This document shows positions 1 through 64,000 of a stretch of 64,000 bases of DNA, one piece after another (within the stretch, counting starts at the first letter, position 1; each line of letters starts with the position of its first letter). Source of the DNA: Rheinheimera sp. UJ63 (GTDB lineage Bacteria; Pseudomonadota; Gammaproteobacteria; Enterobacterales; Alteromonadaceae); NCBI RefSeq assembly GCF_021568285.1, contig NZ_JAKGTQ010000003.1, positions 124,001-188,000 on the forward strand, given 5' to 3'. The translations under genes and the position numbers were made by a program. The notes beneath the pieces were generated by a model that was not told where the DNA came from, ran no database searches, and saw nothing but the letters and a program-made list of their open reading frames with translations.

Positions 1-41
1 AAAGCGAGGTTAAGCAGTTAAAGGTTTTTGTCGCGGCCTAA

Positions 42-72
42 AAAAACGGAGTGGCTTGGCCACTCCGTTTTT
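42..72. terminator. Bidirectional intrinsic terminator downstream of etfA
   Basis: A 14-bp stem (42-55 with 59-72, core CGGAGTGGC/GCCACTCCG) closes on a 3-nt loop. It is flanked by an A run on the left and a T run on the right, so it can act on both strands. It lies just past the etfA stop codon and would also end any gene coming from the left edge of the window. Confidence 0.85.
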
Positions 73-100
73 CATAACGACTTGCTATTAACGCCAGCGG

Positions 101-1027
101 TTACAGTGCAGCGTCAAGCTCAGGAAGCACATTAAACAAATCGCCAACAATACCGTAATCCGCTACTTGGAAGATTGGCGCTTCAGCGTCTTTGTTAATG
201 GCAACAATCACTTTCGAGTCTTTCATACCGGCTAAGTGTTGGATAGCACCAGAAATACCGACGGCAATATACAAATCAGGAGCCACAATTTTACCGGTTT
301 GGCCCACTTGCATATCATTCGGCACGAAGCCGGCATCCACTGCAGCGCGAGACGCACCAATCGCCGCATTCAGCTTATCGGCAATACCATTTAGCAGCGC
401 AAAATTTTCACCATTTTGCATACCACGGCCACCAGAAATAATCACTTTAGCGGCGGTGAGTTCAGGACGCTCTGATTTGGTAAGCTCTTCTGCGACAAAA
501 CGAGAAACACCGAGATCTTTAACCACCGACACCGCTTCAATGGCAGCAGTATTGCCGGTTGCAGCAGCGGCAAAAGCGGAACTACGCACCGTTAATACTT
601 TAATCTTGGCCGTCGATTGCACGGTAGCGATAGCGTTGCCGGCATAGATAGGTCTGACAAAGGTATCGGCACTTTCAATCGCAATCACATCGGAAAGCTG
701 TGCCACGTCAAGTAAAGCCGCTACGCGTGGCAGCATATTTTTACCGGTGGTGGTCGCGGCCGCCAGAATATGGCTGTAACTCGCGCCTAGCTCGGCCACC
801 AGTGCGGCGACATTTTCAGCCAGTTGATGGCCATAAGCGGGCGCATCTGCGTGTAACACTTTACTGACCCCCGCGATGGTCGCGGCTTCGTTAGCTGCAG
901 CTTGACAATCTGCCCCCGCTACTAACAGATGGATGTCTTGGCCAATTAAGGTCGCCGCTTGTACTGTTTTGAATGTATCCGCTTTTAACGCCGCGTTATT
1001 ATGTTCTGCAATTACTAAAATCGTCAT
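101..1027 (-). CDS. etfA: Electron transfer flavoprotein alpha subunit
   Basis: EtfA is the FAD-binding subunit of the soluble ETF heterodimer, which takes electrons from acyl-CoA and related dehydrogenases and hands them to ETF-ubiquinone oxidoreductase. The 308-aa product has the usual length. Its C-terminal half holds the FAD-binding region: [12 protein letters not shown] near residue 200, then [20 protein letters not shown] and a C-terminal [13 protein letters not shown] stretch. Its ATG shares one base with the etfB stop codon, which implies translational coupling in an etfB-etfA operon. The operon is divergent from the etfD (ETF-QO) gene, its physiological partner. Assignment is firm from family recognition; only the identity of the upstream dehydrogenases is unknown. 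Confidence 0.96.
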
Positions 1028-1776
1028 CAGATCACCTTCGCTTCATCTTTTAACTTGCTGACCAACTCAGCCACTGACTCGACAATGACCCCGGCTTTAC
1101 GGCTTTGTGGTGCCGTGACTTTTAAGGTCTGTACTTCTGAGCTTAAGCCGACACCGAAACTGTCTGCGGCTTTAACATCTAAAGGTTTCTTTTTCGCTTT
1201 CATAATGTTCGGCAGTGAGGCGTAACGCGGTTCATTTAAGCGTAAATCGGTTGATACCACCGCAGGTAAACTCAGTTCTACTGTTTGCAAGCCACCGTCA
1301 ATTTCACGTGTCACTTGCACTTTATCATTAGCCACCACTACTTTTGAGGCAAAAGTACCCTGCCCCATACCGGTTAGCGCAGCTAACATCTGAGCGGTTT
1401 GGTTATTATCAGAATCGATCGCTTGTTTACCCAGAATCACTAGCTGTGGTTGTTCTTCTGCCACCACTTTGGCTAATAATTTAGCCACTTGTAACGAATC
1501 AAGCGTAAGGTCAGTTTCGATATGAATAGCGCGGTCTGCACCTAAGGCTAAAGCTGTACGCAGCTGTTCTTGAACCGCTTTTGCACCAATAGACACCACG
1601 ACCACTTCGCTAGCGGTACCGGCTTCTTTTAAGCGCACCGCTTCTTCAACAGCAATTTCGCAGAACGGATTCAATGCCATTTTGACATTCGCTAAATCCA
1701 CACCAGTTTGATCCGGTTTAACCCGAACTTTCACGTTATAATCAATTACCCGTTTTACCGGTACTAATAGCTTCAT
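1027..1776 (-). CDS. etfB: Electron transfer flavoprotein beta subunit
   Basis: EtfB is the AMP-binding subunit of the ETF heterodimer. The 249-aa protein starts [19 protein letters not shown] and carries the beta-subunit signature around residues 155-200 ([20 protein letters not shown], then [21 protein letters not shown]). The start is supported by a GAGG ribosome-binding site 6 nt upstream. It is the promoter-proximal gene of the etfBA operon; the 247-bp region to the divergent etfD gene holds a perfect palindrome, so both transcripts may share a repressor. Confidence 0.96.
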
Positions 1777-1864
1777 AATGGCCTCATATTAATGCCAGCC
1801 TTTTGCAGGCTGCTTTACGTGAAGGTAAAGTTTAACTTGTCGAATGCCTGTCAATCTACTTCCT

Positions 1865-1882
1865 GTTGACGTTAACGTCAAC
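1865..1882. promoter_or_regulatory. Perfect 18-bp palindrome, candidate LiuR-type operator
   Basis: GTTGACGTTAACGTCAAC is perfectly self-complementary and lies in the divergent etfB/etfD control region. Known biology: MerR-family LiuR regulators of branched-chain amino acid and fatty acid catabolism in gammaproteobacteria bind TTkACGTwAACGTmAA-like palindromes, and etf genes are regular regulon members. The assignment to LiuR is inferred from motif resemblance and context; the palindrome itself is directly seen. Confidence 0.6.
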
Positions 1883-2023
1883 CTGCAATATTCTGATAGC
1901 CGTATTAGATGCGACAATTATGTAAACTATAGCATCCAACGTCGGTTTACTGAGGTGCTTAATGCGTTATTTTCATTAAGCCACTCGCGACCGCCACCCC
2001 CAACGCAGCAAGAGAGGTATTCA

Positions 2024-3670
2024 GTGGAAAGAGAAGCAATGGAGTACGACGTTGTCATCGTCGGTGCAGGTCCAGCTGGTTTATCAGCTGCCATCCGTTT
2101 GATGCAACGCGCGCAAGCCGCAGCTCAAGAACTGTCTGTTTGTGTGGTGGAAAAAGGCTCTGAAGTGGGCGCTCATATCTTATCGGGCGCCGTGTTTGAA
2201 CCCAGAGCGTTAAATGAATTATTACCTGATTGGCAAACGCTGGGAGCACCGCTCAAAACGCCGGTAACCCATGATGATATCTACTGGTTTAATAACGCCG
2301 AGCAAGCCCGAAAAATACCAGGTATCGCCGCACCTAAAACCATGCATAACAGCGGCAATTTTATTATCTCTGCAGCCAATTTGTGTCGTTGGTTAGCCGA
2401 ACAAGCTGAAGGCTTAGGTGTCGATATTTTCCCCGGTTTTGCCGCCAGCGAATTACTGCTGAACGACGGTGCCGTTGCTGGCATAATCATTGGTGATATG
2501 GGTGTCGATCGCCAAGGTCAACCCAAAGACAGTTACACACCCGGCATGGAATTGAAGGCAAAATATACGTTATTTGCTGAAGGTTGCCGCGGGCATTTAG
2601 GCAAACAACTGATTAGCCAATTTAAATTGGATCTAGACAGCGCGCCACAACATTATGCTATTGGCTTTAAAGAAATTTGGGATGTGCCTGCCGATCAACA
2701 TCATCCAGGTTTAGTCGTGCATTCTGCCGGTTGGCCTTTAAACGATGCCAGCGGTGGCGGTTATTTATATCACAGCGAAGATCAGCAAGTTGTGGTCGGG
2801 TTAATTGTCGACTTAAATTATCAAAACCCCTATCTGAACCCGTTTGAAGAGTTTCAACGCTATAAGCAACATCCGGTGATTCGTCAATATCTTAGTGGCG
2901 GCAAACGCGTGACTTACGGTGCCCGCGCCATTGCCAAGGGCGGCTTGCACAGCTTACCGAAAATGAGCTTCAAAGGTGGTTTACTGCTCGGTTGTAACGC
3001 GGGTACCTTAAACTTTGCCAAAATTAAAGGTAATCACACGGCCATGAAATCGGGTATGTTAGCTGCCGAAACCGTTGCGGATGCCTTATTTAATGGTGAT
3101 TTGGGTGGGCAAGATTTAACGGCTTACGCCAGCAATATTAAAAACAGCTGGCTCTATACAGAGCTTTATAGCGCGCGAAACTTTGGTGCTGCCATCCACA
3201 AGTTTGGAACCTTCTTCGGTGGTGTTTATAACACGCTGGATCAAAACCTGTTTCAAGGTAAATTACCCTTTACCCTACACGATACCATGCCGGATCACGC
3301 CTGTTTAAAACTGGCCAGCGAGTGTCAGCCAATCAGTTATCCGAAACCAGATAACCAGCTGAGTTTTGATCGCTTAAGTTCAGTGTATTTGTCTAATACC
3401 AACCACGAGGAAGAACAGCCTTGTCATCTACGTTTAAAAGATGCCAGCATTCCGATCACGGTTAATTTAGCCAAATATGCCGAACCGGCACAGCGTTATT
3501 GTCCGGCAGGAGTCTATGAAATTATCGAAGACGAACACGCTAATCCTAAACTGCAAATTAATGCGCAGAACTGCATTCACTGTAAAACCTGTGATATTAA
3601 AGATCCCAGTCAGAATATTACTTGGGTGACACCAGAAGGGGGCGGCGGGCCGAACTACCCGAATATGTAA
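2024..3670 (+). CDS. etfD: Electron transfer flavoprotein-ubiquinone oxidoreductase
   Basis: Inner-membrane-associated flavo-iron-sulfur enzyme that oxidises reduced ETF and reduces ubiquinone. The chosen start is the GTG at 2024 (protein VEREAMEYDVVIVGAGPAG, 548 aa) with AGAGAGG 7 nt upstream. It matches the family start; the frame stays open for another 60 codons upstream, but that extension crosses the operator palindrome and has no family counterpart. The N-terminal GxGPAG dinucleotide fold binds FAD. The C-terminal ferredoxin-like segment CPAGVYE...NCIHCKTCDIKDP supplies the four cysteines of the [4Fe-4S] cluster. The sequence ends GGPNYPNM, as is typical. Divergent from etfBA. Confidence 0.96.
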   Translation: MEREAMEYDVVIVGAGPAGLSAAIRLMQRAQAAAQELSVCVVEKGSEVGAHILSGAVFEPRALNELLPDWQTLGAPLKTPVTHDDIYWFNNAEQARKIPGIAAPKTMHNSGNFIISAANLCRWLAEQAEGLGVDIFPGFAASELLLNDGAVAGIIIGDMGVDRQGQPKDSYTPGMELKAKYTLFAEGCRGHLGKQLISQFKLDLDSAPQHYAIGFKEIWDVPADQHHPGLVVHSAGWPLNDASGGGYLYHSEDQQVVVGLIVDLNYQNPYLNPFEEFQRYKQHPVIRQYLSGGKRVTYGARAIAKGGLHSLPKMSFKGGLLLGCNAGTLNFAKIKGNHTAMKSGMLAAETVADALFNGDLGGQDLTAYASNIKNSWLYTELYSARNFGAAIHKFGTFFGGVYNTLDQNLFQGKLPFTLHDTMPDHACLKLASECQPISYPKPDNQLSFDRLSSVYLSNTNHEEEQPCHLRLKDASIPITVNLAKYAEPAQRYCPAGVYEIIEDEHANPKLQINAQNCIHCKTCDIKDPSQNITWVTPEGGGGPNYPNM

Positions 3671-3689
3671 GCATGTTTATTGCCCTTAA

Positions 3690-3716
3690 AAAACGCCGCG
3701 TAAAACGCGGCGTTTT
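3690..3716. terminator. Bidirectional intrinsic terminator between etfD and an aldo/keto reductase gene
   Basis: The stem CGCCGCG/CGCGGCG (3694-3700 with 3706-3712) has a TAAAA loop and is flanked by A and T runs. It sits between two convergent genes and can end both transcripts. Confidence 0.85.
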
Positions 3717-3736
3717 GCTTGATGCAACCCAGGCTG

Positions 3737-4702
3737 TTAAGGCAGTCGTTCGCCGCGGGCCGCAATATATAATTGATACCAATGCTCGCGATTTAATAAA
3801 ATACGGCTCGCTTCGGCACAAGCACGAATGCGCTGTAAATTGGTGGTGCCGATCACCGGCTGTACCTGTGCCGGATGGCGCATTAACCAAGCGAGGATAA
3901 TCGCTTCAGTACTGCATTGATATTCTGCTGCAAATTGTTGCAGTAGCTGACACACCGCACTTTCTGCTTCCGTCTGCCCAGGATAACCGACACTAAAGCG
4001 CCCTTGTGCTAAGCTGCCCCAGCTTTGAATTTGAATGTTATGCAATTGGCAATATTCAATGGTGCCATAACCAAAGTGTCGACCTGCAGCGGCGGGCATA
4101 CCGACCATAACACTTTCTTCTAGCCAGTTATGTGCTGCTAAACTCATTTCTAACTGATTAGCACGTAGCGGCTGTGTCACGGCTTGCTGCAACAGTTGCA
4201 ATTGTGCCCAGCCCATATTCGAGACACCAAAGTGCCTTACCTTACCTTGCTGTTGTAATTGGTTGAACGCTTCTGCTACTTCTTCAGGTTGACATAAAGG
4301 ATCCGGCCGGTGTAGTAACAGCAGATCGAGATACTCGGTTTGTAAACGTTGTAACGATTCTTCAACAGCGCGCAAGATAGCGGTTTTAGAACAATCGTAT
4401 AAACCCACTTGCCCCGTCTGCGGTAAGCGAATAGCACATTTAGACTGAATATACAGTTGCTCCCGTTGCTGAGGATGGGCGTTTAAATAACGACCAAACA
4501 CCGTTTCAGCTTTACCATGACTGTAAATATCCGCATGGTCGAAGAAATTAATACCATTCTCCAGTGCGGTCTCTATTACGGCAAAGGCCTGCTGCTCGGC
4601 CGCGAGGCTTACCTCGGCTTCATTCCAACCGCCGCCTAATCCCATACACCCCATACAGATGCGGCTGGCTTGCGGTAAAATGTCATGTATTGGTAATGTC
4701 AT
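3737..4702 (-). CDS. Aldo/keto reductase, YdhF-like
   Basis: NADPH-dependent oxidoreductase of the aldo/keto reductase superfamily (321 aa, TIM barrel). The catalytic tetrad is visible: Asp55 and Tyr60 in NFFDHADIYSHGKAE, Lys88 in YIQSKCAIR, and His131 in LLLLHRPDP. The C-terminal PVIGTTNLQRIRACAEA stretch is the cofactor phosphate-binding segment. It resembles E. coli YdhF more than the NADH-type AKRs, but the substrate cannot be read from sequence. It is a single gene convergent with etfD and divergent from rluF. Confidence 0.88.
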   Translation of the reverse strand: MTLPIHDILPQASRICMGCMGLGGGWNEAEVSLAAEQQAFAVIETALENGINFFDHADIYSHGKAETVFGRYLNAHPQQREQLYIQSKCAIRLPQTGQVGLYDCSKTAILRAVEESLQRLQTEYLDLLLLHRPDPLCQPEEVAEAFNQLQQQGKVRHFGVSNMGWAQLQLLQQAVTQPLRANQLEMSLAAHNWLEESVMVGMPAAAGRHFGYGTIEYCQLHNIQIQSWGSLAQGRFSVGYPGQTEAESAVCQLLQQFAAEYQCSTEAIILAWLMRHPAQVQPVIGTTNLQRIRACAEASRILLNREHWYQLYIAARGERLP

Positions 4703-4835
4703 GCTGAATTCTCAATTAATTGAAGGCTTATGCTAAATCAAGCTGAACGCGCGGCGGTGAAAACCTTGTACAAACCAAGCCAGACACTTACACTAGCTCG
4801 CTAGATAACTTTTAATACTGTTTACCGACACCGCT

Positions 4836-5591
4836 ATGACCGAAGAAACTACCTTGTACCGTTTAAATAAATTTATCAGTGATACCGGTTTTTGCTCGCG
4901 CCGTCAGGCCGATGCCCACATTGCTGCTGGTGATGTCACCGTAAATGGTCAATTGGCAGAAATGGGCCTGAAAGTATCTTATGCTGACACTGTCTTAATT
5001 AAAGGGCAACCCTTAAAGGAAAAACCCAAACGGGTTTATCTGGCTTATCATAAGCCGGTAGGCATTACCTGTACCACTGAGCGGCATATTGCCGGCAATA
5101 TCATTGATGCAGTGAAGTACCCCGAGCGGATCTTCCCGATTGGCCGCTTAGACAAACCCTCTGAAGGTTTAATCTTTTTAACGAATGACGGTGACATCGT
5201 TAATAAAGTATTGCGCGCCGGCAATGCCCACGAGAAAGAGTACGTGGTCAGCGTGAATAAACCGATATCAGATTACTTTATTAAGAAAATGTCACAGGGA
5301 GTGCCCATTTTAGGCACGGTTACCCTTCCCTGTCAGGTAACCCAGATCTCACGTAATACGTTTAAGATCATTTTAACGCAGGGGCTTAATCGGCAAATTC
5401 GCCGTATGGCAGAGTTTTTAGGCTATGAAGTGGTTAAGCTAAAACGCATCCGTATTATGCATATTCGTTTAGCCGAGCTTAAACCCGGCAAATGGCGCTT
5501 ACTCGATCCGATCGAAATTAAAATGCTGGACCAACTGGTTCAAGATTCCAGCAAAGTGGCCGCCAGCGCCCAGCATGATCACGAAGAATAA
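4836..5591 (+). CDS. rluF: 23S rRNA pseudouridine(2604) synthase RluF
   Basis: It isomerises a uridine near the peptidyl-transferase centre of 23S rRNA. The protein (251 aa) begins with an S4 RNA-binding domain (residues 9-55, LNKFISDTGFCSRRQADAHI), followed by an RsuA-family catalytic domain with the nucleophile Asp106 in PIGRLDKPSEG and the motif QGLNRQIRRMAEFLGYEV. It tracks E. coli RluF closely through both domains but lacks most of the long basic tail of the E. coli protein. It overlaps nothing and is convergent with the GGDEF-EAL gene 34 bp downstream. Confidence 0.92.
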   Translation: MTEETTLYRLNKFISDTGFCSRRQADAHIAAGDVTVNGQLAEMGLKVSYADTVLIKGQPLKEKPKRVYLAYHKPVGITCTTERHIAGNIIDAVKYPERIFPIGRLDKPSEGLIFLTNDGDIVNKVLRAGNAHEKEYVVSVNKPISDYFIKKMSQGVPILGTVTLPCQVTQISRNTFKIILTQGLNRQIRRMAEFLGYEVVKLKRIRIMHIRLAELKPGKWRLLDPIEIKMLDQLVQDSSKVAASAQHDHEE

Positions 5592-5624
5592 CCGAGCCGC
5601 AGCAACAGTCATCTTCTTGTATAC

Positions 5625-8336
5625 CTAGCCCTGCTCTGCAGGGCGCTTTAAAAACGTCAGTAAGTCTGCTAACGGCATCGGCCGCGCATAATAATAACCT
5701 TGCGCCCGATCACAACCGAGTTGTTGACACAATTCACTCATCTCTGCGGTTTCCACACCTTCAATCACCACGGTTTTACCAATTTGATTACAGGTACTGA
5801 CCAGCATTTCAACAATTTTACGTTGCTTAAGATCGTGAGTAAGATCGCGGGTAAAGGAGCGATCTAATTTCACAATATCTGCCGGCAACCGATAAAGATA
5901 AGACAAACTAGAATAGCCGGTACCAAAATCATCAATGGCTAGCTGACAGCCTAAGGCTTTAATCTGATTGGGCAGAGCCAGCGTATGGCCTTGTTCTTCT
6001 AATAAAGCGCTTTCGGTTAACTCAATACAAATTCGCGCAGCGTCAATCTGATATTCTGCTAAAACTGCGGCTAAGAATTGCACAAAATCATAACGTCTAA
6101 GCTGCTGTGCTGACACATTAATCGCCACGCTAAGTTTGGCTAAACCCGGGTTTTCAACCAGATCACGCAGCACCATCTTCATGACTTGTTCGCCGATCTG
6201 AATGATTTGTCCGGTTTGTTCAGCAATCGGGATAAAAGAAACGGGCGAGATAAAGCGCCCCTGATGCTGCCAACGCACTAAACTTTCAATGGCAACGGTT
6301 TTACCCGTGCTGAACTCAATCACCGGCTGGTAATACACCTGTAACTGCTCTGCATCGAGGGCCGCTTGTAACTTGTTACGCATAGCCACAATATTGCGGT
6401 AGTTATCAGCCATGGTATCTTGATAAAAACGGTAAGTATTTCCCCCCGCCTGTTTGGCATTACTCATCGCCACATCTGCAAGCTGGGTTAATAATTGCGA
6501 GCTGCAATGGGCTTCTTGATTTTGCACAATACCAATACTGGCTGACAAATACACATCAAACCCGGTCACTGTGCTAGGTTGAGATAAAGCGCGTAACAAC
6601 GCATTCGCTAACTGTTCAGTGGCCTCAACGGGAGATTCAGGTAAGTACACTAAAAACTCATCACCACTGAAACGCGCTAATAAAGCCTTTTCTCCACAAA
6701 GCAAACGGATACGCAGCGCCATTTCTGAGAGCAGTTTATCGCCAACATCATGCCCAAAACTGTCGTTTATCGGTTTAAACCCGTCTAAATCAATAAAAAT
6801 AATCACTTCGGGTGCCGTCTTTTCACGGATCACCACCTGCTCGACCGCTTGATAAAAGGCATCGCGGCGCAATAAGCCGGTAATATCATCAAACTTAGCG
6901 AGGGTAGACAGTTTCACTTTTTCGTGGCGCAACAAACGCGTGCGATCAACCGCTAAAATAAAGGTGCAGCAGAACAGTAGCGATACCCATAATATGATTT
7001 GATGTAATCGACTGCGCGCTTGTAACTCGGTGAGATCGGTAATAAAAACATAAAAAGGAATACTGCCCCAATTAGCTTGATCCGGTTGAATTTGTTGATG
7101 ATAAGGATAACGGCGTTGTAAATCAGCCAAGGTCGCCCGCTTAAAGCCACTGGCATCGGCGGTAAACAGCAACTGGGGTAATACTTCCAGGTAAATTTGG
7201 ATTTTTGCCGCGCCCACAGAGTTATCCACTAATAACGCTTGTTGTAAATTAATCAGCACTAATAAAAATTGTGGCGACGCGTCTGTAACAGGCAAAGCTA
7301 AGCGCAACATCATAATAGGTGAATCACTATCTAAAGAAGCACGATTGATGGCCATGGCTTCCTGATCCGAGTCAGAAAACAGCCACGACCGAGTGCCCTC
7401 GCTACTGAACAAACCTTGTTCTTGAAACGCAGCGGCTTTACCCGTCATCAACACGGCTTGCTGTTGCTGATCAAAAATAACGGCCCCATAGACCACATCG
7501 TAGGCAGCCGTGATGGCAGACAGATCTTCTGTGATAAATTGCAAACGTTCAGCAGGATTAACTCGCTGCCATCTTGTACGAGCACGCTGAAATAACTCTT
7601 CAGAAAACGCTAACTGTGCTTGTACTTGGCTGACCACCCGAGTCACTTTTTGCTCGGCTAAGTGTGTTTCATAGCGTACATCAAACACGCTTAAGGCAAA
7701 CCAGATACCATATCCGGCTTGAAACATTAACATAGCAGCAATAGCGCTATGGCTTAATGGCCCCGTGACCTGCAACTGAAAATGCTGTTTTAGCCAAACC
7801 GAAATCCCGACCATAATCAGCATAATGGGTAATAAGGATGAGCTAAAGGGCGTGGTATTTTGCCAAGGCAGTTGCGGAAACCACAAGCTTAGCTGGGCGT
7901 AGCAACCATACACGAGACAAATGAAAGCCAAAATGCGCCAAAGGTAATGACCAACCCGCGAGGTATGCGAACAGACTAATATGGCCGCCGCTAACAATAG
8001 CAGCACCGACAGCAAGGGTAATGGCATTCCACTTAAGTCTTGCAGCTGGCCTTGACGAGTAGCCAACCACAGATAACTGATAAAACTTAATATCAATAGG
8101 CTGCAAAATATTTGCAGTTTGCGGCGGTTGAAGAGTAAAGCGGTTAACCCCAAGCTGACTAAGGCGGTGGCGAGAACTAAATTAAATGACAGTAAAGGCA
8201 GAATAAGCTTAGCTAAAAACAGGTGCTCGACCAGTCCTAATAACGCAATAATAGTGTAAAAACCTGCAGTCAGCAGATAAAACACTACAGCCGAAGCACG
8301 GCTTATACTATCGTTTACTTTCCAAGTTTCTGGCAC
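5625..8336 (-). CDS. Membrane-bound GGDEF-EAL protein (cyclic-di-GMP turnover)
   Basis: A 903-aa c-di-GMP signalling protein. The first ~220 residues form about seven hydrophobic membrane segments. A likely extracytoplasmic sensor region (about 225-435) and another membrane span near 440-460 follow. The GGDEF domain (about 470-640) has the motif SGDEF near residue 557, with no RxxD inhibitory site at the usual place. The EAL domain (about 650-895) has ESL in place of EAL but keeps the metal and catalytic residues (NVSAQQL, LTESALL, DDFGTGYSS, KLDRSF, EGVET, QGYYYARP). The EAL half therefore looks able to hydrolyse c-di-GMP; cyclase activity is less certain. The sensed signal is unknown. Confidence 0.9.
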   Translation of the reverse strand: MPETWKVNDSISRASAVVFYLLTAGFYTIIALLGLVEHLFLAKLILPLLSFNLVLATALVSLGLTALLFNRRKLQIFCSLLILSFISYLWLATRQGQLQDLSGMPLPLLSVLLLLAAAILVCSHTSRVGHYLWRILAFICLVYGCYAQLSLWFPQLPWQNTTPFSSSLLPIMLIMVGISVWLKQHFQLQVTGPLSHSAIAAMLMFQAGYGIWFALSVFDVRYETHLAEQKVTRVVSQVQAQLAFSEELFQRARTRWQRVNPAERLQFITEDLSAITAAYDVVYGAVIFDQQQQAVLMTGKAAAFQEQGLFSSEGTRSWLFSDSDQEAMAINRASLDSDSPIMMLRLALPVTDASPQFLLVLINLQQALLVDNSVGAAKIQIYLEVLPQLLFTADASGFKRATLADLQRRYPYHQQIQPDQANWGSIPFYVFITDLTELQARSRLHQIILWVSLLFCCTFILAVDRTRLLRHEKVKLSTLAKFDDITGLLRRDAFYQAVEQVVIREKTAPEVIIFIDLDGFKPINDSFGHDVGDKLLSEMALRIRLLCGEKALLARFSGDEFLVYLPESPVEATEQLANALLRALSQPSTVTGFDVYLSASIGIVQNQEAHCSSQLLTQLADVAMSNAKQAGGNTYRFYQDTMADNYRNIVAMRNKLQAALDAEQLQVYYQPVIEFSTGKTVAIESLVRWQHQGRFISPVSFIPIAEQTGQIIQIGEQVMKMVLRDLVENPGLAKLSVAINVSAQQLRRYDFVQFLAAVLAEYQIDAARICIELTESALLEEQGHTLALPNQIKALGCQLAIDDFGTGYSSLSYLYRLPADIVKLDRSFTRDLTHDLKQRKIVEMLVSTCNQIGKTVVIEGVETAEMSELCQQLGCDRAQGYYYARPMPLADLLTFLKRPAEQG

Positions 8337-8509
8337 TCTTCACACCATTTAACTGCATAGGCTTATGAGTTTAGCCTATAAAACACGTGTAGCACATGTA
8401 ACCACAGTGCCTGACAGGGTGCAACAAGGATATTTATGGATATGCTGAAGATTTAACCCGTTAATCCGCAAAAGCACTGGCATAATGATGCCAATAGCTT
8501 GGGCTTAAC

Positions 8510-8538
8510 TTGGCTTCTGCGCCCTAACACCGTATAGT
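8510..8538 (+). promoter_or_regulatory. Sigma-70 promoter of rnb
   Basis: A -35 box TTGGCT (8510-8515) and a -10 box TATAGT (8533-8538) are separated by exactly 17 bp. Transcription would start near 8545, leaving a leader of about 20 nt before the rnb ATG at 8568. Confidence 0.7.
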
Positions 8539-8567
8539 GGCGCGGTTAATTTCTTAGGTTCTTATTT

Positions 8568-10505
8568 ATGCTGCAAAACAATCCGCTTTTGGCTCAATTA
8601 AAACAACAACTTAAAGAAACGTTACCCACTAAAGAAGGTATCGTTCGCGCAACGGCAAAAAGCTACGGCTTTTTAGAAATCAGCGACAAAGAAAGTGTTT
8701 TTATCGCGCCTCCCCAAATGAAAAAGGTACTGCATGGTGATCGTATCCGCGCGGTGATCCGCACCGAGGGCGAGAAAAGCCAAGCTGAACCTGAAGCATT
8801 GTTAGAAAGTGCCATAAGCAGTTTTGTTGGCCAGATTAAACGTCAAAAAAATAAACTCAGTGTAGAGGCCGCCAACCCACTGTTACGAGACGCTTTTAAA
8901 GCGACAGTAGCTGAGGGCATCAATGCCGCTGAGTTACAAAATGGTGATTGGGTGATTGCTACGCTAAGCCAGCATGCGCTTAGCGCTGAGAGCTTTATGG
9001 CCACAATTACTGAGTTAGTGGCAAAAGCCGATGATCCAGAAGCGCCTTGGTGGGTTGTGTTAGCGCGGCACGAATTACCGAAAAGAGCGCCAGATGCTCA
9101 TCAGCAATGGCCATTACTGGATACTCAGCCTCGTACAGACTTCACCACGCTACCGTTTTTGACAATTGATAACGCCTCAACTCAAGATATGGACGATGCG
9201 ATCAGTGTTCAAGCCGTGGCTGATGGCTGGCAGTTACAAGTTGCTGTTGCCGATCCAGATGCTTACATAGCCGCCGGTTCTGCCTTAGATCAACAAGCAC
9301 AGCAACGGGCTTTTACCACCTATTTGCCTGGGCGTAATATCCCCATGTTACCGCGCGAACTTGCCGATGATTTATGCTCGCTGCAACAAGGGGTAAAGCG
9401 CCCAGCCATTGTCGCCACGATGCACATTACCACTGACGGTGCTTTGCAAAGCCCGGCTGAGTTTACGTTGGCCTGGATTTGTTCGCAGGCGCGACTTAAT
9501 TATCAGCAGGTTTCCGACTTTTTAGAACAACAAGGTGATTGGCAACCCGATAATAGCGACATAGCCGAGCAATTACAGCAGCTGCAGTTATTAACGCAAG
9601 CCAGACAACAATGGCGTCAGCAACACGCCATTGTGTTTCAAGATAAACCGGATTACCGCTTTGAATTAGATGAGGCCGGTCAAGTGGTGCATATTCATGC
9701 CGAACATCGGCGCATCGCTAATCAAATGGTAGAAGAGGCGATGATCGCCGCTAACCAAGCCTGTGGTGACTTACTGGCCAATCGTTTGGGCTTTGGTTTA
9801 TTTAACGTACATCAAGGCTTTGACAGCAACAAACTCAGCGCACTGGCTGAATTATTGCAACAGCATGCCGCGCCTGTCGCACACGAGGAACTGGCTGAAT
9901 TGAGCGGTTATTGCCAACTACGTCGCTGGTTAACGCAACAAGATACCCGCTATTTAGAAAGCCGTTTACGCCGTTTTCAAGCCTATGCTGGCATGAGTAT
10001 TGCGCCTGCACCGCATTTTGGTATGGGATTAACGCAATACGCGACCTGGACTTCACCGATCCGTAAATATGGCGATCTGGTCAATCAACGTTTGTTAAAA
10101 GCCATTTTACAGCAACAGCCTGCGCCGGAGATCCCCGAACAGCTGACGCAACATCTGGCCGATCAACGCAAAGTACAGCGCAAAGCCGAACGGGATATCG
10201 CCGATTGGTTGTATCATCTGTATCTACAGCCGCAACTCGGTGCAGCTCAAGCATTTACCGCTGAGATATTTGATATTAACCGGGCGGGGATCCGTGTGCG
10301 TTTATTAGAAAACGGCGCGGCGGCCTTTATTCCTGCCAGCTTAATTGCTCAGGGTAGCGAAACGGTTAAATTAAATTGGGAAGAAGGCCGTTGCTATCTT
10401 GCCGAGCAAGCCTTGTACGAGTTAGGCCAGCAACTGCAGGTGCAGTTACATGAGTTGAATGAACCCGGTAACATTTTAGTTAAACCTCTGCAAAGCGCAG
10501 AGTAA
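8568..10505 (+). CDS. rnb: Exoribonuclease II
   Basis: Processive 3'-5' hydrolytic exoribonuclease that degrades single-stranded RNA in the cytoplasm. The length of 645 aa matches E. coli RNase II (644) nearly end to end. Domain order is two N-terminal cold-shock domains (to about residue 185, including APPQMKKVLHGDRI), the RNB catalytic domain, and a C-terminal S1 domain (about 560-640). The catalytic Asp cluster is intact in TIDNASTQDMDDAI around residues 200-212, and YATWTSPIRKYGD is the conserved active-site stretch. A single gene with its own promoter. Confidence 0.97.
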   Translation: MLQNNPLLAQLKQQLKETLPTKEGIVRATAKSYGFLEISDKESVFIAPPQMKKVLHGDRIRAVIRTEGEKSQAEPEALLESAISSFVGQIKRQKNKLSVEAANPLLRDAFKATVAEGINAAELQNGDWVIATLSQHALSAESFMATITELVAKADDPEAPWWVVLARHELPKRAPDAHQQWPLLDTQPRTDFTTLPFLTIDNASTQDMDDAISVQAVADGWQLQVAVADPDAYIAAGSALDQQAQQRAFTTYLPGRNIPMLPRELADDLCSLQQGVKRPAIVATMHITTDGALQSPAEFTLAWICSQARLNYQQVSDFLEQQGDWQPDNSDIAEQLQQLQLLTQARQQWRQQHAIVFQDKPDYRFELDEAGQVVHIHAEHRRIANQMVEEAMIAANQACGDLLANRLGFGLFNVHQGFDSNKLSALAELLQQHAAPVAHEELAELSGYCQLRRWLTQQDTRYLESRLRRFQAYAGMSIAPAPHFGMGLTQYATWTSPIRKYGDLVNQRLLKAILQQQPAPEIPEQLTQHLADQRKVQRKAERDIADWLYHLYLQPQLGAAQAFTAEIFDINRAGIRVRLLENGAAAFIPASLIAQGSETVKLNWEEGRCYLAEQALYELGQQLQVQLHELNEPGNILVKPLQSAE

Positions 10506-10542
10506 AACACCCGCCAGCTGATTTGCTGACGGGCCCAAGGGC

Positions 10543-11631
10543 TCATTCAGATAAGCTATTACGCTCTTCTGCTTGAGCTTTTTGGGTTTCATCGCGGATC
10601 CATTCGCGCCAAATTGCCACCAACAATGCCATTAATACCGGGCCAATAAATAACCCCACTAAACCCATTGTTTTCACGCCACCAATTAAACCAAAAAATG
10701 TGGGTAAAAACGGCAGTTTAATTCGCCCTCCCACCAAAGTGGGTCGAATGGTTTTATCGACAATAAATAGCTCGATACTGCCCCATAAAAATAAGCCAAT
10801 CCCTGCGGTGGTAGCACCGGTGCCAACGAGGTATAACGAAATTAAACTAAAGGCCAGCGGTGCGCCGCCGGGCACCAGCGCCATAAAGCCCGTTAACACA
10901 CCAAAAGCGACCGGCGAAGGCACCCCAGCCACCCAGTAGGCAACGCCCAGTACCACGCCCTCACCCACGGCAATAATTGACATACCCAGCACGGTTGAAG
11001 TGACGGTAGCCGGTACCACCCGCGAGAAACGCTGCCAACGCTGTGGCAAAATCCGCTCGCCCACGGTATCTAATTGCAGCGCTAATTTGTCGCCGTCTTT
11101 GTATAAAAAAAACAGGGTAATTAACATAAACAACAGTGACAGCAAAAAACCTGCGGTATGCCAACCCATGGTTAAAATGGTGCGGGAAATACCCCCGAGA
11201 TGCTCCCCCGTGACCACACTGATAAATTGCCCCAACTGATTAGGCGCACTAAGGTGCGCCTGCCATAACTCTGCTAACCACTCGCCCGCTAAGGGTAAGG
11301 CGGCTAACCAAGCGGGCACGGGCTCACCAAATTGATTGGCATGCACCAGCCATTGCAGCCAGGTTTTGGCTTCTTGCAGCGCAAAAGAAAACACCAACGT
11401 TAAAGGCACCACTAACCCTAACACCATTATCGTTAGCGCCAGTGTTGCCGCTAAGGTGACGTTTTCAGCGCAGCGCTGCACTAATTTTTGATAAAGCGGC
11501 CAGCTGGCAAAGCAGATAATCAGTGCGGCTAATACCGGCACCAAAAAACCGATAAAGAAAAACACCCCAGCGGCTAAAATCAACAACAGCAAAACGCGAC
11601 TGATCGCTTCATTACTAAAAATTTGCGCCAT
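10543..11631 (-). CDS. AI-2E family transporter (YdiK-like permease)
   Basis: A multispanning inner-membrane protein of the AI-2E/UPF0118 family, with about seven or eight hydrophobic segments and the conserved C-terminal blocks IKLPFLPTFFGLIGGVK and GLIGLFIGPVLMAL-type motif (here GLVGLFIGPVLMALL). The start at 11631 (MAQIFSNEA, 362 aa) is preferred because AAGGTGG lies 5 nt upstream; an upstream in-frame start 13 codons earlier lacks support. Family members have been linked to autoinducer-2 export or Na+/H+ exchange, so the transported substrate is undetermined. It is convergent with rnb. Confidence 0.85.
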   Translation of the reverse strand: MAQIFSNEAISRVLLLLILAAGVFFFIGFLVPVLAALIICFASWPLYQKLVQRCAENVTLAATLALTIMVLGLVVPLTLVFSFALQEAKTWLQWLVHANQFGEPVPAWLAALPLAGEWLAELWQAHLSAPNQLGQFISVVTGEHLGGISRTILTMGWHTAGFLLSLLFMLITLFFLYKDGDKLALQLDTVGERILPQRWQRFSRVVPATVTSTVLGMSIIAVGEGVVLGVAYWVAGVPSPVAFGVLTGFMALVPGGAPLAFSLISLYLVGTGATTAGIGLFLWGSIELFIVDKTIRPTLVGGRIKLPFLPTFFGLIGGVKTMGLVGLFIGPVLMALLVAIWREWIRDETQKAQAEERNSLSE

Positions 11632-11901
11632 GCTTACCACCTTTGACTGCCCGCAAGGGGCTGACGACACCTAGAAATGCAGCCTTGATCCTGGCCACAA
11701 TAATGGCGCTACTTTACTGCTTTACGGGTGAAATAGCACTGACAAGCAGCCGCTTGCGACTAAAGTTTTGCGACTTGTCGCGCGACGGTGCAACTTCTCC
11801 CCTCATCACGTCTCAAAATAAGGGGCAACGGCTGGCCATTTGACGAAAACCTACCTAGCCTCTAAAGTTAAACAGCAACACTATTGCAAGAGCGAGAATG
11901 A

Positions 11902-12072
11902 ATGAAAACCCTCTACAGAACCTTAATGATTATCGGCTTACTGCTCGCTGCTTTGATATGCTATGGCTACGGCTTTTCGAGTGGCGCAGTAATTTTTGTG
12001 GTGCTAGGCATGGTATTAGAATTGGGGTTTTGGTTGGGCTTGTTTAGCAACAAGCTGCTACCCAAGTCTTAG
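11902..12072 (+). CDS. Small two-helix membrane protein, 56 aa, function unknown
   Basis: A short open frame from ATG 11902 to TAG 12072 encodes MKTLYRTLMIIGLLLAALIC and continues with a second hydrophobic block, AVIFVVLGMVLELGFWLGLF. This gives two probable membrane helices with a basic N-terminus and a basic tail NKLLPKS. An overlapping start at 11898 in another frame gives a non-hydrophobic peptide and is less convincing. The ribosome-binding site is weak (GAGCGAG). No family is recognised. It sits between the divergently transcribed AI-2E permease and the convergent pnt operon. The hydrophobicity pattern supports a real gene, but expression is unproven. Confidence 0.55.
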   Translation: MKTLYRTLMIIGLLLAALICYGYGFSSGAVIFVVLGMVLELGFWLGLFSNKLLPKS

Positions 12073-12142
12073 CCTGCTGCGCGCTCGTTAATCCCTTACC
12101 GTGCCGCTGTCAAAATAACAACTTGTTGCGGCTTTAATGACC

Positions 12143-12175
12143 AACAAGCACCCACCTAAGCGGTGGATGCTTGTT
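12143..12175. terminator. Hairpin between the 56-aa gene and pntB, possible shared terminator
   Basis: AACAAGCA (12143-12150) pairs with TGCTTGTT (12168-12175), and CCACC (12152-12156) with GGTGG (12162-12166), with one internal mismatch and a 5-nt loop. It lies between convergent genes. No long U tract follows on either strand, so termination is plausible rather than certain. Confidence 0.5.
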
Positions 12176-12219
12176 ATTAGCACACAACGACTGGTTACGC
12201 AGTGTGTTGTCAGCAGCGT

Positions 12220-13638
12220 TTAATGACCGCCACCCAATGACTTAATAGCTTGGATCATCGACACCATGACCTTTTGCGCATCACCGTACACCATTTGCGT
12301 GTTATCGGCATAAAACAGCGCGTTTTCAACACCAGAATACCCTTTACCCTGACCGCGCTTCACCACATACACTTGCTTAGCCATGTCGACATTCAAAATG
12401 GGCATACCATAGATCGGTGAACTTTTGTTGCTGCGTGCGGCGGGGTTGACCGTATCGTTAGCGCCGATCACAATGGCGACATCCGCATCTTTAAACTCAT
12501 TATTTATGTCTTCCATATCATAGATAATGTCATAAGGCACACCGGCTTCTGCCAGTAACACGTTCATGTGTCCGGGCATACGGCCCGCTACCGGATGAAT
12601 GGCAAATTTCACTTCCACATCGGCGTCTTGCAGTAACTTCACTAATTCATACAATTTATGTTGTGCTTGTGCCACCGCTAAACCGTAGCCTGGGGCAATA
12701 ATCACTTTAGTGGCATACCGCATATTAATACCCGCATCGCCTGCATCAATCGGTTTTTGGCTACCCGCCATTTCGCCTTGTTCTTCATCGCCCGCTGCCC
12801 CGAAGTTTGAGAACAGCACATTAGCCACAGAGCGATTCATCGCTTTGGCCATTAATAAGGTTAATAAAGAGCCAGCAGAGCCAACCACCATACCGGCAAT
12901 CATCAACGCCGGGTTATTCAGCACATAGCCTTCAAAGCCAACCGCTAAGCCAGTAAAGGCGTTGTACAGTGAGATCACAACAGGCATGTCGGCACCGCCA
13001 ATGGGCATGGTCATCATCACACCGTAAACCAGCGCTAAGGCGAAAAACACCGCAAACACCGGCATGCTGACCGCACCGCCCTGCCAAACGATATAAGCAC
13101 CCATGGCTAACAACACCAGCAACAAACCGCCGTTGACCAGCTGTAGCGCGTTAAAACGCAAGGTGCCATTAATTCGTCCATCGAGTTTTGCCCAGGCAAT
13201 TAATGAGCCGGACAACGACACCGCACCAATCACCCCGCCAAGCACCGCTAGGCTCAGTGAAATACTGCCGTGAGTTTTATAGCCAATTAGCTCAATAGCA
13301 GCAATAGCCGCTGCTGCACCGCCGCCCATGCCATTATAAAGCGCCACCATTTGTGGCATTTCGGTCATCGCCACTTTTTTACCACTGCGCCAAGCCCAAC
13401 CTAAACCTATAGCCAGCGCGAGCAATGCTAAGGTTAAGTTGGTACTTAAATGCGGTTTTGCGGCTTCGTTCACGTCTAACGTGTAGAGAAAGCTCGCCAA
13501 CACCGCTAACACCATACCGGCACCGGCTACCACAATGCCTGAGCGTGCGGTTAAGGGTGACGACATGCGCTTTAAACCATAGATAAACAAAAACGCCGCA
13601 ACGAAATAACTGGCATCAATCAACAAAGCTGCATTCAT
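12220..13638 (-). CDS. pntB: NAD(P) transhydrogenase subunit beta
   Basis: Proton-pumping transhydrogenase subunit that couples hydride transfer from NADH to NADP+ with proton movement across the inner membrane. The 472-aa protein has about eight or nine N-terminal membrane helices (domain II, residues 1-270) and a C-terminal NADP(H)-binding domain III (about 295-472). The latter has APGYGLAVAQAQHKLYELV, GRMPGHMNVLLAEAGVPYD and IGANDTVNPAA. It is the third gene of a compact operon: 3 bp separate it from pntAB. Confidence 0.96.
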   Translation of the reverse strand: MNAALLIDASYFVAAFLFIYGLKRMSSPLTARSGIVVAGAGMVLAVLASFLYTLDVNEAAKPHLSTNLTLALLALAIGLGWAWRSGKKVAMTEMPQMVALYNGMGGGAAAAIAAIELIGYKTHGSISLSLAVLGGVIGAVSLSGSLIAWAKLDGRINGTLRFNALQLVNGGLLLVLLAMGAYIVWQGGAVSMPVFAVFFALALVYGVMMTMPIGGADMPVVISLYNAFTGLAVGFEGYVLNNPALMIAGMVVGSAGSLLTLLMAKAMNRSVANVLFSNFGAAGDEEQGEMAGSQKPIDAGDAGINMRYATKVIIAPGYGLAVAQAQHKLYELVKLLQDADVEVKFAIHPVAGRMPGHMNVLLAEAGVPYDIIYDMEDINNEFKDADVAIVIGANDTVNPAARSNKSSPIYGMPILNVDMAKQVYVVKRGQGKGYSGVENALFYADNTQMVYGDAQKVMVSMIQAIKSLGGGH

Positions 13639-13641
13639 GTG

Positions 13642-13962
13642 TTACTCCTTGGCTTTAGGGCTTTTACTTGAGGGTTTAAACATCTGCAGCATGCGCTCTG
13701 TGACGACATAACCGCCCGCAGCATTGCCGGCCCCCAATAACACGCCTAAAAAACCAATGATCTGCTCAGGTAATGAACTCGCATTAAGTAATGCCCAGAG
13801 CGCCCCCACTACAACGATGCCATGAATAAAATTCGAGCCAGACATTAACGGCGTGTGCAAAATAGCCGGTACTCGGCCGATAATTTCAAAGCCGGTAAAG
13901 GCAGCCAGCATAAAAATGTATAAGGCGACAAAGCCCGTTAAAATAGTGGTGCTGTATTCCAT
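13642..13962 (-). CDS. pntAB: NAD(P) transhydrogenase alpha subunit, membrane part
   Basis: A 106-aa membrane polypeptide with three hydrophobic helices, corresponding to the C-terminal membrane domain of E. coli PntA but encoded separately, as in Rhodospirillum. The start is taken at ATG 13962 (MEYSTTILTG), with GGGAG 5 nt upstream; a TTG 4 codons earlier would place the ribosome-binding site inside the gene. Conserved segments are GFEIIGRVPAILHTPLMSG and NFIHGIVVVGA. It lies 21 bp after pntAA. Confidence 0.94.
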   Translation of the reverse strand: MEYSTTILTGFVALYIFMLAAFTGFEIIGRVPAILHTPLMSGSNFIHGIVVVGALWALLNASSLPEQIIGFLGVLLGAGNAAGGYVVTERMLQMFKPSSKSPKAKE

Positions 13963-13983
13963 AAAAACTCCCAAGGCCTATAT

Positions 13984-15108
13984 TTATTGTTCTAATGCGG
14001 TTTTAATCGCAGCGGGTTTGATCTCGCCCGCGTGCGTCAGTACCGTTTTGGCTAACACTTCATCTTCCCAGTTCAGGGCGATTTCACCGTCAACAATAAA
14101 CAGTTGCAGTAAATTCAGTACGTTTTTGGCGTACAACTCAGAAGCATGCTCTGCCAACATCGAGGGGACATTTAAAGGGGCCGCGATAGTAATTTGACCT
14201 TGCAGTACGGTTTCACCCGGTACGCTGTATTCGCAATTACCGCCGCCCTCGGCGGCAAGGTCAATGATTACGGCGCCCAGTTTCATGCCATCAACTTGCG
14301 CTTTACTGATCAATTTGGGCGAAAGTCGCCCCGGAATGGCTGCAGTGGTGATCACAATATCGGCTTGTTGAATATGCTTGGTGACAACCGCAGCAATCTT
14401 GTCTTTTTCTGCTGCGGTTAATTCTCGGGCATAACCGCCTTCACCGCGAGCATCAACGCCGGTATCCACAAATTTAGCCCCTAAAGATTCGGCCTGCTCT
14501 TTGGTTTCAGGCCTGACGTCATAGCCTTCGGTAATAGCGCCTAAACGTCTGGCCGTGGCTAACGCTTGCAAACCGGCAACGCCTAGCCCCATCACTAAAC
14601 AGCGTGCCGGGCGAATAGAGCCAACCGCAGTGGTCATCATCGGTAAAATACGCGAGAGCTTAGTCGCGCCCATTAAGGCGGCATAATAACCGGCAAGTGC
14701 GGCTTGTGAAGATAAAGCATCCATAGCTTGGGCGCGGCTAATGCGCGGTACTTGTTCCATAGCGAAACAGGTGATCTGTTTATCACGTAATAAGCGGGTT
14801 AATGCCGCTTCTTTATTGGGATAAATAAAACTGAGTAAGATCGTGCCGGGTTGCAGCAAGGTAATGAGTTCAGCGCTGGGCGCTTGCACCGCTAACACAA
14901 TAGCGGCATCCGCGAGTAATGCTTGTTCACTCTGGGCAAAAGTCACAGCACTAAAGGCCGAGTCTGGCAGCTTACTGGCTAAACCCGCCCCGCTTAGCAT
15001 ACTGATACTGCAACCCAGTTTCGCGAGCTTATCCGCCACTGCAGGCACCATCGCTACCCGTTTCTCATGTGGCCTGCGCTCAAACAGCACGGCAACCTTT
15101 ATTGGCAT
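13984..15108 (-). CDS. pntAA: NAD(P) transhydrogenase alpha subunit, NAD-binding part
   Basis: Soluble domain I of the transhydrogenase (374 aa), which binds NAD(H). It belongs to the alanine dehydrogenase/PNT fold: the N-terminal half begins MPIKVAVLFERRPHEKRVAM and the Rossmann segment is CLVMGLGVAGLQALATARRLG near residues 170-190. The motif LAAEGGGNCEYSVPGE is conserved near the end. A TAGGAGTAAAGGAT stretch precedes the ATG. First gene of pntAA-pntAB-pntB; the complex is one of the cell's NADPH sources. Confidence 0.95.
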   Translation of the reverse strand: MPIKVAVLFERRPHEKRVAMVPAVADKLAKLGCSISMLSGAGLASKLPDSAFSAVTFAQSEQALLADAAIVLAVQAPSAELITLLQPGTILLSFIYPNKEAALTRLLRDKQITCFAMEQVPRISRAQAMDALSSQAALAGYYAALMGATKLSRILPMMTTAVGSIRPARCLVMGLGVAGLQALATARRLGAITEGYDVRPETKEQAESLGAKFVDTGVDARGEGGYARELTAAEKDKIAAVVTKHIQQADIVITTAAIPGRLSPKLISKAQVDGMKLGAVIIDLAAEGGGNCEYSVPGETVLQGQITIAAPLNVPSMLAEHASELYAKNVLNLLQLFIVDGEIALNWEDEVLAKTVLTHAGEIKPAAIKTALEQ

Positions 15109-15304
15109 ATCCTTTACTCCTAATGATAACTGTCTGAGGAGTATAGTCTTTACTTAGAAACTTACCGGTGTTTCAGCATTAAAAGTTTTTGAGGTTTAGT
15201 TTATCTTTTGTCATAACGCTGCTGAACTCAACAACCTCGTTGCCTAAAAACGCCAACAGGATACGACTGTATGTCGCGGTTGTTCGCTGAAATCCTTGCC
15301 ATGT

Positions 15305-15332
15305 CACTTAGCACTTAGCACTTAGCACTTAG
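15305..15332. repeat. Four perfect tandem copies of a 7-bp unit
   Basis: CACTTAG is repeated four times without interruption in the 383-bp space between pntAA (left) and the CigR-like gene (right). Nothing else clear was seen in this stretch, apart from an AT-rich region close to the downstream gene. Copy number could vary by replication slippage. Confidence 0.9.
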
Positions 15333-15491
15333 CATCAGATGTTCAGTTATATTTAATCAAATAACAGCTTAACAACCCTTTTGTTTATCCCTCATTCGAC
15401 AAACCAACACGCAACAGCCGCGACAATGGTTAATGTAGCGTTAAGCCCCGGGTGTTATAAATAAAGTTCACACGTTGAAAGGTACATGCAA

Positions 15492-15803
15492 ATGAAAACG
15501 TTAATGTTCGTCTTATCCATCTCTACCTTACTGTTAAGTCATTCGGCTATGGCCAAACCTGAGCACGATAAAGGCTTACCACCAGGCTTGGAGAAAAAGC
15601 TAGAAAAAGGTCAACCTTTACCGCCTGGTTGGCAAAAAAAACTATCGGCTGGCCAGTATCTACATGATGATTATTATCGTCGTAGTACGGTATTAAAAAG
15701 ACCGAATGCTGATGGCATTATTACTATCCAAGTTGAAGGCACCATCATTGAATTATTTGAACACAGCAGAGAAATAGTGCGAATTTTGGAAGGTAAACGT
15801 TAA
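15492..15803 (+). CDS. Small secreted CigR/RcnB-like protein
   Basis: A 103-aa protein with a signal peptide (MKTLMFVLSISTLLLSHSAMA, cleavage after AMA). A charged, proline-rich repeat-like segment follows, GLPPGLEKKLEKGQPLPPG, WQKKLSAGQ. This KGLPPG/QPLPPGWQKKL pattern is typical of periplasmic proteins annotated as CigR or RcnB family, whose functions range from virulence control to metal homeostasis. The start at 15492 is preferred over 15486 because GAAAGG then lies 9 nt upstream instead of 3. Role here is unknown. It is followed by a strong terminator and stands alone. Confidence 0.75.
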   Translation: MKTLMFVLSISTLLLSHSAMAKPEHDKGLPPGLEKKLEKGQPLPPGWQKKLSAGQYLHDDYYRRSTVLKRPNADGIITIQVEGTIIELFEHSREIVRILEGKR

Positions 15804-15838
15804 GACGCCTTAATATAAAAGGCGATATTTCGGATACA

Positions 15839-15868
15839 AAAAAACCGCTTAGATAAGCGGTTTTTTTT
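15839..15868. terminator. Bidirectional terminator between CigR-like gene and tRNA cluster
   Basis: Stem CCGCTT/AAGCGG (15845-15850 with 15855-15860), loop AGAT, with A run before and an 8-T run after. It can end the small secreted-protein transcript on the + strand and the tRNA operon on the - strand. Confidence 0.88.
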
Positions 15869-15873
15869 GAATT

Positions 15874-15949
15874 TGGAGCGAGTTACGAGATTCGAACTCG
15901 TGACCTCGACCTTGGCAAGGTCGCGCTCTACCAGCTGAGCTAAACTCGC
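15874..15949 (-). tRNA. tRNA-Gly (GCC), distal copy
   Basis: A 76-nt cloverleaf with encoded CCA, 5' end GCGAGUUUAGCUCAGCUGGU and anticodon GCC in the loop CUUGCCAAG. It is identical to the tRNA-Gly at 16205-16280. It is the last gene of the four-tRNA operon and is the extra copy relative to the E. coli glyW-cysT-leuZ order. Confidence 0.97.
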
Positions 15950-15984
15950 AATGTGATGCTTTAATATTGCTGGTCAATATTAAA

Positions 15985-16071
15985 TGGTGCCCGGGGCCGG
16001 ACTTGAACCGGCACGAGGTTTCCCTCGAGGGATTTTAAATCCCTTGTGTCTACCGATTTCACCACCCGGGC
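15985..16071 (-). tRNA. tRNA-Leu (UAA)
   Basis: An 87-nt class II tRNA with a long variable arm, encoded CCA and anticodon loop UUUAAAA (anticodon UAA). 5' GCCCGGG pairs with the 3' CCCGGGC of the acceptor stem. Counterpart of E. coli leuZ, third in the operon. Confidence 0.97.
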
Positions 16072-16105
16072 AGACAACTTTCAAACGTATTAAAACAGCA
16101 TGTTA

Positions 16106-16179
16106 TGGAGGCGGGTCCCGGAGTCGAACCGAGGTGGACGGATTTGCAATCCGCTGCATGGCCACTCTGCCAACCCGCC
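16106..16179 (-). tRNA. tRNA-Cys (GCA)
   Basis: A 74-nt cloverleaf with encoded CCA; the anticodon loop UUGCAAA gives GCA. Acceptor GGCGGGU pairs with ACCCGCC. Counterpart of E. coli cysT, second in the operon. Confidence 0.97.
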
Positions 16180-16204
16180 ACTGTTGCTGCCAACTCTAAA
16201 GAAT

Positions 16205-16280
16205 TGGAGCGAGTTACGAGATTCGAACTCGTGACCTCGACCTTGGCAAGGTCGCGCTCTACCAGCTGAGCTAAACTCGC
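16205..16280 (-). tRNA. tRNA-Gly (GCC), proximal copy
   Basis: A 76-nt tRNA with encoded CCA and anticodon GCC, identical in sequence to the copy at 15874-15949. It lies directly downstream of pgsA, as glyW does in E. coli. Confidence 0.97.
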
Positions 16281-16422
16281 GTTGCTATGACCGTTTCGTG
16301 GCCATCTGCCTTAACACGTGACGCATTCTACTGTTTTAAATAAATCCGTCAATATTAAATTTTTAGTTTTATGTCTGTTTGCTTAAAAAGTAACTGACTT
16401 GCTGACAATAACAGCGACTTGG

Positions 16423-16980
16423 TTACACTGTCGACAAATCCGCCCAGGCCGAACGCAAATATTCATACATCGACCACACGGTTAGGATAGTCGCAATGTA
16501 CAACATTAACATACCAACGGGTGTAAACCAGCTCAATAAGCTTAATGTTGGCTGCCAAATTAAAGCGATTAACGCTAACATTTGCGCAATAGTTTTGTAT
16601 TTGCCTAAATTCGATACCGCAACATTCGCGCGTTTGCCTAGGCTGGCCATCCATTCCCGTAACGCCGAAATAAAGATTTCACGACTAATAATAATAATAG
16701 TAGGAATGATCACCCAGAGGGTTTTAATGTCTACGGCAACTAATACCAAGGCGGTGGCCACCATCACCTTATCGGCGACTGGATCTAAAAAAGCACCGAA
16801 CGGGGTAAATTGCTCCAGTTTTCTGGCTAAATAGCCATCTAACGCATCAGTAATTGCCGCTAGACAAAACACCAGAGCAGACCAAAAACGGGCATTTTCC
16901 AAACCAGAGTAGAAAAAATAGATAAATACTGGGATGAGCAGTAAACGAAACAGCGTTAACAGGTTGGGAATATTCCACAT
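16423..16980 (-). CDS. pgsA: CDP-diacylglycerol-glycerol-3-phosphate 3-phosphatidyltransferase
   Basis: Inner-membrane enzyme that makes phosphatidylglycerol phosphate, the committed step to acidic phospholipids. The CDP-alcohol phosphotransferase signature is complete: DGYLARKLEQFTPFGAFLDP followed by VADK. About four or five hydrophobic helices are present. The start is set at ATG 16980 (MWNIPNLLTLFR, 185 aa), which aligns with the E. coli protein. A GTG six codons upstream (16998) has a slightly better AAGG spacing and cannot be excluded. The order uvrY-uvrC-pgsA-tRNAs matches E. coli. Confidence 0.95.
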   Translation of the reverse strand: MWNIPNLLTLFRLLLIPVFIYFFYSGLENARFWSALVFCLAAITDALDGYLARKLEQFTPFGAFLDPVADKVMVATALVLVAVDIKTLWVIIPTIIIISREIFISALREWMASLGKRANVAVSNLGKYKTIAQMLALIALIWQPTLSLLSWFTPVGMLMLYIATILTVWSMYEYLRSAWADLSTV

Positions 16981-17012
16981 AACAGGGTTCTCAGGCACTT
17001 AATGCCTTAATG

Positions 17013-18830
17013 CTACTTGTTCTGACAGGCTTGGTAAATCTTTTCTGCTTGTTGTTTTGAAATTCCAGGCACAGAACTCAGTTCAGTGACCGACGCTTTC
17101 AACACACCTTGCAAGCCACCTAAGTATTGTAACAAGGCTTGCCGGCGTTTTTCACCAATACCTGAAATGTTTTCAAGCGGACTTTTTAATAACGCTTTAC
17201 CGCGTTTATTTCGATGACCGGTTATCGCAAAACGGTGCGCCTCATCACGGATCTGCTGGATCAAATGCAAGGCGGGGCTATCTTCCGGTAAGTTAATACT
17301 CCGCCCACTGTCCCACAAAATTAAGGTTTCTAAGCCCGCTTTACGACTGACGCCTTTAGCCACACCAATCAATAAGGGCTTTTTCGCGTGTGGCCAAGCG
17401 CTAAATTGTTCCAATGCGATATTCAGTTGCCCGATACCACCATCGATAAAAATAATATCAGGGATTTTACTGACTTCGCTTAGCTTGCTGTAGCGCTTAT
17501 CTAACGCGAAGCGCATCGCGGCATAATCGTCCCCCCCAGTGATACCGGTGACATTGTAACGGCGGTATTCTTGCTTGTAAGGGCCTTCACCATCAAACAC
17601 CACACAAGACGCGATGGTGGCCTGCCCCATGGTATGACTGATATCAAAACATTCCATTCGGTCAATATCATCTGGTAATTGTAATAATTGCTGTAATGCT
17701 TGATAGCGTACCCGCATTTTTTGCGTTAATGACTGCCTGCTGTCTAAGGCAATTTGCGCATTTTTCTGCGCTAAACTCAAATACTGAGCTTTCTCGCCGC
17801 GTTTAGCGGCAGTTAACCGCACTTTGAACTCAGCAATATTACTTATCGCTTCGGCTAAACTGTCCGCATTTTCAAGTGCCATCGGTAACACGATCTCTTT
17901 AGGGATCTGCTGTTCGCTGTGACCATTGAGATAAAATTGTAGAATAAAAGCAGATAATACCTCGGCCGCGCTCATATCCAACGGCACTTTCGGATAATAG
18001 GATTTGCTACCGAGAATTTTCCGATCACGAATAAACAGCACATGCACTACCGCGGTTTGACCATGCAAGCTAAAGCCGATGGCATCAAGCTCTTCATGAT
18101 CACCGCTCACATATTGCTGTTCTTGCACTTTGCGCAAGGCACTAATTTGATCGCGAAAGGCAGCGGCAGCTTCAAATTGCCAACTCTCACTAGCTGCAGC
18201 CATTTTCTGCACTAAATCATCAATAACTTGTTGGTTTTTACCGGCTAAAAATAGCGCCGCTAAACGCACCTGCTCGGCGTAATCTTCATCGCTAATTTTA
18301 CCCACGCAGGGCGCACTGCACAGCTTTAATTGATATTGCAAACAGGGCCGAGTGCGAGCACGGTAGAAACCATCTTCACATTGGCGGATCGGGAAAATTT
18401 TCTGCAGACTTTTTAAACTTTGCCACACCGCGCCGGCATTCGGGTAAGGCCCAAAATACTGCCCCACTACTTTTCGCGGGCCGCGATGCGAACTAATCCG
18501 CGGATGACGATGAGAAGTTAATAAGATATACGGATAAGACTTATCATCACGCAGTAAAATATTGTATTTGGGTAAGTACTGTTTTATCAGGTTGTTTTCT
18601 AAAATCAGTGCTTCGGTTTCACTGTGCGTCAGGGTGAATTCGATACTCGCAATTTGCCCAACCAAGGCACGGGTTTTCACACTGTCGACCGTGGTTCGAA
18701 AATAGCTACTTAGCCTTTTCTTCAGATCTTTTGCTTTACCCACATAAATAACAATGCCGCCCTGGTTAAACATGCGATACACGCCAGGTTGTTGCGGCAC
18801 TGTGGCCAAAAACGCTTTTGAATCAAACAT
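17013..18830 (-). CDS. uvrC: Excinuclease ABC subunit C
   Basis: Dual-incision endonuclease of nucleotide excision repair. The 605-aa protein starts with a GIY-YIG nuclease domain (GVYRMFNQGGIVIYVGKAKD, residues 15-34). It continues with a cysteine-containing segment (CLQYQLKLCSAPCVG), a UVR helix pair that contacts UvrB (about 200-235), an RNase H-like second nuclease domain (DISHTMGQATIASCVVF; FIDGGIGQL) and a C-terminal helix-hairpin-helix (ISGIGEKRRQALLQYLGG). It lies 11 bp after uvrY and 14 bp before the upstream GTG option of pgsA. Confidence 0.97.
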   Translation of the reverse strand: MFDSKAFLATVPQQPGVYRMFNQGGIVIYVGKAKDLKKRLSSYFRTTVDSVKTRALVGQIASIEFTLTHSETEALILENNLIKQYLPKYNILLRDDKSYPYILLTSHRHPRISSHRGPRKVVGQYFGPYPNAGAVWQSLKSLQKIFPIRQCEDGFYRARTRPCLQYQLKLCSAPCVGKISDEDYAEQVRLAALFLAGKNQQVIDDLVQKMAAASESWQFEAAAAFRDQISALRKVQEQQYVSGDHEELDAIGFSLHGQTAVVHVLFIRDRKILGSKSYYPKVPLDMSAAEVLSAFILQFYLNGHSEQQIPKEIVLPMALENADSLAEAISNIAEFKVRLTAAKRGEKAQYLSLAQKNAQIALDSRQSLTQKMRVRYQALQQLLQLPDDIDRMECFDISHTMGQATIASCVVFDGEGPYKQEYRRYNVTGITGGDDYAAMRFALDKRYSKLSEVSKIPDIIFIDGGIGQLNIALEQFSAWPHAKKPLLIGVAKGVSRKAGLETLILWDSGRSINLPEDSPALHLIQQIRDEAHRFAITGHRNKRGKALLKSPLENISGIGEKRRQALLQYLGGLQGVLKASVTELSSVPGISKQQAEKIYQACQNK

Positions 18831-18841
18831 AATAGGGCTTG

Positions 18842-19492
18842 TTAATGCGCAATCTTAGCGATATCTATCATGCCGTGTCGAAACGCTAGATGAGTCAGTT
18901 CAACATCACCATTAATCGCCAGTTTTTCAAACATGCGATAACGATATGAATTCACCGTTTTTGCACTGACATTTAACTGATCAGCGATATCGGTCACCTT
19001 TTGACCACGGGTAATCATCATCATGATTTGTAATTCACGATCAGATAAACCTTCAAAAGGATTAGGTTGCAGATTATTGACCTTAGCCAAGGCCATTTTT
19101 TGCGCCACTTCATCGGAGATATGTCGCACACCGGAATACACTTTTTTAATCGCCATCACCATTTCTTTCGGTGGCGTATTTTTTGAGATAAAACCGGCGG
19201 CACCTAATTGCATCACTTTGGTCGGTACCGGCTCTTCACAAGAAATAGATAAAGCCAATACTTTAACATCTGGACAATAATGCAGAATGCGCTTGGTCGC
19301 GGTCATGCCACCCATACCGGGCATATTCATGTCCATCAACACGACATCAGGTTCGTTTTGACGACAAAACTGTAAGGCTTCTTCGCCGGAGCTGGCCTCG
19401 CCTATCACCTTGATACCGCGCTCATCCATTAGTATGCGACTTATACCAGTCCGAACAAGCTCGTGATCATCAACTAACAGCACGTTAATCAA
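18842..19492 (-). CDS. uvrY: Response regulator UvrY/GacA/VarA
   Basis: Response regulator of the BarA-UvrY (GacS-GacA) system, which drives small RNAs that antagonise CsrA. The 216-aa protein has a receiver domain with phospho-acceptor Asp54 (VVLMDMNMPGMGG) and a C-terminal LuxR-type helix-turn-helix (LSDRELQIMMMITRGQKV through SAKTVNSYRYRMFEKL). The start codon is TTG at 19492 (MINVLLVDDHELV), with GGAG 8 nt upstream; no ATG fits the conserved N-terminus. Operon with uvrC, as in E. coli. Confidence 0.95.
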   Translation of the reverse strand: MINVLLVDDHELVRTGISRILMDERGIKVIGEASSGEEALQFCRQNEPDVVLMDMNMPGMGGMTATKRILHYCPDVKVLALSISCEEPVPTKVMQLGAAGFISKNTPPKEMVMAIKKVYSGVRHISDEVAQKMALAKVNNLQPNPFEGLSDRELQIMMMITRGQKVTDIADQLNVSAKTVNSYRYRMFEKLAINGDVELTHLAFRHGMIDIAKIAH

Positions 19493-19524
19493 CTTGGCTT
19501 CTCCGTTATGCGGGTTATCACCTG

Positions 19525-19549
19525 TAGCTGGCGGATTTATCCACAGCTA
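19525..19549 (-). promoter_or_regulatory. Leader hairpin upstream of uvrY
   Basis: TAGCTG pairs with CAGCTA and GGA with TCC inside it, forming a stem-loop about 15-20 nt upstream of the GGAG ribosome-binding site. The rest of the 332-bp stretch up to the tRNA-Ser holds nothing else recognised. A regulatory role is inferred only. Confidence 0.35.
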
Positions 19550-19824
19550 GGCGCTAAATTAATTTTCCAGCTAACCGCTTAAGGGCTAACTACGGTGTCA
19601 TCGCTTTGCGTGAAATTAACAATAACCAGCAAAGCAGCTGCTTAGTGTGCCAGAAAGCGTTGCATCTGCAAACCATTAAATGTTTCTGAAATCGGTGCAA
19701 ATTAACAAGCGAAATCAAAGGCTTCTAGCGCAAAAACTACTATATAGCGATTAAGTTTATTTAGCGAGTATAGTTCAATGAAAAAATAATGAGGTATTTA
19801 GCTAGACGGGTATAGGCAGCTGCG

Positions 19825-19915
19825 TGGCGGAGGGGGAGAGATTCGAACTCTCGGTAGGCTATTAACCTACGCCGGTTTTCAAGACCGGTGCATTAAACCG
19901 CTCTGCCACCCCTCC
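19825..19915 (-). tRNA. tRNA-Ser (UGA), copy 1
   Basis: A 91-nt class II tRNA with encoded CCA; the anticodon loop CUUGAAA gives UGA. The acceptor stem is GGAGGGG/CCCCUCC. It differs from the neighbouring tRNA-Ser at the last acceptor pair (G-C here, A-U there). Confidence 0.97.
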
Positions 19916-20114
19916 GCGTTACAGGACGGCATATTAAAAACTTGGCTGCACTTTGTAAAGCGTTAATTTTACTTCGCTAAACTAACTGCCGACAATTTCA
20001 GCAAATGGCGGGCAAACGTCACAAACCTAACGCTATATTGTCGTCGTCGCGGTTTATTCAGGTTTGCAACAGCGTGATGTTGAACCTAACGTTAAACTGC
20101 AACGTAAGAATGCA

Positions 20115-20138
20115 AAAAGCCACCCTAGGGTGGCTTTT
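20115..20138. terminator. Perfect 24-bp palindrome between two tRNA-Ser genes
   Basis: AAAAGCCACCCT is followed immediately by its reverse complement. On the - strand it starts 9 nt beyond the 3' end of the upstream tRNA-Ser (20147-20237) and ends in a T run, so it looks like a terminator or processing hairpin. It is symmetrical and could work on either strand. Confidence 0.7.
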
Positions 20139-20146
20139 CAGAATAA

Positions 20147-20237
20147 TGGCGGAGGGAGAGAGATTCGAACTCTCGGTAGGCTATTAACCTACGCCGGTTT
20201 TCAAGACCGGTGCATTAAACCGCTCTGCCATCCCTCC
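20147..20237 (-). tRNA. tRNA-Ser (UGA), copy 2
   Basis: A 91-nt class II tRNA with encoded CCA and anticodon UGA, nearly identical to copy 1. The acceptor stem is GGAGGGA/UCCCUCC. It lies upstream of yccA in the opposite orientation, matching the serT neighbourhood of E. coli. Confidence 0.97.
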
Positions 20238-20396
20238 AGCGCTGCGTATACTAATCACTTTGCTCTGGAAAATAAAGCAAAAAATTTAAAATAATTCTAA
20301 CTGCCGTTTTTTCGTGCAGCCAGCACTAGTTATAACGGAACTTTAACAGTATTATGCACTCAGTAACTTTACAAAACTCGGTAATAGGAGACATTT

Positions 20397-21065
20397 ATGT
20401 CATACAGAGAAACCAGTAATATCAACACACTCAGTCATGGTGTTGAAATCAACAAGGTATTGCGCAACACCTACTTTTTGCTAGGTTTAACCTTAGCCTT
20501 TAGCGCGGTAACCGCCGTTATTGCCATGGCCATGAACATTTCCCCGATGGCTTCTTTAGTCTGCATGATCGCAGGCTTTATTATGCTATTTGTTGTTAAC
20601 AAAAAAGCAGACTCTGCTAGCGGCATTTTCTGGGTATTTGGTTTTGCAGGCGCCATGGGTGCGTCACTTGGCCCAATGTTGTCAATGTATGCTGGCTTAG
20701 CCAATGGCCCAGCATTAATCATGCAAGCTTTAGCCGGTACTGCGCTGATCTTCTTTAGTTTATCGGCTTATGTTTTAACCACACGTAAAGACTTCTCTTT
20801 TATGGGCGGTTTTTTAATGATTGGTTTAATCGTGGTGTTGGTTGCTGCTTTAGCAAATATCTTTTTAGCAATCCCAGCGTTAAGCCTAACCATCAGTGCC
20901 GTGGTTATTTTGATTATGTCAGGTTTAATCTTGTTTGATACCAGCCGTATCATCAACGGTGGTGAAACAAATTATATTCGTGCAACCGTTTCGTTATACC
21001 TAAACGTGTTCAACATCTTTGTGCACCTGTTAAGCTTATTAGGCATTATGGGTGGTGACGACTAA
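20397..21065 (+). CDS. yccA: Bax inhibitor-1/YccA family membrane protein
   Basis: A seven-helix inner-membrane protein (222 aa) of the Bax inhibitor-1 family. E. coli YccA is a substrate and modulator of the FtsH protease. Hydrophobic helices run from residue 24 to the C-terminus, with conserved loops such as NKVLRNTYFLLGLTL, and a late acidic pair in FDTSRIINGGETNYIRATVS. TAGGAG lies 6 nt before the ATG. It ends with a strong terminator and precedes the tus genes, as in enterobacteria. Confidence 0.92.
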   Translation: MSYRETSNINTLSHGVEINKVLRNTYFLLGLTLAFSAVTAVIAMAMNISPMASLVCMIAGFIMLFVVNKKADSASGIFWVFGFAGAMGASLGPMLSMYAGLANGPALIMQALAGTALIFFSLSAYVLTTRKDFSFMGGFLMIGLIVVLVAALANIFLAIPALSLTISAVVILIMSGLILFDTSRIINGGETNYIRATVSLYLNVFNIFVHLLSLLGIMGGDD

Positions 21066-21093
21066 GCTTTTGCTGCTCAGTCGTAATTTAGTT

Positions 21094-21123
21094 AAAATAC
21101 CCCGCTAAGCGGGGTATTTTTTT
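21094..21123 (+). terminator. Intrinsic terminator of yccA
   Basis: Stem TACCCCGC/GCGGGGTA (21098-21105 with 21109-21116), loop TAA, followed by an uninterrupted T run. Confidence 0.9.
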
Positions 21124-21181
21124 AGCCGCGCCCTACTGTGCTGTGCCCAGTGCACTAATGCCGTTATTAAGAGAAACTACC

Positions 21182-21532
21182 GTGGCTCATTTTAGTTTAT
21201 TGTTGACTCAAAACCCCTTTGCTTGTCAAAGCTTTGATAGTGCTTTGCAATTTGCCAAAGCGGCTTTAGCCGCAGGCTACAGCATTGAGCAGGTGTTTTT
21301 ATATGAAGATGCCGTATTCGCAGCCGCAGCGACGATCGACTTACCCACAGATGAACGTAATTTGGCAGCGGAATTAGCCAAATTTTGTCAGCAGCAACAA
21401 CTGCCCTTGTTATATTGCATTACCGCGGCAGAGAAACGCGGTGTGCAAGCAGCGAATGATAGCCTTTTTCAAGCGGCTGGCTTGGCCGAGTTTGCTATGC
21501 GTTTGGCCAACAGTAAATTGGTGCAATTCTGA
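21182..21532 (+). CDS. tusD: Sulfur carrier TusD
   Basis: Subunit of the cytoplasmic TusBCD complex, which relays persulfide sulfur from TusA to TusE for 2-thiouridine formation in tRNA wobble positions. The start is taken at GTG 21182 (VAHFSLLLTQ, 116 aa) with AAGAGA 7 nt upstream, which matches the family N-terminus; the open frame extends to 21143 without homology support. The catalytic Cys79 (PLLYCITAAEKRGV) aligns with the essential E. coli Cys78. The stop overlaps the tusC start by one base. Confidence 0.9.
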   Translation: MAHFSLLLTQNPFACQSFDSALQFAKAALAAGYSIEQVFLYEDAVFAAAATIDLPTDERNLAAELAKFCQQQQLPLLYCITAAEKRGVQAANDSLFQAAGLAEFAMRLANSKLVQF

Positions 21533-21888
21533 TGCAACATATCCTGATACTGCAAACGCAGTCGCCGTTTAATCAAGCCCGCGCTCGTGAAGCGCTCGAT
21601 TTAACCTTGGCTTTAGCCGCCGTGGATTATCAGCTCAGTGTCGTCTTTATGGCGGACGCCGTATTTCAATTAGTAAGCCCTGCTGAGTTACATGAACCGC
21701 CCATCAAGCCGGTGTATAAAAGCTTTGGTTTATTTGGCTTATACGACATTGAACAGTGCTTCGTCTGCCAGCAAGCATTAACACAACGCGGTCTGAGCGC
21801 TTTACCGCTGCCTCCCGGATTTCAAACGATTACGCCGACAGCCATAACCGCCCTGATGCGCGCGGCCGATCAAGTAATAAGGTGCTAA
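21532..21888 (+). CDS. tusC: Sulfur relay protein TusC
   Basis: DsrF-family partner of TusD and TusB in the sulfur relay for mnm5s2U34 tRNA modification. The 118-aa protein contains the conserved YKSFGLFGLYDIEQCFVC segment near residue 65. Its ATG shares a base with the tusD stop, and tusB follows 3 bp later, so the three subunits are translated from one message. Confidence 0.92.
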   Translation: MQHILILQTQSPFNQARAREALDLTLALAAVDYQLSVVFMADAVFQLVSPAELHEPPIKPVYKSFGLFGLYDIEQCFVCQQALTQRGLSALPLPPGFQTITPTAITALMRAADQVIRC

Positions 21889-21891
21889 GCC

Positions 21892-22155
21892 ATGCTACTG
21901 TTTAATCTTATTAACCCCGCAGCAGATTTAACCGAATTAGCCCAGCTCTGTACCCCAGCTGATACCGTACTTTTACGCCAAGATGCCGTTTACCTAGTGT
22001 TACAGCCAACACTCCCCTTCGCTTGCTCGGTATTGGCTTTAGCCAGCGATATAGCATGGCGTAATATTTCCGCGCCAACACATATTCAGCTGATCAACGC
22101 ACAAGAATGGGTGCAATTAACGGCAGCCGCGAATAAAAGCATCTTATGGCGTTAA
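21892..22155 (+). CDS. tusB: Sulfur relay protein TusB
   Basis: The smallest TusBCD subunit (87 aa, DsrH family). The N-terminal DTVLLRQDAVYLVLQP motif is characteristic of the family. It is third in the tusDCB-tusE transcript and is assigned by position and motif together. Confidence 0.85.
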   Translation: MLLFNLINPAADLTELAQLCTPADTVLLRQDAVYLVLQPTLPFACSVLALASDIAWRNISAPTHIQLINAQEWVQLTAAANKSILWR

Positions 22156-22186
22156 CGCCAGGTTTTATTAAGGATCCAACCTCAGT

Positions 22187-22528
22187 ATGAGCATGACATT
22201 TTTGACAGTAGGCGATCAGCAGCTCGCATTAGACAAACACGGTTATTTAGTGCAGATGTCTGATTGGCAGCCGTCGGTAGCAGAGCGTTTTGCAGAATTA
22301 GAGCAGATAACCTTAACCGAGGCGCACTGGGAGGTGATCCGCTTTGTGCGAGAGTTTTATCAGGAATTTAATACTTCACCCGCAGTGCGGATGTTAGTCA
22401 AAGCCATGGCCGCCAAATTTGGCCCTGAAAAAGGCAGTAGTAAATATTTATTTATGTTATTTCCAGAAGGCCCTGCTAAACAAGCCACTCGGCTAGCCGG
22501 TTTACCCAAACCAGCCAAGTGCTTATAA
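22187..22528 (+). CDS. tusE: Sulfur transfer protein TusE
   Basis: DsrC-family protein (113 aa) that accepts persulfide from TusD and delivers it to MnmA. The C-terminal arm GLPKPAKCL carries the reactive Cys112, next to last, as in E. coli TusE. The core [20 protein letters not shown] is nearly invariant. It lies 31 bp after tusB, so it probably shares the transcript. Only 9 bp separate it from the end of serS on the other strand. Confidence 0.95.
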
Positions 22529-22537
22529 CAGGCCGGT

Positions 22538-23863
<1,326 letters not shown>

Positions 23864-23929
23864 TTAATCGAATAGGTCAGAATATTAACCAGCGTCGCGG
23901 CAAATTGAAATGCTTTTCCTTGATTTTCC

Positions 23930-25258
23930 TCAAGGCTGACGCTTGTTTTTACTGTTGGCGTCTAATTCACGTAAATAGCGTAGCTTTTCTGCCAATTGTT
24001 TTTCCATGCCACGATCAGAGGGGTGATAAAATTGTTGTCCCCAAAGCTCTGCAGGTAAATAGCGCTCGCCCGCCGCATAGGCACCGGGTTCGTTGTGGGC
24101 ATAGCGATACTGTGCCCCATGCCCCAATTGTTTTTGTAACTGAGTGGGCGCGTTACGCAGGTGTAGCGGCACGGGATAATCCGTTTGGCTAGCCACTACC
24201 TGCTTCATGTCATTGAAGGCTTGATAAACCGCATTACTTTTTGGCGCTAGCGCCAAATACACCGCGGCTTGTGCGATAGCCCGCTCTCCCTCGGCTGGCC
24301 CCACCCGCTGAAAGGTATCCCAAGCATCCTTAGCCAAGGTCAGCGCGCGAGGATCGGCATTACCAATATCTTCACTGGCAATGGCCAGCAAACGTCTGGC
24401 AACGTAAAGTGGATCGCCGCCACCGGCCAAAATACGGCAATACCAATACAAGGCGGCATCCGGATCGGAGCCGCGTACGGATTTATGAAAAGCAGAAATC
24501 AGGTCGTAAAATAATTCACCTTCACGATCAAAACCCGGTAATTGTTGCGGCACAATTTGCCGTACTTGCTCAACACTGATGGTGGCATCCTGCACCAGCT
24601 CAGCTAATTGCTCTAAAATGTTTAATAAACGCCGCGCATCGCCGGCACTTAATTGAATTAATAGCTGCTCAGCAGCAGGGCTTAAGCTGAGTTTAAGCGC
24701 AGCCAACCCCTCAGGGTGGCTGTGCAAGGTACGTGTTAATACCTGCTTTAAATCTGCATCGGTTAACGGTTTTAACACGCACACCCGAGTGCGAGATAAC
24801 ACAGCGTTATTTAACGCAAAGGCGGGATTTTCGGTGGTCGCACCGATGAAAATAATAGTGCCATCTTCGATAAAGGGTAAAAAAGCGTCTTGCTGGGCTT
24901 TGTTAAAACGATGCACTTCATCAACAAACAATAAGGTGCGCTGCTGATACTGCTGCTGGCGTAATTTCGCTTCGCTAATGGCTTCACGGATCTCTTTCAC
25001 ACCGGCAGTTACCGCAGAAAGTCGCTGCATGCTAGCCTTGGCATGACTGGCAATAATTTCAGCTAGGGTGGTTTTACCGGTGCCTGGCGGCCCCCACAAG
25101 ATCAACGAAAAAACGCGTCCAGCGAGGATCGCTTGATAGAGCGGTGTACCCGGCGCCACGATATGCTGCTGCCCAACATAATGCTCTAAAGTACGTGGCC
25201 GCATGCGCGCGGCCAACGGCATCAAGTTGTCATTAAAATCGAAAGGTAAGCTACTCAT
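23930..25258 (-). CDS. rarA: Replication-associated recombination protein A (MgsA/WHIP type AAA+ ATPase)
   Basis: An AAA+ ATPase (442 aa) of the clamp-loader clade that acts at stalled replication forks. Walker A is GPPGTGKTT (near residue 57), Walker B is LLFVDEVHRFNKAQQDAF, and sensor 1 is FIGATTENPAF. The C-terminal tetramerisation domain begins near GSDPDAALYWYCRILAGGGD. It lies between serS and lolA, as in E. coli. Confidence 0.95.
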   Translation of the reverse strand: MSSLPFDFNDNLMPLAARMRPRTLEHYVGQQHIVAPGTPLYQAILAGRVFSLILWGPPGTGKTTLAEIIASHAKASMQRLSAVTAGVKEIREAISEAKLRQQQYQQRTLLFVDEVHRFNKAQQDAFLPFIEDGTIIFIGATTENPAFALNNAVLSRTRVCVLKPLTDADLKQVLTRTLHSHPEGLAALKLSLSPAAEQLLIQLSAGDARRLLNILEQLAELVQDATISVEQVRQIVPQQLPGFDREGELFYDLISAFHKSVRGSDPDAALYWYCRILAGGGDPLYVARRLLAIASEDIGNADPRALTLAKDAWDTFQRVGPAEGERAIAQAAVYLALAPKSNAVYQAFNDMKQVVASQTDYPVPLHLRNAPTQLQKQLGHGAQYRYAHNEPGAYAAGERYLPAELWGQQFYHPSDRGMEKQLAEKLRYLRELDANSKNKRQP

Positions 25259-25278
25259 CAGGCAAGCAACTGTAGAAA

Positions 25279-25983
25279 TTAACGCTGACGTTGATCATCA
25301 ACATCTAAATTTTTGCTCACGGTAAAAGTAAACAGCTTATCGGCAATACTGCTATTAACCTTGATCTTACTAAACAAATAAACGCTTTGTTGTTGGTTGA
25401 TATCAATAACTTGCATTTCAACTAACTGATCCCCTTTAAAGGTCAGCATCAGTTGCTGCACCGGATTACCGGCATCAAGAGGATGTATAAAAAAGCTCTG
25501 TTGCTGCTGCGTCACTTGATACTGCTGCCATAACGCTTTATCCGTAGAGGTGAGCAGTGCAAAAGGCGTTTGACCCACTTCACTGTTGGCATCATAAATA
25601 CTAACTTGTTCAAGCAACTCGTTGTAAAACCACAAGGTTTTACCATCACTGACTAACAATGATTGCTCTGGCGTTTCACTTTCAAAACGAAAACGCGCAT
25701 GTTGTTTTAACGCCAACTTGCCCTGACCTTCTTGCAACAATTGCTGCTGAATATCATAAACTCGCTGTTGATAATCTGCGGAAAAACTCTTAATTTTCGC
25801 CAGTTGCTGCATCAAGGGCTGACTGGCATCTTCGCTCGCCATGCGCTGTTGCCGTAATGCCTGCATATGTGGCGCAAAATCAGGTCGTGCCACGACTTCT
25901 ACCGTTTGCGCGGATAACGTAGAGGTTAACCCTGCTGCGGTTAAACTGGTTAAGAGCAAAACGACCACTGCACTTTTTTTCAT
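25279..25983 (-). CDS. lolA: Outer-membrane lipoprotein carrier protein
   Basis: Periplasmic chaperone that carries lipoproteins from LolCDE to LolB. The signal peptide ([20 protein letters not shown], ending ...STLSA) is followed by the LolA fold, with LVSDGKTLWFYNELLEQVSI and the C-terminal TFTVSKNLDVDDQR. At 234 aa it is longer than E. coli LolA (203). The extra residues lie mainly in a Gln-rich N-terminal stretch between the signal peptide and LAKIKSFSADYQQRV. Its ATG overlaps the ftsK stop by one base. Confidence 0.93.
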   Translation of the reverse strand: MKKSAVVVLLLTSLTAAGLTSTLSAQTVEVVARPDFAPHMQALRQQRMASEDASQPLMQQLAKIKSFSADYQQRVYDIQQQLLQEGQGKLALKQHARFRFESETPEQSLLVSDGKTLWFYNELLEQVSIYDANSEVGQTPFALLTSTDKALWQQYQVTQQQQSFFIHPLDAGNPVQQLMLTFKGDQLVEMQVIDINQQQSVYLFSKIKVNSSIADKLFTFTVSKNLDVDDQRQR

Positions 25984-28559
25984 TAATACCCTCTATTATT
26001 TGGCGCAGGTACCACGACTTCGCGATTACCATTGTGTCCCGGCGCACTGACAACGCCACTACTTTCCATTTGTTCTACTAACCGTGCAGCACGGTTATAA
26101 CCGATCCGAAACTTGCGCTGTACGCCAGAGACCGAAGCTCGACGGGATTCGATAACAAAGGCAACCGCCTGATCATATAAAGGATCCGATTCGCCATCTT
26201 CCGTTTCGAGTGTTTCACCAGGCAATAAGTTCTCTTCGGTCGTTTCGCCAATTAAAATCTCAGCAATATATTGAGGTTTGCCGCGTTTTTTCCAATCTGC
26301 GACAACCGCATGAACTTCATGATCATCAACAAAAGCACCATGCACCCGTGTTGGCACACCGGAGCCAGGCGGTAAATACAACATATCGCCCTGCCCTAAT
26401 AAGCTTTCGGCCCCTTGCTGATCCAGAATGGTACGCGAGTCAATTTTTGACGACACCTGAAAGGCAATGCGCGTAGGAATGTTGGCTTTAATTAAGCCGG
26501 TGATCACATCCACAGAAGGACGCTGTGTCGCCAGGATTAAATGGATACCGGCCGCTCGGGCTTTTTGCGCAATACGAGCAATCAGCTCTTCCACTTTTTT
26601 ACCGACAATCATCATCATGTCGGCAAATTCATCGATTACCACGACAATAGCCGGTAACTTCTCTAATAATGGCGCTTCAGTGCGCATATCATCAGAGGGT
26701 TTCCATAGCGGGTCTTTTAGTGGCTCGCCTTCGGCAGCCGCTTCTTTAACTTTAAGGTTGTAGCCTTTTAAGTTACGCACACCTAAGGCTGACATTAACT
26801 TATAGCGACGTTCCATTTCACCCACACACCAACGCAGGCCATTGGCGGCGTCTTTCATGTCGGTAACCACTTCGGTTAATAAATGCGGAATACCTTCGTA
26901 AATCGACAATTCCAACATTTTGGGATCAATCATTAAGAAGCGCACATCATCAGGAGTTGATTTGTATAACAAACTACAAATCATCACGTTAACCCCTACT
27001 GATTTACCCGAGCCGGTTGTACCGGCCACTAATAAATGCGGCATTTTGGCTAAGTCGGCCACCACTGATTTACCGGCGATATCTTTGCCTAACACCATGG
27101 TTAAAGCTGATTTGGACTCCGTGAAAATCTCATCGCCAATCACTTCAGATAAACGCACAATTTCCCGATGCTGGTTCGGTAACTCTAAACCGATAAAGCT
27201 TTTACCTGGGATAACTTCCACAACACGAACACTGATTGCGGATAATGAACGTGCTAAATCTTTGGCTAAACCCGTAATTTTACTCACTTTAACCCCAGGG
27301 GCTAAGTCTAATTCAAAACGGGTGACGACTGGGCCAGGGTGAACACCGACCACTTGCGCTTCAACATTAAAATCTAATAGCTTGGCTTCAACTAAGCGCG
27401 ACACACGCTCTAAATCGGCGGGGTCAATCGGATTAATCGCTTTATCGGGGCGATCCAATAAGGCTAAAGACGGTAACTCTTCCAGCGAGTGCGCGACTTC
27501 TTCACTGTCATCAACCGCGTCATCCTCTTCTGGCGGGAACTGCATCAACGGATCCAGTTCTTCCTCTTGCTGCATATATTTGAAGGTGCTGGTAACATGT
27601 TCTGCATCAAAGGGATCATCCACCGCACTAAAAGACAGTTGATCATCCGCCAAGGTGTCAACACTGTAATAAGCTTTGCTTTCAGTTCGTTCATTCAATG
27701 GCCGGATAGGCAGCGGCTCTTTGCGTTTAATGGCTGGCACATCATCATCACTAAAAGAGAAATGCGGATCGACACTTTCAGGCGGCTCGCTAAAATCAAT
27801 ATCATCGTCAATCGGCTCAGGCATCCGAGTAATACGCGCGCGTTTGGCGATGGCTTTGGTAGGTGGCGCGAGCTCTTCTTCTCGTTCCAGTTCAGCTTTG
27901 CGCTCGGCATTGGCCGCTCGCCGCTCGGCCAAGAATTGAGGAAAATTCAGCACAAGATTAAACAGGGCAAAACATTGTGCGCCTAAATAATCCGCCACGG
28001 TTAGCCAAGAAATACCGGTTAATAAAGTCAAGCCGGTGGCAAAGGCGCACAGTAATAACAGGCTGGTGCCAATAAAATTAAAATACGGCAGCAAATTACC
28101 GCTGATCCGATCGCCTAACACGCCACCGGAAGAGAAATAATAAATATCATTGAAATTCATGCTACTAATGGCTGTTGCCGCACACAGTGTCAACAACACA
28201 CCAAATAAACGTAAGCCTAGAATTAAATAATCGAGTTGTAATAAGTCATGGTAGCGCTTAAACAACAGATAACCGGTTAACGCCACCACAAAAGGCAGCA
28301 AATAGGCTACCCAGCCAAAACTGACCAACAACACATCGGCTAACCAAGCGCCACTGCGCCCAGCATAATTATTAATTTGTTGATGATAGCCTGTTTGTGA
28401 CCAGCTCGGATCGGCTGGGTCAAAAGACAACAGTGACAGCAACATAAAAAGTGCCAGGCCAGAAAAAACAATCAGCCCCACTTCTAATAATCGCTGTACT
28501 CCATTTAACGTGAAAAACACTTTGCTTTGCAAAAGAGAGGCCCCTAAATTCGTCATCAC
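25983..28559 (-). CDS. ftsK: DNA translocase FtsK
   Basis: Septum-located DNA pump that clears chromosome dimers and activates XerCD recombination at dif. The 858-aa protein has four or five N-terminal membrane helices (about 25-190) and a charged linker (about 200-385) much shorter than in E. coli. The RecA-like motor follows, with Walker [13 protein letters not shown] (about residue 510) and Walker [15 protein letters not shown], and finally the C-terminal winged-helix gamma domain ([20 protein letters not shown]) that reads KOPS sequences. Co-translated with lolA. Confidence 0.96.
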
Positions 28560-28733
28560 ACTTGGCTACGCAACGCCGGTTTCATACCATGAATTGCCAC
28601 TAGCGCTCAGTCACGACTGCCTGTCGCCACTGACGCGACTAGGTTACCAGAGCTGGGGTAAAAGTGCATCTATGTCAAACATAGCGTAACGGCTTTTCGC
28701 TGAATGATAGCTGTATAAAGCCAATAACTTAGC

Positions 28734-29219
28734 TTAAACCATCGGCACAAAACTACTTTGTTTCACCTCTTCCATCACCACATAGGTACGGCTTTCGCGC
28801 ACACTGGGTAAACGGAGTAAGGTTTCCCCTAATAACTCTCGGTATGCCGCCATATTAGCAACACGGGTTTTCAGTAAAAAATCGAAGCTACCCGATACCA
28901 AATGACACTCTTGGATCTCTGATAACTTTTGCACCGCTTTACTGAACTCATCAAAGTCTTCCGGCGAGGTTTTGCTTAGCGTTATTTCAACAAAAACCAA
29001 CAACGCGGCCCCCACTTTGTGTGGGTCAACTTGCGCGGTATAGCCCAAGATATAACCTTCAGATTCTAGCTTTCGTACTCGCTCTAAACAGGGCGTAGGA
29101 CTAAGCCCTACCCTTCTGGCCAATTCCACGTTGGCTAAACGACCATCGAGTTGTAATTCGACTAATATTTTTCGATCAATCCTATCTAACTTCTTAATAC
29201 TCTTACTTAAAGAATACAT
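28734..29219 (-). CDS. lrp: Leucine-responsive regulatory protein, Lrp/AsnC family
   Basis: Global feast/famine DNA-binding regulator. The start is taken at ATG 29219 (MYSLSKSIKKLDRIDRKIL, 161 aa), as in Lrp; the open frame extends 15 codons upstream without similarity. The N-terminal winged helix-turn-helix includes NVELARRVGLSPTPCLERV, and the C-terminal RAM effector domain includes IQECHLVSGSFDFLLKTRV and RTYVVMEEVKQS. It is close enough to E. coli Lrp to be called Lrp rather than a specific AsnC homologue. Divergent from ald, which it may regulate, as Lrp-type activators do for other ald genes. Confidence 0.92.
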   Translation of the reverse strand: MYSLSKSIKKLDRIDRKILVELQLDGRLANVELARRVGLSPTPCLERVRKLESEGYILGYTAQVDPHKVGAALLVFVEITLSKTSPEDFDEFSKAVQKLSEIQECHLVSGSFDFLLKTRVANMAAYRELLGETLLRLPSVRESRTYVVMEEVKQSSFVPMV

Positions 29220-29353
29220 AGCAGCATAAAATCCCGACTTATAACCATAAACAGCATATTGCACTATTTAGCAAACTTAAAACAAGCAGTAATTCTGGTT
29301 TTTTGCCGCTATACTTCCTAAAAATATTACTCAACTGAACCAAGGTGAAACAT

Positions 29354-30472
29354 ATGATTATCGGTGTACCTAAAGAAATCAAAAACCATGAATACCGTGT
29401 CGGCATGACGCCAGCAAGCGTTCGCGAACTGATTGGCCATGGCCACAGCGTGTTGGTTGAACAACAAGCCGGTATGGGTATCGGTTTTACCGATGAAGAT
29501 TATCAAGCTGCCGGTGCTTCTGTATTAGCGACTGCGGCTGACGTGTTCGCACAAGCAGACATGATTGTAAAAGTAAAAGAGCCACAAGCCGTTGAACGTG
29601 CCATGTTACGTGATGGCCAAATTCTGTTCACTTACCTGCACTTAGCGCCGGATCCAGAACAAACTGCTGATTTAATCAATTCAAAAGCGGTTTGTATCGC
29701 TTATGAAACAGTCACCGATAATAAAGGCGGTTTACCGTTATTAGCGCCTATGTCAGAAGTGGCTGGCCGCATGTCAATTCAAGCCGGTGCTCGTGCTTTA
29801 GAAAAATCTTGTGCTGGTCGCGGTATGTTATTAGGCGGTGTACCAGGTGTTGCACCCGCTAAAGTCGTGGTTGTCGGTGGCGGTATGGTGGGTACTAACG
29901 CGGCGCAAATGGCCTTAGGTTTAGGTGCCGATGTTACCGTACTTGATCGTAATGTGGATGTATTACGCCGCATTAACGCTCAGTTCAACGGCGCAGTTAA
30001 GGCCATTTACTCAACGGCTGATGCCTTAGAGCAAGAAGTCTTAGCCGCTGATTTAGTGATTGGTGGTGTATTAGTTCCAGGCGCAGCCGCGCCTAAGCTG
30101 ATTACCCGTGACCATATCAAACGCATGAAGCCAGGCTCAGCTATTGTTGATGTGGCGATTGACCAAGGCGGTTGTGTGGAAACCTCAAAACCCACTACCC
30201 ATGCCGATCCAACTTATATTGTTGATGAAGTTGTGCATTACTGTGTTGCGAACATGCCAGGTGCGGTACCACGTACCTCTACTTTCGCCTTGAACAATGC
30301 CACCCTGCCTTTCATTATTCGTTTGGCGAACAAAGGCTACAAAAAAGCCTTACAAGATGACAAGCATCTGTTAGCGGGTCTAAACGTGTACCGTGGCTTA
30401 GTAACCAACGAAAGTGTTGCTGACGCGTTAAAACTGGCTTACGTAGCGCCAGAAACCGCTATTGGTGCCTAA
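29354..30472 (+). CDS. ald: Alanine dehydrogenase
   Basis: NAD-dependent enzyme that interconverts L-alanine and pyruvate plus ammonia. The start at ATG 29354 (MIIGVPKEIKNHEYRVG, 372 aa) has AAGGTG 7 nt upstream and fits the usual 371-372 aa; the GTG at 29345 lies in the ribosome-binding site. The active-site Lys near residue 74 (IVKVKEPQ) and His near 95 (FTYLHLAPD) are present, as is the Rossmann motif VVVVGGGMVGTNAAQMALGL. It is divergently transcribed from lrp and ends with a strong terminator. Confidence 0.96.
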   Translation: MIIGVPKEIKNHEYRVGMTPASVRELIGHGHSVLVEQQAGMGIGFTDEDYQAAGASVLATAADVFAQADMIVKVKEPQAVERAMLRDGQILFTYLHLAPDPEQTADLINSKAVCIAYETVTDNKGGLPLLAPMSEVAGRMSIQAGARALEKSCAGRGMLLGGVPGVAPAKVVVVGGGMVGTNAAQMALGLGADVTVLDRNVDVLRRINAQFNGAVKAIYSTADALEQEVLAADLVIGGVLVPGAAAPKLITRDHIKRMKPGSAIVDVAIDQGGCVETSKPTTHADPTYIVDEVVHYCVANMPGAVPRTSTFALNNATLPFIIRLANKGYKKALQDDKHLLAGLNVYRGLVTNESVADALKLAYVAPETAIGA

Positions 30473-30499
30473 TTAGCGTTGCCTTTAGTCTGAGCAAAC

Positions 30500-30526
30500 A
30501 GCCGGTATTTTTTACCGGCTTTTTTA
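30500..30526 (+). terminator. Intrinsic terminator of ald
   Basis: Stem AGCCGGTA/TACCGGCT (30500-30507 with 30513-30520), 5-nt loop, then a T run. Confidence 0.9.
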
Positions 30527-30582
30527 TTTCTGCTTGTTTTAACGATTTATTATCCGATAAAGCTATACATTCCGCTCAGACC

Positions 30583-30766
30583 TGTTATAGTGCTTTCCGG
30601 CCTGTAGTACAGACCTATGTAACAACTTGTTTTTGAAAACTTCGCTACACAGCTTCGCTTGTAAGTCATGTCCTGAAGATTCACGCACGTTTGGCCACAT
30701 AAGTAACAGTCAGGCTAAAAGCGCATTTCGCGTTAAATAACTTTTTAAAATTTTTAGGAGTCTCTC
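30583..30766 (+). promoter_or_regulatory. Extended -10 promoter and long leader of the cold-shock gene
   Basis: TGTTATAGT (30583-30591) is an extended -10 element; no good -35 is seen, which fits an extended -10 promoter. Initiation near 30598 would give a leader of about 170 nt before the ATG at 30767. Long structured leaders are the hallmark of cspA-type genes, where they stabilise and expose the mRNA in the cold. The promoter call is inferred from sequence alone. Confidence 0.5.
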
Positions 30767-30976
30767 ATGGCTAAAGTAACTGGTGTAGTAAAGTGGTTCA
30801 ACGCAGATAAAGGTTTCGGTTTCATCACTCAAGACAACGGCGGCGCTGACGCTTTCGTTCACTTCCGTGCTATCCAAACTGAAGGTTACAAAACCTTAAA
30901 CGAAGGCCAACGTGTTGCCTTCGAAATCGAACAAGGCCAAAAAGGCCCACAAGCTGCTAACGTAACTGTACTGTAA
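30767..30976 (+). CDS. Cold-shock protein, CspA family
   Basis: A 69-aa single cold-shock domain, an RNA chaperone. RNP1 is KGFGFITQ (residues 15-22) and RNP2 is DAFVHF (residues 29-34), where the usual V or I is replaced by A. The C-terminal [10 protein letters not shown] is typical. AGGAG lies 6 nt before the ATG. The codon choice is markedly biased toward preferred codons, which suggests high expression. Which CspA paralogue it is cannot be told from one gene. Confidence 0.94.
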
Positions 30977-31015
30977 TAGTACTTTTATAAAGCGCTTCTC
31001 GATTTGAGATAGTAT

Positions 31016-31042
31016 AAAAGGTCAGCTTGCTGGCCTTTTTTG
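31016..31042 (+). terminator. Intrinsic terminator of the cold-shock gene
   Basis: AAAAGGTCAGC pairs with GCTGGCCTTTT through one G-U pair and runs into six Ts. Confidence 0.85.
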
Positions 31043-31151
31043 TTTCTGCCATTCCTGTTTCTACTCACCTCGTTTGTTTGCTGTTGTTTTCTCTGATTTT
31101 TTATATTGCCCTGTTCTGCATTCTCGCATTCTGCTGGTTAATCGCATTCAG

Positions 31152-31380
31152 CAAGACCCTTAACGTTTTCGCCGTTGGCGAGATACTTTCTTTTGCGTCG
31201 CCAAAAGAACGTATCCAAAGAAAATGCGACCCCACTTCCGCTCGAAAGCCCAACTGCTCATGCGCTGTCCAAGGCGAAAACATCACTCGCGCTATGCTTC
31301 GTCGCCGCACTCAAACACCCGTTTTCTTAAAACCTTGGCCAACGATGATCAGTCGGCTCGCGCTAAGGGGAATAAAAGCC
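31152..31380 (+). repeat. Long intergenic hairpin repeat, copy 1
   Basis: About 229 bp starting CAAGACCCTTAACGTTTTCG and ending CTAAGGGGAATAAAA. It is nearly identical to copy 2 (33521-33751) and in the same orientation. It contains an inverted repeat, ATACTTTCTTTTG (31183-31195) facing CAAAAGAACGTAT (31202-31214), with one mismatch. Open frames inside are by-products of the repeat and have no support as genes. It lies downstream of the PAS histidine kinase gene, seen from that gene's strand. Confidence 0.9.
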
Positions 31381-31590
31381 TGAACAGTAATGGCTTTAGC
31401 AAATACCAAGTATGTTCAACTGATACTTGCGCAACTCTCTTAATCAAGCCCTAACCTATTTACGGATTAATGTGCACGATGATTTGGAAGCCACAGAAAA
31501 TTTTGAACTCTAACTGTCTTGTAAAAGCTGGGAAGTCCAGAGTTGCATTTTGAGCAGCGACTTACTGAGATACATTTAGCGGGTTTTGCT

Positions 31591-33420
31591 TTAGTTTATG
31601 GGCAGTAAAATCCAAAAGGTACTACCTTGCCCCTCCACGGATTCATAACCAATATGGCCATTCATTCCTTCAATCAGAGCCTTGCTGATGGCAAGCCCTA
31701 AACCTGAACCTTTGACGCTTCTGATGTTACCTGAATCCGCTTGTGAAAATTTTTCAAATACGTGTGGTACAAACGCTTCTGAAATGCCAATACCCTTATC
31801 TTCGACAGAAATTTTTGCATAACCGTCTGTAATCGTGGCTTGAACTTTGACAGGGTATTTAGCCAATGAAAACTTGATTGCATTGGAAAGCAAATTAATA
31901 ACCACTTGTATAAAACGATGTTCATCAACGTTGACAACAGCTTGAGCTGCAGCAGGAGAAAAATCCTTAATAAGCAGATGCTCACTATAATGAGCTACTG
32001 AATTGATGGCTTGCTCAATCAGGTCAACTAGTTGATGTGGTATAAGATTGTACGTCATTCTGCCTTCAGAGATTTTTTCTATATCGAGCAGATCATTGAC
32101 TAAAAAGGCCAGTCGTTCAGTATTCTCTTGAGCTATATTTAGTAAATAACTGACCTTAGCAGGTAGAGATTGCGTTGAGAGCAATTTGCCAGACAAAATC
32201 AACTTAATGCTGCCTAAAATTGACGTTAGCGGTGTTCGAAGTTCGTGGCTGACCGTTGAGATAAACTCGTTTTTTAAGCGTTCAACGTGTTTTCGCTCAC
32301 TAATATCAATTATTTGTGAAACAAAATATAGTACCTTGCTGTCTTCGGCTCTCACGGTTGAGACACACAGAATTGCATCGATAAAATGCCCCTGTTTATG
32401 GCGATATCGCTTCTCCATCTGATAGCTTTCTCGTTTTCCATCGATGGTCTCATATAAGAGTTCTAGGTCGGCTTGAAGATCGTCCGGATGGGTAATATCT
32501 TGAAATGTCAGTCGTAAAAATTCAGCTTCGGTATAACCCAGCATGTTAGAAAGGGCTGGGTTCACTTTTAACCATTGACCTTCAGTGGACACTAATGCCA
32601 TGCCGATACCGGAATGATAAAAGCTGTTACTAAACGTATCTTCAACAACGCGCAACTTTTCCTGATAAGAGGCAAGTTGGCTTATATCCTGTCGAGTCCC
32701 GATAAGCGAATCGTAAGAGCCATTTTTGGTTAAATCAAACAGCTTTGCTCTATCAACCACCCAAATGTACTTACCCGTCTTGCGCATTACCCGATAATGC
32801 ATCTCGTAAGAGTGTGCCGCCATCTTAGTGCAAGCTTCAAGCTGCTTTATTGCCAAATCTTTATCGGCAGGATGGATTAAGTCTAACCATTGTTTAAATG
32901 AAAAAGGGGTTAGATCTTCTAGGGTAAAACCGAGCATTTCTGCCCATCGCTTATCAATGCGCATCTCATCTTTGTGCAAGTTCCACTCCCAGACAGCAGC
33001 ATTTGCACCATCAATAATTGCCTCCATCCTGGTTCTGGCATCAACCAATTGCTGAATAGGGCTGCCTTCAGGAATAATAAAGATCACGTCACCCTGGCTA
33101 TTTTTTACTGGCCTTAAACTAAATAATATCGTGGTGCGAGCGCCGTCTTTAATTAGAACTTCTGCTTCGTAGGTAACGGCCTGTCCTGAAACCGCTTTTG
33201 CAAAGTTTTCGCGCAAGCGTTCACGTTCTAAGGTTGAGGATTGCCACCAATAACAATCCCAGAAGTACTTACCAATGACATCGTCATGTGTAATACCCGC
33301 AACTTCAACGGCAGTATTATTTGCTTCAAGCAACACGCCGTCGGTGTTTAAAAAACCAATAAAGGTAAAGGTGGAGTTAAAGATGCCGCGAAATTTGTCA
33401 GAAAGCTCAATAGGAGTCAT
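31591..33420 (-). CDS. Orphan cytoplasmic PAS-domain sensor histidine kinase
   Basis: A 609-aa kinase with no membrane segment. Three PAS domains occupy about residues 8-120, 125-245 and 255-380; the last two end in PAC-like stretches (YDSLIGTRQDISQ, VLYFVSQIIDISERK). The HisKA domain has the H-box FISTVSHELRTPLTSI near residue 395. The ATPase domain has the N-box VVINLLSNAIKFS, G1 DKGIGI, F-box FEKFSQAD and G2 GSGLGLAI, all intact. No response regulator gene is adjacent, so the partner is unknown. The gene is bounded on both sides by near-identical direct repeats, which suggests recent insertion or exchange. Confidence 0.9.
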   Translation of the reverse strand: MTPIELSDKFRGIFNSTFTFIGFLNTDGVLLEANNTAVEVAGITHDDVIGKYFWDCYWWQSSTLERERLRENFAKAVSGQAVTYEAEVLIKDGARTTILFSLRPVKNSQGDVIFIIPEGSPIQQLVDARTRMEAIIDGANAAVWEWNLHKDEMRIDKRWAEMLGFTLEDLTPFSFKQWLDLIHPADKDLAIKQLEACTKMAAHSYEMHYRVMRKTGKYIWVVDRAKLFDLTKNGSYDSLIGTRQDISQLASYQEKLRVVEDTFSNSFYHSGIGMALVSTEGQWLKVNPALSNMLGYTEAEFLRLTFQDITHPDDLQADLELLYETIDGKRESYQMEKRYRHKQGHFIDAILCVSTVRAEDSKVLYFVSQIIDISERKHVERLKNEFISTVSHELRTPLTSILGSIKLILSGKLLSTQSLPAKVSYLLNIAQENTERLAFLVNDLLDIEKISEGRMTYNLIPHQLVDLIEQAINSVAHYSEHLLIKDFSPAAAQAVVNVDEHRFIQVVINLLSNAIKFSLAKYPVKVQATITDGYAKISVEDKGIGISEAFVPHVFEKFSQADSGNIRSVKGSGLGLAISKALIEGMNGHIGYESVEGQGSTFWILLPIN

Positions 33421-33520
33421 AGTTTAAATCTTTAACTTTCTAATTAAGTTAAGAGCTTAGCTGACTGGGTTCTCCAGAGCAATGTGTTTACAACGAAAGC
33501 GTAGCTTCAGGATCAGATAC

Positions 33521-33751
33521 CAAGACCCTTAACGTTTTCGCCGTTGGCGAGATACTTTCTTTTGCGTCGCCAAAAGAAAGTATCCAAAGAAAATGCGACC
33601 CCACTTCCGCTCGAAAGCCCAACTGCTCATGCGCTGTCCAAGGCGAAAACGTAACTCGCGCGGCGCTACCGTCGCCGCACTCAAACACCCGTTTTCTTAA
33701 AACCTTGGCCAACGATGATCAGTCGGCTCGCTCTAAGGGGAATAAAAAGCC
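33521..33751 (+). repeat. Long intergenic hairpin repeat, copy 2
   Basis: About 231 bp, near-identical to copy 1. Its central inverted repeat is perfect: ATACTTTCTTTTG (33552-33564) and CAAAAGAAAGTAT (33571-33583), with a 6-nt loop. The left flank (33501-33520, GTAGCTTCAGGATCAGATAC) recurs in diverged form before copy 3. It fills the 402-bp space between the kinase and metallopeptidase genes. Confidence 0.92.
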
Positions 33752-33822
33752 AGAGCGGTATTCGCTTAGCTGAATAGCTTGTTTGTGCCAAAAGCAGAAG
33801 TTTACAAGTGTTTAATGCCACT

Positions 33823-35190
33823 TTAGTGGTTGCTATCAAAAGGTGTAATTTTTGAAAAATAATTGGACTCAATAACTTCAAGTAATGCTCTATCATTTAA
33901 TACATCACCTAAGGTTTTTATTAGAAAGTCATAATCAGTAAATTCGCTTTCAACCGTAAGTAATTTATTTATCCATCTCCACATATTCTCCTCACCAATA
34001 ACATGTTCCAATTTGATCCAATTAGTCGGGGCATATGTGTAAAAGTACAAGTTTCTATCACCATAGCCACTTGAAGATTTTATTTCGCTAATCGGTATCA
34101 GTTTGGCATTTATTAACTCTTTAAGTTTATTGTCGACGATGTTGTTAAAGACATCTTCACCGATCAATTCTTTTGTAAGTTTTAGAGATATATATTCTGA
34201 GAATGACTCTGACAACATATCACCCAGTTCAGAATTGAACTTTCTATAAGTACCAAAATAATAATGCGCTAATTCGTGTGCTATAAAAGGCTTGAACCAA
34301 TTAGATTTTTCGTCATTTATTAAATCACTTAATCCGCCTTCTGGGTGACCTACATTAACAATGCTAGGGTATGCTACAAAAAGCCAACTGTTATTTTTAG
34401 AGATTGGTGTTGTATGTATGAATACGACACTATCACCATATGGCAGATTTAGTTTTTCTTGATAAAATTTTTCAAATGATGAGATAACGTTACCAAAATC
34501 AACCATTTGCTCATTGGAAAGTCCTGTATTTAAGAAGTAGCTGCCATTTGATTTTTCTATTTCGAAATCACCTGCAAATAGCATTAATTCCACAGGATTT
34601 TCGCTAATAAACTTACCTGCTTTGCCTGAAACTGGCGAGCTACCGTTCAGGTAAATTGATTTACAATCAGTACATTTAACCTCAATGTCATATGTCACGG
34701 AATCAAACCTGACATCCTTATCAATGTCATAAAGGACTGGATACCACGATGCTTGCATCCCGTCGGATCTTAATGTTTTTCCGTTAAATGCAATATTTCC
34801 TTTCCAGTCACCATGTTGGCTTGCTTTATCCATATCTGAAATCACAGGAAATTTACCTGTATACTTAAAGCTTAGTGACTTCGGGAGAAACTTTTCTTTA
34901 CCACTATTATCAGGAAGATAGTATCCGAAGCTTTCGTATGAATATTCTTCATTGTATTTTTTCCGGAAAGCATAATTGAAGCTATCGTCTTTATCTCTAA
35001 AGTATTCAATGTTTAAACCAGAGTTAATAAAGATGTAGTAATTTTTGATTTTTGGGATGTTGCTGAGTTTTAGTTCAGCTTCAATTGTTCCCTTCTCAAT
35101 TGAAAGGATTAAAGTACCAGATAGTTTAAGGGGTTCTGCAAATGCTGATGTTGAGAATAATACAAGAATAAAAAATAATGTGTTTTTCAT
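33823..35190 (-). CDS. Secreted M1-like (gluzincin) metallopeptidase
   Basis: A 455-aa secreted protein with signal peptide MKNTLFFILVLFSTSAFA. The zinc motif is HELAHYYFG, followed 18 residues after the second His by the third ligand Glu in MLSESFSEYI. This is exactly the HExxH-x18-E spacing of M1-family gluzincins. No clear aminopeptidase GxMEN motif is seen, so it is a distant relative with unknown substrate. The start at 35190 has GGA nearby; an in-frame ATG five codons upstream (35205) is the alternative. The gene is visibly AT-rich, with codon use unlike its neighbours, and lies between copies of the hairpin repeat, so recent acquisition is likely. Confidence 0.8.
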   Translation of the reverse strand: MKNTLFFILVLFSTSAFAEPLKLSGTLILSIEKGTIEAELKLSNIPKIKNYYIFINSGLNIEYFRDKDDSFNYAFRKKYNEEYSYESFGYYLPDNSGKEKFLPKSLSFKYTGKFPVISDMDKASQHGDWKGNIAFNGKTLRSDGMQASWYPVLYDIDKDVRFDSVTYDIEVKCTDCKSIYLNGSSPVSGKAGKFISENPVELMLFAGDFEIEKSNGSYFLNTGLSNEQMVDFGNVISSFEKFYQEKLNLPYGDSVVFIHTTPISKNNSWLFVAYPSIVNVGHPEGGLSDLINDEKSNWFKPFIAHELAHYYFGTYRKFNSELGDMLSESFSEYISLKLTKELIGEDVFNNIVDNKLKELINAKLIPISEIKSSSGYGDRNLYFYTYAPTNWIKLEHVIGEENMWRWINKLLTVESEFTDYDFLIKTLGDVLNDRALLEVIESNYFSKITPFDSNH

Positions 35191-35448
35191 AAACGTCCAT
35201 TTCATGCGGGTATTTTAGTAAACTGAGGTAAGTCAAACCTGAAAATATTTGCCTAATTTTCTCATCTTGTCTCAGGCTTCCATACGCACTTTTAGCTGAT
35301 AGGCAACAAAGTGTCAATTATGGGTTTATAAAGCTCATAATCTTAAATGCGATTGCTGATAATTTTTAGTACTTACGAAAGATTGTTTATCTCTCTTAGA
35401 TGCCGGTCTGCTGAGTAAGAAATCAGTGGTAGCTTCGGGGTTAGATAA

Positions 35449-35566
35449 CAAGACCCTTAACGTTTTCGCCGAAGGCGAAAACGTTGTTTACTTATAAGTT
35501 ATTGAAGATATGCGCATAGACATTTTGGTGCGGCAGGTATTTCTGTTGATCGCTCAAAGCAGTAAT
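35449..35566. repeat. Hairpin repeat, copy 3 (end-to-end fusion remnant)
   Basis: It begins like copies 1 and 2 (CAAGACCCTTAACGTTTTCGCC), but after GAA it turns into the inverted outer end found at copy 4 (GGCGAAAACGTTGTTTA...), producing a perfect 12-bp inverted repeat (35459-35470 with 35474-35485). The stretch 35474-35566 is about three-quarters identical to 35808-35900. The core of the element is missing. Confidence 0.75.
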
Positions 35567-35639
35567 AATCTTAAAACCGAAATACGCCTTAACCTGATAT
35601 GCTTTTAAATCCCATTACGTTGCAAGCCGTGCAAGTTTG

Positions 35640-35900
35640 CATGTCCAAGGTTTTAAGACGAGGGGTGTTTGAGTGAGGTTCGGTAGCGCCGAGCGAGTTA
35701 CCTCGTCGCCTTGGGCGGGCAAAATTGCATGGGCTTTCGCCGCAACGTGGGTCGAATTTTCTTTGGTGACTTTCTTTTGGCGAAACAAAAGAAAGTTACT
35801 CGCCAACGGCGAAAAAGTTGTTTATTTAATACGTTATTACGGACATGCGCATAGACGTTTTGGCGCAGCAGGAATTTCTGTTCTTCGCTCTACGCAGCAT
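35640..35900 (-). repeat. Hairpin repeat, copy 4 (diverged, inverted)
   Basis: Read on the - strand it follows copies 1 and 2 through the core (CGCCGTTGGCGAG, ACTTTCTTTTG hairpin, GCGAAAGCCCA, CCAAGGCGA, CACTCAAACACCC, CTTAAAACCTTGG) with many substitutions. The hairpin ACTTTCTTTTG/CAAAAGAAAGT (35769-35779 with 35786-35796) is kept. The outer end 35808-35900 is a direct repeat of part of copy 3. No gene was recognised in 35206-36008 apart from these repeats and a terminator. Confidence 0.82.
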
Positions 35901-35966
35901 CCTGCTGCCATTACTAAACACCGCTATTAGGTAACATATTTCGATACAACAGCAAACAACAGACAT

Positions 35967-35992
35967 AAAAAAGCCCGCAAACAGCGGGCTTT
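35967..35992. terminator. Terminator downstream of the long GAPDH gene
   Basis: Stem AGCCCGC/GCGGGCT (35972-35978 with 35984-35990), loop AAACA. On the - strand it ends in a T run and lies 17 bp past the GAPDH stop codon. Confidence 0.85.
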
Positions 35993-36008
35993 CAAAATGG
36001 CGCAAAAA

Positions 36009-37460
36009 TTATTTCGCGATAGGCAAGGTTGGGTATTTAATACCCGCCATTTCATTCATTACCCGAGTAACCTGCACACTGTAACCAAACTCGTTATCGT
36101 ACCATACGTATAACACACAGCGATCACCGTCTACGATTGTCGCTTGCGAGTCCACTACCCCTGCGTAGCGCGAGCCTACTAAGTCAGAAGACACGATTTC
36201 GGTTGAACTGGTAAAATCGATTTGATCTTGCAGTTCAGAGAACAGTGACGTGCGCTGTAAGAAATCGTTTAGCTCATCTTTGTTGGTTTCACGATTCAAG
36301 TTTAACGATAATATCGCCATTGACACGTTAGGCGTTGGCACACGGATCGCATTACCGGTTAACTTACCTTTTAACTCAGGCAAGGCTTTAGCCACCGCAC
36401 TGGCGGCCCCCGTTGAAGTTAACACCATATTTAACGGTGCAGCACGGCCACGGCGATCGGCTTTGTGGAAGTTATCAATCAAGTTTTGATCGTTGGTGTA
36501 AGAATGCACGGTTTCTACGTGACCATTGCGAATACCGTACTCATCTTGCAGTGCTTTTAATACCGGCGTTATGGCGTTAGTGGTACAACTGGCTGCAGAA
36601 ACAATTTTATGCTCTGGCGCGATCATATGCTGGTTAACACCATATACCACGTTCGGTACTTCACCTTTAGCCGGTGCGGTAATTAATACGCGAGCCGCAC
36701 CTTTGCTTTGCAAGTGAATGGATAATTCTTTATCGTCTTTGAATATACCGGTGTTATCGACGATCAGCGCGTTATCAATACCGTATTGGGTATAATCAAC
36801 TTGCTCTGGAGAGTTGGCGTAAATCACTTTGATAAAAGTACCGTTAGCTTTAATGCCTTGGTTCTCTTCATCTACAGTAATGCTGCCATTGAAAGGGCCA
36901 TGAATAGAATCGCGACGTAACAAGCTGGCGCGTTTTTCTAAGTCACCTTTTTTACCACCACGTACCACTATCGCTTTTAAACGTAATTTACTGCTAGGGC
37001 CTGAACGCTCTAACATTAAGCGGGCAACTAAGCGGCCAATTCGACCGAAACCATAGAGCACAACATCGACGGGTGTCACTTGATCTTCGTGATCAAGAAT
37101 ATCCGCTAGCTCTTGAGCTAAATATTGCTCAAGCGTTAGGCCTGTTGCATTGTCTTTGTATAAATAGGCGTAAGCCAATTTACCAATATCTACCCGACCG
37201 GGTGCCAAATTCATTTTACTGATGGCTTCTAATAACGGAAAACTCTCACGAAGGCGTAATTTTTGGCCTTCGAACCGCTCTACTGTTTTATGCGCTTTAA
37301 TAATATCAATGGTGGTAGCATTAACCAAAGGCCGTCCATAGATGACCACCTCGATGCCTTTATTACGATAAAGCCGACCAATGATAGGTAACATGTTTTC
37401 GGCGTATTCCTGGCGTTCCTGCCAGCTTTTTTGATACTGTTCTGCGTGTGATAGGGTCAT
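36009..37460 (-). CDS. Long glyceraldehyde-3-phosphate dehydrogenase-like protein
   Basis: A 483-aa member of the GAPDH family, about 150 residues longer than GapA because of an N-terminal extension (residues 1-125). The NAD-binding fold begins at DVVLYGFGRIGRLVARLML. The catalytic Cys is in VSAASCTTNAITPVL near residue 288, with the His in HVETVHSYTNDQNLID. The C-terminal WYDNEFGYSVQVTRVM is conserved. Such long forms accompany a normal GapA in Vibrio and Shewanella relatives. Whether it is glycolytic, gluconeogenic or NADP-linked cannot be told from this sequence. An AAGG ribosome-binding site precedes the ATG. Confidence 0.9.
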   Translation of the reverse strand: MTLSHAEQYQKSWQERQEYAENMLPIIGRLYRNKGIEVVIYGRPLVNATTIDIIKAHKTVERFEGQKLRLRESFPLLEAISKMNLAPGRVDIGKLAYAYLYKDNATGLTLEQYLAQELADILDHEDQVTPVDVVLYGFGRIGRLVARLMLERSGPSSKLRLKAIVVRGGKKGDLEKRASLLRRDSIHGPFNGSITVDEENQGIKANGTFIKVIYANSPEQVDYTQYGIDNALIVDNTGIFKDDKELSIHLQSKGAARVLITAPAKGEVPNVVYGVNQHMIAPEHKIVSAASCTTNAITPVLKALQDEYGIRNGHVETVHSYTNDQNLIDNFHKADRRGRAAPLNMVLTSTGAASAVAKALPELKGKLTGNAIRVPTPNVSMAILSLNLNRETNKDELNDFLQRTSLFSELQDQIDFTSSTEIVSSDLVGSRYAGVVDSQATIVDGDRCVLYVWYDNEFGYSVQVTRVMNEMAGIKYPTLPIAK

Positions 37461-37600
37461 TATTAGGCCTTTTACTTCAATAAAATGAATTAATCGGTGT
37501 GCCTATGCCGCTTTTCTGTAGGATACAGCGGTTTTTATAAGGCGGCCTATTGTAATTGATTATGAAACCCTACCACAACACTTACAGCTTAAATATAGGC

Positions 37601-37984
37601 TTAAGTCTTATGGGTGAAAGTTAATGCAGCAGAATTAACACAGTAACGCTGCCCGGTTGGCGCAGGCCCGTCTTCAAACACATGGCCTAAGTGGGCATCG
37701 CAATTATTGCAAACAATTTCAATGCGTTGCATACCATGGCTGTGGTCTTCTTCATAACGCACCTTCCCCGCTAACGATTGATAAAAACTGGGCCAGCCGC
37801 ACCCGGCATCAAATTTCGTGCTGGCATTAAATAATTCTGCACCGCAACAGACACAGTGATAAGTGCCTGCGGCGGTATGGTGTAATAATTCACCCGTGAA
37901 TGGATATTCTGTGCCTTTTAAGCGCGTCACCCGAAATTGCTCTTCGGTTAAACGCTGCCGCCATTCTGCTTCTGATAATTTCAT
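37601..37984 (-). CDS. msrB: Peptide methionine-R-sulfoxide reductase
   Basis: It repairs oxidised methionine (R-sulfoxide) in proteins, using thioredoxin. The 127-aa protein has the zinc site Cys44/Cys47 (YHCVCCG) and Cys92/Cys95 ([13 protein letters not shown]), the substrate-pocket motif GCGWPSF, and the catalytic Cys115 in [11 protein letters not shown]. No signal peptide, so it is cytoplasmic. A single gene, not fused to MsrA. Confidence 0.96.
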
Positions 37985-38221
37985 TTGATGATCCTGTATT
38001 ATCTTTTAACGCTGACATCAATATACGCTGCGCGCTGCGCTTAGCTCAATCAGTTTGTCTCTAACCTGGCTAAAAGCATAAGGATGGCCAATGGTCATTG
38101 CTTAATGCTGTTGCTTTTAAACAGGCTTATAGCAGAATGAAGAGGCAAATCAATATTTACGGGTAGCCCATCGACTGGCCTTAAGGTAAATTAAGCATTT
38201 ATAGATGCGTTAGAGCCTTGT

Positions 38222-40009
38222 ATGCCCCCATTCTTTCGACAGCCCTTCTTCATCGCCCTGTGCTTATTACTTGTTGCCGTTGTCTGCTATCAGGTCACTT
38301 TTCAGCAGTTGTTACAACGCTCGCAGCAACTCTCTTTTAAACAAGGCGCTGAATTTAATCAGTATCTTAATTTACAACTGACCCGCTTTAGCACACTGAC
38401 CGATACCTTAGCACATCGGCCGGAGCTGCAAGACTTGTTAACGGCCCCCGACAACGCCGCAAAACAACAGCAAGTTAGTCAATTATTAGCGGACTTTACG
38501 CTGGCCAGTGGCAGTGCTTCAATCTATTTAATGAATCAAAATGGCGATGTTGTGGCCAGCAGTAATTATGCTGCCGAAGTCAACTTTATGGATCACAACT
38601 TTGCTTTTCGGCCTTATTTTTCAGAAAGTATCACGGCTAATACAAGCTACATCGATTACGGTTTAGGCTGGGTTTCCAATGAACGCGGCATATACTTTGC
38701 GGCAACGGTTAGCGATGCACAGCAGCAAACTATCGGTGTATTGACCACAAAAATGAATATAGACCAATTAGAGTTAGCTTATCAGTCAATTGCCGGTCAA
38801 AGCCCATTATTGTTTATGTTAGTTGATGATGAAAATACCGTGCTGGCCAGTAACCACGAGGCTTGGCGCCTCACCTGGTTTGGTGAAGATGCCGTGACAC
38901 GTTCACGCCATCCCAATACAACTTTGCATGCCTTACAAGTCAATCAACAACAAGACATTTGGCAGTTGCGCCCAGAACCCGTTAGCCGGCCATTAGCAGC
39001 GCAGCAATATGTTGTCGCCATCCAAGATCAACCAACGCTACCTTGGCAGCTCGTTATGCTGGAACCCGCCGCTCCGCTCAAAATGCAAGCTTGGCAATTG
39101 GCTATCAGCTTTTGCTTGTTATTGGCAGTGATCTTATTAGCTCGCGTTTTCTGGCGTAATAAATCCCAACAGCAGCAACAAAAAGCATTAATGCTTAGCC
39201 AGTTAGAATCGGCGGTAGCAGAGCGAACCGAATCGCTGCAACAAAGCAACCAGCAACTGCAAGTTGAGATACAGCACCGTATTGACGCAGAACATGAATT
39301 AAAACAAACCCAAGATCAGTTGTTACAAGCGGCCAAGCTCGCGACTATTGGTCAACTGAGTGCTTCTATTAATCATGAAATCAATCAACCTTTAACGGCC
39401 ATGCATAGCTATCTGCAAAATAGCCAGCTTTTACTGAAAAAAGGCCTGTATAGTGAACTGCAAGAAAATTTAGATAAAATGGCCCAGATGATCCTGCGCT
39501 TAAATCATATGGTGAAACAATTTAAAAGCTTTAGCCGCAAAGCGGCAAACCAACCCGTCGTCGTAGCATTAAGCAGTGTGTTACAGAACGCCTTGGATAT
39601 TTTAGCGCCGTCACTGAAACAGCAAAGTATCAACATCACGCTGCTACAATCGGATCACGTCAAGGTAAAAATCGATCCACTGCAATTAGAGCAAGTGTTG
39701 ATTAATGTGTTGGGGAATGCGATGCAAGCGGCAGAGCAGCATGCTGCACCTACCGTCAGCATCCGTATTGTGCAACGCGCTGAGCTTGCACTGGTGCAAA
39801 TTCATGACAACGGCTCCGGTATCAAACCCCATGTGATGGCACAGTTGTTTGAACCCTTTTTCACCACGAAACAAGGCAGCGGTTTAGGCTTAGGCCTGTC
39901 TATTTCAAGACAAATTATGCAAAGCTATCACGGCAGTTTAACCATAGAAAACCATCCAGACGGCGGTGCCCTCGTTAGCTTAACCTTACCTCGGTATCTT
40001 GCGGAGTAA
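38222..40009 (+). CDS. dctB: Sensor histidine kinase DctB
   Basis: A membrane sensor of C4-dicarboxylate-type ligands (595 aa). TM1 (about residues 8-28) and TM2 (about 287-308) enclose a periplasmic double-PAS (dCache-like) domain with the typical SNYAAEVNFMDHNFAFRPYF and YFAATVSDAQ segments. A Gln-rich coiled coil (about 315-365) leads to the HisKA domain with His near residue 385 (LSASINHEINQPLTAM) and the ATPase domain (NVLGNAMQAAEQ, HDNGSGI, GSGLGLGLSISRQI). The dctD start lies 3 bp after the stop. Ligand identity is inferred from family and context. Confidence 0.93.
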   Translation: MPPFFRQPFFIALCLLLVAVVCYQVTFQQLLQRSQQLSFKQGAEFNQYLNLQLTRFSTLTDTLAHRPELQDLLTAPDNAAKQQQVSQLLADFTLASGSASIYLMNQNGDVVASSNYAAEVNFMDHNFAFRPYFSESITANTSYIDYGLGWVSNERGIYFAATVSDAQQQTIGVLTTKMNIDQLELAYQSIAGQSPLLFMLVDDENTVLASNHEAWRLTWFGEDAVTRSRHPNTTLHALQVNQQQDIWQLRPEPVSRPLAAQQYVVAIQDQPTLPWQLVMLEPAAPLKMQAWQLAISFCLLLAVILLARVFWRNKSQQQQQKALMLSQLESAVAERTESLQQSNQQLQVEIQHRIDAEHELKQTQDQLLQAAKLATIGQLSASINHEINQPLTAMHSYLQNSQLLLKKGLYSELQENLDKMAQMILRLNHMVKQFKSFSRKAANQPVVVALSSVLQNALDILAPSLKQQSINITLLQSDHVKVKIDPLQLEQVLINVLGNAMQAAEQHAAPTVSIRIVQRAELALVQIHDNGSGIKPHVMAQLFEPFFTTKQGSGLGLGLSISRQIMQSYHGSLTIENHPDGGALVSLTLPRYLAE

Positions 40010-40012
40010 ATC

Positions 40013-41395
40013 ATGAGTAACACTGCAGAAATTTGGTTATTAGATGATGACCACCATGTTCTCGATGCCTTGGCGCAGGGGCTTAAGTTAGAAGGCTGGT
40101 CTTGTCGCACCTTTGATAAACCCTCCGCCTTACTGCAAGCTTTAAACCCCAACTTCTTCGGCGTGATTGTGACTGATTTAAATATGCCAGAAATGGACGG
40201 CTTATCGCTGCTGCAGGCATTACGCGCAAGTGACGAAGATTTACCGGTTATTTTACTCACCGGCTACGGCGACATCAGCATTGCCGTCAATGCCATGCAA
40301 AATGGGGCTTATAGCTTTATCGAAAAGCCGGTCAACCATACAGAATTGCATAAAATCTTGCAGCAAGCCGGTGAAAAGCGCCAGCTGTGTTTGGAAAATC
40401 GCCGTTTGAGCAGCCAGCTGCGTGAAAGCCGACGCGGCAAAGTGCAGCTTATTGGTGATAGCCCCGCCATTAATCAAATGCGTCATTTACTCGATCTGGT
40501 GCTAGATACGCCTGCAGATGTCTTGATTGAGGGCGAAACCGGCAGCGGTAAAGAGCTCGTTGCACGATATTTACATGATAATTCGCTACGGAGTGATCAG
40601 CAGTTCGTGGCTATTAACTGTGGCGCGATACCTGAACAACTGATTGAAAGTGAGCTATTTGGTTGCGAAGCCGGCGCTTTTACCGGGGCGGATAAAAAAC
40701 GTATCGGCAAGTTTGAATTTGCCAATGGCGGTACCTTATTTTTAGATGAAATTGAAAGTACGCCTTTAAGTGTGCAGGTAAGATTATTACGTGTGTTAGA
40801 AGAGCGTAAAGTCACGCCCTTAGGCAGCAATATCAGTATCCCACTAAATATCCGCGTTGTGGCGGCCACTAAAACCAACCTAGCCCAATTAAGTCAGCAA
40901 GGTGAATTCCGACTGGATTTGTATTATCGGCTCAATTTATTACAGGTCGCCATCCCACCCCTGAGACAACGACGACAAGATATTCCTTTACTTTTTAAAC
41001 ACTTTGCCATGCTCGCTGCAGCGCGCTACCACAAACCCGTATTACCACTTAATCAGTTACAGTTAGACAGTTTGTTGTCACACGAATGGCAAGGCAATGT
41101 TCGCGAACTGCGAAACCTTGCTGAACGTTATGTGTTGCTTGGTCCAGAGGCGGCTTTTATGCAACAAGGCTTACCCTTAGCCGATACGTTTGGCAGTGCG
41201 ATGGGATTGTCTGAGCGCGTCGCCTTTTTTGAACAAATGTTGATTGAAGAAGCCCTTAGCGCTACCCGCGGCAGTATTAAATTGACCATGCAAGCACTCA
41301 ACCTGCCAAGAAAAACCCTGTATGACAAAATGCGTAAATACGGCGTTGTACGTAGTCAATTTAAAGATGATGATGCTGTGGATGAACTTAACTAA
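40013..41395 (+). CDS. dctD: Sigma-54-dependent response regulator DctD
   Basis: An NtrC-type activator (460 aa) paired with DctB. The receiver domain has acceptor Asp55 (VIVTDLNMPEMDG). The AAA+ domain has Walker A GETGSGKE (about residue 175) and the sigma-54 contact loop GAFTGA (about 222). The C-terminal Fis-type helix-turn-helix is KLTMQALNLPRKTLYDKMRK. It should open sigma-54 promoters; one with perfect -24/-12 spacing lies 102 bp downstream of this gene in front of the porin-transporter pair. Confidence 0.95.
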   Translation: MSNTAEIWLLDDDHHVLDALAQGLKLEGWSCRTFDKPSALLQALNPNFFGVIVTDLNMPEMDGLSLLQALRASDEDLPVILLTGYGDISIAVNAMQNGAYSFIEKPVNHTELHKILQQAGEKRQLCLENRRLSSQLRESRRGKVQLIGDSPAINQMRHLLDLVLDTPADVLIEGETGSGKELVARYLHDNSLRSDQQFVAINCGAIPEQLIESELFGCEAGAFTGADKKRIGKFEFANGGTLFLDEIESTPLSVQVRLLRVLEERKVTPLGSNISIPLNIRVVAATKTNLAQLSQQGEFRLDLYYRLNLLQVAIPPLRQRRQDIPLLFKHFAMLAAARYHKPVLPLNQLQLDSLLSHEWQGNVRELRNLAERYVLLGPEAAFMQQGLPLADTFGSAMGLSERVAFFEQMLIEEALSATRGSIKLTMQALNLPRKTLYDKMRKYGVVRSQFKDDDAVDELN

Positions 41396-41496
41396 ATGGG
41401 CGGTAATCCACCCATTTCTTGACAGCAAGGTTTCAATTACCACCCAAAGCAACATCGACAAAATAATAAATGTATGATTTAAATCAATTAAATTGT

Positions 41497-41512
41497 TGGC
41501 CGCGTTCTTGCT
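41497..41512 (+). promoter_or_regulatory. Sigma-54 (-24/-12) promoter of the porin-transporter operon
   Basis: TGGCCGCGTTCTTGCT matches the consensus TGGCAC-N5-TTGCW. GG (41498-41499) and GC (41510-41511) have exactly 10 bp between them, as sigma-54 polymerase requires. Transcription would start near 41523, about 34 nt before the porin ATG. Its place directly after the gene for a sigma-54 activator makes DctD the likely regulator. Confidence 0.8.
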
Positions 41513-41556
41513 AACACCTAGTGCCTACAACTATAACTCTTTATGACGAGGTCATT

Positions 41557-42543
41557 ATGCAACAGGTCATTCGCAACGCTTTAACCGTAGCCGCTATCGG
41601 CGCTACCACATTGTCCGGTCATCTGGCAGCTGACAGCAAAGCCGTGTCTTTAACCTTACCCTCTATCACTGTTTACGGTAAGGCCGAAGTGCAACTGGCT
41701 CATACCGATAAAGGCTTATTACGTTACACTAAACAAGGCTCGCAACTCGATAGCCCTTTCAGCCGCTTGGGGGTTCGAGGTGAGCAAGTCTTAAATGAAC
41801 ATATTACCGCTTTTTTTACCTATGAAGTTGAAGTGCGTGGTTTTGATGAGGCTAACACCGTCAGTCCTTTTTCATCACGTAACACTTTTGTCGGGATCAA
41901 AGGACAGTTTGGCCAATTGATTGCCGGACGCAACGATACGCGTTTGAAAACCAGTGAAGGCGGCATTGATCAATTTAATGAAACCAGTGGTGATATCGCG
42001 CAAATCTTACCTGGCCAAGATCGCTTAGGCGACAGCTTGACCTATATCTCACCGAGTTATCAAGGTTGGACACTGTCGGCAAGCTATGTGCTTGGCCAAG
42101 ACAATGAAGTGCAAAATGGTAAAGATGGCGTCGCTATCAGCTTGGCTTATGGGGATCGAGGCTTAAAAAAACAGCCTTACTACATCACGCTGACTCGAGC
42201 ACAAAGTTTAAATGGCTTAGATGCGACGCGTTTATTGTGGCAACAAAAACTGGGTGACTTTACTTTAGGCTCATTACTGCAATACAGTGAACAAAGTGAG
42301 GGCGAACGTAAAGGTACGGGCGGTTATATCAGCCTGCAGTATGCCGCTGGCGATTGGCAACCCAAGCTACAACTTGGCCGTGATACTTCAGAAATCAGAC
42401 AACAGAGTGCTGCAAATCACTATACTGCAGGTGTCGATTATCTGTTTAATAGCCAGAGCAAAGCGTATTTCTTTGTTACCCAGTTAGCGTTGACCGATGA
42501 GACTGACACCTCGATCGCGTTAGGTCTGCAATACCGTTTCTAG
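41557..42543 (+). CDS. Gram-negative general porin
   Basis: An outer-membrane trimeric beta-barrel (328 aa) for small hydrophilic solutes. The start at ATG 41557 (MQQVIRNALTVAAIG) has GAGG 5 nt upstream; the open frame upstream of it crosses the transcription start of the sigma-54 promoter. A signal peptide of about 24 residues is followed by alternating-hydrophobicity strands (ITVYGKAEVQLAHTD, LTYISPSYQGWTLSASYV). The protein ends in GLQYRF, with the terminal Phe needed for Bam assembly. It is likely co-transcribed with the transporter 10 bp downstream, so it probably admits the same substrate. Confidence 0.88.
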   Translation: MQQVIRNALTVAAIGATTLSGHLAADSKAVSLTLPSITVYGKAEVQLAHTDKGLLRYTKQGSQLDSPFSRLGVRGEQVLNEHITAFFTYEVEVRGFDEANTVSPFSSRNTFVGIKGQFGQLIAGRNDTRLKTSEGGIDQFNETSGDIAQILPGQDRLGDSLTYISPSYQGWTLSASYVLGQDNEVQNGKDGVAISLAYGDRGLKKQPYYITLTRAQSLNGLDATRLLWQQKLGDFTLGSLLQYSEQSEGERKGTGGYISLQYAAGDWQPKLQLGRDTSEIRQQSAANHYTAGVDYLFNSQSKAYFFVTQLALTDETDTSIALGLQYRF

Positions 42544-42552
42544 GAGCTCATC

Positions 42553-43992
42553 ATGACAGTTAACGAAACGAAAACCCCATTTTTGGCGCTGCTGATTGGC
42601 CCATTGTTGATGCTCATCACCTTAGTGCTACCCGCACCTTTTGGTATGAATGAACCTAGCTGGTTAGTTATAGGTTTAACTGCTTGGATGGCCAGTTGGT
42701 GGATCAGTGAAGCCGTTCCTATCTCTGCCACGGCTTTTTTACCTTTACTAGTGGCCCCTTTACTCGATTTAAATGGTTTAAGCGCTGTGGCACAGTCTTA
42801 TGCCCATCCATTGATCTTTTTATTCTTGGGCGGATTTATTATCTCGATTGCCATGGAACGTTGGTCTTTGCATACACGTATCGCCCTGCATACCATGCTG
42901 ATTGTGGGCAGTAAACCAAGCCAGCAGATTGGCGGTATTATGTTAGTCACGGCGTTCTTATCTATGTGGATGTCGAACACGGCAACCGCGGTAATGATGT
43001 TACCCATTGCACTGTCTATTACTCGCATGTTAGAGCAAGATAAACAACCCACCGAAAATGACTTTAGCAAGGCCATTTTACTAGCCGTGGCCTATGCTGC
43101 CTCGATTGGCGGTTTAGCTACCTTAATTGGTACACCTCCTAACGCTTTTATGGCCGCGTTTTTGCAAGATACCTACGGCATTCGTATTGGTTTTGTCGAG
43201 TGGATGATTGTAGGTTTACCGCTGACCGTAGTTATGTTGTTCGGTTGTTGGTTATGGCTAACCAAATTTGCTTATAAACTCGACCAGGTTAAGATTGCCA
43301 ATACCCGTAACTTATTCCACCAAAAGTTGATTGTGCTAGGTAAGATGCAGCGAGGTGAAAAAGCGGTACTGATTATTTTCGCCCTTACCGCGTTACTATG
43401 GATCACACGTCCGTTTTTAGTCAAACTCACCGGTTTACCGTTAGATGACACCATCATTGCGATGCTCGCAGCGGTATTAATCTTGGTGTTGCCTTTGGAT
43501 AGTAAAAACACCCGCATTTTAACTTGGGAAGAAACCAAGCAGTTGCCTTGGGGGATCTTAATGTTATTTGGTGGCGGTTTAAGCCTCGCCGCGCTGATCA
43601 GTAAAAGTGGTTTAGCCAGTTATATCGCTGAGCAAGTGATGTTACTCGACAACATGCCACTGTGGCTGATGGTGGTGCTCGTGACGACTGTTATCGTATT
43701 TTTGACCGAAGTCACCAGCAATACCGCGACAGCAGCAGGCTTTTTACCTTTGCTAGCGCCCATATCATTAGCCATGTCAGGCTCGCCAATGACCTTGGTG
43801 ATCCCGGCTGCCATTGCGGCCAGTTGTGCCTTTATGATGCCGGTAGCCACCCCGCCCAATGCCATTGTCTTTTCATCTGGCCATTTACGCATTGCAGACA
43901 TGGTTAAAGCCGGTTTTGCTTTAAATCTCTTTGCCGTCTTAGTGGTGAGTTTAACCAGCTTGTTTTTAGCGCGCTGGGTGTTTGCGTTTTAA
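42553..43992 (+). CDS. DASS (SLC13) family sodium-coupled dicarboxylate transporter
   Basis: An inner-membrane symporter (479 aa, about 11-12 helices) of the divalent anion:Na+ family. Both signature SNT motifs are present: MWMSNTATAVMMLPIA near residue 140 and VTSNTATAAGFLPL near 390. The following MPVATPPNAIVFSSG is also family-typical. With DctBD and a porin, the likely substrate is succinate, malate, fumarate or a related anion. The choice of a DASS carrier where DctBD more often controls DctA or TRAP systems is notable. An AGGAG stands before the ATG. Confidence 0.88.
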   Translation: MTVNETKTPFLALLIGPLLMLITLVLPAPFGMNEPSWLVIGLTAWMASWWISEAVPISATAFLPLLVAPLLDLNGLSAVAQSYAHPLIFLFLGGFIISIAMERWSLHTRIALHTMLIVGSKPSQQIGGIMLVTAFLSMWMSNTATAVMMLPIALSITRMLEQDKQPTENDFSKAILLAVAYAASIGGLATLIGTPPNAFMAAFLQDTYGIRIGFVEWMIVGLPLTVVMLFGCWLWLTKFAYKLDQVKIANTRNLFHQKLIVLGKMQRGEKAVLIIFALTALLWITRPFLVKLTGLPLDDTIIAMLAAVLILVLPLDSKNTRILTWEETKQLPWGILMLFGGGLSLAALISKSGLASYIAEQVMLLDNMPLWLMVVLVTTVIVFLTEVTSNTATAAGFLPLLAPISLAMSGSPMTLVIPAAIAASCAFMMPVATPPNAIVFSSGHLRIADMVKAGFALNLFAVLVVSLTSLFLARWVFAF

Positions 43993-44030
43993 AGCGTTTT
44001 TACACAACCTTATCCATTTATCACCATAAA

Positions 44031-44067
44031 AAAACCCACTGCAGCGAACAAACTGCAGTGGGTTTTT
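44031..44067. terminator. Bidirectional terminator between the DASS transporter and purT
   Basis: A 14-bp perfect stem, AAAACCCACTGCAG with CTGCAGTGGGTTTT (44031-44044 and 44053-44066), has an 8-nt loop and A/T runs on both sides. It serves two convergent operons. Confidence 0.92.
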
Positions 44068-44098
44068 CTTTGTTATCGGTGCTGAACACCGCGATAAA

Positions 44099-45286
44099 CT
44101 AGCTTAATTCGACTTTGAGTTCAGCGATAACGGCTAAGGCTTTAGCACAGGCTTTATCAGTATCGTCAGCCAAGGCTAATGCCACCCCCATGCGCCGCTC
44201 GCCTTGAACTTCGGGCTTACCAAAAATACGCAGTTCCGTATCGGGCTGCATTAATGCCGCCGCACCAATATGATATTGAATATTTTGGCTGTGCCCAGGC
44301 ACTAATAACACCGCCGAGGCAGCTGGGCCGTAGTGTTTAATGCTAGGAATAGGTAAACCCAAGATCGCACGAGCGTGCAGTGCAAATTCACTTAATTGCT
44401 GTGAAATCAAGGTAACCATACCGGTATCGTGTGGCCGCGGTGACACTTCGCTAAACCATACTTCATCGCCTTTAACAAAAAGCTCAACGCCAAATAAGCC
44501 TTTACCCCCCAAGGCTTGCACCACAGCGGTAGCGTACTGTTGAGCTTTTTGCGCAGCAACAACCGACATCTGTTGCGGTTGCCAACTTTCACGATAATCG
44601 CCTTGCTCTTGCCGATGGCCAATCGGATCGCAGAACTGAATGCCTGAAATAGAATTTACCGTCAGTAAGGTAATTTCATAATCAAAATCAACAAAGCCTT
44701 CGACAATGATACGGCCTTTACCGGCACGGCCACCTTCTTGCGCATGAACCCATGCTGCTTCAACATCGGCATCGCTGCGTAATACGCTTTGCCCTTTGCC
44801 AGAAGAAGACATAATCGGTTTGACCACGCAGGGATAACCTATCGCGGCCACCGCGGCCAGGTAACCGGCTTTATCACTGGCAAATTGATAAGCTGAGGTA
44901 GGTAACTGCAAGGTTTCGGCAGCTAAACGGCGGATCCCTTCGCGGTTCATGGTTAAATTAACCGCTTGAGCACTGGGTACCACATTAAAACCTGCGGCTT
45001 CCAGTTCCAGCAGCACCGACGTCGCTATCGCCTCTAGCTCTGGCACAATTAACGCCGGCTTTTCCGTTATCACCAACTGTCGCAGTGCGGCATTGTCGAG
45101 CATCGAGATCACCACCGCTTTATCGGCAACTTGCATGGCAGGAGCATTAGGATAACGATCAACCGCTACCACTTCGCAGCCATAACGCTTTAATTCTAAA
45201 CACAATTCTTTACCTAATTCACCAGCGCCTAATAACAATACCTTAGTGCTGCTGCTTGTGCCGGGTGTTCCAATGACAACGCTCAT
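44099..45286 (-). CDS. purT: Formate-dependent phosphoribosylglycinamide formyltransferase
   Basis: An ATP-grasp enzyme of purine synthesis that formylates GAR with free formate instead of formyl-THF. The 395-aa protein shows the N-terminal [18 protein letters not shown] and the ATP-grasp core [18 protein letters not shown]. It also has the metal- and substrate-binding [20 protein letters not shown] and [10 protein letters not shown]. Its ATG overlaps the gnd stop (ATGA), so it is translationally coupled to a pentose-phosphate gene, an unusual pairing. Confidence 0.96.
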
Positions 45287-46812
45287 TTTACTTTCACCAT
45301 TGGCCGTTCAGGACGACTCCAATCAACATGATAGGTTTTACCCTTGGTTTTATCCGTGCGCTCAAAGGTATGAGCACCAAAGAAATCACGCTGGCCTTGT
45401 AATAAGTTTGCCGGTAACACCGCGGTGCGGTAAGCATCATAATAACTTAGCGCCGAACTTAACGCGGCAACCGGGATCCCCGCCAGCGACGCGTTGGCAA
45501 CCGCTTTGCGCCAGTTTTGTTGATACACTGAAATTTGCTTTGAGAAAAACGGATCCAACAGCAGGTTTTCCAACTCGTCGTTTCGCTCGTAAGCTTCAGT
45601 GATCGATTGTAAAAACACCGCTCGGATAATACAGCCCGCACGCCAAATCTTAGCGATTTCGGCAAAATTTAACTGCCAACCATGCTCGGCCGCAGCCGTT
45701 TTCATCAGATGAAAGCCCTGCGCATACACGCAAATTTTGGCACAATACAAAGCATCATGCAGTGCTTGGATCATGTCGGCTTGCTGTTCTTCTGAGAATA
45801 AATTTTGAGCAGGACCGGCCAGTACCGTTGCAGCTTTCACCCGTTCAGCTTTTAAGCCAGAAATCGCGCGGGCATATACCGCTTCAGCGATGGTGGGCGC
45901 GGGGCTGCCTAATTGTAAACTGCTCACGGCAGTCCACAGGCCCGTGCCTTTTTGACCGGCCTTATCTAGAATAACATCAACCAGCGGTAAGCCGGTTTCG
46001 CTGTCTTTGGTGGCTAAGACTTGGGCACTGATATCCATTAAATAACTGTGCAGTGGGCCATCATTCCATTGCACGAAAATCTCACCAATGGCCGCTGCCG
46101 ACATGCCTAACACATCTCGCATCACCTGATAGGCTTCGCAAATCAGCTGCATATCGGCATATTCGATACCGTTGTGCACCATTTTGACATAATGGCCAGA
46201 ACCACTGGGGCCAATATAGGCCGCACAAGGTTCACCTTCTGTTACGGGATTACCCGGCTCAAAACGTTCGATAGGCTTACCGGTGGTTGGATCCACTTTG
46301 GCGGCAATCGCTTGCCACATCGGTTTAATGCGGGTCCACGCGTAAGGATCGCCACTGGGCATTAAAGAAGGGCCAAACCGGGCACCCACTTCACCACCTG
46401 ACACGGCGGTGGAGAAAAAGATAAATTTACCTTCGTAGCTTTTTTCTCGCGCGACAGTATCCGTCCACAGACTGTTACCGGTATCGACCACGATGTCATC
46501 GGCTTGAATACCGGCATCGATCAATTTATGACACACATCGTCAACGGCTTTGCCCGCAGGCACGGATAACACTATTAGGTGAGGCGCAGATAAACGTGAT
46601 AACAATTCGGTGTACGAGCTACACCCGACAACTCGGGGGCCTTTATCGCCTTGCTCTGCCGCATCTTGTGCTAACACAGCCTCTAATTTCTGGTTATCAA
46701 GGTCAAAAGCCGCCACTCGATAGCCGTTATCTGCCAGGTTGAGAATAAGGTTTTTACCCATTACCCCTGCCCCAACAAAACCAATTTCACACAGAGTTGT
46801 GCTGTCTGTCAT
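45283..46812 (-). CDS. gnd: 6-phosphogluconate dehydrogenase (decarboxylating)
   Basis: NADP-dependent oxidative decarboxylation of 6-phosphogluconate to ribulose-5-phosphate. The 509-aa protein has the dinucleotide fold [20 protein letters not shown], the substrate loop [19 protein letters not shown], the catalytic [19 protein letters not shown] and the C-terminal [15 protein letters not shown]. It is somewhat longer than the 468-aa enteric enzyme, with an insertion around residues 165-195. An AAGGA ribosome-binding site lies 7 nt before the ATG. First gene of a gnd-purT operon. Confidence 0.94.
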
Positions 46813-46898
46813 CTAACGATCCTTAACAACGTTGAAAGCGCGCAAACTGGCGCGGGTCGAAAAATGCCGCGCATTATAGGCTATATACCAGCATAAAC

Positions 46899-48947
46899 CT
46901 ACTGCCAGACCGATAAGCTATAAGCGCTTTGCAACCACTTATCTTTACGCACCGCTGTAGTAGGCGTTAAACCGTCATTCACTGAAGTGTCGAACAATAA
47001 GTTGCGTAAGGGCGCTGGAATGCTAACCGCTTGATTTTTATCCGATGCATTTAGGATGCATAACAAACGTTGACCGCTATTGTCATTAACAATATCCACC
47101 ATGCAACTGTGCCGCTCGGACTCATGCCAATTCGGCTCGGTCATATCGGTGCCATCCATTAAATACCAATGCACGTGGTGTTTATCACCATGTTTTTGGT
47201 AGTTATCGTCTAATAAGCTGATTTGCTGTAAACAACATAATGACTGGCGCATTTTCAGCATTTGTTGCACAAATTTCAGAAACTTAGTGGCGGGCCCATC
47301 TAACTGCCAATTTAACCAAGAAATCGGATTATCTTGGCAGTACGCATTGTTATTGCCATGCTGAGTATGACTTAGCTCGTCGCCGCCTAACCAATGGATC
47401 ATCCCTTGGCTAAGCACTAAAGTGGCAACCAAATTACGCCGATGTTGATTACGGGCATTAATAATGGCTTCATCCGAGGTCACACCTTCAGCACCATGAT
47501 TCTTACTCAGATTATGGCCGTGACCATCGCGGTTTTCTTCACCGTTTAGCCAATTGTGTTTGTCGTTGTAACTGACTAAATCTCTGAGTGTAAAGCCATC
47601 GTGATAGCTAATATAGTTCACACTGCAGCTGGCGGGCTTATGATGTTTTTGAAAAATATCGCGCGAGCCCAATAAGCGTGTAGCAAATTCGGGGAGCACC
47701 CCTTGGTCGCCACGCCAAAACGCCCGAAAAGTATCACGGCATTTATCATTAAGCTCAGACCAGTGCGCCGGAAATTGCCCCAAATGATAGCCAAAAGGCC
47801 CAACATCCCAAGGCTCCGCAATCAGCTTAGCTTTACTGATCACCGGATCTTGCGCGACGATTTGAAAGAAAGCCGCAAACGGATTGTAGCGTTTAAACTC
47901 CCGGCCCAGTGTCACCGCTAAATCAAAGCGAAAACCATCTACCTGCATCTCGGTTAACCAATAACGCAAGGCATCCATGATCATCCGCTGCATCATCGGA
48001 TGCGACACATTCAAGGTATTGCCACACCCCGTAAAATTACAATAATTCTGGTAATCGATCATTTCGCCATGGCTATGAAACAGATAATACTGCCGATTCG
48101 CTAAACCACGAAAACTAAGTACTGGGCCATCTTCACCCGCTTCGGCCGTGTGATTAAACACCACATCTAAAATAACTTCTAAGCCATGTTGATGCAGGGT
48201 GCGCACCATGGTTTTGAACTCGGCTACCGCATCTTCGTACTGATAACGCGGTTCCGGTGCAAAAAAATTCAGCGGGTTGTAACCCCAATAATTGGTTAAA
48301 CGTAACGCACTGAGCCGCGGTTCGGCCATAAAAGAAGCCACCGGCAATAATTGCACCGTGGTAATGCCTAACGCTAACAGATGTTTAATAATCGCCGGAT
48401 GACACAAGCCCAAATAGGTCCCGCGCAAATGCTCAGGCACATCGGGATGTTGCATGGTCATGCCTTTGACATGCGCTTCATAAATGACGGTTTTTTCTCG
48501 AGGGATCGCAGGTTTAACGCTATCTTGCCAGTCAAATGGAGCCTGTTCTAACACCCCTTTCGCTAAAGAATAATGACTGTGGCTAGCGTACTGGCGTTCT
48601 TGCCAAATTTGTGGCCGATTTAACTTGCGACAATAAGGGTCAAGTAATAAACGCTCTTTATCAAAACGTAAACCAGCATCCGGAATAGTGGGCCCAGCCG
48701 CTTTTAGCGCATATAAAGAGCCCTGCTCAATACCACTGACCGCCACATGCCAGATTTCACCGGTACGGCCTTGAAAGGGGATCTCGGCAAGCAACTCTTC
48801 GGTGTCGGGCAGAAACAAACACAAGGTCAGTTCACTGGCATCAGGAGCATACACAGCAAAATTCCACGTTTCTGCTTGCACTAAACTCGCCCCTAACGGA
48901 CTCGGCTGGCCAGCAGACATTTTTAACAACCCAATGACGGCGGTCAT
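46899..48947 (-). CDS. glgX: Glycogen debranching enzyme GlgX
   Basis: A GH13 isoamylase-type alpha-1,6-glucosidase that removes limit branches from glycogen. The 682-aa protein has an N-terminal CBM48-like domain (about 15-110) and the catalytic barrel, with the region IV Asp in SYHDGFTLRDLVSYNDKHN and the nucleophile region GFRFDLAVTLG. The acid/base Glu is in LIAEPWDVG. AAGGAAA precedes the ATG. It follows glgB by 9 bp in a malQ-glgB-glgX operon, so storage-polymer branching and debranching are co-regulated. Confidence 0.95.
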   Translation of the reverse strand: MTAVIGLLKMSAGQPSPLGASLVQAETWNFAVYAPDASELTLCLFLPDTEELLAEIPFQGRTGEIWHVAVSGIEQGSLYALKAAGPTIPDAGLRFDKERLLLDPYCRKLNRPQIWQERQYASHSHYSLAKGVLEQAPFDWQDSVKPAIPREKTVIYEAHVKGMTMQHPDVPEHLRGTYLGLCHPAIIKHLLALGITTVQLLPVASFMAEPRLSALRLTNYWGYNPLNFFAPEPRYQYEDAVAEFKTMVRTLHQHGLEVILDVVFNHTAEAGEDGPVLSFRGLANRQYYLFHSHGEMIDYQNYCNFTGCGNTLNVSHPMMQRMIMDALRYWLTEMQVDGFRFDLAVTLGREFKRYNPFAAFFQIVAQDPVISKAKLIAEPWDVGPFGYHLGQFPAHWSELNDKCRDTFRAFWRGDQGVLPEFATRLLGSRDIFQKHHKPASCSVNYISYHDGFTLRDLVSYNDKHNWLNGEENRDGHGHNLSKNHGAEGVTSDEAIINARNQHRRNLVATLVLSQGMIHWLGGDELSHTQHGNNNAYCQDNPISWLNWQLDGPATKFLKFVQQMLKMRQSLCCLQQISLLDDNYQKHGDKHHVHWYLMDGTDMTEPNWHESERHSCMVDIVNDNSGQRLLCILNASDKNQAVSIPAPLRNLLFDTSVNDGLTPTTAVRKDKWLQSAYSLSVWQ

Positions 48948-48956
48948 GGTATTTCC

Positions 48957-51146
48957 TTAGATTTTTTGTCGAATGTATAACGTCGATAATGGCGGTAAAT
49001 CTAACACGATACTACAAGCCTGACCGTGCATAGCCTGCTCAAGCGCTAGCAAAGGTGCTTGCTGCACCGGATAATTACTGCCCCAGTAATGTTCGCTATC
49101 GGTATTTAAAATGATTTCGTATTCACCGGCCTGTGCCACACCTAAACAAAAAGCATTGCGTGGAACCGGGGTAAAATTACTGACCACATAGACCCGCTCG
49201 CCTGCGGCATCTTGCCGAAACAAGCTTACGGTACTGTGTGCAGCATCCTGATGATCTAACCAACCAAAACCGGCGGTGTCATAATCTAATTGGTACAAAG
49301 GCGTATGACCGCGATAGGTATGGTTTAGATCACGAAACAACTGCTGCATACCGCGATGTTTATCAAAGCTCAGTAAATGCCAATCTAGGCTTTGTGAGTG
49401 CGACCATTCTCGCGCTTGCGCAAACTCAATGCCCATAAAATTCATTTTCTTACCCGGATGGGCAAACATAAAGGCTAAAAAGGCACGCATATTGGCCGCT
49501 TTTTGCCATTCGTCACCCGGCATTTTTTCTAACAAACTGCCTTTACCATGCACGACTTCATCATGCGATAACGGTAAAATGAAGTTTTCATTATAGGCAT
49601 AGACCATTGAAAACGTCAGATCGCCATGATGATACTGCCGATAAGCCGGATCTTTACTGATATAGCGCAAGCTGTCATTCATCCAGCCCATATTCCACTT
49701 AAAGCCAAAGCCTAAGCCGCCACTATCAGTGGGTCGTGATACTTGAGGAAACGAGGTCGACTCTTCCGCAATGGTCATCGCTAAAGGGAATTTGCTATAC
49801 ACTTCACGGTTAAGCCATTGAAACAAACTAATGGCTTCATAGTTATGATTACCCCCATCAATGTTTGGCACCCACTCTCCCGCATTACGCGAGTAATCCC
49901 AATACAACATCGAGGCCACGGCATCGACACGGATCCCATCAATGTGGAAGTGTTCGAGCCAATAAATCGCACTCGCCACTAAAAACTGTCGCACATAGTC
50001 TTTACCAAAGTCATAAATGCAGGAGTTCCAATCTGGATGCCAGCCACGACGCGGATCTTCGTATTCGTATAAACAACTGCCATCAAACCGTGCTAAGCCA
50101 TGGCCGTCTTCAGGGAAGTGCGCCGGAACCCAATCTAAAATCACGCCAATACCGGCCTGGTGGCAAGCATCGACAAAGGCTTTAAAGTCATCTGGATGAC
50201 CAAAGCGGGAGGTCGGCGCAAATAAACCCAATGGCTGATAGCCCCAAGAACCATCAAAGGGGTGCTCCATAATCGGCATCAGTTCGATGTGGGTATACCC
50301 CATCTCAAGCACATAAGGAATTAACTGTGCAGCAAGCGCTTGATAACTCAGCGGGGCATTTTCACTGTCACGACGCCAAGAGCCTGGATGCACCTCATAG
50401 ATGCTCATCGCACTTTGATAGACATTGCCAGACTTTCGTGTTGTCCAGTTTTGATCTTGCCACTGATAAGCGCCATGATCATAAACTAAGGAAGCATGTG
50501 ACGGATATTGCTCAGCATAAAACGCCAGCGGGTCGGCTTTGTGCGGTAATAAATCGCCATGTTTGTTTTTAACTTCAAATTTATAACGAGTGCCAGTGGC
50601 GATTTCAGGCATCACTAATACCCAATGCCCGCATTCGGTGCGCTCCATCGGATGACAACGGCCATCCCAATGGTTCATATCGCCAACCAAACTGACGGTG
50701 CTGGCATCCGGCGCGTACACGGCAAAGCGAGTAGCCGGTAGGCTTTTACCAGCAAAATCTAAAGTGATCAGCTGAGCACCTAACTGGCGGTATAAATTTT
50801 CTGGCTGGGAATGCACAAAATGCACAGCATGATAGGCTTGCTCAGTAAACTGATAGGGATCAACCAACCGATATTGGTGTTGTCCTTGCTTAACTTGAAG
50901 ATAATAAGGCACGGCTTTACGTTTTCTCGGCTGCGCCAGTTCAAACACACCCGGGCAGCCTATCACTGCAGCTAATTGCCCTAAGCTTTTATCGGTATTA
51001 GCATCAAAAGCTTCAACTTCACTCGCATGAGGTAGATAGCAGCGTAACACTAAGCCTTTATTTTTATTGTCTGGTTGCATTAACTGCCAACCCAAAACAC
51101 TAAAGGGCTGTCTGCAGCGCGCTTGTGCAAAAAACGTTAAGTTCAT
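48957..51146 (-). CDS. glgB: 1,4-alpha-glucan branching enzyme
   Basis: A GH13 enzyme that forms alpha-1,6 branches in glycogen. The 729-aa protein has two N-terminal carbohydrate-binding domains (about 10-105 and 125-225, with FAVYAPDASTVSLVGDMNHW). The catalytic barrel follows, with nucleophile DGIRVDAVASMLYWDYSR, acid/base Glu in TIAEESTSFPQVS, and LPLSHDEVVHGKGS, and then a C-terminal beta domain. Glycogen synthesis genes glgC and glgA are not in the window. Confidence 0.96.
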   Translation of the reverse strand: MNLTFFAQARCRQPFSVLGWQLMQPDNKNKGLVLRCYLPHASEVEAFDANTDKSLGQLAAVIGCPGVFELAQPRKRKAVPYYLQVKQGQHQYRLVDPYQFTEQAYHAVHFVHSQPENLYRQLGAQLITLDFAGKSLPATRFAVYAPDASTVSLVGDMNHWDGRCHPMERTECGHWVLVMPEIATGTRYKFEVKNKHGDLLPHKADPLAFYAEQYPSHASLVYDHGAYQWQDQNWTTRKSGNVYQSAMSIYEVHPGSWRRDSENAPLSYQALAAQLIPYVLEMGYTHIELMPIMEHPFDGSWGYQPLGLFAPTSRFGHPDDFKAFVDACHQAGIGVILDWVPAHFPEDGHGLARFDGSCLYEYEDPRRGWHPDWNSCIYDFGKDYVRQFLVASAIYWLEHFHIDGIRVDAVASMLYWDYSRNAGEWVPNIDGGNHNYEAISLFQWLNREVYSKFPLAMTIAEESTSFPQVSRPTDSGGLGFGFKWNMGWMNDSLRYISKDPAYRQYHHGDLTFSMVYAYNENFILPLSHDEVVHGKGSLLEKMPGDEWQKAANMRAFLAFMFAHPGKKMNFMGIEFAQAREWSHSQSLDWHLLSFDKHRGMQQLFRDLNHTYRGHTPLYQLDYDTAGFGWLDHQDAAHSTVSLFRQDAAGERVYVVSNFTPVPRNAFCLGVAQAGEYEIILNTDSEHYWGSNYPVQQAPLLALEQAMHGQACSIVLDLPPLSTLYIRQKI

Positions 51147-51194
51147 TACCTTGTCCTTATCTTATTATTGTTGCTTAATCCTGAGTCAACACGA

Positions 51195-53387
51195 TTACTG
51201 GCCTTTACGGCGAAGTGCGAGTTGCTTTAATAATTCATTGATCGGTGCTTCGGTGGTCCATTGCTCCAGATCACGGCTTAATTTACGCCGCCAGTTTGGA
51301 TATTCATTACTGGTGCCAGGCACATTGACCGGTTGCGTCATCTCTAGCCAGTCTTCGATTTGTAAACATAATAATTGTGAGCTGCCACTGGCTAAATGTT
51401 GCTGTAAGGCAAAATTGAGTACCCGGTCCATGGCTAGCTGATCGACACTACGTGGGTAATCAGCGGGTAGCAAGTTATGGCCATGCAAAGAATCTAAAAT
51501 ACGTTGTTTATTGTGATGACGCTGATGATAAAGCTGCTCTAATTGCGCTTCATCTTGATATAACCCGAGCGCTTTGCCCAGTTTTAAATCTTCACAATGC
51601 CAAAAACCAATTAAGGTCGGCAAGTCATGCGTACTGAGTGTCGCCATTGCTTGTTGCGGGTAGTGTGCTGGCGAAATATAGCCACCATCGGCAGCTGTTT
51701 CAAAAAAGAATACCCGATAAGAATACATGCCAAATTGCTGTAATAACTCGCGAATACCGTCTGGCACCGTACCTAGGTCTTCACCAATAATCACCGCCTG
51801 TTGCCGCTGACTCTCTAAGGCTAAGATCCCGAGCAAATCCATAATAGGATAATACACATAAGCACCGCCACCGGCATTAGTTGCGGCCTTAGGTACCCAC
51901 CACAACCGCAGAAGCGCCATCACATGGTCAATGCGCAGCGCCCCCGCGTTTTGCATATTACTGCGAAATAAATCAATCATCGGCTGGTAAGCTTGCTGAT
52001 ATAACTGATAAGGCTTCATTGGTGGCAGCCCCCAGTTTTGTCCGGCAGGCCCTAATGGATCTGGCGGAGCACCTACGCTGGCATCACGACAATATAACTC
52101 AGGGTTGCCCCAAATCTCAGTAGACGCTTCGCTGACGCCCACGGCCAGATCGCGATATAAACCTAGCAACATGCCACTGTCTTTAGCCAGTTGCTGGGCT
52201 TGCGCTAATTGCTCTGTGGCCAGAAATTGCAGGTAACAATAAAAATCGAGTTCCGCCGCGTGATCTTGGGCAAATTGCAGTACTGCGGTATCAGTAGGAT
52301 CACGGTATTGTTCTGGCCAATTTGGCCACCCCCAATATTGTGAGTCTTGCTGATACAGCCAAGCATGTAGCGCATCATATAAGGCTAGCTGCTGTAAGCT
52401 CTCACCGCCATCGGCTTTAAACTTTGCAAACGCAGCCAGTAGTTTTGACTGTTTTGTGCTTTGTGTTTGCAGCCACTGATATAAGCTTTTTAATACAGGC
52501 AGTTTTAACGTCATTACGGTGGGGTAATCCACCCAGTCTGCGGCACGCACCGCTTTTAATTTCTCCTGAAATGCGGTGTCTTTAACTTGCTGTTGTGCAG
52601 CAGCACATTGCGCATAGCCCGGCACAGCCGTAACATCAAGATAAATAATATTTAACCAACGCCGCGAAGACGGGCTATAAGGGCTGGCATTATCGGCAAT
52701 AGCGGGATAAAGCGCATGAATAGGATTTAACCCAACAAAATCAGCACCATGCGCCCCAAGATAACGCACTAAATTATTCAGATCAGTAAAATCACCAATG
52801 CCCCAATTCCGCGCTGAACGCAGCGCATATAATTGGATTGCTGTGCCCCACTGTTTTTGTTCAGTAAAGGCAGGCGGTTGATAACAGCGCTCAGGCGCAA
52901 TAATCAGTTTTTGACTGACTGACAATTCTGTACCGGCGCAGGTTAAGATCAACTGATGATAACCTAACGGTAATGCCCCATCGAAGACATGTAAATATTG
53001 CTGATATTCTTCCTCTTGCAGCACGGTCACTTGCGTTAGCTCACCATTAACCGGCGTTAACGGATAATCCGTTACCTTGCCCTGCTCGGTGATCAGTTGC
53101 AAAACAAAATCTGTGTTAGCCAAGGCTAATGGCACTTGCACTTCAAGTTGCCATTGCTCCGCGACCGGCTGGACAGAAACAGGGGCAATTAACTGCTGCC
53201 AAAAATCGAGTTGTCGTTCAAGTAATTCTGTGCGGGTCGCGTCATCATCTGCAACCGGGTAACCCATTGCAGCTAATAAGGCTAATTGATTGACTTCGCT
53301 GACTTCTGTCGGCTGCCCCCAGGCATCATTAAAATGTGTTTCGATACCATTAAAAGCGATAAGTTGTGCCCGTAAAGCTGCGTCCAT
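51195..53387 (-). CDS. malQ: 4-alpha-glucanotransferase (amylomaltase)
   Basis: A GH77 enzyme that disproportionates maltodextrins. The 730-aa protein has an N-terminal extension (1-150) and the GH77 core: QLYALRSARNWGIGDF, the Asp nucleophile region ALRIDHVMALLRLWWVP, the Glu in VIIGEDLGTVPDGI, and STHDLPTLIGFW. The ATG at 53387 has AAGGAA 5 nt upstream. It is first in malQ-glgB-glgX and divergent from gapA; the intergenic region carries a HexR-type site that could affect both directions. Confidence 0.95.
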   Translation of the reverse strand: MDAALRAQLIAFNGIETHFNDAWGQPTEVSEVNQLALLAAMGYPVADDDATRTELLERQLDFWQQLIAPVSVQPVAEQWQLEVQVPLALANTDFVLQLITEQGKVTDYPLTPVNGELTQVTVLQEEEYQQYLHVFDGALPLGYHQLILTCAGTELSVSQKLIIAPERCYQPPAFTEQKQWGTAIQLYALRSARNWGIGDFTDLNNLVRYLGAHGADFVGLNPIHALYPAIADNASPYSPSSRRWLNIIYLDVTAVPGYAQCAAAQQQVKDTAFQEKLKAVRAADWVDYPTVMTLKLPVLKSLYQWLQTQSTKQSKLLAAFAKFKADGGESLQQLALYDALHAWLYQQDSQYWGWPNWPEQYRDPTDTAVLQFAQDHAAELDFYCYLQFLATEQLAQAQQLAKDSGMLLGLYRDLAVGVSEASTEIWGNPELYCRDASVGAPPDPLGPAGQNWGLPPMKPYQLYQQAYQPMIDLFRSNMQNAGALRIDHVMALLRLWWVPKAATNAGGGAYVYYPIMDLLGILALESQRQQAVIIGEDLGTVPDGIRELLQQFGMYSYRVFFFETAADGGYISPAHYPQQAMATLSTHDLPTLIGFWHCEDLKLGKALGLYQDEAQLEQLYHQRHHNKQRILDSLHGHNLLPADYPRSVDQLAMDRVLNFALQQHLASGSSQLLCLQIEDWLEMTQPVNVPGTSNEYPNWRRKLSRDLEQWTTEAPINELLKQLALRRKGQ

Positions 53388-53524
53388 TGGAATTCCTTGG
53401 CAAATTAGAACTAATATAAAGCATTCTAAGCGGCATAGATGCCGATGTCATGAGCTAATTTATGTCATAAAATTACAAAAAAGCCAACAAAACAGTTTTC
53501 AAGCTTGAAAAATGTGGCAAAAAA

Positions 53525-53539
53525 TGTAATTTTACTACA
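53525..53539. promoter_or_regulatory. HexR-type operator in the malQ/gapA intergenic region
   Basis: TGTAATTTTACTACA fits the published HexR pattern TGTARTNNNAYTACA at every fixed position. HexR is an RpiR-family regulator that senses KDPG in Shewanella and other gammaproteobacteria, and gapA is a recurrent target. The match is directly seen; binding and sign of regulation are inferred. A second perfect palindrome, TTTTCAAGCTTGAAAA, lies just upstream at 53496-53511. Confidence 0.7.
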
Positions 53540-53595
53540 TATTATATTGATATTACTTTTTCAAACTTAGTCTAGCACTTAACAGCGGGGTTCTT

Positions 53596-54603
53596 ATGTC
53601 AATTCGTGTTGCTATTAACGGTTTCGGCCGTATCGGTCGTAATGTACTACGCGCACTCTATGAGAGCAGCAAAAATTACGATATTAAAGTGGTTGCCATT
53701 AACGACTTAGGTGATGCGTCAATTAATGCTCACTTATTAAAATATGATACTGCCCATGGCATTTTCGCGGCTGACGTTAAGCATGATGAGCGAGCTATCT
53801 ATGTTAATAACGATGAGATCCGCACGTTAAGCGTCCGTAACCCTGCCGATTTACCTTGGGCTGAGCTGAAAGTAGATGTCGTACTAGAATGTACTGGCCT
53901 GTTTACTGATCGTAAAACGGCTGGCGCGCATTTAACCGCAGGTGCCAAGAAAGTGATTATTTCTGCACCTGGTAAAGATGTTGATGCAACGGTTGTTTAT
54001 GGTGTTAACCATCAGATTTTAACGCCAGAGATGAACATTATCTCTAACGCATCTTGCACCACTAACTGTTTAGCGCCGATTGCTAAACCGTTATATGAAG
54101 CGCTAGGTATCGAGTCAGGTTTAATGACCACTATTCATGCTTATACTAACGATCAACGTTTAAGTGATGTGTATCACACTGACTTGCGTCGTGCTCGCGC
54201 AGCGGCCATGTCTATGATACCAACTAAAACCGGTGCGGCAGCGGCTGTGGGTTTAGTGGTACCTGAACTAAAAGGCAAATTTGACGGTTTAGCGGTACGG
54301 GTACCGACGTTAAATGTGTCGTTGGTTGATTTAACCTTTATCGCCGGTCGTGAAACCGACGCAGAAGAAGTGAATAGTATTATTCGCCAAGCTGCAGCGA
54401 GCAGCCCGATGAATCAGGTATTGCATGTTAACGATTTACCTTTGGTGTCAATCGACTTTAACCACAATCCCATGTCATCTATCTTTGATGCCACTGAAAC
54501 ACGGGTGTTGGGCCGTTTAGTCAAAGTGATGAGCTGGTATGACAATGAGTGGGGCTTTAGCAACCGTATGCTAGATAACACTGTTGAATTAATGAAGTTC
54601 TAA
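53596..54603 (+). CDS. gapA: Glyceraldehyde-3-phosphate dehydrogenase, type I
   Basis: Glycolytic NAD-dependent GAPDH of standard length (335 aa). It has the N-terminal [20 protein letters not shown], the catalytic Cys in [18 protein letters not shown] near residue 154, and [15 protein letters not shown] with the active-site His. The C-terminal [15 protein letters not shown] is conserved. Sequence features place it with GapA/GapB-type enzymes. It is the second GAPDH in the window, clearly different from the long form at 36009-37460. Followed by a terminator and yeaD. Confidence 0.95.
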
Positions 54604-54620
54604 GCCTTACGCTTTTCAAC

Positions 54621-54644
54621 AACAGCCAGCCTTTGCTGGCTGTT
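54621..54644 (+). terminator. Hairpin downstream of gapA
   Basis: The perfect 10-bp stem AACAGCCAGC/GCTGGCTGTT has a 4-nt loop CTTT and is followed by an imperfect T tract. It probably terminates most gapA transcripts before yeaD. Confidence 0.7.
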
Positions 54645-54701
54645 TGCGTTTAAGCCTATAATAACGTTTTAATAATCACAGCACCGTTGTTGAGGAATAG
54701 C

Positions 54702-55556
54702 ATGTCAATCGCCAGCGCACAATTGGGTTTTGCCCATCTTACCGATCTACCCTGTTATCGCCTACAGTTTCAGCAAGCCAGTTTAGTGGTGTCACTTTAT
54801 GGTGGGCATTTACTGTCTTATCAACCGCAACCTGGGCAAGAAACGCTGTGGTTATCGCCACTTGCAAGCTGGCATCAACAACAACCGCTACGCGGGGGTG
54901 TACCGATTTGCTGGCCTTGGTTTGGTCCAATTGAAGCCAAATTAAACCCAGAGCAGCAAGCCGTACCCAATCATGGGTTAGTGCGCAATCGAATGTGGAC
55001 CTTTATCGACAGCCAAGCGCACAGCGATTTTAATAGCCTAACCTTAAACATCAGTATCGATGATATGCCTGGACATCGGGCTAAAACACTCAGCTTAACG
55101 CTTTGTTTGCGACTTTATGCCGATAAGCTGAGTATCACACTCGAATGTGACGAACCCCTGTTACAACAAGCCGCTTTACACAGCTATTTCCAAGTGCCCT
55201 CGCTGAGCGCTTGCACTGTGCAGGGGTTGGGTCAGCGCTTTATAGATAAAGTTAGGCAACAACAACACTTTATTGAAGCGGATCCCGTCGTGTTTAATCA
55301 AGAAATTGATCGGGTTTATCTTGAACCAGCAGCGCAGTTAAGCGTGCAAAGCGGTCAGTATCAGCTACTTATTGACCAACAAGGGCATGACAGCACCGTG
55401 CTGTGGAACCCGGCAGCAGAACGTAGCAAAGCGATGGCGGATTTGCCTGATCACGGTTATCAAGAATTTGTCTGCGTTGAAACGGCACAACTGCAGATGG
55501 CTACGCCTAGCCCATTGCAGTTAACACAGACATTGCAGCTAACAAAAACAGAGTAA
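54702..55556 (+). CDS. yeaD: D-hexose-6-phosphate mutarotase (YeaD-like aldose epimerase)
   Basis: A 284-aa aldose-1-epimerase-fold protein of the YeaD family, which interconverts the anomers of glucose-6-phosphate-like sugars. The start is ATG 54702 (MSIASAQLGFAHL), with GAGGAA 6 nt upstream; a TTG five codons earlier is less likely. Conserved segments are LRGGVPICWPWFGP, the catalytic His in AALHSYFQV, and the Glu in EFVCVETAQ. The position after gapA is the same as in E. coli. Its 3' end is partially duplicated downstream. Confidence 0.9.
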   Translation: MSIASAQLGFAHLTDLPCYRLQFQQASLVVSLYGGHLLSYQPQPGQETLWLSPLASWHQQQPLRGGVPICWPWFGPIEAKLNPEQQAVPNHGLVRNRMWTFIDSQAHSDFNSLTLNISIDDMPGHRAKTLSLTLCLRLYADKLSITLECDEPLLQQAALHSYFQVPSLSACTVQGLGQRFIDKVRQQQHFIEADPVVFNQEIDRVYLEPAAQLSVQSGQYQLLIDQQGHDSTVLWNPAAERSKAMADLPDHGYQEFVCVETAQLQMATPSPLQLTQTLQLTKTE

Positions 55557-55652
55557 CGGCGCTAGCGCCAAATTGCACTGGCACAACTGCAGATTGATAA
55601 CCCTAACCCACTGCAAGTTAACAAAGACAGAGTCACAGCGTTAGCGCCAACT
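55484..55652 (+). repeat. Tandem degenerate duplication of the yeaD 3' end
   Basis: The segment from 55484 (GGCACAACTGCAGAT) to about 55575 recurs from 55580 to about 55652 with substitutions and a gap of about 16 bp. Both copies end in the same kind of motif, GGCGCTAGCGCC (55558-55569, a perfect palindrome) and GCGTTAGCGCCA. The second copy holds the last codons of the oppositely oriented lipoprotein gene. Confidence 0.75.
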
Positions 55653-56066
55653 GGAGGTGAACTGCAGCTGATGCAGTTCACGTTCACCATCTTGATAATC
55701 CAAAATCAATTGTAATTGCCACTGCATATCTGGATCGCGACAAGCGCCCAAGAACAGCTCGGCCTGCCAAGTTGTTAACGCCTCAGGCTGTTCTGCTGCT
55801 TGCTGGCGCCAGACTAGCGGAATGCGCCCCATATACATGGAAATACCTTGGAGCTCACCGCTGATGGCTCGTAAAGGCTTTTGACTTTGTAAACGGAGCT
55901 GTAAAGGGGTTTCTACAGGTGCATGCTCTGGAGAGAGCGTGAGTTGCAGCGTCGCGGTTTGCAGCAACAGTAGCTGACTGGTATTCTCGGCGGGTGGTTG
56001 ACATGCTGTTAACGCCAATAAAAAGAGTAAAGAAATAACAACGTTAAGCGCAGTTCGTATCAACAA
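55641..56066 (-). CDS. Small lipoprotein upstream of the cbb3 operon, function unknown
   Basis: A 141-aa protein with a lipoprotein signal (LLFLLALTACQPP, lipid-modified Cys near residue 22). A small beta-rich domain follows, with GELQGISMYMGRIPLVW and LGACRDPDMQWQLQL. The MxMG...C...MxW pattern resembles small FixH/YtkA-like immunoglobulin-fold proteins linked to copper or cytochrome oxidase maturation. This is only a suggestion, though it fits the divergent position next to ccoN. The start is a TTG at 56066 (another TTG follows); no ATG or clear ribosome-binding site is available. Confidence 0.65.
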   Translation of the reverse strand: MLIRTALNVVISLLFLLALTACQPPAENTSQLLLLQTATLQLTLSPEHAPVETPLQLRLQSQKPLRAISGELQGISMYMGRIPLVWRQQAAEQPEALTTWQAELFLGACRDPDMQWQLQLILDYQDGERELHQLQFTSSWR

Positions 56067-56350
56067 TTTATTGCCACTAGATTGTGCTAAAACGCTATTT
56101 TAACCGTAACAGCACAAAAAAAACCAGCGCAGCCGAAAAGCGATGATAAATTGAACAGTGACTTTGTTCTACATCATAAAAACGGCTGTTTTACCTATCT
56201 TTTGACCGGTAAAACTCGTATCATTCGAGCCAATTATAGTAGGTAAGATTAGGCATTGAGAATATTGTGCCGATAGTACCTGCCTATCACAAGAAGGGCC
56301 ACCTCAAGGTGGTATATTTAGTAACCAGCAAAACTGCAGCGGAACTCAAC

Positions 56351-57778
56351 ATGAGCCAGACCAAACCGTTAAATGTTGAATACAACTATAGCGTTGTCCG
56401 CCTCTTTGCCATCACTACCGTATTATGGGGTATTGTTGGCATGGTGGTGGGTGTATTACTTGCAGCCCAGTTATACTGGCCAGCGCTTAACTTCGACACC
56501 CCGTGGCTGACCTACAGCCGTCTTCGTCCCTTACATACCAATGCGGTTATCTTCGCGTTCGGAACCAGTGCTTTGTTCGCCACTTGTTATTACGTTGTGC
56601 AACGCACCTGTCAGGTACGTTTGTTTGCTGAAAAGCTGGCAATGTTTACATTTTGGGGCTGGCAAGCGGTTATTGTTGCCGCGGCAATTACCTTACCTAT
56701 GGGTATTAGCCAAAGCAAAGAATATGCCGAGCTAGAGTGGCCAATCGATATTTTAATTACTGTCGTTTGGGTGTCGTTCGCTATTGTTTTCTTTGGTACT
56801 TTAGCCAAACGTAAAACCAGCCATATCTATGTAGCCAACTGGTTCTACGGTGGTTTTATTATCACGGTTGCTGCGCTGCATATTGTCAACAGCATGGTTA
56901 TCCCACTGAATTTAGTTAAGTCTTATTCAATTTATGCCGGTGCCGTCGATGCCATGGTGCAGTGGTGGTATGGTCACAATGCGGTCGGTTTCCTATTAAC
57001 CGCAGGCTTCTTAGGGATGATGTATTACTTCGTACCTAAACAATCAGGCCGCCCTGTTTACTCATACCGCTTATCGATTGTGCACTTCTGGGCACTGATT
57101 GCGTTATATATTTGGGCTGGCCCACACCACTTACATTACACTGCCCTGCCAGACTGGACTCAGTCTTTAGGTATGGTGATGTCAGTGATTTTATTCGTAC
57201 CAAGCTGGGGCGGTATGATCAACGGTATCATGACCCTGTCAGGCGCATGGCATAAACTGAAAACCGACCCCATCTTACGCTTCTTAATCGTTTCCTTATC
57301 ATTCTATGGTATGTCAACGTTTGAAGGCCCAATGATGGCCATCAAATCCGTTAATGCCTTATCGCACTATACTGATTGGACTATCGGCCACGTGCACTCA
57401 GGTGCTTTGGGTTGGGTTGCGATGATTTCAATCGGCGCGATGTACCACTTAATCCCTACTGTCTTTAATAAAGCCGGTATGTACAGCGTAAAACTGGTCA
57501 ATACTCACTTCTGGTTACACACTATCGGTGTGGTACTTTACATCGTTGCTATGTGGATTAGCGGTATTATGCAGGGCATGATGTGGCGTGCAGTGAACAC
57601 TGACGGCACCCTGACTTACAGCTTTGTACAAAGCCTTGAAGCCTCTATGCCCTTCTATCTGATGCGTTTTATCGGTGGTGTATTCGTCGTAACAGGTATG
57701 TTAATCATGGCCTACAACGTCTACAAAACGGTAAGTAGTAAACATCCCGCTGCACAGCCTGCAGTGGCGACGGCGTAA
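56351..57778 (+). CDS. ccoN: cbb3-type cytochrome c oxidase subunit I
   Basis: Catalytic subunit of the high-affinity cbb3 oxidase. The start is ATG 56351 ([18 protein letters not shown], 475 aa, the usual length) with GGAA 7 nt upstream; the open frame 28 codons further upstream has no similarity. It has twelve membrane helices. The heme and CuB ligand histidines appear in [37 protein letters not shown] and [14 protein letters not shown]. First gene of ccoNOQP. No convincing FNR box was found in the 284-bp upstream region. Confidence 0.97.
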
Positions 57779-57789
57779 GGAGACTGACC

Positions 57790-58398
57790 ATGCAAAAGAA
57801 TCATCATGAAAAAGTCGAAAAAAGCGTGGGTTTGTTAGGGGTGTTAACAATCGTCGCGATCAGCTTCGGTACCCTGGTACAAATTACACCTTTGATGTTT
57901 ATGGAAGAAACCACGCAACCGATTGATGGCTTAAAGCCTTATACGGCGCTGCAGATGGAAGGTCGTGATATCTTCATTCGTGAAGGTTGTACCAACTGTC
58001 ACAGCCAGATGGTGCGACCATTCCGTGCTGAAGTAGAACGTTATGGTCACTACTCTGTTGCCGGTGAAAGTGTTTGGGAACACCCATTTTTGTGGGGTTC
58101 CAAGCGGACGGGTCCCGACTTAGCCCGTGTGGGTCAACGGTATAGTGACGACTGGCATTATGCTCACTTAATGGATCCTCGTTCAGTGGTGCCACAGTCA
58201 AATATGCCAGCTTACCCGTGGTTAGATGCTAACCTGCTTGATGGCAAGTATACCGCGAAAAAATTAGAAATATTCCGTAAGTTCGGCGTGCCGTACACGG
58301 ATGAAGATATCGCTGGTGCAGCTGAAGCAGTGCAAGGTAAAACTGAAATGGAAGCCCTGATTGCATATCTGCAATCGCTGGGCACCGCCTTAAAGTAA
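57790..58398 (+). CDS. ccoO: cbb3 oxidase monoheme cytochrome c subunit
   Basis: Membrane-anchored cytochrome c (202 aa) that passes electrons to CcoN. There is one N-terminal membrane helix (about 15-38). The heme site is Cys67-Cys70-His71 ([15 protein letters not shown]), and the distal Met is in [11 protein letters not shown]. It begins 11 bp after ccoN. Confidence 0.97.
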
Positions 58399-58403
58399 TC
58401 GCC

Positions 58404-58586
58404 ATGGAATTTGCAACAGTTCATAGCATTCTGACAGTGATTCTGTTCGTCGCGTTTGTTGCTTTCGTTATTTGGGCTTACAGTAAAAAACGTAAGTCCG
58501 ATTTCGACGAAGCAGCCAACCTTGTTTTTGATGACGAGCCAGAATCAAAAAAACAACATTCTAAACGGGAGTCGGAGCATGAGTAG
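58404..58586 (+). CDS. ccoQ: cbb3 oxidase subunit CcoQ
   Basis: A 60-aa single-helix subunit (helix about 8-26, VHSILTVILFVAFVAFVIW) with a charged cytoplasmic tail. CcoQ stabilises the CcoNO-CcoP assembly. It starts 5 bp after ccoO, and its last codons overlap the ccoP start by 8 bp. Confidence 0.93.
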   Translation: MEFATVHSILTVILFVAFVAFVIWAYSKKRKSDFDEAANLVFDDEPESKKQHSKRESEHE

Positions 58587-59553
58587 CTTCTGGAGTCTTT
58601 GGATTTGGGTACTAACCATCCCAGTATTGGTGCTGTGTTTAGTCCTGATCATGTGGAACTTAAAAAACTATGTCGGTGTGCCTGAAGATGAGACCACTGA
58701 TCACGAAGTGGATGGCTTAAAGGAATTTAACAACCCACTACCAAAATGGTGGACGTACATGTTCCTTGCCACCTTAGTCTGGTCGGTGTTTTACTTAGCC
58801 GCCTATCCAGGTTTAGGTAATTACAAAGGTTTCTTAGGTTGGACTAGCTCTAACCAAGGTATCAAATCTTTGGAAGAATCTCGCCAAGCGGTATTACAAG
58901 CGCAAGCTGAAGGCCGTAACGTACAGTTAGATATGGAAGTGGCTAAAGCTGATGAAGTGTATGGCCCCGTATTTCAACAATTTGCTCAGCGCGATGTGTT
59001 GGACTTAGCCTACGATCCAGAAGCGTTAAAGATTGGCCAGCGCTTGTTCTTACAAAACTGTGCCTTATGTCATGGTTCTGATGGACGCGGCCAACGTGGC
59101 TTCCCAAATTTAACCGACAACGATTGGTTATATGGTGGCACAGCAGACAAGATCAAAGAAACCTTATTGCACGGTCGTAAAGCCGCCATGCCAGGTTGGG
59201 AAGCCGCACTAGGTGACCAAGGGATCAAAGAGATGACCGCTTATGTTCTGCAGTTATCGGGTCGTGCTGTTAACGAAAAAGATGCGGAAGCCGGTAAAGC
59301 GAAATTTGGTATGTGTGCTGCCTGTCACGGTGTTGATGGTCGTGGTAGCGTCGCGCATAACTTACCTTTCGGTGCCCCTAACCTAACGGATAACATTTGG
59401 TTATATGGCGGTTCTTCAGCCACTATCGAAGAAACACTGCGGTTAGGTCGTTACGGTGTAATGCCGGCCTTTAAAACGACGTTAGGCGAAGACAAGGTGC
59501 ATATCCTAACGGCTTATGTGTATCGACTGTCTAATCCGGAAGACTTGCGCTAA
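58579..59553 (+). CDS. ccoP: cbb3 oxidase diheme cytochrome c subunit
   Basis: A 324-aa subunit with two N-terminal helices (MSSFWSLWIWVLTIPVLVLC and a second near residue 60) and two heme c domains. The heme sites are Cys161-Cys164-His165 (CALCHGSDGRG) and Cys246-Cys249-His250 (CAACHGVDGRG). The start at 58579 is chosen because it gives the conserved N-terminus and overlaps the ccoQ end; an open frame begins earlier without similarity. Confidence 0.97.
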   Translation: MSSFWSLWIWVLTIPVLVLCLVLIMWNLKNYVGVPEDETTDHEVDGLKEFNNPLPKWWTYMFLATLVWSVFYLAAYPGLGNYKGFLGWTSSNQGIKSLEESRQAVLQAQAEGRNVQLDMEVAKADEVYGPVFQQFAQRDVLDLAYDPEALKIGQRLFLQNCALCHGSDGRGQRGFPNLTDNDWLYGGTADKIKETLLHGRKAAMPGWEAALGDQGIKEMTAYVLQLSGRAVNEKDAEAGKAKFGMCAACHGVDGRGSVAHNLPFGAPNLTDNIWLYGGSSATIEETLRLGRYGVMPAFKTTLGEDKVHILTAYVYRLSNPEDLR

Positions 59554-59575
59554 ACCGCACAGCAATCCGAAGCGC

Positions 59576-59600
59576 ACTAAGCCCCGTAAAGGGGCTTAGT
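59576..59600 (+). terminator. Hairpin between ccoP and the FixH-like gene
   Basis: A 10-bp perfect stem (59576-59585 with 59591-59600, core TAAGCCCC/GGGGCTTA) has the loop GTAAA and a short T run. It lies inside a co-oriented gene series and may partially terminate, or protect the 3' end of, the ccoNOQP message and lower expression of the assembly genes. Confidence 0.7.
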
Positions 59601-59619
59601 TTTATGAACGAGGTGAGTT

Positions 59620-60105
59620 ATGCAAGAAGATACTAAACCCTGGTATAAATACGCTTGGACCTGGGTGTTAATCGCCATCCCTGTGGTCACCGCATTAAAA
59701 GCCGTTCACACCGTTGTGGTGATGCAGCAGCATAAGCCTGAAATCGTCATTGACGACTATTATCAAGCCGGTAAAAGTATCAATATGCAGCTGGCGAAAT
59801 ATCGCGAAGCCGCCCTGCGCAATATGGATGCACGTATTTTGGTCGCCGGTAATCGGGCGGTCATTCGATTTACTGAAAACCAAGTACTGGGTGAAACCAT
59901 TCATCTTGATTTTTACCACCCTACCCTAGGTGCACATGATTTTGCGGTAGATGCCGAACGCAGTGGCGAGCTACTGTATGTGGCAACATTACCTATTACG
60001 CCAGACGGCCGTTGGCGTTTAACCGTATCAGACAAATCCGAAGAATGGCGACTGCGCGCCAACTTAACACTGCCGGCAGAACAAGAAATTAAACTGGGTT
60101 ATTAA
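59620..60105 (+). CDS. ccoH: FixH/CcoH-like cbb3 oxidase assembly protein
   Basis: A 161-aa protein with one N-terminal membrane helix (about 12-32, WTWVLIAIPVVTALKAV). A periplasmic domain of the FixH type follows, including IVIDDYYQAGKSIN, LDFYHPTLGAHD and DGRWRLTVSD. FixH/CcoH is needed for stable cbb3 assembly. Followed 14 bp later by ccoI. Confidence 0.88.
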   Translation: MQEDTKPWYKYAWTWVLIAIPVVTALKAVHTVVVMQQHKPEIVIDDYYQAGKSINMQLAKYREAALRNMDARILVAGNRAVIRFTENQVLGETIHLDFYHPTLGAHDFAVDAERSGELLYVATLPITPDGRWRLTVSDKSEEWRLRANLTLPAEQEIKLGY

Positions 60106-60119
60106 GAAGGATAACGGCT

Positions 60120-62501
60120 GTGGCAGCAGTTAGGTGTTTTCATTGCCATGAAACGGTACACACCGGCGAGCGTTTTACTTTAAACGTTGACGGGCAACAA
60201 CATAATTTTTGCTGTGCTGGCTGCCAAGCCGTCGCTGATACCATCTTTAGTAATGGTCTTGCCGATTATTATCGTTTTCGAACGGCTGCAGCCACTAAGA
60301 ACGATGCCCTACCTTTGGATCTCAGCGCCGAATTAAGCCAATTTGATAACGAGGCGGTGTTAGCCGATATTAGTCAGCAGCATGATGAGCTAACCGATAT
60401 TGAATTGTCCATCAGTGGTATGAGCTGTGCAGCTTGTGCTTGGCTAATCGAAAAACAACTTCGCAAACTGCCTCAGCTCCACAGTGTGAGCATTAACGCC
60501 TCAACCCAGCGAGCATTGCTGCGGTTTGATAGTAAGCAGCTGTCGCTAAGCGCTATTTTACAACGTATCAACGAGATTGGTTATCAAGCCAGCCCCTTTG
60601 TGGCCGATCAAGAAGAGCACAAATTCAAACTCGAGCTTAACCGTTATCTCAAGCGGCTCGCGGTATCCGGCATTTTAACCATGCAAGTGATGATGCTGGC
60701 TTTTGCGCTGTATTTTGGCGAATACACTGGCATTGAAACAGCCCACGAAGGCTATCTACGTTGGATCAGTTTGCTTTTAACGATCCCTGTGGTGCTGTAT
60801 GCCGCTAAACCTTTTGTAGTCAGTGCTTGGCGCAGTATTAAAGCACGACAAATGAATATGGACGTGCCGGTTACGCTGGCCCTGTATTACACCTTTTTTG
60901 CGTCTGCGTATGCCACCGCGATGCAAACCGGCGAAGTGTATTTTGAATCCGTTTGCATGTTTACTTTCTTGCTGCAATTAGGCAAATTCTTTGAATTCCG
61001 CGCGCGTGCGCAAGCCCGCGAAGCGACCAGTAATTTATTAAAAATTATGCCAGTTACGGCCACCCTTCACACCGAACAAGGGCCACAGCCCACATCGGCT
61101 CGGCGCTTACAAACGGGCGATATCATCTTAGTTAAAGCCGGTGAAACCCTGCCCGCCGATGGCATAGTAAAAGACGGGCAAAGCTCAGTTGATGAGTCGA
61201 TGTTAACCGGTGAATATCGCGCGATCAGTAAAACAATTGGCGATACAGTATTGGCCGGTAGCGTTAATCATGATGGTTTATTACAGGTGCAAGTAAGCCG
61301 AGTTTTAGCCCATTCGCGCTTAGGTCAAATCATTCAATTACAACAACTGACGCTGAGCCAAAAACCGAAACTAGTCGAAAAAACTGACCAATTAGCCAAG
61401 TATTTTGTTGAGCGTTTGTTGGTGATCGCCCTGCTCACTTTCTTACTTTGGTATTTCTGGTGGGATCCCAGCCGCGCATTTTGGGTCACCCTATCGGTGT
61501 TAGTTGCCACCTGCCCTTGCGCGCTTAGCTTAGCGACCCCCACGGCGATAACCTGTGCCTTGGCCAGATTAAATCGACAAGGCGTGCTAATTAAAAATGC
61601 CCAAGTGCTAGAGGTTTTACCCAACATTAGCCATATCGTGGTAGATAAAACCGGCACCTTAACTGAAGGTAAATTTAGCTTACAACAGGTGCACAGGGTC
61701 AACCCTGCCCTAGCTGAAACCGATTTACTAAACTTAGTGGCCAATTTAGAACAATATTCTGAGCATCCGATTGCCCGGGCCTTTGCGCCGTATTTAACGC
61801 AGCCCCTAACATTAAACGACGTACAGGTAGCCATTGGCGCCGGTATTCGTGCTCGTTGGCAAGGCCAGCAACTCAAAGTAGGCAGCGCACAATTTTGTGG
61901 CGTACCGGCAGAGCTAGAATGGCAGGTGTATTTTACTCTCGATAACCAACTGCAAGCCAAGTTGCAACTCGTCGATAAATTACGCGAAGAAGCGACGGCG
62001 TTAATTCAGCAACTGCAGCAGCAAGGCTATAAACTAGGGATGTTAACCGGTGATCACTCGGTACAAGCAGAACAATTAACCGCAGCGTTAAAACTCGACT
62101 TTATGCACAAAGGTTGCAGCCCTGAAGATAAAGTTACCGAGATCCAACAATTAATCGCTGCAGGTGCCAAAGTACTGATGCTCGGTGACGGTATTAACGA
62201 TAGCCCGAGCTTTAACGCTGCGCATATTTCGGTTGCGGTGCAATCTGGCACCGATTTATCGAAAAACCAAGCAGACGTCGTATTTTTAAAAGCCGATTTA
62301 CGCTTATTACAAAATCTCCTACAAGGTGGCAAACAAACCGCCCGAGTGATCAAACAGAACCTTGGCTGGTCAGTGGGCTACAATCTGGTTATTATCCCCC
62401 TAGCCGTTGCGGGTTTTGTTTCCCCTTACATTGCCGTGATTGGCATGTCGTTTAGCTCGCTGTTAGTGGTATCCAATTCATTGAGGTTACTGAAAAAATG
62501 A
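60120..62501 (+). CDS. ccoI: Copper-translocating P1B ATPase CcoI/FixI
   Basis: A P-type ATPase (793 aa) that exports Cu+ for cbb3 CuB insertion. A Cys-rich N-terminus (CFHCHETV, FCCAGCQAV) precedes an HMA domain with Cys103/Cys106 (GMSCAACAWLI). The membrane metal site is Cys465-Pro-Cys467 (ATCPCALSLATP). The phosphorylation motif DKTGTLTE and hinge GDGINDSPSF are intact. The start is GTG 60120 with AGAAGG 9 nt upstream. The stop overlaps the ccoS ATG (ATGA). Confidence 0.95.
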   Translation: MAAVRCFHCHETVHTGERFTLNVDGQQHNFCCAGCQAVADTIFSNGLADYYRFRTAAATKNDALPLDLSAELSQFDNEAVLADISQQHDELTDIELSISGMSCAACAWLIEKQLRKLPQLHSVSINASTQRALLRFDSKQLSLSAILQRINEIGYQASPFVADQEEHKFKLELNRYLKRLAVSGILTMQVMMLAFALYFGEYTGIETAHEGYLRWISLLLTIPVVLYAAKPFVVSAWRSIKARQMNMDVPVTLALYYTFFASAYATAMQTGEVYFESVCMFTFLLQLGKFFEFRARAQAREATSNLLKIMPVTATLHTEQGPQPTSARRLQTGDIILVKAGETLPADGIVKDGQSSVDESMLTGEYRAISKTIGDTVLAGSVNHDGLLQVQVSRVLAHSRLGQIIQLQQLTLSQKPKLVEKTDQLAKYFVERLLVIALLTFLLWYFWWDPSRAFWVTLSVLVATCPCALSLATPTAITCALARLNRQGVLIKNAQVLEVLPNISHIVVDKTGTLTEGKFSLQQVHRVNPALAETDLLNLVANLEQYSEHPIARAFAPYLTQPLTLNDVQVAIGAGIRARWQGQQLKVGSAQFCGVPAELEWQVYFTLDNQLQAKLQLVDKLREEATALIQQLQQQGYKLGMLTGDHSVQAEQLTAALKLDFMHKGCSPEDKVTEIQQLIAAGAKVLMLGDGINDSPSFNAAHISVAVQSGTDLSKNQADVVFLKADLRLLQNLLQGGKQTARVIKQNLGWSVGYNLVIIPLAVAGFVSPYIAVIGMSFSSLLVVSNSLRLLKK

Positions 62502-62677
62502 GCATTATCTATGTACTGATCCCGATTGCCATCCTGTTTGTGGCTATTGGCATTGGTATTTTCTTTTGGGCGGTGCGCTCAAAGCAATTTGAAGATTTAG
62601 AAAAAGAAGGCTTAAGTATCTTGTTCGACGAAGATAAGCCCAAAGCGACACCACCGAACAAGCCTGATGAACATTGA
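62498..62677 (+). CDS. ccoS: cbb3 oxidase maturation protein CcoS
   Basis: A short gene encoding 59 aa with one membrane helix (MSIIYVLIPIAILFVAIGIG...FFWAVRS). The conserved CcoS tail QFEDLEKEGLSILFDED follows. CcoS is required for heme b and CuB cofactor insertion into CcoN. Its ATG overlaps the ccoI stop by 4 bp, and its end overlaps the next gene by 11 bp. Confidence 0.93.
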   Translation: MSIIYVLIPIAILFVAIGIGIFFWAVRSKQFEDLEKEGLSILFDEDKPKATPPNKPDEH

Positions 62678-63341
62678 TTATGTCGCGGCGCTGCTGATTG
62701 GTTTTTTAGGCAGCAGCCATTGTTTAGTCATGTGCGGTGGTATTGTTGCCGCCTTGCAATTTGCCATGCCATCCCAAAGTGCTTGGCAAAAGTTTCGCTT
62801 ACAAGTGTTGTTAAGCCTTGGCCGCTTGATTACCTATGCCTGCTTTGGTGGCTTGGTCGGTTATTTTGGTGCGACCGCCATGGGCATAACCGGGGCCACT
62901 TTTATTGGGTTGCGTTTATTGGCCGGCTTATTATTACTGGCGATGGCGCTGTATATTGCTAGGCTTTGGTTTGGTTTAACCCGCTTAGAGCGCGCAGGGC
63001 AAGGTTTATGGCGTTTCATCCAACCTTATACCAAACGCTTATTACCGCTTGATAGCAGTGGTAAAGCCCTAAGCTATGGCATGTTATGGGGCTTTTTGCC
63101 TTGTGGCTTGGTTTATTCGACCCTTAGTTGGAGTTTAGCCAGCGGCAGTGCCAGTAGCGGTGCACTGATCATGTTACTTTTTGGTGTCGGCACCTTACCG
63201 GCGTTACTGGTATTTGGCTCCGCGGCTAATAGCTTAGTCAAACTAAAAAACCAATTATGGTTTCGTTACAGCGCGGCATTATTGTTAGCGGTTTATGGTA
63301 TTTATACAATATGGCTTGCTTTGCATAGACTAGTTTTTTAA
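62667..63341 (+). CDS. SafE/TauE-like membrane protein of the cbb3 operon
   Basis: A 224-aa polytopic protein (about six helices) of the sulfite exporter TauE/SafE or DsbD-like transmembrane group. It has paired Cys motifs, [12 protein letters not shown] at residues 16-27 and [13 protein letters not shown] near 145. These Cys/Met positions suit metal handling. Members are regularly found after ccoS, and a role in copper delivery is inferred, not shown. It overlaps ccoS by 11 bp. Confidence 0.8.
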
Positions 63342-63376
63342 GCTGTTACCCTATTAAGGGAAAAAGGGTGTGTGTG

Positions 63377-64000
63377 ATGCAACGTTCAGCTATAAATTGT
63401 CAGGATTGCGGTTTTAGTCAGCTGTGTTTACCGTTTTCGCTCAGTGAGCAAGAAATGAGCAAACTTGATGATATCATTCAGCGAAAGCGCCCTTTGCACA
63501 AAGGCGATATGTTGTTTGAAAGCGGTAACGAGCTTAAATCGTTGTATGCCATCCGCACGGGCTCCTTTAAAACCTTTACGCTCACCTCACAAGGTGAGCA
63601 GCAAATCACCGGCTTTCATTTACCTGGCGATGTCATTGGTTTTGACGCCATCAATACTGAAAAACATGCCAGCTATGCTGAAGCCCTAGAAACCGGTATG
63701 ATTTGTGAAATCCCCTATCAAAACCTTGAAAATCTGTTAGGTCAATTACCTAAACTGCGCCAGCAAATGATGCGCTTAATGAGCCAAGATATTCAATCTG
63801 ATCAACAAATGATGTTGCTGTTAAATCGTAAAACCGCAGAGCAAAAATTGGCAACATTTTTAAATCATTTGGCTTCGCGTTATGGCAATCGTGGTTTTTC
63901 TGAAAAAGCCTTCCGGCTTAGTATGACCCGCAGCGACATTGGTAATTATTTGGGCTTGACCGTAGAAACCATCAGCCGCTTGCTCAGTAAAATGCACAAA
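63377..64000 (+). CDS. fnr: Anaerobic regulator Fnr (3' end cut by window)
   Basis: Crp/Fnr-family oxygen sensor, 208 codons before the window ends. Four cluster cysteines are present: Cys8, Cys11 and Cys17 ([14 protein letters not shown]) and Cys110 (GMICEIP). The 93-residue interval from Cys17 to Cys110 equals that in E. coli FNR (Cys29 to Cys122). The recognition helix [11 protein letters not shown] has the Glu, Ser and Arg of FNR-specific reading. The N-terminus is 12 residues shorter than in E. coli. It lies 35 bp after the SafE-like gene, at the end of the cco cluster, and is therefore a likely regulator of it. Confidence 0.95.

Follow-up and report, generated by a model that had tools for sequence, protein, structure and literature searches.

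The window analysed here, a 64,000-nucleotide stretch of Rheinheimera sp. UJ63, holds a csp gene (30767..30976, + strand) and a glyceraldehyde-3-phosphate dehydrogenase gene, gap (36009..37460, - strand), which are convergent. Between them lie several copies of a repeat, a PAS/histidine kinase gene (31591..33420, - strand) and a peptidase-like gene (33823..35205, - strand). The kinase carries PAS, HisKA and HATPase domains, as described in the original prediction. The gene predicted to encode a peptidase is also present; it had no match in Pfam or NCBIfam, and its name comes only from a HELAH-like motif spotted by eye in the translation. Both genes had been taken as accessory, which agrees with a comparison with 30 congeners. 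No match to the kinase was found among them at E≤1e-120, and none to the peptidase-like gene at E≤1e-20 in 29 of them, the remaining one (G004) holding a distant 29% relative. The genes ald, csp and gap are kept together in 13 of the 30 congener stretches, and in these 13 csp adjoins gap, with no kinase, peptidase-like gene or repeats. Apart from G004, three of 196 genomes sampled from the family contain relatives of the peptidase-like gene. The kinase and the peptidase-like gene have been either gained by the lineage of Rheinheimera sp. UJ63 or lost by the others.

Four repeat copies lie at the site, and their relationships are those originally described. Copies 1 (31152..31377, + strand) and 2 (33521..33751, + strand), both of type A, are near-identical direct repeats with 96% identity over 227 alignment columns. 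In copy 2, taken as the reference, hairpin H2 (33555..33581, + strand) consists of CTTTCTTTTG, a 6-base loop and CAAAAGAAAGT. An A-rich linker follows, and behind it stand the bases 33594..33598 (+ strand), of which 33595-33598 pair with the H2 loop at all four positions to form the pseudoknot PK2, a pairing based on covariation in 73 aligned copies and in 102 copies. Copy 1 likewise pairs at four of four loop-downstream positions, and its hairpin has one mismatch. The long stem P3, which encloses P4 and P5 (CCCC ... GGGG), was placed at 33599..33740 (+ strand) from single-copy folds and covariation in relatives, its ends in copy 2 being set by eye. Copy 4 (type B; 35642..35897 with its outer flank, - strand) is a diverged, inverted relative with 81% identity to copy 2 over the core 35642-35819, an extension to about 35897 and three of four loop pairs. 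Copy 3 (35449..35566, unstranded) is a collapsed remnant in which a type A left end is fused to an inverted type B left flank: the left end of copy 2 is matched at 88% identity by 35429-35478, and the part at 35466-35562 is an 82% inverted match to the outer left flank of copy 4. Since the unit recurs across the genome, these similarities are far above chance. A recurrent border motif of the AGCTTCGGGGTCAGATACCAAGA type, listed by pattern in 15 fetched regions and the window, precedes copy 2 (33503..33525, + strand), and a second one lies at 35431-35453.

The unit, put at about 230 bp in the original prediction, is dispersed across the genome. The diagnostic hairpin was counted at 42 places (25 forward, 17 reverse; ≤3 mismatches), and the 15 fetched regions plus the window yielded 55 merged repeat pieces of at least 60 bases. 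Copies are often arranged in tandem or as inverted pairs with no gene between. Repeats linked to tRNA genes were considered for the tandem spacing and rejected, as tRNA genes were found in just 3 of the 15 fetched regions. Among the 30 congeners, one has two copies of the diagnostic hairpin, another has one and 28 have none. The exact pattern was found in 11 of 394 genomes of the order, Rheinheimera sp. UJ63 included. In one related genus, all 22 genomes match a query containing the element, and 21 of the 22 do so inside the element part, among the matches listed. Many Beta- and Gammaproteobacteria carry the hairpin core, in at least 118 stretches. Two congeners (G023 and G024) have in common a 352-base unit with 95% identity in otherwise unmatched flanks. 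This unit, the patchy distribution and the burst in one species support the suggestion of a non-autonomous mobile element.

The structure was assessed by pattern and permutation tests. Copies from other bacteria were picked by the hairpin stem and linker alone, which gave 126 pattern matches among the matches listed (124 in named contigs, two in viral contigs). These were reduced to 102 distinct copies with full context. All four PK2 pairs are formed in 94 of the 102, in 12 different complementary combinations. The count in 2,000 permutations averaged 43 and reached at most 57, as compared with the 94 observed; kinship among the copies inflates permutation results in general. Sliding the register by -1 or by +1 to +3 left 0-1 copies fully paired. 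An alignment of 73 copies (A2), made of 70 of the 102 that are distinct over a shorter core and three window copies, showed the PK2 helix to be 96.2% paired, with four of four pairs changed on both sides and no one-sided changes. In 500 shuffles the covariation score was never reached, the number of two-sided pairs was reached in two and the pair types in 44. Of the 45 hairpins of Rheinheimera sp. UJ63 itself, seven form no more than two of the four pairs. These results show that the H2 loop pairs with the bases behind the A-rich linker in a covarying pseudoknot.

The other helices are less uniform. In the H1 region, loop-to-downstream pairing of at least nine pairs was found in 66 of the 102 copies versus 0.55 on average in 20 mononucleotide shuffles; it falls below nine pairs in 36 copies and below eight in 30. 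The connector of 0-3 bases is insufficient for both helices simultaneously, so the H1 pairing may represent two alternative hairpins. The ends of P3 were located in 68 of the 102 copies, 42 of which were aligned (A1). RNAalifold on the mixed P3 alignment predicted 11 pairs with an energy of almost zero (-0.14), and all 11 have two-sided changes; the yield is low since two subtypes are mixed. For P4, a separate test took 47 distinct arm pairs in which both flanking motifs occur; 41 of these belong to the 102 copies. At least six P4 pairs are formed in 26 of the 47, as compared with a permuted maximum of 9, and a contiguous P4 of six is missing in 21. Arm lengths vary much between copies. The mean fold z was -4.0 over 98 copies in a lenient test in which the best end was chosen for each copy.

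We consider it probable that the unit is a fold-selected, dispersed, non-coding, non-autonomous mobile repeat of about 200 bases that is mobilised in trans. Its predicted fold runs from an upstream hairpin H1 through the A/T-rich H2 and the linker CCAAAGAAAA to P3, the long stem that encloses P4 and P5, and the pairing of the H2 loop with bases just behind CCAAAGAAAA makes an H-type pseudoknot. A mobiliser acting in trans would spread the unit, probably by recognising the folded single strand. To judge from the pseudoknot and its A-rich third loop, this strand would most likely be RNA. The copies lie in intergenic sites, inverted neighbours stand tail to tail and can occur in a form collapsed to a bare palindrome, and in the species of Rheinheimera sp. 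UJ63 the unit has multiplied to about 42 copies. The search for a mobiliser covered the Y1 transposase family: the genome has two such genes (PF01797), and no copy lies in their 1.5-kb flanks. Mobilisation in the manner of REPs by a RAYT was rejected, with no repeat beside the two Y1 genes. At the csp-gap site, the 226 bases of near-identical direct homology between copies 1 and 2 could permit deletion or exchange of the kinase gene. The repeats border accessory genes here and may exchange them by homology.

A minority possibility that we take seriously is a classical MITE, in which the tail-to-tail pair moves as DNA through a transposase encoded elsewhere, the copies being long terminal inverted repeats and single copies being derived. 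Inverted neighbours no more than 800 bases apart speak for it and for the fold-selected repeat alike: 18 are tail to tail (+-) versus none in the opposite arrangement (-+), in a count that omits L001-L030, L046-L120 and L239-L260 to avoid double-counted genomes. The flanks beyond H1 show inverted similarity above the shuffle maximum in eight of the 18 pairs, in some of them barely, and wider (+-) pairs bracket a gene in one other locus (L185) and in the window. One orthologous site occurs in element-present, collapsed and empty states in relatives, which speaks for the fold-selected repeat. A tail-to-tail pair in G698 has the collapsed form of a bare palindrome, much like copy 3, which may reflect either loss in G698 or gain elsewhere. 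Divergence of the empty sites in G696, G359 and G706 is too great for fixing the junction. No target-site duplication was identified, however, and the ends of the element are not crisp. Many copies stand alone or in arrays of uniform direction; single copies have no clear terminal inverted repeats, and in tail-to-tail pairs the halves are inverted simply by the way such a pair is defined. A transposase gene bearing ends of this kind was not seen, and a DNA inverted repeat does not need the covarying loop pseudoknot.

We hold more tentatively, and regard as rather improbable, a reading in which the family belongs to an unnamed superfamily of RNA-structured mobile elements of Beta- and Gammaproteobacteria. 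Recognition of their 5' domain, pseudoknotted or switching, and of their covarying long stem would take place at the RNA level as the elements move, with a reverse transcriptase in trans as one example, and their tail-to-tail pairs could carry host genes.

It is distinctly improbable that the repeats are a structured RNA or mRNA 3' element that serves the host and is duplicated by recombination rather than being selfish. The strong structural constraint on PK2 and P3 would suit such a role, as would the gene context of the 81 copies of the 102 taken into the count: 31 lie between co-directional + genes, 20 between co-directional - genes, 21 between convergent genes and only nine between divergent genes. 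An element of this kind is hard to reconcile with absence from 28 of 30 congeners yet 42 copies in one genome, with the same 352-base unit in unmatched flanks of two species and with the wide, patchy range.

The original prediction also read one repeat per gene as a cassette-like layout. In a gene-cassette system each repeat would be a recombination site for gene exchange, like an integron attC. The kinase does sit between direct copies 1 and 2, both genes are absent in congeners, copies at several loci have small toxin-antitoxin-like or barnase-barstar genes as neighbours, and the genome encodes an integron integrase, IntI (G000:C11:604176-605123, 470.9 bits). The integron region (C11:590-622 kb) is nevertheless free of the element with up to six mismatches allowed, and its array repeats look different by eye; attC cassettes are disfavoured by this copy-free region. 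A strict R-box search reported no attC at all, the integron array included, and was thus no fair attC test. Many copies have no gene between them, in arrays without genes or as scattered singles, and regular arrays of one gene and one site were not found. The repeat is absent from the 1.5-kb flanks of the peptidase-like gene relatives in the three family genomes and G004. The element behaves unlike an integron-type cassette site, and a cassette reading of the window repeats is weak and, as a general account, very unlikely. The accessory genes and the non-autonomous element of the original prediction are supported; its cassette layout is not. That the repeats encode small proteins is scarcely credible: open frames of 85 and 118 codons run across them, but neither has a Pfam match above cut-off, copies differ by single-base gaps and the helices covary.

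Among the works listed in literature searches on bacterial repeats, none was recognised as describing the present family. Rfam 15 gave no match on the repeats in 6 kb of the window at E≤1, only tRNA and SRP RNA at gathering score in 12 loci of Rheinheimera sp. UJ63, and no match at E≤0.5 in nine loci of named relatives. YPAL, ERIC and bcr1 are dispersed, non-coding repeats that fold and measure roughly 100-200 bases, and their hosts differ from those of the present family; we know of no pseudoknot or tail-to-tail rule in them. The available part of Hot et al. (2011, PMC3110155), which names ERIC and bcr1, describes the Betaproteobacterial repeat element (BRE) as about 90 bases long, with 63.7-78.9% G+C in Bordetella and 29 copies in Polaromonas sp. 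JS666. Among the matches listed, this strain carries the present family at three loci (L122, L157, L198). BRE, a repeat of Betaproteobacteria, is similarly dispersed and mostly intergenic and also forms tandem clusters and partial copies; by description it would differ, as its high G+C fits poorly with the A/T-rich H2, and in that part of the account (PMC3110155) it is given for Betaproteobacteria only and its fold is not described. Polaromonas sp. JS666, the same strain that holds copies of the present family, is also reported to carry a non-autonomous repeat, a MITE (Mattes et al. 2008, as cited in the accessible portion of PMC10969869). REPs mobilised by RAYTs, in what is available of PMC3733652, are intergenic and palindromic, often have neighbours in opposite orientation and lie mostly between co-directional or convergent genes. 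They differ in being 20-40 bases long and carrying a GTAG or CGTC tag, whereas the present unit has about 200 bases and a pseudoknot, and its copies have no adjoining Y1 transposase. A constant unpaired GTAG/CGTC tag is absent from the aligned copies; by eye, GTAG occurs in only a part of them, within the paired 3' foot of H2, and CGTC is only one of several loop sequences. The R0-R200 repeats of Pseudomonas fluorescens share strain-specific bursts, intergenic hairpins and a preference for tail-repeat-tail sites; they too would differ by description, the available text of PMC2718517 describing no pseudoknot or cross-genus covariation. As BRE and the JS666 MITE may overlap with the present family, we make no claim of novelty in print.

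Short dispersed bacterial repeats are often regarded as inert palindromes. The pseudoknot and long stem of the present family, kept by compensatory change across many genera, point to function as a folded strand. Movement as RNA would mark the unit as an unusual kind of bacterial mobile element, and a role in the host would make it a widespread RNA so far unnoticed. Through the tail-to-tail rule and the collapsed palindromes, its origin and decay can be tested by comparing strains.

Sequence comparison established that the four repeat copies of the window are real. In agreement with the original prediction, copies 1 (31152-31377, + strand) and 2 (33521-33751, + strand) are direct repeats of 96% identity, copy 4 (35642-35897, - strand) is an inverted relative of 81% identity over the core, and copy 3 (35449-35566) is a fusion, in which the left end of a type A copy meets the outer flank of a type B copy in inverted orientation. 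The repeats enclose genes for a PAS/histidine kinase and a peptidase-like protein, the second of which matched no family in Pfam or NCBIfam, and the neighbours of the site are the convergent csp and gap genes. Elsewhere in the window, two tRNA-Ser (TGA) genes lie at 19825-20237 with about 230 bases between them.

The gap gene was present in all 31 genus genomes examined, and about 12.5 kb beside it was taken from each of 30 congeners. The ald-csp-gap order is retained in 13 of the 30, whereas gap has no csp next to it in the other 17; where the order is kept, the csp-gap distance is 78-388 bases in 12 congeners and 1,940 bases in G017. By eye, the 1.9-kb insert of G017 (locus L054) resembles a group II intron with a reverse transcriptase. 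In tblastn (E<=1e-8) none of the 30 gap-side stretches matched the kinase or the peptidase, and in blastn (E<=1e-3) none matched the repeat. Genome-wide, the kinase had no match at E<=1e-120 in the 30 congeners, and 29 of them also lacked a peptidase match at E<=1e-20; the remaining one holds a peptidase relative of 29% identity, and a sample of 196 family genomes, the host not counted, contains relatives of 57-61% in 3. The site comparison and the genome-wide searches thus bear out the proposal that both genes are accessory, the peptidase being patchy. The 1.5-kb flanks of all four peptidase relatives hold no repeat copy.

As a query, copy 2 gave 74 matches in the host genome, a large share of which are hairpin arms matching themselves. 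With up to three mismatches, the hairpin pattern occurs in 42 copies in the host, two in the congener G023, one in G024 and none in the remaining 28 congeners. One G023 copy and one G024 copy have 352 bases in common at 95%, the rest of the approximately 3.2-kb stretches being unmatched, and therefore represent one unit in unrelated surroundings in two species. Two subtypes share one plan and differ in their 3' ends, A with 31 long copies and B with 13, and across the window and 15 host regions the copies stand singly, in inverted pairs or in same-direction arrays. Many type A copies are immediately preceded by a second recurrent module (GGCTGGAGACGTCTTTTTCAGGGATGAAAAAG...), which is found without them as well (host loci L031, L032, L033, L034, L037, L038, L039, L041 and L042).

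The scan constrained only the stem of H2, an A/T-rich hairpin with a 6-base loop, and the A-rich linker, leaving the loop, its partner bases, the upstream hairpin H1 and everything downstream free; 126 pattern matches yielded 102 distinct copies with full context. Four H2 loop bases pair with bases behind CCAAAGAAAA (the pairing PK2) in 94 of the 102, through 12 different complementary combinations, although kinship among copies inflates this and similar pairing counts. When the partners were permuted, 43 copies paired on average and 57 at most over 2,000 trials, as against 94 observed, and a register shifted by -1 or by +1 to +3 left 0 or 1 paired copies. In an alignment of 73 copies (70 of the 102 and three window copies), where the scan pattern itself accounts for those H2 stem positions that do not vary, the PK2 helix has 96.2% paired cells; each of its four pairs shows change on both sides, and none shows change on one side only. 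Whole-structure shuffles reached the real covariation score in 0 of 500 cases, the number of two-sided pairs in 2 and that of pair types in 44. PK2 is full in 32 of 45 host hairpins examined, retains three positions in 6 and two or fewer in 7; in the window it is full in copies 1 and 2 and has three of four positions in copy 4. The H1 stem together with loop-to-downstream pairing reaches at least 9 pairs in 66 of 102 copies against a shuffle mean of 0.55, and two alternative hairpins are here as likely as a true pseudoknot because the connector is 0-3 bases. Downstream, all 11 predicted pairs of the long stem P3 show two-sided change in some sequence (mixed alignment of 42 copies, consensus energy near zero), and its inner helix P4 has at least 6 contiguous pairs in 26 of 47 copies against a permuted maximum of 9. 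The z score of single-copy folds averaged -4.0 and ranged from -17.4 to 1.2 (98 of 102 copies, end chosen per copy), and the repeats searched matched no Rfam family. The element may act as a folded RNA, its A-rich linker sitting where an H-type pseudoknot has its third loop; an A-rich third loop of this kind speaks for RNA.

Inverted neighbours at most 800 bases apart are tail to tail in 18 cases, two of them in the host, versus none in the opposite arrangement, and same-direction neighbours within that distance (9 and 7) all lie in the host. At one site in a related genus, G082 carries a tail-to-tail pair within inverted flanks and G704 matches with the order kept; G698 has only the fused flanks, which form a near-perfect palindrome, and both pair and fused flanks are absent from G696, G359 and G706. 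Copy 3 of the window is the same kind of fusion as the G698 palindrome. The collapsed form is most simply read as a loss, brought about by slippage involving short repeats at H1, but the full pair might instead have been gained. Longer tail-to-tail intervals can contain genes: one of 1.4 kb in Methylomonas methanica has a DUF5677 gene, and one of 2.2 kb in the window has the peptidase. Of the 102 copies, 81 have genes found on both sides, and 9 of these lie between divergent genes. In the host, paired genes for a ribonuclease (PF00545) and for barstar (PF01337) adjoin two type B copies (L044:6422-7206, in G000:C1:902000-914000). Near other copies are DUF4160 and DUF2442 genes (L032:5062-5643), ParE toxin and Phd/YefM antitoxin genes (L035:6777-7354), DUF4258 and HTH genes (L041:4999-5797) and a Phd/YefM antitoxin gene with its partner unscanned (L043:7220-7828).

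In a sample of 394 genomes of the order, 11 had the exact core pattern, and in one of 299 genomes of the phylum, 3 had a one-mismatch pattern; both counts include the host. A scan of named genomes gave at least 118 stretches, the matches listed including Thiobacillus, Polaromonas, Acidovorax, Methylomonas, Methylobacter, Azonexus, Vogesella, Rheinheimera, Psychromonas and others. Two viral contigs carry the pattern, and copy 2 had no match in the plasmid collection. A 1.5-kb G082 locus, element included, matched all 22 genomes of that genus, with a match inside the element part for 21 among the matches listed; the exception, G701, has no listed place. Polaromonas JS666, which carries the present family, is also among the strains in which the BRE repeat is reported (PMC3110155), and a MITE is cited for it (PMC10969869). 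BRE in Bordetella is reported to have 75-91 bases and 63.7-78.9% G+C and fits the present repeat poorly (PMC3110155); we do not claim that the family is absent from print, because BRE was compared by description and not by sequence letters.

Neither of the two Y1 transposase genes of the host has a repeat copy beside it, and the host integron region holds none. That chromosomal integron (G000:C11:604170-616000; L288, L289) has a TIGR02249 integrase (470.9 bits) and an array with attC-like repeated sequences, seen by eye (where a strict R-box script reported no site), together with what by eye resembles a toxin-antitoxin cassette of the Phd/YefM type and a transposase like that of IS110. The idea of a cassette-like exchange of genes with their repeats does not hold as a general rule; what stands of it is that copies 1 and 2 could still serve homologous recombination around the kinase. 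The element itself is best read as a non-autonomous mobile repeat selected for its fold.
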